Below are positions 1 to 40,747 of a stretch of 40,747 nucleotides of DNA, in pieces. Under the pieces are notes generated by a model. It saw only the letters and a list, made by a program, of their open reading frames with translations, had not been told where the DNA came from and did no database searches. Where the stretch lies: contig SXKQ01000089.1 of the NCBI GenBank assembly GCA_005778045.1, positions 1-40,747 on the forward strand. Reading direction: 5' to 3'. Numbering within the stretch: position 1 is the stretch's first letter; every line of letters starts with the position of its first letter. This DNA is from Planctomycetia bacterium (lineage in GTDB: Bacteria; Planctomycetota; UBA1135; GCA-002686595). Made by a program: the position numbers and the translations under genes.

Positions 1-178
1 CGCCGATCAGTCCGACGAACTCGCCGCGCCGGATCTCGAGCTCGATGCCCTCGAGCGCCGTCACATCGGTCCACTCGCGGGCGAACAGATTTGCGAAGAA
101 GCCGCGCACGCCCTCGCGGCGCTTCCACGTTCGGAAGCGCTTGCTCGCCCGACGCACCTCGATCAGGACTTCGCTCAC
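1..178 (-). CDS. ABC transporter ATP-binding protein, N-terminal fragment
   Basis: This is the N-terminal 59 residues of an ABC ATPase, truncated by the window edge. From a GTG at 178 it reads VSEVLIEVRRASKRF, then an insert around GFFANLF, then a strand ending GEFVGLIG, the residues just before a Walker A motif. The insert between the first beta-strand and the 'TALEGIELEI' strand is typical of ABC-2 exporters of the viologen/polysaccharide/drug type rather than importers, so it probably powers efflux or lipid/polysaccharide export. The nucleotide-binding motifs themselves lie outside the window. The gene would continue leftwards, probably with a permease partner. No promoter is evident in the 47 bp between it and the next gene. 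Confidence 0.75.
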   Translation of the reverse strand, partial: MSEVLIEVRRASKRFRTWKRREGVRGFFANLFAREWTDVTALEGIELEIRRGEFVGLIG

Positions 179-225
179 TCCGCGATTGTGCCGTCCTCGC
201 GCGGCACGATCCACGAGCCTGCGCG

Positions 226-717
226 CTACTTCTCGTACGTGTACACGCCAGCCTGCCCCGAGGTCTCCTCGATGGACACGCGCAAGCGCGCCAAGTCGAG
301 GTCCTCGAAGCGCGCGGCGATGCGGCGATGCAGCTCGCGGCCGAACCAAGTCGCGAGATTCTCGGAGCTTGTATTGTTGATCGGCAACACGATCACGTCC
401 TCACTCGGGGCCGCGTAGTAGAGGTCGAGGTAACGCACCTCGGTCACGCCGTCCGCGCGCTGCTGGTGGCGCAGCGCGGGGTGCTCGCCCGGAAGGAGCC
501 AGTGCTCGTCGAGCTCGTCGCAGAGCGCGCGTACGACGGGCTTGATCTCCTTGAAGTCGAGCACCAGGCCAAAGCGCGTGAGGCGCGCCTCAACCTCGCA
601 GAGCACGCGATAGTTGTGCCCGTGCAAACGCTCGGAGCTGCCGTCGGGGAAGATCAAGAAGTGCGCTGCGGAGAACTTGAAGTACTCCTTCGCGATCGAG
701 ATGGACCAGCGTTCCAT
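226..717 (-). CDS. PTPS/QueD-fold pterin enzyme, PTPS-III-like (E-x2-HGH)
   Basis: This 163-residue protein belongs to the 6-pyruvoyl-tetrahydropterin synthase / 6-carboxytetrahydropterin synthase (QueD) T-fold family. Zinc ligands are visible as SAAHF and the HGH of ERLHGHNY. The conserved C-terminal glutamate is in VSIEETSG. QueD normally has C-x3-HGH; here the Cys position is Ser (SSERLHGH), leaving E-x2-HGH. That pattern is described for PTPS-III proteins, which make 6-hydroxymethyl-dihydropterin for folate and can replace FolB. ATG 717 (MERWSIS) is preferred over the in-frame codon at 753 because family similarity begins there. The fold assignment is firm; a folate rather than a queuosine role is inferred from the motif. 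Confidence 0.85.
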   Translation of the reverse strand: MERWSISIAKEYFKFSAAHFLIFPDGSSERLHGHNYRVLCEVEARLTRFGLVLDFKEIKPVVRALCDELDEHWLLPGEHPALRHQQRADGVTEVRYLDLYYAAPSEDVIVLPINNTSSENLATWFGRELHRRIAARFEDLDLARLRVSIEETSGQAGVYTYEK

Positions 718-867
718 GGTTGCGGAGGAGAATAGCGTCCGGCAGCGCCGCACCCGCGTCCGAAGGGCATCCGCTGGCGGTTTCCCGTCCGGGAAGGCCT
801 ACCGGGCCGCGGAAACCACCGGCCAAAGGTCGCTGGGGCGGGCTGGTCGATCTTGCCGATCCCCCAC

Positions 868-1371
868 ATGAAGAACGACGCCCATCGCCCGCCGTCCGCA
901 CTGCCCCAGCTCGCGCTCGCACTGGTCGGCCTCGGCGCGCTCGCCGGCGTAATCGCCCCGCGCATCGCGGCCCGGCGCAGCCACGCGCGCGACCTAGAGC
1001 GCGTGCGCGACATGGAGCGACTGCGCACGGCGCTCGAGCGCTTCCGCTCCGAGCACGGCGACTATCCGGCCTCAGGCACGGAATGGTCGACTTCGCTCGA
1101 TGGCGATTTCCTCGCGCCGCTCGTCGAGGTCGGGCTGCTCGAAAGCATCCCGAGCGACCCGCACAACGACGCGAGATTCCACTACCGCTATGCACGCTAC
1201 GCGCCGGGCAGTCACGGCTGTGTCGGCAGCGGACCCTACTACGTGCTCGCGATCACCGCCTTCGAGGATTCGGGCTTCGCCCTGCGCAACGTCGGGTGGT
1301 TCAAGTGCCTCGAGCGCAGCTGGAACAGCGAGTTCGCCTACGTCGCGGGCGGCGGCGCCTCGCTCGAGTGA
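868..1371 (+). CDS. GspG/pseudopilin-like membrane-anchored protein
   Basis: This 167-residue protein has one N-terminal hydrophobic segment (LALALVGLGALAGVIA) followed by a charged helix (RDLERVRDMERLRTALERF) and a globular end. The helix, the EHGDYP turn and the later segment IPSDPHNDARFHYRY recall GspG-type pseudopilins, in which a 'lP.DPwg..Y.Y' stretch closes the domain. The canonical prepilin peptidase site (G-F-x3-E) is missing, so it may be a membrane-anchored relative rather than a processed pilin. ATG 868 is preferred; a TTG at 853 is an alternative. Exact function is unknown. It lies on the plus strand, 37 bp ahead of the FkbM methyltransferase. Confidence 0.6.
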   Translation: MKNDAHRPPSALPQLALALVGLGALAGVIAPRIAARRSHARDLERVRDMERLRTALERFRSEHGDYPASGTEWSTSLDGDFLAPLVEVGLLESIPSDPHNDARFHYRYARYAPGSHGCVGSGPYYVLAITAFEDSGFALRNVGWFKCLERSWNSEFAYVAGGGASLE

Positions 1372-1408
1372 GCGCATCGGTCCGACCGGGCTGGTATCTT
1401 TCTGACCT

Positions 1409-2239
1409 GTGAGCGCTCCCACCCGCACGGTCCGTCCGCAGCGCCTCGGGATCGACTTCGAGGTCCTCGCCGGCGACTCGATTCTCGGCCCCGCGATCGA
1501 GCGTGGCTCGTGGGCGGATCACGAGACCGACCTGATGCTCGCCCACCTGCGCCCGGGCATGCGCGTGCTCGACCTCGGCGCGAACATCGGCTGGTTCAGC
1601 TCGGCCGCCGTGCTGGCGGGCTGCGAAGTGCACGCCTTCGAGCCCGTGCCCGACATCGCGGAGGTGTGCGAACGCAACGTGGCCCGCGCCGTGGCTGCCG
1701 GCAAGGGCCGCTGCATCGTGCATCGCTTCGCCGCGGGAGCCGCACGCGGCAAGGCTCGCATCGCGCTCGACCCGCGCAACTTCGGCGACAATCGTGTGAT
1801 CGACGGTGAAGCACCCGCGGACATGCGCGCGGCGCGCGGGCGCGAAATCGAGCTCGCGCCCGTCGACGAGCTCGTCCACGACGGGATCGACTTCGCCAAG
1901 ATCGACACGCAGGGCTCGGAATGGCTCGCGCTCCAAGGCATGCGAGCCACGCTCACTCGCAGCCCGCGATTGGCGTTGCTGATGGAGTTCTGGCCCTACG
2001 CCTTGCGCGGCGCAAAGCCGGAGCATTTGCTGCAGTTCCTCGTCGAGCAGGGCTTCACGCTGGGCAAGGCCACCGAGGCGCCGTTCCCCATGAGCGCCGA
2101 GCGCATCCTCTCCCAGATTTCGCGGCGCGACCCGGTGAAGGGCGGCATCGACCTGTGGGGAACGCGTGGCGCGCCCTTCCACGTGCTCGGACTCAAGGCC
2201 CGCTTGCACGGTCTCGTGCGCAGCTTCAAGGAAGATTGA
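1409..2239 (+). CDS. FkbM-family SAM-dependent methyltransferase
   Basis: This 276-residue protein starts at GTG 1409. The SAM-binding motif VLDLGANIGWFS lies near residue 53, the second acidic strand VHAFEPVPD follows, and the FkbM signature KIDTQGSEWLALQGM is near residue 165. FkbM proteins O-methylate sugars or small molecules, often in polysaccharide or glycan contexts. The N-terminal half (GDSILGPAIERGSWADHETDLM) matches the usual cap region and the length is normal. It sits 5 bp upstream of the amidohydrolase and is likely co-transcribed with it. The methyl acceptor cannot be told from sequence. Confidence 0.88.
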   Translation: MSAPTRTVRPQRLGIDFEVLAGDSILGPAIERGSWADHETDLMLAHLRPGMRVLDLGANIGWFSSAAVLAGCEVHAFEPVPDIAEVCERNVARAVAAGKGRCIVHRFAAGAARGKARIALDPRNFGDNRVIDGEAPADMRAARGREIELAPVDELVHDGIDFAKIDTQGSEWLALQGMRATLTRSPRLALLMEFWPYALRGAKPEHLLQFLVEQGFTLGKATEAPFPMSAERILSQISRRDPVKGGIDLWGTRGAPFHVLGLKARLHGLVRSFKED

Positions 2240-2244
2240 CAACC

Positions 2245-3144
2245 ATGATGCTGGTCGATTTCCACCTGCACCTCTTCTCGCGCGCCTACTTCGAGGCGCT
2301 CTCCGCACTCTCGCCCTTGCCGGGCACGGTCGAGGAGCGGCTCGCGCACGCGGCCGCCAAAGCCAAGATCGAGCTGCCGCCTTCGAATCTCGCGGCGCAT
2401 GTCGAGCGCTGGATCGCGGAGTTCGACCGCCATGGCGTCGAGCATGCGGCCGCATTCGCGAGCGCACCGGAGGAAGCGGCGGCGCTGTCCGAGGCGGCCG
2501 TGCTGGCGAAGGGGCGCATCACGCCCTTCGCGCTCATGAATCCCAAGCTCGAGGGCGCGGCGGGTCGCGTGCGCACCCTGCTCGAGACCAAGGGCTTCCG
2601 TGGCGTGCTGCTCTTCCCCGCATTGCATCACTACGAGCTCTCCGCGCCCGAGTGCCGCGAGTTCCTGCAGGTACTCGACGTCCATCGCGCGATCGCGTAC
2701 GTGCACTGCGGAGCGCTCGTGGTGAAGCTGCGCGACCTGCTCGGCATCCCACGCACGATGGACGAGCGCTTCGCCACGCCGCTCCACGTGATTCCCGCCG
2801 CGCGTGCGTTCCCCAACGTGCGCTTCGTGATCCCCCACTTCGGCGCGGGACTGTTCGAGGAGACGCTCCGGGCGGGCGCCGAGTGCCCCAACGTATACGT
2901 CGACACCTCGTCCTCGAACTCGTGGGTCGCCAACCACTCCGCCAAGCCGGCGCTGCGCGACGTGTTCGCGCGCACGCTCGACGTCTTCGGGCCCGAGCGC
3001 GTGCTCTTCGGCACAGACTCGAACACGTTCCCCGCCGGCTGGCGCCACGATCGCCACGCCGAGCAGCGCGCCATCGTGGAGTCACTCTCGCCTGCTGCGC
3101 TCGGACCGATCTTCGGAGAAAACGCGCTACGACTGCTGCGTTGA
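2245..3144 (+). CDS. Amidohydrolase_2-type metal-dependent hydrolase
   Basis: This 299-residue TIM-barrel protein carries the N-terminal D-x-H-x-H metal motif (VDFHLHLF), a histidine on a later strand (VIPHFGAGLF) and the C-terminal aspartate loop (LFGTDSNTFPAGWR). This is the Amidohydrolase_2 pattern, whose members include decarboxylases and lactone hydrolases. No substrate can be assigned. Two adjacent ATG codons at 2245 and 2248 are both possible; 2245 is used. The 5-bp gap after the FkbM gene implies co-transcription. Length is typical and no expected metal ligand appears lost. Confidence 0.85.
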   Translation: MMLVDFHLHLFSRAYFEALSALSPLPGTVEERLAHAAAKAKIELPPSNLAAHVERWIAEFDRHGVEHAAAFASAPEEAAALSEAAVLAKGRITPFALMNPKLEGAAGRVRTLLETKGFRGVLLFPALHHYELSAPECREFLQVLDVHRAIAYVHCGALVVKLRDLLGIPRTMDERFATPLHVIPAARAFPNVRFVIPHFGAGLFEETLRAGAECPNVYVDTSSSNSWVANHSAKPALRDVFARTLDVFGPERVLFGTDSNTFPAGWRHDRHAEQRAIVESLSPAALGPIFGENALRLLR

Positions 3145-3221
3145 GACGCTCGGTCTATGCAATTCGGGCCACCGCAATCCCCCCTGTTCGGCCCCACGTT
3201 GCGGGCGGGGGGCGGGCGCAC

Positions 3222-3665
3222 TTGAACCGTCGCATGCCGCAGTTCGCGCTCGCACCGACGACGTGCGCCAGCTGCGCGTCGATCGTCGGCAGGTACAGGT
3301 GTCCCGTCTCGTTCCAGAGCGAATCCGCCGAGTTCGGGTTGGAAGTTCTGGCCCCGGACGGCCGCTGCGTTCACAAGGGACGCATGCCGCAGAGCATGAC
3401 GTTCGACGCCCACAAGGGATTCTTCCAGCGGGCGAAGTGCGTCAACCGCTCGACGGGCACGCGAGCCAACCCGATCGAGGCGCGACTCGACGCGTCCCTC
3501 GACCCGTGGCACTTCTGCCACATCCTCTTCGGCGGCCTGATCGGCATCCTGATCGTCGACCCGCTCACGAGCGCGATGTGGAAGCTGCCCCACGACTTCG
3601 TGCTGCGCGCCCCGGGGCTCGAGGCCGGTGTTGCTGAGCGCGCGGCTTTGACGCCGCGGTCCTGA
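3222..3665 (+). pseudogene. Decayed PEGA-like surface lipoprotein
   Basis: The reading frame has no internal stop, but it resembles a PEGA-type lipoprotein whose N-terminus has degenerated. The stretch CASIVGRY resembles the 'CATIVsG' that normally follows the lipobox, and the C-terminal block DPWHFCHILFGGLIGILIVD then TSAMWKL resembles the family's 'W.fGN..fGGliG..vDp.TGam..L' ending. No credible signal peptide precedes the cysteine: TTG 3222 or ATG 3234 gives a short, mixed leader. Several family residues are changed (GN to CH, TGAM to TSAM). It occupies most of the 567 bp between the amidohydrolase and the convergent TatD gene. It could still be expressed; decay is inferred. Confidence 0.45.
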
Positions 3666-3710
3666 CCAAGAATTCCCCGGCGCCGGCCCCCCGAACGAAG
3701 GAGCTCAGCC

Positions 3711-4610
3711 TCAGTTGGGAACGGCCGTCTCGTCGACGCGCGGCAACTGGCCGCGCAGGACCGAGTTGTCGCTGAAGAGAGCGCGCTGGTCGATCACAGG
3801 CGTCGAGAGCAGCGCGGGCACGTCGATCTGGCCCGATTGGGCATATGCATCGAGGGCGTTCTGCCACGTGACCTTCTCGACCCAAACCGGATCGATGCCA
3901 CTGCGCAGCATGAGGGCGGCGGTCTTTGGCACAGACAGCGGATCGGAGATGCCCCAGTCGGCGGAGCTGTCGACGATGATCCGCTCCGGCCCGTACTTGC
4001 GCACGATCTCGACCATGCGCTCCGAGCCCATCTTGGTGTGCGGGTAGATCGTGAACGCGGCCCAAGCACCGGCGTCGAGCACGTCCTGCACCGTCTCCTC
4101 GTTGTTGTGGTCGATGACGAGCTTCGCCATCGGCTGGCCGCACTCCTTCGCGACGGACAGCGAGCGCTGGATACCGCGCTTCTTGTCGCGGTGCGGCGAG
4201 TGCACCATCACGACCATGTCGTGCCTCACCGCCAGCGCGAGCTGCTCGACGTACGCGAACTCCTCTGCGGCCGAAATCTCGTCGTAGCCGATCTCGCCCA
4301 CGGCGACGACGCCCTCCTTGAGCACGAAGCGCTCGAGCACGGCGAGCACGTCCTTCGCCAGCGCCTCGTTGTTCGCCTCCTTCGAGTTGAGCCCGATGCA
4401 GCAGTAGTGCGCAATGCCGAACTGGCTGGCACGGAAGCGTTCCCAACCGAGGATCTGCGAGAAATAATCGACGAACGCCCCCAGCGTCGTGCGCGGCTGG
4501 CCGATCCAGAAGGCGGGCTCGATCACCGCGCGGACGCCGGCCTTCGACATAGCCTCGTAGTCGTCCGTCGTGCGGCTGATCATGTGGATGTGCGGATCGA
4601 AGAAGCGCAT
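3711..4610 (-). CDS. TatD-like TIM-barrel hydrolase, EboB-type
   Basis: This 299-residue protein has the TatD-family D-x-H-x-H metal motif (FFDPHIHMIS), a glutamate in VAVGEIGYDE, later histidines (VMVHSPHRD and VIDHNNEE) and an aspartate in IIVDSSADWG. In ebo clusters a TatD-like hydrolase of this kind lies next to eboA. Here it starts 2 bp after the EboA gene, which supports calling it the EboB-type hydrolase. The ebo cluster is linked to moving precursors to the periplasm, for example in cyanobacterial scytonemin synthesis. Its actual substrate is unknown. It is the last gene of a four-gene minus-strand operon. Confidence 0.8.
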   Translation of the reverse strand: MRFFDPHIHMISRTTDDYEAMSKAGVRAVIEPAFWIGQPRTTLGAFVDYFSQILGWERFRASQFGIAHYCCIGLNSKEANNEALAKDVLAVLERFVLKEGVVAVGEIGYDEISAAEEFAYVEQLALAVRHDMVVMVHSPHRDKKRGIQRSLSVAKECGQPMAKLVIDHNNEETVQDVLDAGAWAAFTIYPHTKMGSERMVEIVRKYGPERIIVDSSADWGISDPLSVPKTAALMLRSGIDPVWVEKVTWQNALDAYAQSGQIDVPALLSTPVIDQRALFSDNSVLRGQLPRVDETAVPN

Positions 4611-4612
4611 CG

Positions 4613-5515
4613 CTAGCGGACTCCCTGCAGGTTCGGGTCGAGGGCGGCGAAGGCACGCGAGTCGTGCGTACCGCCGAGCGCCGCGACGATGGTGGCGTAG
4701 ACGAGCGGATCCCTCTCGGAATTCTGGAGCGCGGTGAGCCTTGCTACGGCCCCGGCGCGAGCGAGCCCAAGCACGGCTCCCGCGCGACCGCGCGGAGGCC
4801 CCGAGCGCAGCTCGAGTTCGAGCGAGGCGAGTGCACGCTCGCCGCCGAAGGATCCAAGGCACATCCAGAGTTCAGGATTCACGGGACGCCCCGCACTGCG
4901 GCGCTCCTCCGCGAGGTCGAGCGCCATGCGCGCGACCTCGGCGTCGAGCCGGCGATCGACTCCGCCGACGCGCCACAGGGGCGCCTCGACGAACAGCGCC
5001 TTGATCACGGCTTGCCGCCACGCGATCGCGTCGAAATGAGCCGTCGGGTAAGGCGTGTCGCAGCACGCGGATTCGTAGACGGCCTTCATGCTCGAGCGCG
5101 CGCCCTCCCCGGCGCGCCAGACGAAGCGCTCAGGTTGCGGCAGGTGCGCGAGAGCCTTGTAGACAGCGCACATCTCGCCCATGTCGGCATAGCGAAAGAG
5201 CTCCTCGATGGCTGCCACGGCCGTGGACTGAGCCAGATCGCCGCGCGAGAGGACCATGGCCACGCGCAATGCTTCCAGCGTCGTCCAGCGCTCGGGGCTC
5301 CAGCCTGCGAGCGCCGCCTGCGCCACGCGCAGCTCCTCCGGAGACGGAGCGAGCGGCCCGCGTGGGGCGTAGCGGCTCGCCACCGAGAACAGCGCGCAGA
5401 AGCGCTCGGCCTCGACTCCACGGGCAATCTCGCGGCAGGCAGAGTCGAACCCGCGCGCTCCCTCCGGCGAGAGCCGTCGAGCCAGCATTTCGAGCAGGAT
5501 GGGCAGGCTCTTCAT
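4613..5515 (-). CDS. eboA: EboA-domain protein
   Basis: This 300-residue, largely helical protein carries the EboA signature. Around residues 110-130 is the ALAHLPQPERF block, then the GEGARSSMKAVYES segment, then TPYPTAHFDAIAWRQAVIKA with its Tyr-Pro and Trp-x-Gln residues. It finishes with RSAGRPVNPELW followed by SFGGERALASL. EboA has no established enzymatic activity; it belongs to the conserved ebo metabolite-trafficking cluster. Its ATG at 5515 overlaps the stop of the upstream squalene-cyclase-like gene (ATGA), so the two are translationally coupled. The C-terminal 60 residues look HEAT-like. The call rests on recognised motifs, not a search. Confidence 0.82.
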   Translation of the reverse strand: MKSLPILLEMLARRLSPEGARGFDSACREIARGVEAERFCALFSVASRYAPRGPLAPSPEELRVAQAALAGWSPERWTTLEALRVAMVLSRGDLAQSTAVAAIEELFRYADMGEMCAVYKALAHLPQPERFVWRAGEGARSSMKAVYESACCDTPYPTAHFDAIAWRQAVIKALFVEAPLWRVGGVDRRLDAEVARMALDLAEERRSAGRPVNPELWMCLGSFGGERALASLELELRSGPPRGRAGAVLGLARAGAVARLTALQNSERDPLVYATIVAALGGTHDSRAFAALDPNLQGVR

Positions 5516-6684
5516 CGTGCGCTGGCGTGGGCGTCCGGGAGACCGAGGTCCAGCGCCATCGCTGCGTAGGCCGTGGAAGCGAGGATGTCGTAGCGCGAGT
5601 GCAGGAAGTCGCTCGTGGATCCGTCGTCGTACTGGCACTTCACGAGGTGCGGTCGCAGCTGCGCGTGCCAGGCCTCGCGCTCGGCCATCGGCAGCTCGTT
5701 GATCGCGAGAGCCGTGTAGTAGTGGCCGAAGAAGTAGAAGTAGCCGGCGTTCGCGTAATACGCCTCGTGCGGGACGGGCCGCATGCGCGCCACGTCGAGG
5801 AAGCGGTGGTGCTCGAAGAAGTGGCCGAGACCCTCGCGGATCTTGTCGTCCGTCACGAACTTGATGCCGCAGCGTCGCAGCGCCCAGTTGCAGATCTGGA
5901 TGCGTCCGAGCGAGCCCTTCACGCTGTTGATGCTCTCACCGACCCCGGCGCGCGGGATCGGATTGAGGTCGTACTCGTAGGCGCCATTGGGAAGTGCGCA
6001 GCCAGCAACGTACGCGACGGCGCGCTCGCGCACCTTCGGATCAGAGAACCAGCCGCGCTTGTGCGCATCCGCGAGGGCCGGAAGCACCGTCGCCGTAGAG
6101 AAGCTCGTGGCCCACTTGGGCCGACTCGTGAACGGCGCGTCGTCGTAGTAGCCCCAGCCACCGTCGGGCACCTGACTGCGTTCAAGGATCTCCATGAAAG
6201 CTCGGCCACGAGCGTCGATCTTGCGCTGCCACTCTTCGGAGGCAAAGCGTGGATCGTCGAGCGCGTCGAGCGCGCACACGACGCCGTACAGAGATGGCCA
6301 CATGTAGTCGACGTCCCAGTCGCTGCCGCGGGCCGGGAGCCGCGTCGTGCAGAACCAGTCCATGCCACGCTCGAGCGTGCGCAGCCGCTCGGACGTCTCG
6401 TCGCACTGCATCAGCGACATCAAGGTCAACTCAACCGCGCCGAGTTGCCAGGTGTAGTACGTCTCGGGATTGAAGCCGAGCTCCATCACGCTGTCGGGCG
6501 CGCTGCCGCACCACGAGCCGTCAGGATTCTGCGAGGTCGTGATGAACGCCAGCGAGCGCTCGAGAGAGGCGAGCGCCTGCTCTTGCGTCATCGACTCGGG
6601 CACGTCCTTCGCCGGGCGCAGCTCGCGCTCGGACTTCTGCTGCGGCTCCTGCGCGAGGAACGCGAGCACAAGGAGGGACAGCAC
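5512..6684 (-). CDS. Secreted prenyltransferase/squalene-oxidase repeat protein
   Basis: This 390-residue protein begins at GTG 6684 with a short signal peptide (VLSLLVLAFLAQEP). It then carries alpha/alpha-toroid repeats of the squalene-hopene cyclase / prenyltransferase type, with QW-like loops at NPDGSWCG, VPDGGWGYYDD and YDDGSTSDF. The class II cyclase motif D-x-D-D-T-A is not visible and the protein is far shorter than the roughly 630 residues of hopene cyclase, so it is a single-toroid relative, possibly binding rather than cyclising a lipid or isoprenoid. It lies 3 bp after the coiled-coil lipoprotein and overlaps eboA by 4 bp. Export to the periplasm is inferred from the leader. Confidence 0.8.
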   Translation of the reverse strand: MLSLLVLAFLAQEPQQKSERELRPAKDVPESMTQEQALASLERSLAFITTSQNPDGSWCGSAPDSVMELGFNPETYYTWQLGAVELTLMSLMQCDETSERLRTLERGMDWFCTTRLPARGSDWDVDYMWPSLYGVVCALDALDDPRFASEEWQRKIDARGRAFMEILERSQVPDGGWGYYDDAPFTSRPKWATSFSTATVLPALADAHKRGWFSDPKVRERAVAYVAGCALPNGAYEYDLNPIPRAGVGESINSVKGSLGRIQICNWALRRCGIKFVTDDKIREGLGHFFEHHRFLDVARMRPVPHEAYYANAGYFYFFGHYYTALAINELPMAEREAWHAQLRPHLVKCQYDDGSTSDFLHSRYDILASTAYAAMALDLGLPDAHASAR

Positions 6685-6687
6685 GGC

Positions 6688-7497
6688 TTATTCGCCCTTC
6701 GCTTCGCCGTCGTCCTCGGGGCGCTCGAGCTCGGCGACGGCCCAGCGCTTGCGCGCGAGCTCCATGCGATTGCCAAGCTCCTCGCGCACCACCGCGAACT
6801 CCGCGTTGCGAAGTCCGGCCTCAGCATCGCGCAGCTTCTGCTCGTGCTCGCGCTCACGGCGCGGCAGGTCGACCAGCTTCACGTCGTTGAATTCCGCCTG
6901 TGCGAGGTCGAGCCCGCGCGTGGCGAACTCCACGCGCTTGCGGTGGCGCATCAGGACGAGCTCCTTCGTATCGGTGGCGAACTGATCCTTGGCGTAGGTC
7001 GCTTCCATCTCGCGCAGCTCCTGCTCGGCCTCGATCTTGCCCTGCGCCGAGCGGTCGAGGTCAAGCTGCTTGTCGGCGAGCTCCCGCGGGCTCTTGACGC
7101 GGAAGTGCTCCATCGCGCGGCGCGCCTCGTCGAGCTCGCGGCGAGCGTCCTCCGCCTTGCGCTTGCACTCCTGCAGCTCGCGCTCGGCCTCCTTACCCGC
7201 CAGCTCGAGCTCCATGCGCGCGAGCTCGAGTTCGTGCGCCCGCTTCTCGGCCTTGCGCGCCTTCGCGCGGGACTCGGCCTCGGCAGCCTTGGGGTCGTCC
7301 ACCCTCGCCTCGGCCGGCTTCCCGGCCGGCGTCGCGTCGGCCTTCGGAGCCGCCGCGGGCTGGGTCGGCTGGGCCGGAGTGGCCTCGCTGGACGCGGACA
7401 TCATCTCCGTGTTTTCCTCGGCGACGAGGATGCACGCCGGGAAAAGGACGGGGAGCGCGAGCAGCGCGACGAGGCGAACGAGGTTCGAGGCGGACAT
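6688..7497 (-). CDS. Coiled-coil lipoprotein of unknown function
   Basis: This 269-residue protein starts at ATG 7497 with a lipoprotein signal (VALLALPVLFPAC; lipidated Cys near residue 22). A Pro/Ala/Thr-rich linker to about residue 65 follows, then a long charged coiled coil (KAEKRAHELELARMELEL onward) reaching almost to the C-terminus. The coil resembles periplasmic adaptor or secretion-accessory helices, but no named domain is recognised. It is the first gene of the minus-strand run that continues into the squalene-cyclase-repeat protein, EboA and the TatD hydrolase, so it may be an envelope partner of that group. It is divergent from pruA across about 200 bp that should hold both promoters. 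Confidence 0.75.
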   Translation of the reverse strand: MSASNLVRLVALLALPVLFPACILVAEENTEMMSASSEATPAQPTQPAAAPKADATPAGKPAEARVDDPKAAEAESRAKARKAEKRAHELELARMELELAGKEAERELQECKRKAEDARRELDEARRAMEHFRVKSPRELADKQLDLDRSAQGKIEAEQELREMEATYAKDQFATDTKELVLMRHRKRVEFATRGLDLAQAEFNDVKLVDLPRREREHEQKLRDAEAGLRNAEFAVVREELGNRMELARKRWAVAELERPEDDGEAKGE

Positions 7498-7701
7498 CGA
7501 TTGAGGTCTCCCGGAGCGGGTCGAGCGGCCTGCGTGGCCGCAACGTGGCGAGATCATGACTCGGGCGATGCTCCGCCGAAAGGGGTAGTCATGTGCAGCG
7601 TGCCGAAGGCTTCGCGGCGGCCGAGCGGTTTGCGCCTTCGACAAGCACCGCCGACCTCCGATAGGCTCTGCGCATCCGTCGTCCAAAGCGAGCCTCCGAC
7701 C

Positions 7702-9333
7702 ATGACCCACGGCATCTTCCGCACTCCCCCGCCGATCAACGAGCCCGTGCGTGCCTACGCGCCGAAGAGCGCCGAACGCGTGAGCCTCAAGGCCGAACTC
7801 GCCCGCATGGCTACGGGCGAGCTGGAAATCCCGCTCGTCATCGGCGGCAAGGAGATTCGCACCGGCGATCTTGAGACGATCACGATGCCGCACGACCACG
7901 CCCGAGTGCTCGCGCGCGCCCACCGCGCGAGCCCCGCGCACGTGCAGCAGGCGATCGACGCCGCCTCCGCCGCCAAGCGCGAGTGGGAGCGCATGCCGTG
8001 GGAAGAGCGCGCCGCGATCTTCCTGCGCGTCGGCGAGCTGCTCGCGGGCCCGTGGCGCGACCGCATCAACGCCTCGACCATGCTCGGCCAGTCAAAGACC
8101 GTGCATCAGGCCGAGATCGACGCGGCCTGCGAGACGATCGACTTCATGCGCTTCAACGTGCACTTCATGGAGCGCCTGTACGCGGAGCAGCCGCAGTCGG
8201 CGCCCGGCGTGTGGAACCGCCTTGAGCACCGTCCACTCGACGGCTACGTGTTCGCCATCAGCCCTTTCAACTTCACCTCGATCGCAGCCAACCTCGCCAG
8301 CGCGCCCGCGATGCTCGGCAACACCATCGTGTGGAAGCCCGCGAGCACCTCGATCCTGTCGAACTGGTGGATGATGAAGCTCTACGAAGCCGCGGGCCTG
8401 CCGCCGGGCGTGATCAACTTCGTCCCAGGGCAGGGCGCAACGGTCGGCGCGGCCGGCATCGCCGACAAGCGCCTCGCGGGCGTGCATTTCACGGGCTCGA
8501 CGGGGGTGTTCAACGGCATCTGGAGCACGGTCGGCGCGAATATCGCGAAGTACGGCCAGTATCCGCGCCTCGTCGGCGAGACGGGCGGCAAGGACTTCGT
8601 GTTCGTGCACGCCTCGGCTGAGGTCGACGTCGTGGCGGTCGCGCTCGTGCGCGGCGCCTTTGAGTATCAGGGCCAGAAGTGCTCGGCCGCGAGCCGCGCC
8701 TACGTGCCGCGCTCGCTGTGGCCCAAGCTCAAGGAGCGCATGGGCGAGCTGCTCGCCGCGATGAAGACCGGCGACGTCAGCGACTTCACCAACTTCATGG
8801 GCGCGGTCATCGACAAGCGTTCCTTCGGCAAGCTGAAGAGCGCCATCGACGGTGCGCGCGCCTCGAACGGCGCCAAGGTCGTCTTCGGCGGCAAGTGCGA
8901 CGACTCGCAGGGCTGGTTCATCGAGCCGACTGTGATCGAAGCCACCGATCCGCGCTACGACACGATGTGCACGGAACTCTTCGGGCCCGTACTGACGATT
9001 TATGTCTATGACGACACGAAGTTCGCGGAGACGCTCGAGCTCTGCAACATGACGAGCGAGTACGCGCTCACCGGCGCGATCCTCGCCAACGACCGCGCTG
9101 CCGTGCGTGCGGCCGTCGACGCGCTGCGCTTCTGCGCCGGCAATTTCTACATCAACGACAAACCGACGGGCGCCATCGTCGGCCAGCAGCCCTTCGGCGG
9201 CTCGCGCGCGTCGGGCACCAATGACAAGGCCGGCTCGATCCTGAACCTGCTGCGCTGGGTGACGCCGCGCACGATCAAGGAAACCTTCGTGCCGCCCACC
9301 GACTGGCGTTACCCGTTCCTCGCCGAGAGCTGA
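7702..9333 (+). CDS. pruA: L-glutamate gamma-semialdehyde (delta-1-pyrroline-5-carboxylate) dehydrogenase
   Basis: This 543-residue aldehyde dehydrogenase is of the P5C dehydrogenase (ALDH4-like) type and oxidises glutamate semialdehyde from proline breakdown to glutamate with NAD+. The catalytic cysteine is in GQKCSAASR, the general-base region is VGETGGKDF, and the cofactor loop is FTGSTGVFNGIW. The C-terminal QQPFGGSRASGTNDKAG block is diagnostic for this subfamily, as is the N-terminal IPLVIGGKEIRTGD. It is a stand-alone dehydrogenase without a fused proline dehydrogenase domain, and no proline dehydrogenase gene is visible nearby. ATG 7702 lacks an obvious Shine-Dalgarno sequence. An imperfect terminator hairpin follows at 9356-9388. 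Confidence 0.93.
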   Translation: MTHGIFRTPPPINEPVRAYAPKSAERVSLKAELARMATGELEIPLVIGGKEIRTGDLETITMPHDHARVLARAHRASPAHVQQAIDAASAAKREWERMPWEERAAIFLRVGELLAGPWRDRINASTMLGQSKTVHQAEIDAACETIDFMRFNVHFMERLYAEQPQSAPGVWNRLEHRPLDGYVFAISPFNFTSIAANLASAPAMLGNTIVWKPASTSILSNWWMMKLYEAAGLPPGVINFVPGQGATVGAAGIADKRLAGVHFTGSTGVFNGIWSTVGANIAKYGQYPRLVGETGGKDFVFVHASAEVDVVAVALVRGAFEYQGQKCSAASRAYVPRSLWPKLKERMGELLAAMKTGDVSDFTNFMGAVIDKRSFGKLKSAIDGARASNGAKVVFGGKCDDSQGWFIEPTVIEATDPRYDTMCTELFGPVLTIYVYDDTKFAETLELCNMTSEYALTGAILANDRAAVRAAVDALRFCAGNFYINDKPTGAIVGQQPFGGSRASGTNDKAGSILNLLRWVTPRTIKETFVPPTDWRYPFLAES

Positions 9334-9355
9334 GCACAGCGCCCCCGGCCCGACC

Positions 9356-9388
9356 GAGCCCGCTTGCGCCCTGCGCGGAGGCGGGCTC
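9356..9388 (+). terminator. Possible pruA terminator hairpin
   Basis: Arms GAGCCCGC (9356-9363) and GCGGGCTC (9381-9388) are perfect complements around a 17-nt loop, about 20 bp after the pruA stop. The following sequence (gagcctttcc) is only weakly T-rich, so intrinsic termination would be partial. Confidence 0.4.
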
Positions 9389-9469
9389 GAGCCTTTCCGG
9401 AGGAGCTCGCAGGTCGGATGAGAAAATTGCAATTTCGATTTGCCGAGGTCGCCAAAGCGAGGGTTACTT

Positions 9470-9699
9470 TGCTTGCAGAGATTCTGGATCTGCTCCCCAG
9501 ACCAAGGGGGTGATCGAACCTCGCAAGGCACCCGCAGTGTCTGGGTATGGTCGCTTGGACACGCGGGTGCGCGGCCTCCACGAGGCCAACACGGCCAGCC
9601 GGATTCTCCTCCGAGCTGGCCACCAACTCCGGGGCCCGTGCCGCAAGGGACGGGAGCCCAGGCAAGCCGCGATGTGGGACTCGCGGCTTGCCCTCTTTT
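9470..9699 (+). ncRNA. Candidate structured RNA leader or small RNA upstream of the UPF0261 gene
   Basis: No convincing gene lies in this stretch, but it holds a run of strong hairpins on the plus strand. At 9528-9570, GCACCCGC-A-GTGTC pairs with GACAC-GCGGGTGC. At 9573-9587, GGCCTC pairs with GAGGCC. At 9593-9621 is a GGCCAGC/GCTGGCC stem. At 9635-9654, CCCGT/ACGGG encloses a C-GCAA-G GNRA tetraloop. The run ends in a strong terminator at 9661-9699, only 24 bp before the next start codon. The 5' end near 9470 is a guess; a weak promoter-like pair (TTGCCG, TACTTT) precedes it. No known riboswitch or 6S/SRP consensus was recognised. Confidence 0.4.
9661..9699 (+). terminator. Strong intrinsic terminator or attenuator
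   Basis: A perfect 12-bp stem (GGCAAGCCGCGA at 9661-9672, TCGCGGCTTGCC at 9681-9692) with an 8-nt loop is followed by ctctttt. It points at, and lies just upstream of, the UPF0261 gene, so it either ends a small RNA or attenuates the downstream operon. Confidence 0.85.
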
Positions 9700-9723
9700 G
9701 ATCGGAGCTTCACACTCCAGCGT

Positions 9724-10962
9724 ATGGTCGTTCTGCTCCTTGCGACGCTCGACACCAAGGGCGTCGAGGCTGCGTTCGTGCGAGATCGCTTGCGCGAACT
9801 CGGGGTGGAAGTACACCTGGTCGACTGCGGCACGCTGGCGGCGCCCTCTGTGGCGCCCGACGTGTCGCGCGACCACGTGCTCGCGGCCGCCGGAACCTCG
9901 CTGGACGCGGTTCGGGCGATCGGAGATCGGGCTCACGCCGTGCAAGCGGCAGCCCGCGGCGCGCGCGTTCTCGCCCTCGAGCTGCACCGTCGCGGCGAGC
10001 TCTCGGGCGTAATTGGCCTCGGTGGGTCCGCAGGGACCACCATCGGCACCGAGACCATGCGCTCGCTCCCCATCGGCATCCCGAAGCTGATGGTCTCGAC
10101 GCTGGCGTCGGGCCAAGTGCGCTCCTACGTGGGCGACAAGGACCTCCTGATGCTGAACAGCGTGGTCGACGTGCTCGGCATCAACCGCGTCAGCCGACGC
10201 GTGCTGTCGCAGGCTGCGCACGCGATGGCCGGCATGGTGCGCTTCGCGCGCGATGAGGCGAGCGCGCACGACAAGCCGCTCGTAGCCGCGACGATGTTTG
10301 GCGTCACGACTCCCTGCGTGCAGCGCGCGAAGGACGTGCTCGAGGCTGCGGGCTGCGAGGTGCTCGTGTTCCATGCCACCGGAACCGGCGGCCAAGCCAT
10401 GGAGTCGCTCGTGCGCGACGGACTCGTGCAGGGCGTGCTCGATCTCACCACGACCGAGCTGGCGGACGAGCTCGTCGGCGGCGTGCTCTCCGCGGGGCCC
10501 GAGCGCATGGCGGCGGCCGCGCTCGCCGGCATCCCCACCGTCGCCAGCGTCGGAGCGACCGACATGGTGAACTTCCTCGCACTCAACACGGTTCCCGCGC
10601 AGTTCCGGGCGCGCAAGCTGCACCGCCACAACGACCACGTGACGCTGATGCGCACTACGCCGGACGAGAACCGTCACATCGGCGCGGAGATCGCTCGCAA
10701 GCTCGGCGCGAGCCGCGGACCGGCGAGACTTCTCTTTCCACTGCGCGGCGTGAGCGCGCTCGACCGCGCGGGCGAGGCCTTCGATGACCCGGCGGCGCGC
10801 GCCGCGCTGCTCGATGGCCTGCGCTCCGTCGTCCCCGGGATCGCGATCAACGAGCTCGACTTGCACATCAACGACTCCGAGTTCGCCGAGCGTTGCGCGC
10901 GCGAGCTGCTCGACCTGATGAAGCTCCCCCACGGCCGCACGGCCATGGAGACCTCCCGATGA
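9724..10962 (+). CDS. Tm-1-like ATP-binding / UPF0261 family protein
   Basis: This 412-residue protein matches the UPF0261 (Tm-1-like) family: N-terminal VVLLLATLDTKGVEAAFVR, a glycine-rich ATP-binding segment GVIGLGGSAGTTIGTETM near residue 100, the conserved MVSTLASGQVRSYVGDKD, then the C-terminal half with VFHATGTGGQAMESLV and VASVGATDMVNF. Bacterial members accompany small-molecule catabolic genes, and the plant relative Tm-1 binds a viral replicase; the bacterial reaction is not established. The stop codon overlaps the start of the cupin gene (ATGA), so the two are translationally coupled. The start lies 24 bp after a strong terminator, so expression may depend on anti-termination or a promoter within that gap. 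Confidence 0.88.
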   Translation: MVVLLLATLDTKGVEAAFVRDRLRELGVEVHLVDCGTLAAPSVAPDVSRDHVLAAAGTSLDAVRAIGDRAHAVQAAARGARVLALELHRRGELSGVIGLGGSAGTTIGTETMRSLPIGIPKLMVSTLASGQVRSYVGDKDLLMLNSVVDVLGINRVSRRVLSQAAHAMAGMVRFARDEASAHDKPLVAATMFGVTTPCVQRAKDVLEAAGCEVLVFHATGTGGQAMESLVRDGLVQGVLDLTTTELADELVGGVLSAGPERMAAAALAGIPTVASVGATDMVNFLALNTVPAQFRARKLHRHNDHVTLMRTTPDENRHIGAEIARKLGASRGPARLLFPLRGVSALDRAGEAFDDPAARAALLDGLRSVVPGIAINELDLHINDSEFAERCARELLDLMKLPHGRTAMETSR

Positions 10963-11375
10963 ACTGCGAACACTGCCTGCGCTTCGTGACCTCCGCGGAC
11001 GCGCAGGTCGAGGTCCTGCCTTGGGGCCCCCATGAATGGCTCGCGCGCCCCGGGCTCGTCGACGCGGAGCGGCTGCAACTTGTGCGCGTGACCATGCCCG
11101 GCGGCTGCGCCCATCGGTTCCACCGCCACCCGTGCTTCGAGGAGCTGCTGTACGTGATCTCCGGCCGCATCGAGCAGTGGGTCGGCCGCGAGAAGCGCAT
11201 CCTTGGCCCCGGCGAGCTCGCTCACGTGCCGCGGGACGAGGTGCACGGCTCGTACAACATCTTCACTGAGCCCGCGGTGTTCCTCGCGGTCCTCTCCGCG
11301 AACCGCTTCGAGGGTCCGGCCCTGATCGATGTCTCCGAGGACGAGCCCTGGAAGTCCCTGCGCGAGCGCTCCTGA
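10959..11375 (+). CDS. Single-domain cupin protein
   Basis: This 138-residue protein has a clear cupin barrel. Motif 1 is GGCAHRFHRHPCFEELLYVISG (ligands His-x-His and Glu). Motif 2 is LGPGELAHVPRDEVHG with the later His. A short N-terminal stretch contains C-E-H-C (MNCEHCLRF), a possible extra metal site. Stand-alone cupins of this size bind metal and act as isomerases, dioxygenases or ligand sensors; no substrate can be assigned. The 4-bp ATGA overlap with the UPF0261 gene implies that the pair works on one compound. Confidence 0.82.
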   Translation: MNCEHCLRFVTSADAQVEVLPWGPHEWLARPGLVDAERLQLVRVTMPGGCAHRFHRHPCFEELLYVISGRIEQWVGREKRILGPGELAHVPRDEVHGSYNIFTEPAVFLAVLSANRFEGPALIDVSEDEPWKSLRERS

Positions 11376-11376
11376 C

Positions 11377-12333
11377 TCACAGCCGGCGCAGGATCGCGTA
11401 GTCCTGCCAGCCGTCGGGCGCCTCAAGGATCTCGACCACGCTGAAACGACGCGTCCAGGAGCGCTCGACGTGCTCGCGCGTGAGGAAGCAGGTTCCCAGC
11501 ATGGATGGGTCGGCGGAGCGGACCCAGGCGGCGTTCTCGGGCCAGGCGCTCTCGGGGGACGGCGCTGGGAAGTACAGCACGCCTTCGTCCCGCAAGCGCA
11601 CGAGTTCTCGGCGCAGCTCATCCGCAGTCGGCGCGCTCGAGGGCGAGTCCGCGCTCAGCCAGCGCTGGACCGCGCAGGCACCCAGATAGCAGGCAATCAC
11701 CAACCCACCGGGGCGGAGCAATCCGGCACACTCCTCGACCCAGTCGACAGCCGCCATCGGCTCGAGGTTCTGGAGCACGTTCGGGATCAGCACCGCATCG
11801 AAGCTGTTGGCGCGCAGCGCGCTTGGAGGGCGCTGCGGCATGGTGACGAACTCTGCAAAGCCCAGCTCGCGACGGCACCAGTCCACGGCCTCGCCGTCCC
11901 AGTCCGCTCCCGTGAACATCGTTCCGGCGGAGTAGCGGGAGAAGTAGCGCAACACCCGCCCGGCACCGCAGCCTAGCTCGAGGATCGAAGAGCCCTCGAG
12001 CCGCACGCCACCGCGCTCCAAGGCCGCCAGTTGCCGACGCCAGTCGACCGAGCCACTGCGCACGAAGTCGCGCTCGCTCGCGCCGACGCCCGCGCAGCGC
12101 TCGAGCAGCCAAGCGGGCGGGACGGCGAACCAAGCCGCCCGGAGCTCCGCGTACTCATCGAGACCGTGCCACGCGAGCCAGATCCAGTACTCCGGGTTGA
12201 GCGACGTCACGTACGTCGTCCTCAGGTCCGGGCGTTCCGACCAGACGCGCGACGCGACACGCTGGATCGCATCGACGCGCGCGTCGATCGCCTGCGGAAA
12301 CTCCGGAAAGGCGCAAACTCCATCGACATCCAT
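11377..12333 (-). CDS. SAM-dependent class I methyltransferase, copy 1 of tandem family
   Basis: This 318-residue protein starts at ATG 12333 and has SAM motif I ILELGCGAGRVLRYFSRY near residue 140, an acidic strand FTGADWDGEAVDW, and motif IV-like FDAVLIPNVLQNL. The N-terminal segment ERPDLR...NPEYWIWLAWH and the C-terminal WQDYAILRR ending are shared with the two neighbouring copies, defining a local family. The C-terminal half contains FLTREHVERSW. The acceptor substrate is unknown; such families often modify glycans or lipids. A G10 run lies about 100 bp upstream of the start, a position where slippage might alter transcription. It converges with the cupin gene, separated by 1 bp. Confidence 0.82.
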   Translation of the reverse strand: MDVDGVCAFPEFPQAIDARVDAIQRVASRVWSERPDLRTTYVTSLNPEYWIWLAWHGLDEYAELRAAWFAVPPAWLLERCAGVGASERDFVRSGSVDWRRQLAALERGGVRLEGSSILELGCGAGRVLRYFSRYSAGTMFTGADWDGEAVDWCRRELGFAEFVTMPQRPPSALRANSFDAVLIPNVLQNLEPMAAVDWVEECAGLLRPGGLVIACYLGACAVQRWLSADSPSSAPTADELRRELVRLRDEGVLYFPAPSPESAWPENAAWVRSADPSMLGTCFLTREHVERSWTRRFSVVEILEAPDGWQDYAILRRL

Positions 12334-12434
12334 GCACAAGCTCCCGCAAGCGCGGCGCCGGCGCAGGCCAGAGTCGCGGGACCCGAGTTTCGATTCGAGC
12401 GAATCGTTCGCAACAGCGAGATGCACGCAGCCCC

Positions 12435-12444
12435 GGGGGGGGGG
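12435..12444. repeat. G10 mononucleotide tract
   Basis: Ten consecutive G residues lie in the gap upstream of methyltransferase copy 1, preceded by CCCC. Tracts of this length can slip during replication and alter promoter spacing. Confidence 0.8.
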
Positions 12445-12547
12445 CGGGCAGCAAGCACTCTTGGCGGTGCAAACGCCGTGCGGAGTCTACGCCACCGTCC
12501 GTTGGTTAGCAATCGAATTGGAACTCCATCAGCGGCTCTTCCCGCAC

Positions 12548-13506
12548 TCAGCGCCTCCGCAGAATCGCGTAGTCCTGCCAGCCATTTGGAGCCTCGACGA
12601 TCTGGAGCAACTCGAAGGAGCGCGCCGAGCTCGCTCGATGAACTCGCGCGTGAGAAAGGTCACGCCGAGTTGGCTGGCGTCCTCGTGGAGGGCCCACACG
12701 GCATTCTCCGGATGCGTGGTTACGCGGGGTGGATCCGCCAATAACAGGCTGCTTTTCTCGCGCAGCTTGGAAAGTTCCTCCGTCGGCTCCTCGGGGCTGG
12801 GCGCGCCGTCGGGAGCTTCGCTTCCCGTCCAGCGCCCGATGTGACACGCGCCCCGAGGAAGGACGCCAGCAAGGCTACGCCGCCGCGCAGGAGCCGCACG
12901 GCCTCTTCGACCCACGCGAGCCGCGCCGCGGGCACCAATCGCTCGAACAATTCGGGCACGATCATGGGGTCGAAGGCGCCCGCTCGCAGTCCAATCGGCC
13001 ACGCAGCCTGCATGTGGAGCAAGCGCGCAAAGTTCAGTTGCTCTCGACACTACGCCGCCGACTCGGAGTCGATCTCGAGGCTCGTGAACCTACCGGTCGC
13101 GACGCAGCGTCCTAAGCAGCGCAGCACCCCACCGCAGGCTGCGCGCCCGGTTCGATCAGGTAGGCGCGCTCGGCATCGATCCCACACTCCTCGAGCACCT
13201 GCAGGCAGCGGCGCCAGTCGAGGACTCCGCTGCGCTGGTACGAGCATATCGCGACGTCCGAACCCGAACCCCGCTCGAGCAAGTGCTGCGACGGGGATGC
13301 GAAGCATACAGCCCACAGATTCGCGTCCTCGTCGACACCATGCCACGCGAGCCAGATCCTGTACTACGGATTGTGTTGGCGCGACAGCTTTACCTCAGGT
13401 CTGGGCGCGACTCCCAACGGTGCCTCGCGGCGGAGGATATCTCCGCGATGCGGGCATCCGAGCATGCAGGCAGCCGGCAACCGGGATCGAGTCTCCCAGA
13501 ATCCAT
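12548..13506 (-). pseudogene. Degenerate methyltransferase, copy 2 of tandem family
   Basis: This is a broken copy of the flanking methyltransferases. From ATG 13506 the first 38 residues align without gaps to copy 1 and end ESRPDLR before a TGA. The frame then changes and NP-stop-YRIWLAWHGVDE follows, where the intact copies have NPEY; there is a TAG in place of a Glu codon. Further on, SGVLDWRRCLQVLEE, CGGVLRCLGRCVATGRFTS and HPENAVWALHED plus FLTREFIERAR are each recognisable in different frames, and the end NGWQDYAILRRR is intact. Several frameshifts and at least two stops show real decay, not a single sequencing error. It occupies the 1.2 kb between copies 1 and 3. Confidence 0.88.
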
Positions 13507-13516
13507 GCCATTCACG

Positions 13517-14479
13517 CTAGCGCCTGCGAAGGACGACGTAGTCTTGCCAGTCGTCGGGCGCCGGGTAGTGGGCCACGAGCGCGAAGTGGAGCAACCACTC
13601 ACGCTCGACGAACTCGCGCGTCAGAAACACGTTGCCGTACGACGCGCGATCCATGCGCCTCCAGTGCTCGACATTTTCCGCGTTGGGCGTCTCCATCGCT
13701 CCGAACGGGAAGAACAGCACTCCCTCCGACCGCAGGCGCGGCAGCGCCGCACGCAGGTCGTCTGGCCGGGGCGCCTGCGAGGGCGTCTCGCCGCGCAACC
13801 AGCGCTGCGTGGCGCGCTCGCCGTGGTAGGTAATCACGGCGAGGCCGCCAGGACGCAGGAGACGGGCAAACTCGGCGAGCCACGCGCGCTGAGATTCGGC
13901 CGGAATGTGCGAGAAGACCGAGAAGGTGTAGAGAGCGTCGAATCCACCGTGAGGCAAGGCGGTCGGAGGCAGGACGGGAATGGGCTCGAACTCCGCGAAA
14001 TCGAGGTTCGCGCGGCACCACTCGATCGGCGTCGGGTCAATGTCGACGCCCACGAAGCGACAGCTCGACGCATAGCGCGCACAGTGACGCAGGAGGCGGC
14101 CGCAGCCGCACCCGAAGTCGAGGACCGACGCGCCTTCGAAGCGAAAGCCCGCGGCCTGCAGCACGTGAACCATGCGCCGCCAGTCGACGATCCCTCCTTC
14201 GCGAAACACCGCATGATCGGTCGACATGCCGCCGACACGCTCGACGAGATGGAGCGGCGGCCAAGCAAAATCCAGCGCGGCCCGAGCGGGGTACTCGCTG
14301 CCGACATGCCAGGCGATCCACGCCCAGTACTCGGGATTCCGAATCGATCCATAGAGGTCCCGCAAGTCCTCGCGCTCGGCCCAAATGGCCTCTGCGGCAC
14401 GGAACAACTCGTGGATGCGCGGGTGAGCCACCTCGGGTAGATGCGAAACGGAAAAGCGCTCAGGATCGTGAGAGGACAT
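13517..14479 (-). CDS. SAM-dependent class I methyltransferase, copy 3 of tandem family
   Basis: This 320-residue protein starts at ATG 14479. Motif I is SVLDFGCGCGRLLRHCARY, followed by FVGVDIDPTPIEW and the motif IV-like LYTFSVFSHIP. A post-motif loop follows at LLRPGGLAVITYHG. The N-terminal LRDLYGSIRNPEYWAWIAWH and the C-terminal DDWQDYVVLRRR match copy 1, so the two are diverged paralogues. It is probably the first gene of a minus-strand series of copy 3, degraded copy 2 and copy 1; only 10 bp separate its stop from the start of the degraded copy. Substrate unknown. Confidence 0.85.
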   Translation of the reverse strand: MSSHDPERFSVSHLPEVAHPRIHELFRAAEAIWAEREDLRDLYGSIRNPEYWAWIAWHVGSEYPARAALDFAWPPLHLVERVGGMSTDHAVFREGGIVDWRRMVHVLQAAGFRFEGASVLDFGCGCGRLLRHCARYASSCRFVGVDIDPTPIEWCRANLDFAEFEPIPVLPPTALPHGGFDALYTFSVFSHIPAESQRAWLAEFARLLRPGGLAVITYHGERATQRWLRGETPSQAPRPDDLRAALPRLRSEGVLFFPFGAMETPNAENVEHWRRMDRASYGNVFLTREFVEREWLLHFALVAHYPAPDDWQDYVVLRRR

Positions 14480-14718
14480 GATGAATGGGCGAGCCTTCGC
14501 TGTAACGCGTGTTCTGTTGTGAAGCGGCGTGGCGCACTCTGCAGGACATGGCCGCCATAGGCCGCGCACGAATCCCGAAACCCGTCTCCACGCGGGATCT
14601 TGAAGTCGCTCTCTCCCAATTGCAATAGCGAGAGGCGGGCGTTCCATAATCGGGTCCGGGGAAACAACGCCGAGACAGTCGCGTGCGAAGATTTGCGTCG
14701 AGGCGCGAGAACGTGGCC
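14480..14718. other. Non-coding gap
   Basis: This 239-bp gap lies between methyltransferase copy 3 and the frameshifted lipoprotein, both on the minus strand. I see no gene, repeat or clear promoter in it. Confidence 0.6.
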
Positions 14719-15230
14719 TCATCCCCCCCCCACGCCGTCGAGGGCCGTGTGGCCGACGAGCCAATCGGCAAGCGGAAACTCGTAGGTCAGTCCGGCGACG
14801 CGCCCGACGAAGTCAAGCTCCTCGGAGATCGTGTCCATGTCACCGGTCGGGTCGAGCAGGCCCACCCACCCCACCGATGCCGGTCGCGACCTCGAGAAGT
14901 CCGCCGGCCCGGCCGGGAGGAGCGCATCGACCACGAACTCCACCAGAAGCAGCTCGAAGTCGGCGTCCCATTCGGTCGCTCGGGCGAGCTGCTCGCCCCC
15001 GCTCGACGGGAACTCCCCGCCCCGAGCGATCCGGAGTCGCTGCCCTTCGCGTCCGCCGCACTCGCGGCGACGAACATGCCCGCGTCGCCCTCCTCGGCGA
15101 AGGCGTGTCGCACCTCGAAGTTCGGCAGCACGGCCGTGTCCGCCAGACCGAGGCTCTTGCAGCCCGGGACGGTGGAACACCCCACGACCGACAGCGCACA
15201 GGCCCCGACGATCCAGAGGGCCACGCGCAT
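14719..15230 (-). pseudogene. Frameshifted lipoprotein
   Basis: From ATG 15230, preceded by a strong ribosome site (GGGAGGTG), the product begins MRVALWIVGACALSVVGC, a good lipoprotein signal. Protein-like sequence then runs through VLPNFEVRHAFAEEGDAGMF. Near 14996-15000 (five C on the plus strand, five G in the gene) plausible coding sequence switches to another frame, which reads EWDADFELLLVEFVVDALLP, then GWVGLLDPTGDMDTI and LTYEFPLADWL, ending at TGA 14719. Adding one G to the run would join the halves. The last codons contain a G9 run (plus-strand C9 at 14723-14731). The unbroken protein would be about 170 residues, function unknown. Confidence 0.6.
14723..14731. repeat. C9 mononucleotide tract
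   Basis: Nine consecutive C residues on the plus strand form the last codons of the frameshifted lipoprotein gene. They lie where slippage would change its C-terminus. Confidence 0.75.
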
Positions 15231-15408
15231 TGAGCACCTCCCGGCTCCATCCTCGGCTGGGGAAGGGACTTTCCCGCACGCCGAGGCAAGAAGGTCCGGG
15301 ACCACTCCCATGCCGTGCTAATCTGCAGGGGTAATCCACGCCCTCACCGAAGGCTCGCCCTTGGAAACCGCACTCCCCCGGCGCTCTGGGATCCAGCTGG
15401 ATCCCGAC

Positions 15409-16704
15409 ATGAACATCTGCCAGACCGATCTCCCGTTGGACTGGTACCAGGAAGAGTTCAAGCCCTACGCCGAGGAGTACCAAGCACTCCCCGACCGGCG
15501 CCCGGGCACGGTCTTGCCGTGGCTCGATCGCTACGCGCAGCCGGCGCTCGACCACTTTGGCGACGCGCTCCTGCTCGTGGCGCACTTCTACATGGGCGGC
15601 GAGATCGTCAAGCTCGTCGAGCGCTACGGTGGAGCGGTCTCCGACAGCTACCAGCTCGCCCTGCAGGCGGCGCGCAACCCGCACAAGAAGGTGATCGTCG
15701 AGTCGGCCGTGCACTTCATGGCCGAGTCGATCGCGATCCTCGCCCACGAGGACCAGTCGGTGTGGATCACCAACCCCAAGGCGGGCTGCACGATGGAGAT
15801 GCTCGCCAAGGACTACATGGTAGAGCCCGTCGCGGAGCAGCTCGTCGAGCGCTACGGCGATGACCTTCTAGTGGTCGCGTACATGAACACCGGTGGACGC
15901 ATCAAGGCGCTCGCGGGCCGCACGGGCGGTGCCGTGTGCACCAGCTCGAACGCGCCCAAGATCGTCGACTGGGCGCGCAAGAAGGGGAAGAAGATCCTGT
16001 TCGTGCCCGACCAGCACCTCGGCCGCAACACGGCCGCGAAGCTCGGCATGGATCTCTCGAAGGTCGTGGCGCTGCCCGACCCGCAGCTTGGTCGCGGTGG
16101 CTTCAAGGTCGACGACCGTACGGTCGCGGGCGGGCTCGCGGCGCTCGATCGCTCCGAGATGATCCTGTGGGGCAGTTTCTGCGGCGTGCACACGGTCTTC
16201 AGCCCGGCGCACGTGCAGTACTGGAAGGAACGCGGCTACACCGTGCTCGTGCACCCCGAGTCGAAGCTCGAGGTCGTGCAGGCAGCCGACGGCAGCGGCT
16301 CGACGAACTTCCTCTGGGAAGCGCTGATGAAGGCCGCGCCGGGCTCGAAGCTCGCGATCGGCACCGAAGGCCACTTCGTGCGCAACGCGCGCGAGCAGGG
16401 CCGCCTCCGCGGCGTGGAGGTCGTGCACCTCGCCGACATTCCCGACCCGTCCTACGGCTCGATGGGCTGCGGCTGCGCGACCATGAGTCGCAATGATCCG
16501 CCGCACCTCGCCGGCATGCTCGACCTTCTGCGCAAGGGCAAGCCGCCGGCGATCAACCGCGTCTACGCCGGCGATGTCGTCGACGAGGAGAGCGGCGCGC
16601 TCGATCGACTCAAGGCCGAGGAGCGCCGCGAGCTCGTGCACAACGCGCGGCTCTCGTTGCAGCGCATGATCGACATCACCGAGACCGGCACGACGAGCTG
16701 CTAG
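15409..16704 (+). CDS. nadA: Quinolinate synthase
   Basis: This 431-residue NadA condenses iminoaspartate with dihydroxyacetone phosphate to quinolinate, the first committed part of NAD biosynthesis, using a [4Fe-4S] cluster. The three cluster cysteines appear in NPKAGCTME, WGSFCGVHT and GSMGCGCATM. Typical substrate-binding blocks are VAHFYMGGEI, SDSYQLA, HPESKLEVV and GTEGHFV. In the HPE block the usual following Cys is Ser, which is not a cluster ligand. ATG 15409 is used; an in-frame TTG at 15361 would add 16 residues of poor family match. No nadB or nadC is visible in the window. It converges with the sulfatase-like gene 7 bp away. Confidence 0.92.
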   Translation: MNICQTDLPLDWYQEEFKPYAEEYQALPDRRPGTVLPWLDRYAQPALDHFGDALLLVAHFYMGGEIVKLVERYGGAVSDSYQLALQAARNPHKKVIVESAVHFMAESIAILAHEDQSVWITNPKAGCTMEMLAKDYMVEPVAEQLVERYGDDLLVVAYMNTGGRIKALAGRTGGAVCTSSNAPKIVDWARKKGKKILFVPDQHLGRNTAAKLGMDLSKVVALPDPQLGRGGFKVDDRTVAGGLAALDRSEMILWGSFCGVHTVFSPAHVQYWKERGYTVLVHPESKLEVVQAADGSGSTNFLWEALMKAAPGSKLAIGTEGHFVRNAREQGRLRGVEVVHLADIPDPSYGSMGCGCATMSRNDPPHLAGMLDLLRKGKPPAINRVYAGDVVDEESGALDRLKAEERRELVHNARLSLQRMIDITETGTTSC

Positions 16705-16711
16705 CGCGTGC

Positions 16712-18052
16712 TCACTGTCCGAGGCGCGCGCGCACCTCGGCGAGCAGCTCCGCCGCCTGTTCAGGATGCTCCGCGAGCACGTTCTTCGTCTCGCGCGGGT
16801 CAGCCTCGAGGTCGAAGAGCAGGTCGGAGCGCGTCGGGCGGTGCACGTAGCGCCACTTGCCCGCGTAGAGCACGTGCACGGGCCCCGGCGGGTTCTTCTC
16901 GTGCTCGCGCTCGGGGCGCGAGGCGAGCGCCCCGTCCATCGGATGCGCGAGCAGGTCCTGTGCGCCCTGCGCAGCGAGGCCCGACCACGCCTTCGCGCCC
17001 GCGAGCTGGACCGCACTCGCCAGCACGTCGCGCAGCGAGACCGACGCCGGGATCTTGCGCGCCGCGAGATCGCGCGCGCGTAGCACCGCCGGCACGAGCA
17101 GGTTCTCGCGCGTCATCTCGCCGTGACCGAGCTCCGCCCCCTCGCCCAGAGCCTGCCCGTACACGCCGGCGACGACGAGCACCGCGCGCTCAGCTGCGGC
17201 CTTGCCCGCGAGCGCATCCACGATCCGCCCCAGAGCCTCGTCCGCCGCCGCCAGATCGGCCTCGTAGCGCCGGAAGAGCTCGAGAAAACGCCCACCATCG
17301 ATGCGCGGCACTTGGAACTGCTTTTGGATCTGCGACGCGTCAAGCTCAGGAAACAGCATGCGCACGAGCGTCGTCTTCTGGAACCCGCCGTTGTTGAAGC
17401 GTTCCGGCGCGACTCCCAGACCGGCGAGGCGTGCGTCGAGCTCGGGCGCGTGCGGAAAGCGCGCGAGCTGCTCCGCGCTCGGCACGTTCGGCTCGAGCCC
17501 ACCTTTCAGGTGCACCCACAGGAACACGAGCTCGCCTTCGTGGACCTCGAGCCACTTCACCGCGCGCGCCGCGACGCTCGCAGCGTCGCGTGTGCCGCTC
17601 TCTGGCTCGTCGACGTAGGCGAAGCCCGAGGGCACGCCGGTCGCCTTGCCAATCCCCTTGTGGGACAGGATCGCCGCGGTGCGGTACAGCTCTCCCGCGA
17701 GCAGCTCCGCCGCCGTGCGCGTGCCAACGCGCGACGTCCAGCCCTTCGGGGAGGCCAGCTCCATGGCTCCGTGCTCGCGCGGATCACGGCACGTGAAGAG
17801 CGACAGGTGGGCAGCAGCGGGCGCGGGCATGGGCGTCACGGCGCGCTCGAAGGTCACGCCTTCGCGGGCGAGCGCGTCTAGGCGCGGCGTCGTCGGGCGC
17901 GACCAGCCCCCGAAGCCCGTCCAGTCGGGGCGCAGGGCTTCGATCGTGACCAGCACCACCGAGCGGCGCTCGGGCTGAGGAGTTTCCCCGGCAGGCACGG
18001 GGGGCGAGTCCGGGGCTTGGAAGAGCGCACAGGCGAGGAAGCTGAGCAACAT
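16712..18052 (-). CDS. Sulfatase / alkaline-phosphatase-fold exported protein, probably catalytically altered
   Basis: This 446-residue protein begins with a short hydrophobic leader (MLLSFLACALFQ). Its N-terminal strand VVLVTIEALRPDWTGFGG and block HLSLFTCRDPREHG match bacterial sulfatases. The expected active site is not intact: the formylglycine/nucleophile site (C/S/T-x-P-S) reads P-A-P-A, the first metal Asp in 'tiDtlRpD' is Glu38, and the C-terminal metal motif '(T/S)-x-D-H-G-E' reads AGVYGQ before LGEGAELGHGEM. It may therefore bind a sulfate or phosphate ester without hydrolysing it. Similarity to the family is clear; loss of activity is inferred. The inverted repeat at 18110-18135 lies 58 bp upstream of its start. 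Confidence 0.78.
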   Translation of the reverse strand: MLLSFLACALFQAPDSPPVPAGETPQPERRSVVLVTIEALRPDWTGFGGWSRPTTPRLDALAREGVTFERAVTPMPAPAAAHLSLFTCRDPREHGAMELASPKGWTSRVGTRTAAELLAGELYRTAAILSHKGIGKATGVPSGFAYVDEPESGTRDAASVAARAVKWLEVHEGELVFLWVHLKGGLEPNVPSAEQLARFPHAPELDARLAGLGVAPERFNNGGFQKTTLVRMLFPELDASQIQKQFQVPRIDGGRFLELFRRYEADLAAADEALGRIVDALAGKAAAERAVLVVAGVYGQALGEGAELGHGEMTRENLLVPAVLRARDLAARKIPASVSLRDVLASAVQLAGAKAWSGLAAQGAQDLLAHPMDGALASRPEREHEKNPPGPVHVLYAGKWRYVHRPTRSDLLFDLEADPRETKNVLAEHPEQAAELLAEVRARLGQ

Positions 18053-18109
18053 GGGGCTGAAACCAAGTCTAGGCTGCCCGACGGATCAGTCGAGCGGCGC
18101 CGCGTACGA

Positions 18110-18135
18110 GGGCAGGAAATCCTCTTTTCCTGCCC
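18110..18135. repeat. Perfect 10-bp inverted repeat
   Basis: GGGCAGGAAA (18110-18119) and TTTCCTGCCC (18126-18135) flank a 6-nt spacer, 58 bp upstream of the sulfatase-like start. It could be a regulator binding site or an RNA hairpin. No T tract follows it on either strand, so a terminator is unlikely. Confidence 0.5.
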
Positions 18136-18149
18136 CGTTCTGCGGGACA

Positions 18150-18419
18150 ACTGCGGACTCGGCTCAGGTCAGGGTCAAACCGGCCGCCGCGCTCCCCACC
18201 CCCCTCCGGGGAGGCGCGGTGCTCGTCCAGCCCCCAGCCTGACAGCCCCATGCGACGTCCTGAGCGTCGCACGCGGTCGAAGACGACGCCCCCACGACCG
18301 GCCCACGAAGCCGGACGTGTCGCTCCCCCGCATTCCAGAGGTGCGGAGGACGGTTCGCGGTGGCGCCTGGATGGGCGCGGCCGGCATGGATCCTGAACCA
18401 TGCCGGCCGCCTTTCTTTT
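18150..18419 (+). ncRNA. Second candidate structured RNA, upstream of the RlmN-family gene
   Basis: The 427-bp gap ahead of the radical SAM gene holds no convincing gene. On the plus strand it forms several strong hairpins: CCGCGC-TCCCC with GGGGA-GCGCGG (18187-18219, one bulged G), TGCGACG/CGTCGCA (18251-18271), CGGTCG/CGACCG (18274-18300), CCGGC/GCCGG (18298-18314, competing with the previous one) and CCGCA/TGCGG (18328-18346). A strong terminator follows at 18377-18419, 60 bp before the start codon. The 5' boundary is not known. The layout (hairpins, terminator, gene) resembles that at 9.5-9.7 kb, although I see no clear sequence identity between the two. Confidence 0.38.
18377..18419 (+). 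terminator. Strong intrinsic terminator or attenuator
   Basis: A 13-bp perfect stem (GCGGCCGGCATGG, 18377-18389; CCATGCCGGCCGC, 18398-18410) with an 8-nt loop is followed by ctttctttt. It lies 60 bp upstream of the RlmN-family start. Confidence 0.85.
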
Positions 18420-18479
18420 CCCCGCGCTCGCCCCCGCGCAGGCCCGCGCCACGGCGCGGCGGTTACCCTCTCCCGCCCC

Positions 18480-19493
18480 ATGCGCGCGCTCCTCGCCTTC
18501 GCCCACTCCGCCACGAACGCGGAAGTGCACCTGCGCCCGCTGTGGACCCAGTGGCTCGCGGGCGAGTCCCTCGAGGCCGGAGTGCGGCGCGTCACGCCCC
18601 CGCGCGCGCTGGTAGAGCTGCTCCCGGAGCTCGAGCGCCGGCTGCACGCCATCGCTCGCGTGCAGTCCGAGCACCCGTCCACCGACGGCTCGACACGCCT
18701 GCTCGTCGAGCTCGCCGACGGCGCCACGGTCGAGAGCGTGCGCCTTGCGCGCGAGGCCTTGTGCATCTCGACGCAAGTCGGTTGCGCGGTGGGTTGCCGC
18801 TTTTGCAAGACCGGCGAGAGCGGCCTGCTGCGGCAGCTCGCGCCTGAGGAGATGCTCGCGCAGGTGGCGCTGGCTCGCGCGCGCGGCCCCGTGAGGCGCG
18901 TGGTCCTGATGGGCATGGGCGAGCCGATGCACAACCTCGACAACGTGCTCGAGGCGCTGGTCTGGCTCGGCGGGCCCGGACGCCTCGCCCACAAGAGCAT
19001 CGTCTTCTCGACCGTCGGTGAGCCGGCACTGTTCGAGCGCCTGCGCGCACACTCCGTGCGACCGGCGCTCGCGCTCTCGCTGCACACGACGGATGCAGAG
19101 CTGCGCAGCGAGCTGCTGCCGCGCGCGCCGCGCGTCGAGCCCGCGGAGCTGCTCACCGCGGCGTGCGACTACGCCGACGCCGTCACATGGCCGCTGCAGG
19201 TGCAGTGGACGCTGCTCGAAGGCATCAACGACTCCGACCGCGAGGTCGAGCGTCTCGTGGAGCTGCTGCGTGGCCGCCGAGCGATGCTCAACTTGATCCC
19301 GTGGAACGAGGTCGAGGGCTTCGGCTTCCGGCGCCCGGATCCGCTGCGCGCTCGCGACATGGTGCGCGCCCTCAAGGCACGCGGTGTTTTCGCCACCATC
19401 CGTCGCAGCGGCGGGCAGGACGTCGAGGGCGCCTGCGGACAGCTGCGCGCGCGCTCGCTGCCACCGCGACGCCGCGAGAAGAGTCAGCCCTGA
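18480..19493 (+). CDS. RlmN/Cfr-family radical SAM RNA methyltransferase
   Basis: This 337-residue protein has the radical SAM cluster motif C-x3-C-x2-C in QVGCAVGCRFCKTG near residue 105, the GMGEPMHNLDN block, and the C-terminal methyl-carrying cysteine in DVEGACGQLRAR. These identify the RlmN/Cfr family, which methylates C2 (RlmN) or C8 (Cfr) of adenosine in 23S rRNA or tRNA by a ping-pong mechanism. The N-terminal domain looks unlike canonical RlmN, so it is probably a divergent paralogue; which adenosine it modifies cannot be told. ATG 18480 is used; an in-frame codon at 18360 would run through the terminator. It converges with the S46 peptidase. Confidence 0.85.
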   Translation: MRALLAFAHSATNAEVHLRPLWTQWLAGESLEAGVRRVTPPRALVELLPELERRLHAIARVQSEHPSTDGSTRLLVELADGATVESVRLAREALCISTQVGCAVGCRFCKTGESGLLRQLAPEEMLAQVALARARGPVRRVVLMGMGEPMHNLDNVLEALVWLGGPGRLAHKSIVFSTVGEPALFERLRAHSVRPALALSLHTTDAELRSELLPRAPRVEPAELLTAACDYADAVTWPLQVQWTLLEGINDSDREVERLVELLRGRRAMLNLIPWNEVEGFGFRRPDPLRARDMVRALKARGVFATIRRSGGQDVEGACGQLRARSLPPRRREKSQP

Positions 19494-19497
19494 AGCG

Positions 19498-19534
19498 AAG
19501 CGGGCCGGGCGAGGAAACCCCGCACGGCCCGCTA
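19498..19534. terminator. Bidirectional hairpin between convergent genes
   Basis: Arms AGCGGGCCG and CGGCCCGCT pair across a 19-nt loop, between the stops of the RlmN-family gene and the S46 peptidase. There is no T tract, so termination may need Rho or may be weak. Confidence 0.4.
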
Positions 19535-19553
19535 GCTCGCGAATGACGTGGGC

Positions 19554-21650
19554 TCAGCGCTTGGCGCGCGAGCCTTCGAGCTCGGTCACGAGCCGGTTGG
19601 TCTTGTAGACGTTGCGCAGCGATTCGAGGATGCCGCGGCTGTCGACGGACACCGAGCGCGACTGCACGTCCGAGTAGCCGTAGTTCCCGACCAGGCTCTG
19701 GATGTTGCCGTCGAAGATCAGGCCCACGACCTCGCCCGCGCGGTTGAACACCGGCGAGCCCGAGTTGCCGCCGATGATGTCGTGAGTCGAGACGAAGTGG
19801 AACGGCGTCTCGAGCTCGAGCACCGACTTGGCGTCAAGCCACGACTTCGGCAGGGCATAGGCCGCTTCCGTCGCACGTTCCTCGGCCTTGGCGTAGGCAC
19901 CGCCGAAGGTCGTGAACGGCTTCACGGGTGCGCCATTGTGCTCGTACCCCTTCACCGTGCCGTACGAGAGGCGCAGCGTGAAGGTCGCATCGGGGTACAC
20001 CTTCTCGCCCTCGACCGCGAAGCGCGCCGCCGCGATCTTGGCGTAGTTCTCGCGCTCGACGGACGTGACCTCGTCCTCCCACTTCTTGCGCATCTGGCGC
20101 GAGAAAGGATCGAGCGCGCGGGCGAGCGCGATCATCGGGTCCTTGCACGCGTCGACCACCGCCTTGCCGCCTTCGACGAGGCGCTTGCGCTCGGCGATGT
20201 CGAACAGCTTGGTGCCCTTGACGCACTCCTCGGCGCGCGCGCGCGGCGCGCGACCCGCGAGGGCTGCGAGCACGATCGGGTCGTTGCCGCCGAGCGTCTC
20301 GGCCATCCCGGAGAGCGCCATCTCGAGGCGCATCATCTCGAACTCCGGATACAGCGGCGCGGGCGAGTAGATCGCGTTCTTGAGCGCGTCGAGACCGGCG
20401 TCGCCGTACTCGCGCAGACGCTCGCCGCTCGGCTTCCCGAGCTCGTCCGCGAGGCGCAGGATGTCCTTGGCGAAGGTGAACGTCTCGGTGCCGAGCGACA
20501 GCGCACCCTGCCCCACCGCACCGTAGCGCGGCGCGAGGAGCGCGGCCGTGGCTTGGCCCTGCGCGATCTTCTCCCACGCGTCACCCCACTTGGCCTTCCA
20601 CTCGGGGTTGGCTTCCACGGCGGCGCGCAGCTTCTCCTCGGCCGTGCGCTTTTCCGCGAAGAGCTGCGGGTCGAGCAGCCCGGAGAGACGACCGACGTAC
20701 ACCTTGCGGCTGTTCTGCACGCTGAACAGATCGCCGCGGGCGATGCGCGCGTTCTCGGTGCTGCGTCCGGAGAACGTCTGCAGCCACACCTCGGCCCGCA
20801 TCAGGCGCGTGGTCGCGCGCGGCACCGCGGCATCGCGCAAGTACTCGAGGTGCGCGACCGTGTTCAGGCGCTGGGTGCTGCCCGGGTGGCCGGCGACGAA
20901 GCACAGCTCGCCATCCGCCGCGCCATTCGCGCTCCAGCGCAGGAAGTTCTCCGCCTTCAACGGCGCACCGTTCTCGTAGATGCGGAAGAACGTCGCGTCG
21001 AGGCAGTAGCGCGGGTACTCGAAGTTGTCGTTGTCGCCGCCGTAGAACGCCGACTGCGTCTCGGGCGCGAACACGAGTCGCACGTCCTCGAAGCGCTTGT
21101 ACTCGTAGAGGTGGTAGCGACCGCCTTGGTAGAGCGTTACGACCTCGCAGTGCAGGCCGCGCGCCCGCTTCGCCTCGTCTTCGATCTGCGTCTGCAACTT
21201 GCGCTTGGCGGCGCCAGCATCGGCCGTGCCGAGCCCCTTTGCGGCGCCCTCGATGCGCTCGGTGACGTCCGTGATGGTCCACAGCACGTCGAGGTGCAGG
21301 TCAGGACACTTGAGCTCGTCGGCGAGCCCCGCCGCCCAGAAACCCTTCTCGATCAGGTTGCTCTCCTTCGACGAGAGCTTCTCGAGGATGTCCGAAGCGA
21401 CGTGGTGGTTGGTCATCACGAGGCCGTCCGCGCTGACGATCGAGCCGGAACCGCCGGTCGAGACGCGCACACAGGAGCGCTGCACGTGCTCCATCCACTC
21501 GGGGCTGGCCTCAAAGCCGTGGCGCGCCTTCATCTCGGCGAGCGGCGGACGGTTGAAGAGCCACATGCCCTCATCAGCGCGCGCGGTGTGCGCGAGCGGA
21601 GCGAGGGTGAGCGAGGCGAGCAGCAGGCGGTGGAGCGGGAGGTGGAACAT
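19554..21650 (-). CDS. S46 family dipeptidyl-peptidase (DPP7/DPP11-like)
   Basis: This 698-residue exported serine peptidase of family S46 removes dipeptides from N-termini in the periplasm. It has a signal peptide (LLLASLTLAPLAHTARA), then EGMWLFNRPP, the catalytic His in VMTNHHVASD, the Asp in GGDNDNFEYPR and the Ser in IIGGNSGSPVF. Shortly after the Ser the sequence reads LIFDGNIQSL; the Gly there corresponds to the position that is Gly in DPP7 and Arg in DPP11, so hydrophobic rather than acidic P1 residues are predicted. Length is close to the family norm. These enzymes serve peptide feeding. It ends 61 bp from the convergent RlmN-family gene. Confidence 0.93.
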   Translation of the reverse strand: MFHLPLHRLLLASLTLAPLAHTARADEGMWLFNRPPLAEMKARHGFEASPEWMEHVQRSCVRVSTGGSGSIVSADGLVMTNHHVASDILEKLSSKESNLIEKGFWAAGLADELKCPDLHLDVLWTITDVTERIEGAAKGLGTADAGAAKRKLQTQIEDEAKRARGLHCEVVTLYQGGRYHLYEYKRFEDVRLVFAPETQSAFYGGDNDNFEYPRYCLDATFFRIYENGAPLKAENFLRWSANGAADGELCFVAGHPGSTQRLNTVAHLEYLRDAAVPRATTRLMRAEVWLQTFSGRSTENARIARGDLFSVQNSRKVYVGRLSGLLDPQLFAEKRTAEEKLRAAVEANPEWKAKWGDAWEKIAQGQATAALLAPRYGAVGQGALSLGTETFTFAKDILRLADELGKPSGERLREYGDAGLDALKNAIYSPAPLYPEFEMMRLEMALSGMAETLGGNDPIVLAALAGRAPRARAEECVKGTKLFDIAERKRLVEGGKAVVDACKDPMIALARALDPFSRQMRKKWEDEVTSVERENYAKIAAARFAVEGEKVYPDATFTLRLSYGTVKGYEHNGAPVKPFTTFGGAYAKAEERATEAAYALPKSWLDAKSVLELETPFHFVSTHDIIGGNSGSPVFNRAGEVVGLIFDGNIQSLVGNYGYSDVQSRSVSVDSRGILESLRNVYKTNRLVTELEGSRAKR

Positions 21651-21708
21651 GGGGTGTGAGAACGGGGCTCGGGACGAAGTGACCGGGGCGACGCGCAGCG
21701 CGCGCCCC

Positions 21709-22470
21709 TCAGGGAACGATGGCGACCACGCGAGCGGGAGCGCCGCCGGCGCGATCGAGCTTGACGGGCAGCGCGATCAGGGTTGCGCCGAGGGGCGGCA
21801 GCTGGTCGAGCCCGGTCAGGTTCTCGAGCGCAGGCTGGTTGTTCTCCGCGAACAGGCGCTGCACCGGCGTGTTGAGGTCGAGGGCCGAGTCGAGACTCGG
21901 ACCGTCGATGCCGACGAGGTCGACCTTGCGGCTGACGAGCTCGCGCGCGAACTCGAGCGACAGGCCCGGATGGCGGGCGGAGTCGAGTGTGCCGTAGTAG
22001 CGATCGGGCGTGCCCCAGTGGCGATCCCAGCCGGTGCGTACGAGCACGATGGCGCGCAGCGGGATGCGCCCGTGATCACGTTCATGGCGCCGCAGGTCAG
22101 AGAGCTGCACCGCGTAGCGCGGGTCGTCCTCGCAGGCTTTCGAGACGTCGATCACGCGCACGGGGCCAACGAGCTGCGAGAGCGGCACCTCGCTCGCACC
22201 GCGTCGCCCCTCGGCGTAGTGCATCGGCGCCTCGATGTGCGTGCCGGAGAGCTCGGAGCCGGAGAAGGCGCCCGTGGCATTCCAGCGCCCGTCGGGCCCG
22301 ATCCCGGCCCGGCGCTCGTAGCGGAAGACGGGCTCGCCCGGCCAGTCGGCCACGCCCTCCGCAACCGTGTGGGTCAGGTCCACCAGCCGGTGCTCGTACA
22401 AAGTCGGAGCACTGGCGCAGGAGCCGAGGACGAGCGCAAGGAGGAGGCCGTGGAGCTTGGGGCGCGACAT
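21709..22470 (-). CDS. Cyclase-family (kynurenine formamidase-like) lipoprotein
   Basis: This 253-residue protein has a lipoprotein signal (LLLALVLGSC). It then matches the cyclase/metal-dependent hydrolase family of bacterial kynurenine formamidase: VDLTHTVAEGVADWPG at the start, the metal motif as GTHIEAPMHY, and a later VLVRTGWDRHW with LVGIDGPSLD. The first His of the usual H-x-G-T-H-x-D-x-P-x-H is not seen (LSGTH) and the Asp is Glu, so metal binding may differ. As a lipoprotein it would act outside the cytoplasm, unlike kynurenine formamidase in tryptophan breakdown. ATG 22470 gives the best signal peptide. It lies 58 bp downstream of the S46 peptidase start region on the same strand. 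Confidence 0.85.
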   Translation of the reverse strand: MSRPKLHGLLLALVLGSCASAPTLYEHRLVDLTHTVAEGVADWPGEPVFRYERRAGIGPDGRWNATGAFSGSELSGTHIEAPMHYAEGRRGASEVPLSQLVGPVRVIDVSKACEDDPRYAVQLSDLRRHERDHGRIPLRAIVLVRTGWDRHWGTPDRYYGTLDSARHPGLSLEFARELVSRKVDLVGIDGPSLDSALDLNTPVQRLFAENNQPALENLTGLDQLPPLGATLIALPVKLDRAGGAPARVVAIVP

Positions 22471-22534
22471 CGAAGTTCCGGCGATCCTCCCACGGATCGC
22501 TCCGCGCGGTACGGTAGCGTCTGAAAGGCCTCGC

Positions 22535-22858
22535 ATGGACTCCCCTGCCCGCAAGTTGGTCCCGATCGTGGCGCTGACGGAGTTCCCGGTCGGCAGCGCT
22601 CGGGCGTTCGAGGTCGGTTCGACCACCGTGGCGCTGTTTCACACTGCCGAGGGGCTGCTCGCCATGGACGACCACTGCACCCACTCGGGCGGACCGCTCT
22701 CGGCGGGCAACGTGCGCGACGGGGTGGTGACCTGTCGCTGGCACGGCGCCGCCTTTCGCCTAGCCACGGGTCGCTCCGTGGGGGTGCTCCGCTGTCGTGC
22801 GTCCCGCACCTTCGCCGTGGCGGTGCGAGCGGGTTGGGTCGAGGTCGAGGAGCCCTGA
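22535..22858 (+). CDS. Rieske-type [2Fe-2S] protein
   Basis: This 107-residue single-domain Rieske protein resembles the ferredoxins of dioxygenase and nitrite-reductase systems. The cluster ligands are C-x-H in DDHCTHSGGPL and C-x2-H in VTCRWHGAAF. Flanking strands (ALFHTAEGLLAM, FAVAVRAGWVEVEE) fit the fold. It ends 1 bp before the threonine-synthase-like gene, so they are almost certainly co-transcribed, and its electron partner may be encoded elsewhere. No oxygenase is visible nearby. Confidence 0.9.
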   Translation: MDSPARKLVPIVALTEFPVGSARAFEVGSTTVALFHTAEGLLAMDDHCTHSGGPLSAGNVRDGVVTCRWHGAAFRLATGRSVGVLRCRASRTFAVAVRAGWVEVEEP

Positions 22859-22859
22859 G

Positions 22860-23993
22860 TTGGCCATCCTGCGCTGCCCCGCCTGCTCCGCCGAGGCCGC
22901 GGCCTCGAGCCGCGAGCTAGCTTGCTCCTGTGGCGAGCCCTTCGACGTCGAGCACGCCTTCCGCCTCGTGGGCCGCGAGACGTTCGACGCGCGCGGCCTG
23001 CACTCGCCCGCGCCCCAGAACAGCGGCGTGTGGCGCTTCCGCGAACTCGTCTACCCACGCTTCCCGTCCGAGGCCGTGATCTCGCTGCGCGAGGGCAACA
23101 CCCCGCTCTATGCGAGCGCCGCACTGAGCGAGTTCGTCGGGATCGAACAAGTGCACATCAAGCATGAGGGCCTCAACCCCACCGGCTCCTTCGCAGACCG
23201 CGGCATGACGGTCGCTGTGAGCCGCGCCGCGGCCAACGGCGCGCGCCACCTCGCATGCGCGTCGACCGGAGCGGCGGCCGCGAGCCTCGCGGCGTACTCG
23301 GCCGCGGCTGGATTGGCGTGCACGGCACTCGTGCCGAGCGAAGGCGCGCAGTCCGCCAAGCTCGCGCAGGCACGTGCGCTCGGCGCGCGCACTCTCGTGG
23401 TGCGCGGCGACCTCGAGCGCGTGCGAGTCCTCGCCCGCGAGCTCGCGCGCGGCGGCGCCTTCGAGCTCATGGACGAGCGCAACCCGTTCCGAATCGAAGG
23501 CCAGAAGTCGATCCCGTTCGAACTGCTCGCCCAGCTTGGCTGGCGCGCTCCCGACTGGATCGCACTGGCCGCCGATAGCCACGGCAACGCCATCGCGTTC
23601 GCCAAGGCGCTGCACGAAGCACGCTATTTCGGTCTCTCGGACCGGCTGCCGCGCCTCCTGGCGGTGGAAGCGGCCTGTGCGCACGCGAACCGCTCTCCAA
23701 GCGCCGAGCGTGCGGGCCGCGCGGTGGCGGAGACCCACGGGCAGTCCGTCGTCGTCTCCATGGAGCAGCTCGAAAGCGCCAAGCGCGCCATCGACCATGC
23801 GGGACTGGGCTGCGACCTTCCGAGCGCCGCAGGGCTCGCCGGCGCGAGAGAGCTCGTCCGCCGCGGGGGAATCGGCCCCGAGGAAAGCGTCGTGGTCGTG
23901 CTCGATAGCCACCTGCTCGCGCAAGACCGCGACGGCAGCGAGAGCGCTCTCGAGCCCGAGCTCGACGTCCTGCGTCGAGCCCTCGATACCTAG
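22860..23993 (+). CDS. Threonine-synthase-like fold-type II PLP protein lacking the PLP lysine
   Basis: This 377-residue protein has the architecture of the threonine synthase family: an N-terminal zinc-ribbon stretch (RCPAC...CSCG), the arch REGNTPLYAS, then the catalytic block, which reads NPTGSFADRGM. In real threonine synthases that position is TGSFKDRGM with the Lys that forms the PLP Schiff base; here residue 112 is Ala (codon GCA at 23193). Other PLP contacts are also changed: the STGN Asn is Ala (STGAAAAS), and 'TGHGLK' near the end is DSHLLA. It is likely a pseudoenzyme derived from thrC. The start is TTG 22860, 1 bp after the Rieske stop. Gene thrC is not assigned. Confidence 0.85.
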   Translation: MAILRCPACSAEAAASSRELACSCGEPFDVEHAFRLVGRETFDARGLHSPAPQNSGVWRFRELVYPRFPSEAVISLREGNTPLYASAALSEFVGIEQVHIKHEGLNPTGSFADRGMTVAVSRAAANGARHLACASTGAAAASLAAYSAAAGLACTALVPSEGAQSAKLAQARALGARTLVVRGDLERVRVLARELARGGAFELMDERNPFRIEGQKSIPFELLAQLGWRAPDWIALAADSHGNAIAFAKALHEARYFGLSDRLPRLLAVEAACAHANRSPSAERAGRAVAETHGQSVVVSMEQLESAKRAIDHAGLGCDLPSAAGLAGARELVRRGGIGPEESVVVVLDSHLLAQDRDGSESALEPELDVLRRALDT

Positions 23994-24018
23994 CGCACGC
24001 CGCGCTCGACGTGCGGGC

Positions 24019-24558
24019 TCACTCGCGGGCGACGTCCCACAGGTCCGCGCCGAAGAAGTCCCACGGGATCCGGCCTTCGTCGCAGTCGGCGGCGGTCGAG
24101 AACTGCACGTCGACGAAGTACAGACTCTGGCACGGGTTCGCGGGCCGCAGGTTGCGGCAGCCGTGCGCGACGCCGGGCGGGATGCGCACGAGGCGCGAGT
24201 TGCCGTCGCCGAGGATCAAGCGCATCAGCGTGCCTTCCGTGGGCGAGCCCTTGCGAAGGTCGGCGAGCACGAGCAGCAGCTTGTCGCTCGGCGGCACGTA
24301 CCAAACATCGGTCTGGCGCTTGTGGAGGTGGAAGGCCTTGATCGCGAGCGGGTCGAGCGTGCTGAAGTTCAACTGCCTTACGGTGAAGCCGGGCAGGTCG
24401 CGGTGCAGGCCGCCTTCTAGCCTGCCGAGCTCCGTCATCGAACCGCCGTCGTCATTGAAGCGCTTGAGCTCGACGAGCTCGACGCCTTCGATGCGCCGCT
24501 TGGCCGTGTAGTCTTGGACGAAGTAGCGTTCCTGCGCGCGCTCGTTGAACTGGGTCAT
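24019..24558 (-). CDS. RmlC-like dTDP-4-dehydrorhamnose 3,5-epimerase family protein
   Basis: This 179-residue protein is cupin-like, with AFHLHKRQTDVWYV in the first motif and DLRKGSPTEGT, IPPGVAHGCRN and LYFVDVQFS later. The 'DlR..S' stretch and the His near the first motif match the RmlC epimerase family, which makes dTDP-L-rhamnose precursors. Its N-terminus (FVQDYTAKRRIEGVELVELKRF) differs from classical RmlC, so it is best called a family member, possibly a different sugar epimerase. No rmlA, rmlB or rmlD is nearby. It is the downstream member of a minus-strand pair with the sulfotransferase 32 bp away. ATG 24558. Confidence 0.8.
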   Translation of the reverse strand: MTQFNERAQERYFVQDYTAKRRIEGVELVELKRFNDDGGSMTELGRLEGGLHRDLPGFTVRQLNFSTLDPLAIKAFHLHKRQTDVWYVPPSDKLLLVLADLRKGSPTEGTLMRLILGDGNSRLVRIPPGVAHGCRNLRPANPCQSLYFVDVQFSTAADCDEGRIPWDFFGADLWDVARE

Positions 24559-24590
24559 CGCGGGGCTCCTGCGTGGGCAGAGGATAGCGT

Positions 24591-25277
24591 CTACGCCGCC
24601 CGTGCGAGCAACCCGCTCAGCGCGGCCGGCCCGTAACCGTAGCGAGCGGCGAGCTCGTCGATGGTCCCGAGCAGCTCCGTGCCGCGCAGGTCGGTCCACT
24701 CGGCGAAGGAGTCGTTCGCTGCAGATGGCGCGCCCGCTCGGGGACGCGAGAGGTCGACGAGAGCGCTGCGAGCAAGCTCGGCATCGAGTTCCCGCTCGCA
24801 GAGCTCCGCGATCCAGCGCAGCGCGCCTTCGTCGAGGCTTTCGAGGCGCAGGCGCAGGTAGCGCAGGCCCTCGGTCTCGCGCGCCAGCTCGGCGATCTCG
24901 TTCCATGCGTTCCACAGGCGCGCGGTCTGCTGCACGGGCGTGCCGCGCAGGAGCACGGGCGCGTGGCGCTCGAGGAACGAGCGATCGATGCTGCGCGTGC
25001 GAAAGAGGCGCGAGCGCCACAGGGAGCTGAGCGCAGCAGCGGGCGAGCGCACGACGTGCACCACGAGCGTGCCCGTGGGCAGGCTCTCTCCGTAGGGAGC
25101 CGCGTACCACGAGGCCTCGGCCGCAAGCTCGCTCGGCCACGGCGGCACGCCGAGCTCGAGTCGCTCCGGATTGAGGTGGTCCGCGTGACCGCAAGGCAGC
25201 CCGAGCCGGCGCAGGAGCGCGGCGACGTAGCCAGTGCCGGAACGCGGGCAGCCGGTGACGAGGATGCGGCGGAGCAT
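24591..25277 (-). CDS. Sulfotransferase-family protein
   Basis: This 228-residue protein has the 5'-phosphosulfate-binding P-loop at the very start (VTGCPRSGTGYVAALLRRLG) and a second PAPS-type motif with a conserved Ser (VVRSPAAALSSLWRS). The family transfers sulfate from PAPS to glycans or lipids. It lies next to a deoxysugar epimerase, consistent with modification of an envelope sugar. It is somewhat shorter than many sulfotransferases (about 250-300 residues) but the ends look complete. ATG 25277. Confidence 0.8.
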   Translation of the reverse strand: MLRRILVTGCPRSGTGYVAALLRRLGLPCGHADHLNPERLELGVPPWPSELAAEASWYAAPYGESLPTGTLVVHVVRSPAAALSSLWRSRLFRTRSIDRSFLERHAPVLLRGTPVQQTARLWNAWNEIAELARETEGLRYLRLRLESLDEGALRWIAELCERELDAELARSALVDLSRPRAGAPSAANDSFAEWTDLRGTELLGTIDELAARYGYGPAALSGLLARAA

Positions 25278-25381
25278 GGCAACGCCCCTTCCCTTCGTCG
25301 CGGGACCGAGAGCGACCTGAGCCCCGACCGCCGCCTTGTGCGGTTCCCCGGCCCGAGGACCGTCCGTAGACTCCTGCGCCC

Positions 25382-26656
25382 ATGTCTCCTACCCGCCGCG
25401 ACGAACGTTCTTCCTGCCCTGCCTCCCCCGACAAGCGCGAGCTCGTGACCAAGCCCGTCACCGAGATCGAGAGCCTCGACGGCCTGTTCGAGTCGGCGCT
25501 CCCCGCCTTTGGGGCCGCGTACTTGCGCCGCGTGTGGACCCTGCTCGACGAGGCCGTCGGCAAGGGCCTGCCGATGACGGTCTCGATCTCCGGGCCCGTC
25601 ACCGTATCCGGCCAGCACTACACGTGGCTCTCGCCGCTGCTCGAGACCGGCTGGTTCTGCCTCGTGTCGACCACCGACGCGGTCTGCTACCACGACGGGC
25701 ACCGCGCCCTCGACAGCGCGCGCAAGCACCCCTTCCACGAGGTTCCGATCTTCGGCGACGATGGCGCGCTGCGCGACGAGTCGATCATCCGCGTCACCGA
25801 CGTCGGCTTCGACGAGGACGTGCTGCTCGATCAGGATCGCTACCTGCGCGCGCTACTCAGACGGCCCGAGTTCCAGCGCAAGATGACGGGCACCGAGTTC
25901 CGTCACCTGCTCGGCAAGTACTACGCGGCGCAGGAGCGCAAGAACGGCGTCAGCGAGGGCCTGCTCGCGCAGTGCACGCGCCTTGGCCTCCCGATCTTCG
26001 TCGGCGCACCCGGCGACGGCAGCGTGTTCCTGAATTCGATGGCCTTGTGGGCGATCGAGCAGGCGAGCGGCGCCAAGGGCGACGCGCATCGTTTCGACCT
26101 CGACCTGCACGCCGAGGTCTTCGAGAGCTGCGCCTACCACTACTGGGGCATCACCGAGTCGGAGACGCGCCAGCTCGGCACGCTGATCCTCGGCGGTGGC
26201 GTTCCGAAGAACTTCAACCTCCAGCCCGAGCCGGCGCTGAGCCAAGTGCTCGGCCTCAAGGAGGTCGAGGGCTACCAGTACGACATCCAGATCACCACTG
26301 CGCCGGTCACCGACGGCTCACTCTCCTCGTGCCCGCCCGCCGAAGCCGTCACGTGGGGCAAGGTCGACAAGACGGTCTACAAGAAGACCACCGAGTCGAT
26401 GCAGTGCGACTACTCGATCGTGATGCCGTTCCTCGCCAAGGCCCTGCTCGACAAGCGCGCGCGCTTCGAGCGCTGGGCCGAGCGCATGGGCCGCGAGGAA
26501 CTCTTCAAGAAGCACCCCGCGGCCCGCGGCTACCTGCGCGACCGCGCCGGATACGGCCTCTTCCGCCGCCGCGACGAGCTCGTCGCCAAGCTCCTGAAGC
26601 GCGTGAAGAAGGAAGTCCCGCGCCTGCGCAAGGAATCCAAGTACCCACTGGCGTGA
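25382..26656 (+). CDS. Deoxyhypusine-synthase homologue (putative polyamine aminobutyltransferase)
   Basis: This 424-residue protein belongs to the deoxyhypusine synthase family. It keeps the NAD-binding segments FGAAYLRRVWTLLDEA and GPVTVSGQHYTWLSPL, the block ILGGGVPKNFNLQ, and the catalytic lysine in EAVTWGKVDKTVYKKTTES, equivalent to the human SWGKI lysine. Bacteria lack eIF5A, so such homologues are thought to transfer the aminobutyl group of spermidine or related amines to a small amine, making homospermidine-like polyamines; the acceptor is inferred. No polyamine gene adjoins it. It is divergent from the sulfotransferase and converges with the glycosyltransferase. ATG 25382 is used; a shorter start is possible. 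Confidence 0.88.
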   Translation: MSPTRRDERSSCPASPDKRELVTKPVTEIESLDGLFESALPAFGAAYLRRVWTLLDEAVGKGLPMTVSISGPVTVSGQHYTWLSPLLETGWFCLVSTTDAVCYHDGHRALDSARKHPFHEVPIFGDDGALRDESIIRVTDVGFDEDVLLDQDRYLRALLRRPEFQRKMTGTEFRHLLGKYYAAQERKNGVSEGLLAQCTRLGLPIFVGAPGDGSVFLNSMALWAIEQASGAKGDAHRFDLDLHAEVFESCAYHYWGITESETRQLGTLILGGGVPKNFNLQPEPALSQVLGLKEVEGYQYDIQITTAPVTDGSLSSCPPAEAVTWGKVDKTVYKKTTESMQCDYSIVMPFLAKALLDKRARFERWAERMGREELFKKHPAARGYLRDRAGYGLFRRRDELVAKLLKRVKKEVPRLRKESKYPLA

Positions 26657-26665
26657 GCCCCGCGC

Positions 26666-27589
26666 TCACCAGAACGGCGTGGCGCCGCCCTTCACGGTCT
26701 CGGCGCTGATGCGCCGCCCGCGCAGGCCATGCCAGATGCCGAGCGCCTTGGCGAGCACGGCCTTGGCGTGGCCACGGCGCCAGCCGTCGGCCAGCGCGAT
26801 GGGCAGCGTGGCCACATCGAAGACGAGGAAGCGCAACCACTCGCGCCGACCGCCCCAGCGGCGCAGGAAGTGCACCGAGTTGACGGCCATCATGTACTTG
26901 CGGCGCGGGTTGTAGCCGCCGCCGGTCGAGCTCGACGGCGCATGCCACGCGCGCACCGAGCCGATGCAGGCGCTCGCGAAGCCGGCCCGGCGCAACCGCT
27001 GGCCGAGATCGACGTCCTCGGTATAGGCGAAATAGAGATCGTCGAAGAGTTCCTCGCCGCCGAGGGCGCTCGCGCGCACGAGCACGGCGCAGCCGGGCAC
27101 GTAGTCGACTTCGAGCGTGCGCCGATACTCGTCCGCGTCGAGCTGCCAAAATCCCCGCAGGTCCGAGAGATTCTGCCGCCAGCTGAGCACCCCACCGGCC
27201 GCCCAGATGCGCGTCGGATCGTCGCGCAAAAGCACGCGCGGTCCAACGGCCGCAAGTCGCACGTTCGACTCGAGCGCGCGCACAAGCTCGCGTACGCAGT
27301 GCGGCTCGAGCGTCACGTCGTTGTTCACGACAAGGAACGCGTCGGCCCCGAGCTCGCGCGCCCGCGCTGCACCGCGGTTGTTACCGCCGCTGTAGCCAAG
27401 GTTCGCGCCGGTCTCGATCACCTCGACGACCGGAAAGTCGCGCTGCACGCGCTCGCGCGAGCCATCGCTCGACGCATGGTCGACGACGAGCACGCGCTCG
27501 AGCGGTGGGACCTGGCCGAGCAGCGACTCCACGCAAAGCAGCGTGTCCGCGCCCCCATTCCAGTTCACGACGATCGCGACCACCCGCAT
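26666..27589 (-). CDS. Glycosyltransferase family 2 protein
   Basis: This 307-residue GT2 enzyme has the N-terminal nucleotide-sugar fold VVAIVVNWNGGADTL, the aspartate VVDHASSDGSRE, the metal-binding region AFLVVNNDVTL, and the later ED motif AYTEDVDLGQRLRRAGF. This set is typical of rhamnosyl- and other transferases for surface polysaccharide. A few hydrophobic residues near the C-terminus (FLVFDVATLPIALADG) may contact the membrane. It lies 7 bp downstream of xseA and closes a long minus-strand operon. Donor and acceptor are not deducible. Confidence 0.87.
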   Translation of the reverse strand: MRVVAIVVNWNGGADTLLCVESLLGQVPPLERVLVVDHASSDGSRERVQRDFPVVEVIETGANLGYSGGNNRGAARARELGADAFLVVNNDVTLEPHCVRELVRALESNVRLAAVGPRVLLRDDPTRIWAAGGVLSWRQNLSDLRGFWQLDADEYRRTLEVDYVPGCAVLVRASALGGEELFDDLYFAYTEDVDLGQRLRRAGFASACIGSVRAWHAPSSSTGGGYNPRRKYMMAVNSVHFLRRWGGRREWLRFLVFDVATLPIALADGWRRGHAKAVLAKALGIWHGLRGRRISAETVKGGATPFW

Positions 27590-27596
27590 CGCGCCC

Positions 27597-29006
27597 TCAT
27601 CGGCTCTCGCGCGGCGCGATCTCGCTCACCACACTGCCGATCTCGCCACCGGCAACCCGCGTGCGGAGCTTCGCACCCACGGAAATTCCTTCCGGTCCCG
27701 TGACGGGCTCGACGCGCTCCTCGGCGTAGGTGATCGAATAGCCGCGAGCGAGCACGGCGAGCGGCGAGAGAGCCTCGAGCCGGCCGGCGAGCGAATCGAG
27801 ATCGCGGCGGGCACTCTCGAGCTTCTTCGAGGCGCTGGCGCGCAACTGTGCAGCGGCGACCTCGACCCGTGCGGAGCGACGTGCCAGTTCTTGGGCCGGG
27901 CTACGCCGCTCGAGTCGGCGTCGGAGCTCCGCGATGCGCGTCGAAGAGCGCGACACCATGCCGCGTGCGAAGGACGAGAGCACGCGCTCGAGCTGCGCGA
28001 GACGCTCGCGCCGCGGATCGAGCAGGCCGTGGGCATCGCGCAAGACGCGCGAGTTCGCCGCGCGCTCCACACGCTCGCGACGCGCCTCGATCAGCCCCGC
28101 GATCGCCTCCTGAAGGTGCCCTTCGTCCCGCTCGAGCACGTCGACGAGCGCGTGCCGGTCGGGGATCACCTGAGTGGCCGCGTCGGTCGGAGTGTGCGCG
28201 CGCAAGTCGGCGACGAAGTCGCACAACGTCGTATCCGTCTCGTGCCCGACACCCGACACGACTGGAACCGGGCACTCCCAGATCGCCTCCGCCACCGCGA
28301 GCTCGTTGAAGGCCCACAGGTCCTCGACAGAGCCCCCGCCGCGCGTCACGACGATCACATCGACGCCGCTCGCCGCGACTCGGCGGATGGCCGCAGCGAT
28401 GCTCGCGGCCGCACCTGCCCCTTGCACGGGCGTGTGCGCGAGCACCACCGGATAGAGCGGCCAGCGCAGGGTGCGCGTGCGCAGGAAGTCCTGGAACGCG
28501 GCGCCGTCGCGGCTGGTCACGATGCCTACGCGTGCCGGCATGGCGGGAATCGGCCGGCGCCGGTCGAGCCAGCCGCGCGCCTTCAAGTCCTGCTTGAGGC
28601 GCTCGAGCTGCGCGAGCAGCGTCCCGAGCCCCGCGGGCTCGACGCGCTGCACGATGATCTGGTAGGTGCCACGCGGGGCGTACACCTCCAGCTTGCCGTG
28701 CACGACGATCTTGTCGCCCTCGCGCAGGGGCTGGCGCAGGGCGCTCGCCGCGGCGCTGCGCCAGATCACGCAGGACACGCGCGCGTCGAGGTCCTTCAAG
28801 TCGAAGTAGATGTGCCCCGAGGCCGCGGGCTTCCAGCTCGAGACCTCGCCCTCGACCGAGATGCGCCCGAGCCCCTCGAAGGCTCCGCGGATGCGCTGCG
28901 TCAGCTGCGCCACGGTCCACGGGCTCGGGGCGGCGCTCGCGCGCGCGGGCGGATCGAAGAAATCGCTCACGGAGAGCGTTATCGCGGGCTGCGCATCGAG
29001 CGTCAA
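27597..29006 (-). CDS. xseA: Exodeoxyribonuclease VII large subunit
   Basis: This 469-residue protein combines an N-terminal OB-fold (ISVEGEVSSWKPAASGHIYFDL) with the exonuclease VII domain (VGIVTSRDGAAFQDF, VVTRGGGSVEDLWAFNE, SGVGHETDTTLCDF) and a C-terminal coiled coil. ExoVII degrades single-stranded DNA from both ends and works with the small subunit XseB, which is not visible next to it. It starts at TTG 29006, which overlaps the stop of the upstream lipoprotein gene (TTGA), so translation is coupled. A GTG at 28970 is an alternative start. Length is normal. Confidence 0.93.
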   Translation of the reverse strand: MTLDAQPAITLSVSDFFDPPARASAAPSPWTVAQLTQRIRGAFEGLGRISVEGEVSSWKPAASGHIYFDLKDLDARVSCVIWRSAAASALRQPLREGDKIVVHGKLEVYAPRGTYQIIVQRVEPAGLGTLLAQLERLKQDLKARGWLDRRRPIPAMPARVGIVTSRDGAAFQDFLRTRTLRWPLYPVVLAHTPVQGAGAAASIAAAIRRVAASGVDVIVVTRGGGSVEDLWAFNELAVAEAIWECPVPVVSGVGHETDTTLCDFVADLRAHTPTDAATQVIPDRHALVDVLERDEGHLQEAIAGLIEARRERVERAANSRVLRDAHGLLDPRRERLAQLERVLSSFARGMVSRSSTRIAELRRRLERRSPAQELARRSARVEVAAAQLRASASKKLESARRDLDSLAGRLEALSPLAVLARGYSITYAEERVEPVTGPEGISVGAKLRTRVAGGEIGSVVSEIAPRESR

Positions 29007-30256
29007 CCCGAGCGCGGGGGCGCTGCGGCCTCATCGGGCTCCGCCAGCCCCGGCAGTACCGCCGCCTCCCATTCCGCGTGTACCGCACGGGGCAGGAAGA
29101 TGCGGAAACGGTCGTCGATGAACGGGGTCTTCTCCTCGCCGCGCAGTTGCGCGCCGTTCCCGAGCTCGAGCAGGAAGCCGCGCTCCTGCCGCAGGATGCG
29201 CAGGACGTCGGCGAACACGCGACTTTCGAGTGCGCCGTCGCGACTCATGCGTTCGAGGTGCACCTCGCGCAGCGCGCCGTCGAGCACGCCGTTCACGCTC
29301 TTCAAGCGCCAGTGGCCCTCGCTCGCATCCTGCTTGAGCAGACGGTTCAGCGCGCCCTTCACGTACACGAGGCTCCAGCGTCCGTCGTCGATGACCACCA
29401 GGGCTTCGCTGGGACCGAAGAGCTCCCCGAGCGTGTCCGCCCAGCGCGTCGGATCGCAGTCGAGCACCTGCAGCCGCCGCACGCCACCCGCGAGCGGAGT
29501 CCCGTCGCTCGCGTTGCCCGGCGTAAAAGCCACACGCTCACCGCCGCGCATCTCGTAGCCCGCCTCGAGTACCAGCGTCAACGTCCGCGCAGCGCGGCTG
29601 CCCTCGAGTCGCAGGCGCTCCGCGTACAGGCTTCCCGCGAGCCGCCCACGGCCATCGAGCACGCGGAAGAGCACCGGCCCGATCCAGCCATCGCCAAGGT
29701 GACCGACCTCGAGCAGGCCGAGCGACGTCAGGCCCTCGACGGAGACGAGCGCGCGCAGGGCACGGCCGATCGCGGCCTCGCGTTCGACGCGCGCCGGATC
29801 GACCGCAATCGGCTCCGCTGTCGATTCGACCGCTGGCGCAAGCTCCTCGGCCGGCAAGTCGGGCACGAAGGCCTTCTCCGGCGCGAGCTTCGGGATGCGC
29901 AGCTCATCGAGGTTGCGCAGGAAGCGCAGCCACTCGCGCTCGCGCGCGATGCGCCGATCGTCGGCGGCAGCGATCTCCGCACGCAGGCGCAGGATCTCCT
30001 CACCGTGTTGCTCGCAGCTGCGCACCGAGCGCACGCGCACGAGTTCGGCCTCCAACGCGGAGATTCGCTCCGTGGCGCTCGCGAGTTGCGCCTGCAGCTC
30101 GTTCGTGCCCTCGAGCGCGCTCTCGCTCGTCGGGGAGTTCGAGTGCGACAGGCGCGCAAGCTCCTCGCTCTGGTGCTCGTCGCCGCAGGCCACGCCGAGC
30201 CACGCGAGGGCCGCGAGGCATGCGCGCTCAACGGCCAGCTTCGGCAGGCTTCCCAT
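29003..30256 (-). CDS. Coiled-coil lipoprotein of unknown function
   Basis: This 417-residue protein has a lipobox (LAWLGVACG; Cys near residue 24), an N-terminal coiled coil (NELQAQLASATERISALE to about residue 115), an acidic/proline linker, and a mixed beta domain (LTSLGLLEVGHLGDGWIG, SLYAERLRLEG, TLVLEAGYEMRGGER, LQVLDCDPTRWADTLGEL, LVVIDDGRWSLVYVKGAL). I do not recognise a named family. The presumed start at ATG 30256 overlaps the preceding gene by 29 bp, and the stop overlaps xseA by 4 bp, so it is embedded in the same operon. A role at the outer membrane is inferred from the lipobox only. Confidence 0.75.
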   Translation of the reverse strand: MGSLPKLAVERACLAALAWLGVACGDEHQSEELARLSHSNSPTSESALEGTNELQAQLASATERISALEAELVRVRSVRSCEQHGEEILRLRAEIAAADDRRIAREREWLRFLRNLDELRIPKLAPEKAFVPDLPAEELAPAVESTAEPIAVDPARVEREAAIGRALRALVSVEGLTSLGLLEVGHLGDGWIGPVLFRVLDGRGRLAGSLYAERLRLEGSRAARTLTLVLEAGYEMRGGERVAFTPGNASDGTPLAGGVRRLQVLDCDPTRWADTLGELFGPSEALVVIDDGRWSLVYVKGALNRLLKQDASEGHWRLKSVNGVLDGALREVHLERMSRDGALESRVFADVLRILRQERGFLLELGNGAQLRGEEKTPFIDDRFRIFLPRAVHAEWEAAVLPGLAEPDEAAAPPRSG

Positions 30257-30860
30257 CGCGCCCCTCCGACGTCCGCATTTTCGCGTTCTTCCCCGGCGTA
30301 CGTTCGCGCACGAGTTCCGCGACGGGCCCGCGCAGGTCGGCGCGCGGCAAGCGCGTAGGCGCGAGTCCCGCTGTGCTCTGCCCGTCCATCCAGAGCTCGG
30401 GGCTTCCGCGGGGCGGACGGCCCCAGAGGATCCACTCCTGGCTCTCGCCTCGTCGCACGCCGCGCGGCGTGGAGAGCAGGACCCCCACCGGCCCACCATC
30501 GCCCCGCGGCAGGCTCGCCAGCGCGAGGCCGTGCTCGTCGCGCACCTCGGCCTTGCCTGCCCCCGCCGGGCGGCGGGAAAGCAAGAACAGCTCGCCTTCC
30601 GCGAGTTGCCAGCGTTGCCGGAGCGCCTCGGACTCAAAGCGCTGGCGCCCGTCGTCGGGATGGAGCCGCGACAAGCGCACGCTCGCGTCACCCGCCTCGG
30701 CCACCCACGCTTCGATCGGCTGCGCCTTGTCGGCGATCTCCGGACTCGAGCCACGCGGCAACGCGGGCGAACGCAGCTCCAGCCACCCCGCCGCGAGCAA
30801 TGTGGCGAGCGCGACGAAGAGCACGAGCGGCAGGAGGCGCTGCGCCAGCGGCGCCCTCAC
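30228..30860 (-). CDS. Membrane-anchored protein of unknown function
   Basis: This 210-residue protein has one N-terminal membrane segment (LLPLVLFVALATLLAAGWLEL) and a soluble, probably beta-rich domain with the recurring stretches AEGELFLLSRR, VGVLLSTPRGVRR and ESQEWILWGRPP. The GTG at 30860 overlaps the stop of the HEAT-repeat gene (GTGA), and it overlaps the downstream lipoprotein start, so all three are translationally linked. I recognise no family. Confidence 0.65.
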   Translation of the reverse strand: MRAPLAQRLLPLVLFVALATLLAAGWLELRSPALPRGSSPEIADKAQPIEAWVAEAGDASVRLSRLHPDDGRQRFESEALRQRWQLAEGELFLLSRRPAGAGKAEVRDEHGLALASLPRGDGGPVGVLLSTPRGVRRGESQEWILWGRPPRGSPELWMDGQSTAGLAPTRLPRADLRGPVAELVRERTPGKNAKMRTSEGRDGKPAEAGR

Positions 30861-31642
30861 GACTTGGGCCACTCTTCCTTCTTGTTCTTGTTCCACCAGT
30901 GCTGGTACTCCTCGGGGCTCAGGTCCCTCTGGCCCGAGAGCCGGCCGAGCGCGGTCGCGGTCGGCGCCGCGATGGTGTCGTAGCGCTCGCGCGCGATCAG
31001 GTCGTTGACGTTGGAATCGACCTGTCCCTTCGTGGACATCAGCAGTTTGAGCAGCGCCTCGAAGGTCGCCTTGCGAAGCTCCAGCGACGTCTCGCCGAAT
31101 TCGCCGAGCGCCTCGGCGGCCGCGGCCTGAACCTTGGCGTTCTCGTCGTTCAGCAGGTTGATGAGCGGCTTACGTCCCGCCTCGTCCTTGGTCTTGCCAA
31201 GCTTCAGGATCAGCAGGCGCTGCAGGGCGATGTCCTTCCTGTGCGACTTCTCCCCGATCCACTTGAGGTACACCGGCACGCACTCGGGCTTCATCTCGCC
31301 GAGCGCCGTCGCCGCGGCGAGGAACAGCTTGTTCTCGCGCAGTCCGTCCTTGTCCTCTTGGCGCTTTTCGGTGAAGCACCTGTCGAGCTGCTTCACGATC
31401 GTCGCGCGGTCCTTCGGCCCGGAGTTCGCGAACTCCGGCACGAGCTTGTCGATCACCGAGATCGCCTCGCTGTCTTCCTTGCCGCGCTTGCCCGCATGCC
31501 CGCCGAGCTGCTCGCAGAGCGTCTTGACCTCGGGGCGACCGTCCGCCGGGGTGGGAGCAGGGTTCTGGACCGCGGCCGCAGGCGCGACGACGCGCGCGGC
31601 GACCGGCGAGAGGGCGAGAGCGAAGAGCAGTGCGGCGTGCAT
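30857..31642 (-). CDS. Secreted HEAT-repeat-like protein
   Basis: This 261-residue protein has a signal peptide (ALLFALALSPVAARVVA) and then helical repeats of HEAT/Armadillo style, for example NKLFLAAATALGEMKPE, LINLLNDENAKVQAAAAEALG and ATATALGRLSGQRD. It ends with SPEEYQHWWNKNKKEEW, a tail seen in similar secreted HEAT proteins. HEAT proteins are scaffolds; no partner is apparent. It starts 38 bp after the end of pabB and overlaps the membrane-anchored protein. Confidence is higher for the fold than for any function. Confidence 0.75.
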   Translation of the reverse strand: MHAALLFALALSPVAARVVAPAAAVQNPAPTPADGRPEVKTLCEQLGGHAGKRGKEDSEAISVIDKLVPEFANSGPKDRATIVKQLDRCFTEKRQEDKDGLRENKLFLAAATALGEMKPECVPVYLKWIGEKSHRKDIALQRLLILKLGKTKDEAGRKPLINLLNDENAKVQAAAAEALGEFGETSLELRKATFEALLKLLMSTKGQVDSNVNDLIARERYDTIAAPTATALGRLSGQRDLSPEEYQHWWNKNKKEEWPKS

Positions 31643-31680
31643 GAGATGGACCTCGGGGAGGTGCTGGAACGGCCCTAAGG

Positions 31681-33058
31681 CTAGCGGGGCTCGCGGGTCG
31701 CGGCGACAACTCCCGTGCCAGACAGGGCATCGAGGATCCCGGCCGCCTTGGCCAGCGTCTCGGCGTCCTCGGCGGCGGGGTCGGACTGCCACGTGATGCC
31801 GCCCCCGACCCGGAAGGCCAGCTCGCCCGTCCAAGGGCCGGGAACGCCGCCTGCACGCCACAGGAGCGTGCGGATCAGGATGTTGAAGGCCGCGTGTCCC
31901 CGCAGGTCCACGAAGCCCAGCGAGCCACAGTAAAAGCTGCGTCCTTCGCCCTCGAGCTCGGCGATCACCTCCATGGCGCGCAATTTCGGCGCACCGGTGA
32001 TCGAGCCGCCGGGAAAGATCGCAGCCAGCACGGCACACGCGTCCACTCCAGAGGACACGTCCGCCACCACGTCGGCCAACAGGTGGTGCACCCGGGCGTA
32101 GCTCTCGAGGTGCGGAAAGCCCTCGACCCACACGCCGCCCGGTCGCGCCACGCGACCGAGGTCATTGCGCTCGAGGTCCACGATCATCGCCAGCTCGGCG
32201 CGGTCCTTCTCGCTCGCAAGCAGCTGCTCGCGCGCGCGCGTCCAAGCCGGGCTCCGCCGAGCGCGCGCTCGTGCCCTTGATCGGCCGGGTGCGCGCTCGC
32301 ACTCCGTCGAACTCGAGCAGCAGCTCTGGCGACGCCGACAGCAGAGCGCCGCCCTCGAACTCCGCGTAGCCCATGTAGGGCGCCGGATTCCGCTCGCGCA
32401 GACGCGCGAACCAGCGTTCCGGCGCGCCGCGCACGGGAGTCGTCATGCGGTGCGCCAGGTTCGCCTGGTAGATGTCTCCGGCCGCGATGAATCGGCGGCA
32501 GCGCTCGATGCGCGCCATGTGCTCGGCGGACGAGACCGCACGCTGGACGGCTCCACACGCGAGTTCCTCTGCGGCGGGCTCCGTCGCGAGCGCAGCCCTT
32601 ACCTCGCGTGCACGCTGGGCCACGGAGGCACGGCCGTCGCCGGGATCCTCGCCGAGCACCAGCCACGTCGTGCGCTTGCGCTCGTCGCGCACGAGGAAGT
32701 CCACGTACAGCCCGCCCGCGACGCGCGGAAATCCCCACGGTTCGGGCGGGCAATGCAAAGGCCGCTCGCCTTCGACACCGAGGTCGTAGGCGAAGGCACC
32801 GAGAAAACCGCCCGAAAACATGCCGGGGATCTCGTCTCCGCCCGCGGGCTCGAGCTGCGCGAGCAGCTCGCGCGGCGTTCCCACGCTCGCGCGCGGCCGG
32901 GGCGGCAACGGATCGAAGCCGAGCACGCCATAGCGACTCGGGTAGCCGCGAGCGCTCTCGAGCAGCACTCGCGGCCCGCGGCCGCGCAGGCGCACGAGCG
33001 CACCGCAGAGCTCGATGTCGCCGAGCTCCTCGACCACCGCTCGCAGGCGATAGGTCAC
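31681..33058 (-). pseudogene. pabB: Frameshifted aminodeoxychorismate synthase component I (PabB-like)
   Basis: The gene encodes a chorismate-binding enzyme of the PabB type, which with a glutamine amidotransferase makes 4-amino-4-deoxychorismate for folate. GTG 33058 begins the N-terminal domain. The catalytic PIKGT, with the Lys characteristic of PabB, is present in RTRPIKGTSARS. The frame then shifts inside a (CG)6 run at 32229-32240. The second frame carries SEKDRAELAMIVDLERNDLG, then FPGGSITGAPKLRAMEVIAE and GGGITWQSDPAAE. Adding one GC dinucleotide would read GLDARAREQLLASEKDRAE and restore one protein of about 460 residues. As given, the gene is split into two frames. Real loss, slippage or assembly error cannot be told apart here. 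Confidence 0.85.
32229..32240. repeat. (CG)6 dinucleotide run at the pabB frameshift
   Basis: Six CG dimers lie exactly where the PabB-like protein changes frame. Gain or loss of a dimer changes the reading frame by two bases. Confidence 0.7.
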
Positions 33059-33070
33059 GGCCTCGAAACC

Positions 33071-34372
33071 TCAGGCCTGCGCGCGCATCACGAAGCTCGC
33101 TGCGTACTGGCGGTGGTACCACAGCCCGAGCAACGCTCCGAGCACCAGCACGAGCGCCGAGACGAGGAACGGCGCACGCGAGCCCTGCAAGCTGAACACG
33201 AGCCCGGCGAGCATCGGGCCGACCATCCGCGCGAGGCTCGCCACGGACTGCTGCATGCCGAGGAACGCGCCCTGCGCCTCGGCCGGGGCTGCACGGGAAA
33301 GCAGGGAGCTTACCGACGGATTCGAGAGGCCGAAGCCGAGCGGCATCACGACACAGCCCACGATCACCCACGCGAAGCTCGGCGCGAGACCGACGATGGC
33401 GAGCCCGAGCCCGAGCAACGCCGGACCGACGATCACGAGCCGCGTCTCGCCGAAACGCGGAGCGATGCGGCGGATGAGGCCGCCTTGGATGATGGCGGAG
33501 ATGATGCCGATCACGAACAGGTAGCGGCCCGCGAACGGCGCCGCGGCCATCGTCTGCGCCATGGTCGCCTGCTCGATCGCCGTGTCCATGCCGAAGTACG
33601 ACGGGAAGTTCGCAAGGCCGAACAGGATGAACATGCTCTCGAAGCCGGCGAAGGCCGTCACGAACAGGAACGAGAGCAGGAGCACGCCGCCGATGCGCGT
33701 GTCCGAGAGCGCGAGACGCAGCTGCTCGCCGCCGTAGGCACGCGAGCCGCCGCGCCGTGCGGGCTCCGGCAGCTTGAGCCAGCCAAAGAGCGCGGCCGCC
33801 AGCGACAGGGCCGCCGCCGCGATGCCGGGGGCGTGGATCGAATAGCGCGCGAGCTCGCCGCCGAGCGCCGGTCCGAGCGTGAAACCGAGACCGAAGGCCG
33901 CGCCGATCAGGCCGAGTCCCTTGGTGCGGTTCTCTGGCGTGGTCACGTCCGCGATGTAGGCGTTGGCAGTCGAGATGTTTGCGCCAAAGAAGCCCGACAG
34001 CATGCGCGAGGCGAACAGCACGTACAGGATCTGCCGCGGCGCCGCCTCGGGTCCAAACAGGAAGCGCGCGACCTCATCGCTGAATCCAAACGCGAGGTAG
34101 GCCAGCGCCGTGCCGACGAGGCCACCCACGAGCACCGGCTTGCGCCCGACGCGGTCGGAGAGCCGCCCCCACATCGGTGCGAACAGGAACTGCATCCCCG
34201 AGAAGCAGGCGAACAAGAGCCCGAGTTCGGTCTCGCTCGCGTCGTAGGCCGTCGAATAGATCGGCAGCAGCGGGATCACGATCCCGAACCCGAGCAGGTC
34301 AATGAAGACCGTCAGGAAGATGAACAGGAGCGGCGAGCGGCCGCCGGGATCACGCTGGTCTGCGTTGGCCAT
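33071..34372 (-). CDS. MFS transporter, DHA1/TetA-like
   Basis: This 433-residue membrane protein has 12 predicted helices. Helix 1 is LLFIFLTVFIDLLGFGIVIPLLP, and the motif A loop G-R-L-S-D-R-x-G-R-K lies between helices 2 and 3 (MWGRLSDRVGRKPVLVGG). Motif C-type GAAFGLGFTLGPALGG is in helix 5. The pattern matches the DHA1 group of drug:H+ antiporters that includes TetA, but similarity of fold does not show antibiotic resistance. It is the first gene of the minus-strand operon that continues into pabB, 12 bp downstream, so it may export an aromatic metabolite. Confidence 0.87.
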   Translation of the reverse strand: MANADQRDPGGRSPLLFIFLTVFIDLLGFGIVIPLLPIYSTAYDASETELGLLFACFSGMQFLFAPMWGRLSDRVGRKPVLVGGLVGTALAYLAFGFSDEVARFLFGPEAAPRQILYVLFASRMLSGFFGANISTANAYIADVTTPENRTKGLGLIGAAFGLGFTLGPALGGELARYSIHAPGIAAAALSLAAALFGWLKLPEPARRGGSRAYGGEQLRLALSDTRIGGVLLLSFLFVTAFAGFESMFILFGLANFPSYFGMDTAIEQATMAQTMAAAPFAGRYLFVIGIISAIIQGGLIRRIAPRFGETRLVIVGPALLGLGLAIVGLAPSFAWVIVGCVVMPLGFGLSNPSVSSLLSRAAPAEAQGAFLGMQQSVASLARMVGPMLAGLVFSLQGSRAPFLVSALVLVLGALLGLWYHRQYAASFVMRAQA

Positions 34373-34556
34373 AGTCGGCGCAGTCTAGCCCCGCGCGCGT
34401 CGGGAGCGTGCGCCGATCGCGCTCACACCGCGGAGCGCCGGGTCCTTGGCAGCGGCCCCGGTGCCGAGCGCGCCCTCGGACGTTTTTTCCCGGCCGCGGG
34501 GAATGCGCTCCCCGCACACACGCCGCGCGCTCGGATGCGCCGATACGGCGAGCAGC

Positions 34557-35006
34557 ATGAAGTCGCTCCTCCCGCTGGCCCTCGTCGCTTCCGCCGTCGC
34601 GTCGCTCACCTTCGCCGCCAGCCCGGCGCAAGAAGCACCGCTCGAGCGCCTCGCGGCCCTCGAAAAGGAGCTCGGCGAGCTCAAGGCCAAGGTCGCGAGT
34701 CTGGAGCAAGGCGCCGCCGGCACGGAGCTCGGCCACTCGCTCGCCGAGGAGCGCGCACGCGCCGAGGCTCTCGTCACGTGGGCTCGCTCCCAGGGCGCAG
34801 CCGCCGTCGCGTTCCAGTCGACACTGCAGGACGCGCGCGAGAAGGGCTTCACCGCCGGCATCAACCCGGCCTCGCGCGAGGCGCTGCTCGCCGGAGTTGA
34901 GGCACTGGCCGCTTCCCTGCGCAAGCTGCCCGCCCCGGAATCGGCAGAGTCGGCACGCGAGCAGCAGAAGCACGCGCCCGCGGGCCGGACCCCGCCCGCG
35001 AAATAG
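34557..35006 (+). CDS. Small secreted coiled-coil protein
   Basis: This 149-residue protein has a signal peptide (LPLALVASAVASLTFAASPAQ) followed by a short coiled coil (ERLAALEKELGELKAKVASLE) and a helical remainder ending in a proline-rich tail. No family is recognised. It stands alone on the plus strand, divergent from the MFS operon, across about 185 bp in which no clear promoter is seen. Confidence 0.65.
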   Translation: MKSLLPLALVASAVASLTFAASPAQEAPLERLAALEKELGELKAKVASLEQGAAGTELGHSLAEERARAEALVTWARSQGAAAVAFQSTLQDAREKGFTAGINPASREALLAGVEALAASLRKLPAPESAESAREQQKHAPAGRTPPAK

Positions 35007-35077
35007 CCGCCGAAAGAGCGCCGCGATCGCGGCGCGAGGCCGTGCAAGACGCGTGCGCGCGCGTCAGAATAACAGTC

Positions 35078-35470
35078 ATGACGCGCAAGCTGTTCACCCC
35101 GGCCCAGGCCAATCGCACGCTGCCGCTCGTGCGTCGCATCGTCGACGACATTCTGCTGCGCGGCCGCGAATTGCGCCGCCTCGCACCGCGCCACGCCGAT
35201 CCCGACGCCCGCGCGCGGCTCGAGACGCTCGGTGGCGAGATCGAGGCGCTGATCGACGAGCTGCGCCACATCGGCTGCGACTACAAGGACTTCGCCTTCG
35301 ACAAGGGGCTCGTCGACTTCCCCGGCGCGATCGGCGAGCAGCCCGTGCTCCTGTGCTGGCGCAGCGACGAGCCGCGCGTCGAGTGGTACCACGCCCACGA
35401 GGCCGGCTTCGCGGGACGCACGCGGATCCCCGAGGAGCTGCTCGTCGAAGAGCCTGCCACGCGAGCGTGA
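35078..35470 (+). CDS. DUF2203 family protein
   Basis: This 130-residue cytoplasmic protein matches the DUF2203 pattern: LFTPAQANRTLPLVRRIVDDIL at the N-terminus, a long helical middle, and the conserved IGCDYKDFAFDKGLVDFPG...VLLCWRSDEPRVEWYHAHEAGFAGR end. The function is unknown. Its stop overlaps the recombinase start (GTGA), so both are co-translated. ATG 35078 is used; an in-frame codon at 35042 would add 12 residues. Confidence 0.85.
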   Translation: MTRKLFTPAQANRTLPLVRRIVDDILLRGRELRRLAPRHADPDARARLETLGGEIEALIDELRHIGCDYKDFAFDKGLVDFPGAIGEQPVLLCWRSDEPRVEWYHAHEAGFAGRTRIPEELLVEEPATRA

Positions 35471-36483
35471 AGCGTACTCCGCGAACTCCGTCACAGGCGC
35501 GCGGCCGCTCCCGCGAGCTCCAAGAGCACTCGCAGGAGCCCACGGCGGGCGCGCCCCAAACGCGGCCTTCGAGTCAGTCCATCCCGCGCACGCTCGCCGA
35601 GCACTGCGCTGCCTACCTCGCGGAGCTCGCCGCCGCGCGCGGCGCCTCCGAGCACACCTTGCGCGCCTACGCCAAGGACCTCGAGGAGTTCGTCGCCCAC
35701 GCCGCCGCGCTGGAGATCACCGACCCCGCGCTCGTCACCGCGCGCACGCTGCGCGGCTTCCTGTTCGCGCTCGACGATCGCGGCCTCGCGCGCACCTCCG
35801 CGCGCCGCAAGCTCTCCGCTGTGCGCTCGCTGTTTCAGCACCTGCTCGAGCGCGGCTTCATCGAGCAACACCCCGGCAAGGCGCTGCGCTCCGGCAAGGT
35901 CTCCCGCACGCTGCCTGGCGCTGTCGACGCCAGCGAGCTCGACCGCCTGCTCGAAAGCTGCGATCTCTCGACTCCGCTCGGCCGCCGCGACCGCGCCCTG
36001 CTCGAGTTCGTCTACTCCGCCGGCACGCGCGCCGCCGAAGCCGTCACACTCGACTTGCGCGACCTCGACCTCGCCTCCGGCGTCGCGCGCGTGCGAGGCA
36101 AAGGCCGCAAGGAGCGCCTCGTCGGCATCGGCTCTCGCGCCCGAGCCGCGCTCGAGGCCTACCTTTCTGACCCGCGCCGCCCGACACCCAAGGACGCGCG
36201 CGCCGTGTTCCTGAACGCCCGCGGCGGCCGCCTCACCACCCGCGCCCTCGGCTTGATCCTCGACAAGGTCGCCCTGCAGTCCGGCCTCGGCAAGAAGCTG
36301 CACCCCCACCTCCTGCGCCATTCCTTCGCCACCCACCTGCTCGATGCCGGCGCCGACCTGAAGGCCGTCCAAGACCTCCTCGGCCACGCCCACATCACCA
36401 CCACGCAGATCTACACCCACGTCTCCATCGAGCGCCTGCGCAAGGTCTACGACCAGTCCCACCCCCGCTCTGGCCAGCCCTAG
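35467..36483 (+). CDS. XerC/XerD-type tyrosine recombinase
   Basis: This 338-residue integrase-family protein has an SAM-like DNA-binding N-domain (LAEHCAAYLAELAAARGASEHTLRAY) and the catalytic domain with all active residues visible: Arg in SAGTRAAEAV, Lys in GKGRKERLV, H-x-x-R in HLLRHSFATH, His in LLGHAHITTTQ and Tyr in IYTH. It is probably the chromosome-dimer recombinase (XerC or XerD), though an integrase is possible. The first 40 residues are a basic, low-complexity extension not found in standard XerC. The GTG 35467 start is chosen because it overlaps the DUF2203 stop. No phage genes or attachment repeats are visible around it. Confidence 0.9.
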   Translation: MKRTPRTPSQARGRSRELQEHSQEPTAGAPQTRPSSQSIPRTLAEHCAAYLAELAAARGASEHTLRAYAKDLEEFVAHAAALEITDPALVTARTLRGFLFALDDRGLARTSARRKLSAVRSLFQHLLERGFIEQHPGKALRSGKVSRTLPGAVDASELDRLLESCDLSTPLGRRDRALLEFVYSAGTRAAEAVTLDLRDLDLASGVARVRGKGRKERLVGIGSRARAALEAYLSDPRRPTPKDARAVFLNARGGRLTTRALGLILDKVALQSGLGKKLHPHLLRHSFATHLLDAGADLKAVQDLLGHAHITTTQIYTHVSIERLRKVYDQSHPRSGQP

Positions 36484-36588
36484 CCCCGCCGACGCGACGC
36501 GGCATCCCAAAAAAACCAACTCGCATCACCACCGACGCAGCGAGCATCAGGCGCGAGCTCCGCGAGCGACAGCTGCGAGCGGAGAGAG

Positions 36589-36666
36589 TGGTGATCCCAA
36601 GGGGATTTGAACCCCTGTCGCCAGGATGAAAACCTGGTGTCCTAGGCCGGGCTAGACGATGGGACC
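36589..36666 (-). tRNA. tRNA-Glu(UUC)
   Basis: On the minus strand the sequence from 36666 folds as a cloverleaf: acceptor GGTCCCA/TGGGATC (one G-U pair), anticodon stem CCAGG/CCTGG with loop TTTTCAT giving anticodon TTC (Glu), and a T-arm containing GGGGTTCAAATCCCC. The discriminator A is followed by an encoded CCA (36589-36591). The gene lies between xerC and eboE. Confidence 0.95.
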
Positions 36667-36781
36667 ACCGGAGTGACTCTCGCAGCGACCTTTCAGCCGT
36701 TGCGGGCGAGGACGATAGGGTCGCTCCAGAGGGCTGTCAACGCCGCGCGAACCCAATTTTTGCGCCGGGGCGCAGCCGGAT

Positions 36782-38044
36782 TCAGGCGGGGGTCCAGCCT
36801 GCGGCCGCGAGCACGGCCAGCACGTGGCGGTACTCGCGTTCAAGCCCGTCGACGAGCTCTCCGGCGCCCCGTGCCTCGCGCGGCAGGACGTCCCACGTGT
36901 AGGTCTCGATCTCGACGTGCAGTTCGTCGCTCGGCCACAGCTCCGGCGCCGCGAGCTGCAGGGCGAGCACGCGATCCGCATAGTCGCGGGTGGTCGAGAG
37001 CCCCGAGGCTCCGAGCGCGTCTAGATCGACAGGCACGTGGAAATGGCAGCGCCACTCCGTGCAGTCATGCCACGCGGACTGCGGCTCGGCCCAGCCCGCG
37101 CGCAGCTCGCTGAGGTCGCCGGCGCGCGCGACCGCGTCGGGCCCCTGCCCGGTCACTTGGTGGAGATAGCGGGCCTCGTCGAGCTCGAGCAGCGCCCGTC
37201 GGCCAAACTCGTTGCCATGCGGATCGAGCACCGCGAGCGCACTGGTGAACTGCAGCTTGCCGACGCCGGCTCCGCTCGCGGCGAGTCCCGCGCGCCAGCG
37301 TGCGTCCGCCGGCTCGAATTCGACCGCGGCGTGGCAGGCGTCGAGGCACACTCCGAGGTGACGCGCGATCGCGGACTGAGACTCGGGTTGCTCACGGCGC
37401 AGCTCACGCTCGCGCGCGAACACCTCGCCGAGCGCGGCGCAGGTCTCCGTCAGCGAGCGCGGCTCGGGCTCGGCGGACAGCACGATGCGCGTCCCCTGCT
37501 CGCGCTCGATCCGCGCGAGCTGCGAGGCGACCGCGACCCAGTTCGCGAACACCGCGCGGCGCGTCGAGTCGAGCTCGACGGGCAGGACGCGCGACGAGTG
37601 CGCTCCCGTGTGCGTGCTGATCGAGACATGGCGGCGCGCGCCGAGCGCCGGCAGAAGGCGCGCGGCCACCTGCGCCACGTCGAGCGTGTACTGCAGCCGC
37701 TCCGCGCTCCACCACTCGGGCGCGAACACGCCTTCTTTCAGGCCGATGTGCGCAAATCCGCCGTACGGGAACGCGTTGAAGGTCGAGGGATCGAGCCCGT
37801 GCGAGCCAAGCCACGCGCGCAGCTCGCGCAGGGCGTCCGCATCGCTCGCCAGACGGCGCGCGAGCGTGGCCGGCAGGTACATGCCGACCGAAAATTCGCG
37901 CCCGGGCGCGAGCCGCGCATGCAACGGCTCGGTGACGTTCTCCAGACCCGAGTACAGCCCCTCGAGCGAGTCCGCGGGGTGCAGGTTCAGGCAATAGGAG
38001 AGACGGACTTTCCGTCCCTCGTGCGCGGGATGCCCGAGCAGCAT
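36782..38044 (-). CDS. eboE: EboE-type TIM-barrel metabolite traffic protein
   Basis: This 420-residue xylose-isomerase-like TIM-barrel protein matches EboE: LSYCLNLHPADSLEG near the start, VGMYLPATLARRL, then the hallmark FNAFPYGGFAHIGLKEGVF with APEWWSAERLQYTLDVA, and later VSISTHTGAHSSR and GVCLDACHAAVEF. EboE is a conserved ebo-cluster member linked to moving metabolite precursors to the periplasm. Here it is about 31 kb from eboA and the TatD-like gene, so the cluster is split, and eboC, eboD and eboF are not seen. The start at ATG 38044 lies 21 bp after the Trm112-like stop, suggesting co-transcription. Confidence 0.85.
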   Translation of the reverse strand: MLLGHPAHEGRKVRLSYCLNLHPADSLEGLYSGLENVTEPLHARLAPGREFSVGMYLPATLARRLASDADALRELRAWLGSHGLDPSTFNAFPYGGFAHIGLKEGVFAPEWWSAERLQYTLDVAQVAARLLPALGARRHVSISTHTGAHSSRVLPVELDSTRRAVFANWVAVASQLARIEREQGTRIVLSAEPEPRSLTETCAALGEVFARERELRREQPESQSAIARHLGVCLDACHAAVEFEPADARWRAGLAASGAGVGKLQFTSALAVLDPHGNEFGRRALLELDEARYLHQVTGQGPDAVARAGDLSELRAGWAEPQSAWHDCTEWRCHFHVPVDLDALGASGLSTTRDYADRVLALQLAAPELWPSDELHVEIETYTWDVLPREARGAGELVDGLEREYRHVLAVLAAAGWTPA

Positions 38045-38065
38045 CGTCCGGCGTCCGCGCCCGGG

Positions 38066-38314
38066 TCAGGGCAGCGCGAGACCTTCGTCCACGAGCAGGA
38101 CCGGGATGCCGTCGCGCACGGGATAGAGCACCTTGCCGTCGGTGCGCACGAGCGCCTCGACGAGCTTGTCCGTGACCGGGCGGCCACCGCGATTCTGGGC
38201 CTTGCCCGAGGCGATCCACGCATTGGCGCGCTCGAGCAGCGCTACGTTGGCGACGGCGAGCCCCTGGTGGGACTCAGGGCAGGCGAGGATCTGCAGCAGG
38301 TCTTGGTCGATCAC
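38066..38314 (-). CDS. Trm112/UPF0434-like small protein
   Basis: This 82-residue protein has the Trm112-type layout: LLQILACPESHQGL at the start and VLYPVRDGIPVLLVDEGLAL at the end. Classical members carry two CPxC-type pairs for zinc; here only the first Cys-Pro is present, so zinc binding is doubtful. In bacteria these small proteins are linked to methyltransferase partners or lipid A steps. The start is GTG 38314. Confidence 0.8.
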   Translation of the reverse strand: MIDQDLLQILACPESHQGLAVANVALLERANAWIASGKAQNRGGRPVTDKLVEALVRTDGKVLYPVRDGIPVLLVDEGLALP

Positions 38315-38474
38315 GGTCTACCTCGGTCGGCCGGCGGGCAGCGCGGCACTCCCAGAGGTGTACCAAGAGCCACCGCGCGCGGCGAGGGATTGGCCGCGAA
38401 CTGCACGCCGTGCGCGACGTTGACAGCGGGCGGCGCCCCGTGCTGGAGTCCGTGGACCGGCTGGAAGCCCCCGC

Positions 38475-39485
38475 GTGCTGACCCTGCTCCTGCTCTCGCT
38501 GCCCGTCTCCGACCTCGCGCTGCCCGCGAGTCCGGCCGCGCGTGCTTGGTCTGCGATCGCACCGGACACCCGGCCCGCCGAGCTCCCGCAGGCGGTACTG
38601 GCCGCCGCCTATCCGAGCTACTGGGACTCGCAGCCCGGCTGGCAGGGCTGGAGCGAGCGCCTCGCGAGCCTGCGGTCTGGAGTCGTGCCGACGCCGGACC
38701 AGCGCGCCGAGCTCGCGCTGTGCGCGCTCTCGCAGGGTCGCGGCGAGGACGCGTGGCAGCACGTCGGTGCCCTGCTCGCGCATCCGGGACACACTGCGGC
38801 GCTCGTCCCCTACTTGCTCGTCGGCGGGCCGACCCTCGACCTCGAGGACGGTGCGCTGTTCGCGCCGGCTCTGCCGCCGCTCTCGGGCTCGCCCGCCGAG
38901 CGCACGCTCGGGCTCGGCGTGCTCGAGCCGCGCGAGTGGTGGCTGCGTGGCATGGCGATCGGCAAGGCCCGCGTGGACGTGCGCTTCGCGGTCGACAACA
39001 GCGGCCTGCAGCTCGAGTTCCATCACCAAGGCGGCGGCGACGCGCGCCTGCGCGTGGTGCTGCCCGAACCGCTCGACATGGAGATCAGCTCCGTCTACGT
39101 CGACTGGGAGCGCGAGCCCGCGCCCGGCGGCGAGCACGAGGTGCTGCTCTCTCCGGAGGTGCCGGTGATGGAAGTCCACGGCTCGGTGCGCCCCGTGCAG
39201 CGACGCTGGCCCAACGTGGCGCCGCTCGAGCTCGACGCGCGCGCCAAGTCGCTCGGCTTCGACGTCGTCGTCGCGGCGGCCGACGTGAGCAAGCCGCGGG
39301 CCACGGGCCTCGCGCGCGCGATCACCGGGGCGACCGGACTCGACGCGCGCGTGCGCGCGGCGAGCTCGACACCTGCCGCGGGCGAGCCGCGCGGCATCGC
39401 GCTCGAGTTCGCGGGAGGCCCGGAGCGCGCCCGCAAGCTGCGGCAGTTGCTCTCGACGCTCGAGCACTTCGCGGCAGCCCACTAG
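38475..39485 (+). CDS. Secreted protein of unknown function
   Basis: This 336-residue protein has a short signal peptide (MLTLLLLSLPVSDLALPASP; GTG start at 38475) and no recognised domain. It has a helical first third with a tetratricopeptide-like feel (ELALCALSQGRGEDAWQHVG) and a beta-rich second half (LQLEFHHQGGGDARLRVVLPEPLDM, ISSVYVDWEREPAPGGEHEVLLS). It is the upstream neighbour of pepP (23 bp), which suggests co-transcription. Confidence 0.65.
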   Translation: MLTLLLLSLPVSDLALPASPAARAWSAIAPDTRPAELPQAVLAAAYPSYWDSQPGWQGWSERLASLRSGVVPTPDQRAELALCALSQGRGEDAWQHVGALLAHPGHTAALVPYLLVGGPTLDLEDGALFAPALPPLSGSPAERTLGLGVLEPREWWLRGMAIGKARVDVRFAVDNSGLQLEFHHQGGGDARLRVVLPEPLDMEISSVYVDWEREPAPGGEHEVLLSPEVPVMEVHGSVRPVQRRWPNVAPLELDARAKSLGFDVVVAAADVSKPRATGLARAITGATGLDARVRAASSTPAAGEPRGIALEFAGGPERARKLRQLLSTLEHFAAAH

Positions 39486-39508
39486 GGACCTCTGCTACCC
39501 TCACCTCC

Positions 39509-40747
39509 ATGACCATCTCGATGTACTCCGAGCACCGCCGACGCGCCCTCGCGGTGCTCGAAACACGCGCGGCCGCGGCGCTCGTGTTCACCAACCGCTC
39601 GAAGACGCGCAACCACGATGCCGAGTACCGCTTCCGGCCGGACAGCGACTTCTGGTGGCTGACAGGCTTCGGCGAGCCCGAGAGCGCGCTCGTGCTGCTG
39701 CCTCCGAGCGAGCAGAAGCCGGCGCGCTGCGTGCTGTTCCTGCGCGAGCGCAACCGCGACGCGGAGATCTGGAGCGGCCGCCGGCTCGGCCCCGAACGCG
39801 CCGTGGCCACGCTCGGCGTCGACGAGGCGTATCCCTTCTCCGAGCTCGAGAAGCGCCTCCCGGACCTGCTCAAAGGACACGCCAAGCTCGTGTACCGTGC
39901 CGGCGTCGACGAGGCGCGGGACCGCGAGGTGTTCGGTGTGCTGACGCGGCTGCGCGCACTCGCCCGCCAGCCGAGTCCGGTGCCGACCGAGCTGAGCGAC
40001 CCAGCGCTGGTATTCCACGAGCTGCGGCTCTTCAAGAGCGAGCGCGAGCTCGAGGTGATGCGCCGTGCGGCGGAGTTCACGGTTGCAGGGCACGTCGCCG
40101 CCATGCGCGCGACGCGGCCGGGGATGAACGAACGCGAGGTCGAGGCGATCGTCGAGTACGAGTTCCGCCGGCACGGTTCGAACGGCTGCGCCTACAACTC
40201 GATCGTGGCGGGCGGCGCCAACGCCCGCATCCTGCACTACATCGAGAACGACCAGCAGCTGCGCGCGAGCGATCTGCTGCTGATCGATGCCGGCGCGGAG
40301 TGCGAGCACTATGCCTGCGACATCACGCGCACCTTCCCCGTCGGCGGCCGCTTCTCGCCCGAGCAGCGCGCGCTGTACGAAGTGGTCCTCGCGGCGCAGC
40401 TCGAGGCGATCGAGCTCGTGCGTCCGGGGACGCGCTTCGACGCGGTGCACCGGCGCGCGCTGCGCACGCTCGTCGAGGGCCTGTGTCGCCTCGGGCTCCT
40501 GCAGGGCAGCGTCGACGAGGCGCTCGAGAAGGAGACCTACCGGCGTTTCTACATGCACCGCACGAGCCACTGGCTCGGGCTCGATGTGCACGACTGCGGC
40601 GCCTATGTGGTCGAACGCGAGTCGCGCGTCCTCGCGCCCGGCATGGTGCTGACGATCGAGCCGGGCCTGTACGTAGCCGAGGACGAGGACACCGTCGACG
40701 TCCGCTGGCGCGGCAGCGGCATCCGCATCGAGGACGACGTGCTCGTC
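39509..40747 (+). CDS. pepP: Xaa-Pro aminopeptidase (aminopeptidase P), truncated by window end
   Basis: The 413 visible residues comprise the N-terminal non-catalytic domain (SKTRNHDAEYRFRPDSDFWWLTGF) and most of the pita-bread metallopeptidase domain. All dinuclear-metal ligands are seen: Asp in LLIDAGAE, Asp in YACDITRTF, His in RTSHWLGLDVHD, Glu in VLTIEPGLYV and Glu in GIRIEDDVLV. The enzyme releases N-terminal residues next to proline. Only the final few dozen residues are missing. A start at ATG 39509 lies in reach of a GA-rich context but has no strong Shine-Dalgarno. Confidence 0.93.
   Translation, partial: MTISMYSEHRRRALAVLETRAAAALVFTNRSKTRNHDAEYRFRPDSDFWWLTGFGEPESALVLLPPSEQKPARCVLFLRERNRDAEIWSGRRLGPERAVATLGVDEAYPFSELEKRLPDLLKGHAKLVYRAGVDEARDREVFGVLTRLRALARQPSPVPTELSDPALVFHELRLFKSERELEVMRRAAEFTVAGHVAAMRATRPGMNEREVEAIVEYEFRRHGSNGCAYNSIVAGGANARILHYIENDQQLRASDLLLIDAGAECEHYACDITRTFPVGGRFSPEQRALYEVVLAAQLEAIELVRPGTRFDAVHRRALRTLVEGLCRLGLLQGSVDEALEKETYRRFYMHRTSHWLGLDVHDCGAYVVERESRVLAPGMVLTIEPGLYVAEDEDTVDVRWRGSGIRIEDDVLV

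What the first reader, a model, noticed from the sequence alone, without database searches (positions are those of the whole stretch)
22860..23993. Threonine-synthase fold with the PLP lysine replaced by alanine
The block NPTGSFADRGM has Ala112 where the Schiff-base lysine should be (TGSFKDRGM). The PLP-contacting STGN and TGHGLK positions are also changed. The rest of the fold, including the zinc-ribbon N-terminus, is intact and there is no stop codon, so this looks like a maintained pseudoenzyme, co-transcribed with a Rieske protein.
Basis: partly seen in the sequence, partly recalled or inferred. Interest (0 to 1): 0.8.

Follow-up and report, generated by a model that had tools for sequence, protein, structure and literature searches.

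The report
Cofactor-stripped threonine synthase kept by selection
A group of lake bacteria keeps, under clear natural selection, a former threonine-making enzyme that has lost the residues expected to hold its vitamin B6 cofactor, so it probably now does a different, still unknown job.

Summary
ORF 22860-23993 (+) is a 377-aa threonine-synthase fold with GCA (Ala112) at 23193, where the PLP lysine belongs. Seven protein clusters (the window's own included; 67-90% identical to it) all have Ala112 and all have lost the STGN Asn, the first Gly of GNLGN, the C-terminal Thr and Lys, and about 26 residues around AIRIGxP. The other 155 of 162 listed relatives have Lys. One genome of the same genus (G003) has the Lys form at the same chromosomal position.

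The protein is maintained: codon ML gives omega 0.116 in the Ala clade (2dlnL 349 against omega 1). Constraint has moved: residues 1-130 have omega 0.044 and the rest 0.159; Lys forms have 0.081 and 0.067 (interaction p 8e-12).

The three Ala-form genomes held also carry another threonine synthase beside thrB; the 12 other genomes with this gene, among 154 of the class, do not. The three keep ThrC-2 too.

Best reading: threonine synthesis was taken over, and the old enzyme became a PLP-free binding or regulatory protein acting through its zinc-ribbon N-terminal third. The Rieske link is not essential: that gene has lost cluster ligands in two relatives. Function is untested.

The parts
22860..23993 (+). 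Ala-form threonine-synthase-like protein (377 aa, TTG start), PF00291
   Evidence: ORF; Pfam PALP 168.8 bits; TIGR00260 146.4 bits, below its 167.1 cut-off
22860..23249 (+). N-terminal third (residues 1-130), the most constrained part in the Ala clade
   Evidence: omega 0.044 against 0.159 for the rest
22875..22931 (+). zinc-ribbon-like cysteines C6, C9, C22, C24
   Evidence: invariant in 7 of 7 Ala forms; zinc binding itself not tested
23193..23195 (+). GCA, Ala112 in place of the PLP Schiff-base Lys
   Evidence: Lys in 45 of 45 Lys forms of alignment A3
23271..23273 (+). Ala138 in place of the STGN Asn
23574..23588 (+). former GNLGN loop (residues 239-243), now DSHGN
23676..23702 (+). site of the ~26-residue deletion that removed the A-x-AIRIGxP segment
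   Evidence: P0009 is 405 aa against 377 aa
23904..23921 (+). former TGHLLK motif, now DSHLLA (T to D349, K to A354)
22535..22858 (+). Rieske-type [2Fe-2S] protein, 1 bp upstream, ligands C-x-H and C-x-x-H present

Best explanation
This is an orthologue of a normal PLP threonine synthase (here ThrC-1) that lost its PLP-binding residues once, in the ancestor of one clade within a planctomycete genus, after threonine synthesis could be carried by other threonine synthases (a thr(A)BC-type ThrC-3, and ThrC-2). The protein was not discarded. It is predicted to fold as before, and selection now acts mainly on its N-terminal third (zinc-ribbon cysteines, residues 37-104, and the former PLP loop and helix 105-130). 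Most likely it works as a PLP-free binding or regulatory protein that contacts a partner (protein, nucleic acid or small ligand) through that N-terminal face, with the old catalytic domains kept as a scaffold. Shown: loss of the motif residues, orthology by synteny, purifying selection, the shift of constraint, and co-occurrence with ThrC-3. Inferred: loss of PLP binding and catalysis, the order of events, and the binding role.
Against: No partner, ligand or phenotype is known. The gene was not found in G002, G005 and G006 of the same genus, so it is not essential genus-wide. Omega in the Ala crown is somewhat higher than in Lys forms (0.116 against 0.072; p 0.037), and against G001 it has the fifth highest NG86 omega of 19 window genes. 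The Ala-ThrC-3 link is one clade, so one event, and the window's own assembly could not be checked for ThrC-3. The cut at residue 130 was chosen after seeing the regional profile, and the codon test shares its lineages. Single Ala-form pairs range from 0.26 to 1.01 in N/C difference ratio, so the shift is not visible in every pair.
Confidence: 0.6

Rival explanations
1. Regulatory dead subunit ('prozyme'): the Ala form assembles with an active threonine synthase of the same cell (ThrC-2 or ThrC-3) and tunes it.
For: ThrC-2 and ThrC-3 with intact Lys motifs are present in 3 of 3 Ala-form genomes. A dead paralogue activating its active partner is described for trypanosomatid deoxyhypusine synthase (PMC3663545, start of abstract in the listing).
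Against: Its own active counterpart (the Lys form) was not found in any of the three Ala-form genomes, which are 90-92% complete. ThrC-2 is only 31-37% identical, and the Ala-form query did not find ThrC-3 at E 1e-3 at all, so mixed dimers are unlikely on similarity alone.
Confidence: 0.15
2. A new enzyme: the same fold now catalyses another reaction without a PLP Schiff base, or with PLP held non-covalently.
For: The fold is well predicted. Some former active-site surroundings stay invariant (S110, D113-T117, K101-G104), and D349 is new and fixed in 7 of 7.
Against: The blocks 131-160, 233-262 and 263-320 that hold the former cofactor and substrate motifs vary 1.2-1.8 times as much as in Lys-form pairs of similar identity. 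The residues expected to hold PLP changed together.
Confidence: 0.12
3. A relic on its way out: the gene lost function recently and has not yet acquired stops in a GC-rich genome.
For: Up to 11.5% of neutral copies stay open at GC 0.85 without indels (0 of 400 with indels). The gene evolves faster than most neighbours, and it was not found in three of seven genus members.
Against: Omega is 0.12 in two young pairs fitted alone, against 1: p 2e-20 and 2e-30. Residues 1-130 have a lower omega than in Lys forms, which decay would not give. The neighbouring Rieske gene lost its ligands or 46 codons in G007 and G004 while this gene kept its length.
Confidence: 0.06
4. Assembly or sequencing error at codon 112.
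For: None found.
Against: Seven clusters standing for 41 member sequences, with different Ala codons in the four DNA sequences held and matching losses elsewhere.
Confidence: 0.005

Closest known systems
Threonine synthase ThrC, PLP fold type II (TIGR00260; solved: Arabidopsis 2c2b/1e5x, Thermus 1uim/1v7c, M. tuberculosis 2d1f, B. subtilis 6nmx)
   Different: No PLP Lys, no STGN Asn, altered GNLGN and TGHLLK, ~26-aa deletion, below the TIGR00260 cut-off
Lys-form ThrC-1 of the same genus (G003; protein cluster P0009)
   Same: Same chromosomal place, 62-65% identity, a Rieske gene upstream in G003
   Different: All these motif residues present; slower C-terminal and faster N-terminal evolution
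Catalytically dead regulatory paralogues (trypanosomatid DHS prozyme PMC3663545, abstract start seen; Arabidopsis PDX1.2, seen only as a reference title in PMC6522883)
   Same: Enzyme fold kept after loss of catalysis
   Different: Those act with a close active paralogue in the same cell (PDX1.2: recalled); here only distant ThrC homologues were found
Moonlighting ThrC of Microcystis (PMC12172450, passages read)
   Same: ThrC of an aquatic bacterium with a second role, for which its authors propose gene duplication and divergence
   Different: That protein is PLP-dependent and active as a threonine deaminase

Membership tests
Threonine synthase (EC 4.2.3.1) | PLP Schiff-base lysine in TGSFKDRGM | tested here: not met
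   Ala in 7 of 7 Ala-form clusters
Threonine synthase (EC 4.2.3.1) | Other cofactor-contact motifs (STGN, GNLGN, TGHxLK; roles recalled) | tested here: not met
   Changed in 7 of 7 at window positions 138, 239, 349, 354
Threonine synthase (EC 4.2.3.1) | Score above the TIGR00260 curated cut-off | tested here: not met
   146.4 against 167.1 bits; Lys forms P0009 and P0012 score 251.8 and 285.3
Threonine synthase (EC 4.2.3.1) | Fold | tested here: met
Threonine synthase (EC 4.2.3.1) | Makes threonine from O-phosphohomoserine | not testable with these tools
   needs an assay
Pseudoenzyme | Homologue of an enzyme lacking essential catalytic residues | tested here: met
Pseudoenzyme | Maintained by selection | tested here: met
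   omega 0.116 against 1, 2dlnL 349; 0.119 and 0.117 in two close pairs
Pseudoenzyme | Expressed, with a demonstrated non-catalytic role | not testable with these tools
   no expression or phenotype data
Regulatory dead paralogue (prozyme) | Close active paralogue in the same genome | tested here: inconclusive
   No Lys-form ThrC-1 found in G001, G004 or G007 (90-92% complete); ThrC-2 31-37% identical; ThrC-3 not found by the Ala-form query
Rieske-coupled operon pair | Functional Rieske partner conserved with the gene | tested here: not met
   Ligands lost in G007, region deleted in G004

The most novel reading that the evidence does not exclude
A threonine synthase displaced by a second threonine-synthase gene cluster was re-used as a PLP-free protein whose function sits in its zinc-ribbon N-terminal third. 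In one sublineage the Rieske protein of the same operon has also lost its metal-cluster ligands while its frame stayed open, so a two-gene operon is being stripped of both cofactors and yet kept.
Probability: 0.4. Interest if true: 0.72.

Novelty: new variant of a known kind. Interest (0 to 1): 0.6.

Why it matters
It gives a syntenic before-and-after pair (Lys form in G003; Ala form in G001, G004, G007 and the window) for how a PLP enzyme may turn into a non-enzyme, with a measurable move of selection from the catalytic domains to the N-terminal third. It also warns annotators: PF00291 and name-based annotation call such proteins PLP enzymes (P0008 is labelled 'pyridoxal-phosphate dependent enzyme'). 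My searches of the held library for threonine synthase or fold-type-II PLP pseudoenzymes (titles and starts of abstracts seen) listed no such case.

Tried and rejected
Error or single-genome oddity: rejected by seven clusters and different Ala codons. Decaying gene: rejected by omega and by the lower omega of the N-terminal third. DNA-level cause for the N-terminal conservation (overlapping antisense ORF or signal): fourfold silent sites do not differ between N and C in the six Ala-Ala pairs (p 0.22-0.68); of the three pairs that include G003, two show lower N-terminal silent change (p 0.078 and 0.03) and one does not (p 0.74). Rieske partner as the reason for retention: rejected by Rieske ligand loss and deletion. 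Against decay of that Rieske gene: its G007 branch still gave omega 0.138 (LRT against 1, p 5e-4; no difference from the other branches, p 0.68), though the branch is long and may include time before the loss. First gene calling was misled by antisense ORFs and was redone with known genes as training set. Other Lys-less ThrC: in a pattern scan of 392 phylum genomes, 1 had the motif with a codon not beginning with A (G001), against 33 with the Lys motif. Non-Lys codons beginning with A were not covered, variants of the motif were missed, and G003, G004, G006 and G007 are not in that sample. Papers giving the PLP and substrate contacts of ThrC residue by residue were not found, so the roles of STGN, GNLGN, TGHxLK and the Asn-Ser pair rest on recalled knowledge of fold-type-II enzymes plus their invariance in Lys forms. 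A multimer model and a coordinate-level pocket analysis could not be made.

Full report
Observation. ORF 22860-23993 (+) starts at TTG, encodes 377 aa and reads NPTGSFADRGM with GCA at 23193. Pfam gives PF00291 at 168.8 bits.

A clade, not an accident. The homology search returned seven clusters with Ala at this position (P0002-P0008; P0002 is the window protein itself). They stand for 41 member sequences. From P0009 on, the listed relatives have Lys: 155 of 162 listed in the two searches have Lys and 7 have Ala (each search lists its best 120). A profile of the seven found no eighth member; scores drop from 716 to 577 bits. Of 102 columns that are near-invariant (at least 44 of 45) in Lys forms, 59 are kept in all seven Ala forms, 15 are changed in all seven, 22 are mixed and 6 are deleted. 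The changed set includes the PLP Lys, the STGN Asn, the first Gly of GNLGN, the Asn-Ser pair at 205-206, Glu345, Thr375 and Lys380 (Lys-form numbering). The deletion removes the A-x-AIRIGxP segment. That these residues hold PLP and substrate phosphate is recalled knowledge of fold-type-II enzymes, not a call.

Orthology and distribution. The window's own assembly is not held. The nearest genome held is G001; its contig C45 has the length (23603) and the same match as CAITGX010000045.1 of the planctomycete MAG Erken-D4_bin-1070. Seven genomes of its genus are held. G001, G004 and G007 have the Ala form, G003 has the Lys form, and in G002, G005 and G006 neither was found. The Lys form of G003 lies between the same neighbours as the Ala forms. 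In a ThrC-2 protein tree the three Ala-form genomes group together, apart from the other four, with support 71 (the G003 sequence is partial). One loss of the PLP residues is enough to explain the data.

Other threonine synthases. All seven genomes have a second homologue, ThrC-2; the G001 copy passes the NCBIfam PRK08197 threonine-synthase cut-off (464 against 303 bits). It keeps PTGSFKSRGM in 6 of 7; the seventh is cut by a contig end. The three Ala-form genomes, and only these within the genus, have a thrB and ThrC-3 cluster of another lineage, with a fused aspartokinase-homoserine dehydrogenase beside it in G001. ThrC-3 keeps GPTAAFKD in 3 of 3, and the G004 copy passes TIGR00260 (232.6 against 167.1 bits). 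The other four have a different, mutually syntenic thrB (31-36% identical to the first kind). In 154 genomes of the class, ThrC-1 was found in 15 at E 1e-60 or better: 3 Ala and 12 others. Of the 12, I read 10 and all have Lys; G421 and G489 were not read. ThrC-3 was found in 24, plus a weak G421 match that lies on its own ThrC-1. The overlap is exactly the three Ala-form genomes. Since these three are one clade, this counts as a single event; the inference that ThrC-3 relieved ThrC-1 is plausible, not proven. In G421, G489 and G492, ThrC-1 lies about 1 kb from hom on the same strand, which fits a thr operon role for ThrC-1 there.

Selection. An open frame is modest evidence: GC3 of the gene is 0.79-0.90, and 6.5-11.5% of neutral copies stay open at GC 0.85 without indels, 0-3% at GC 0.68, and 0 of 400 with indels. 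A codon model on seven sequences (window, G001, G004, G007, G003, G008, G009; 367 codons, fixed protein tree, own script) gives omega 0.116 for the Ala crown, 0.072 for Lys branches and 0.076 for the stem. Fixing the Ala crown at 1 costs 2dlnL 349; fixing the stem at 1 costs 6.1 (p 0.013); equal omega in crown and Lys branches costs 4.3 (p 0.037). Two recent pairs alone give 0.119 and 0.117, each far from 1. Against the reading: with NG86 the gene is the fifth highest of 19 window genes against G001 (0.276; one of the four above is a 53%-identical match that may not be an orthologue), so it is less constrained than most neighbours.

The constraint moved. Compared with all 45 Lys forms, the four blocks covering residues 1-130 are low in Ala-form diversity (p 0.016 or less each), 263-320 and 346-377 are high (p 0.033 or less), and the others lie between. 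Against 114 Lys-form pairs in a similar identity band, blocks 131-208, 233-320 and 346-377 vary 1.2-1.8 times as much and the four blocks of 1-130 0.24-0.54 times as much; the pooled N/C difference ratio is 0.44 for Ala forms and 1.32 for Lys forms. Zero of 114 Lys pairs reach the Ala median of 0.43, but single Ala pairs range from 0.26 to 1.01, and pairs share sequences. Codon ML with shared branch lengths gives omega N/C 0.044/0.159 in the Ala crown and 0.081/0.067 elsewhere; the interaction LRT is 46.7, p 8e-12. Fourfold sites show no N/C difference in the six Ala-Ala pairs; two of the three pairs that include the Lys form G003 show less N-terminal silent change (p 0.078 and 0.03). The cut at 130 was chosen.

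Structure. AlphaFold gives pLDDT 93.4 for the Ala form and 90.8 for the Lys form P0009, from alignments of 52 and 45 rows. In the Lys form the block 101-110 has pLDDT 71 against 95 in the Ala form; this may mean that the old cofactor loop is closed in the Ala form, but it is an inference from model confidence. Solved threonine synthases lead the structural comparison.

Rieske neighbour. The Rieske ORF (22535-22858) ends 1 bp before the TTG. Its C-x-H and C-x-x-H ligands are present in the window, G001 and G003. In G007 the ORF has the same length but reads C-P-R and R-R-W-R there; in G004 46 codons including that region are gone, in frame. So the Ala form outlives a cluster-binding Rieske partner. 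Keeping the upstream frame open could serve translational coupling; that is speculation.

Literature. Searches listed no description of a Lys-less threonine synthase. I saw passages of PMC12172450 and PMC6522883 and only listings of the others.

Verdict. A real, maintained ThrC-fold protein without the PLP residues and with a changed pattern of selection. The mechanism is a reasoned guess: N-terminal binding or regulatory function, no PLP.

Noticed in passing
L033 (G007) 13735-14055 minus; L034 (G004) upstream of thrC-1; window 22535-22858: The Rieske ORF next to the gene has lost three of four [2Fe-2S] ligand residues in G007 without any frameshift and 46 codons in frame in G004, while window, G001 and G003 keep all four.
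   Followed up: partly
genomes G002-G007 (same genus): No homoserine dehydrogenase domain (PF00742) was found in 6 of 7 genus genomes (78-92% complete) although a thrB match is present in all 7; the thrA seen beside thrB in G001 has no significant match in the thrB regions held for G004 and G007.
   Followed up: partly
class-level set of 154 genomes: ThrC-1 (15 genomes) and ThrC-3 (24 genomes) almost exclude each other; they overlap only in the three Ala-form genomes.
   Followed up: partly
window 22917-23924 minus and 19548-21659 plus: Very long antisense ORFs (335 and 703 aa) opposite real genes; they misled a first gene call.
   Followed up: yes
window 25445-26656 plus: A bacterial deoxyhypusine-synthase-like protein (PF01916), 93-98% identical in G001, G003, G004 and G007.
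   Followed up: no
window 22860, L033, L034, L035: Start codons differ: TTG in window and G001, GTG in G007 and G004, ATG in the Lys form of G003, each within 1-2 bp of the upstream Rieske stop.
   Followed up: no
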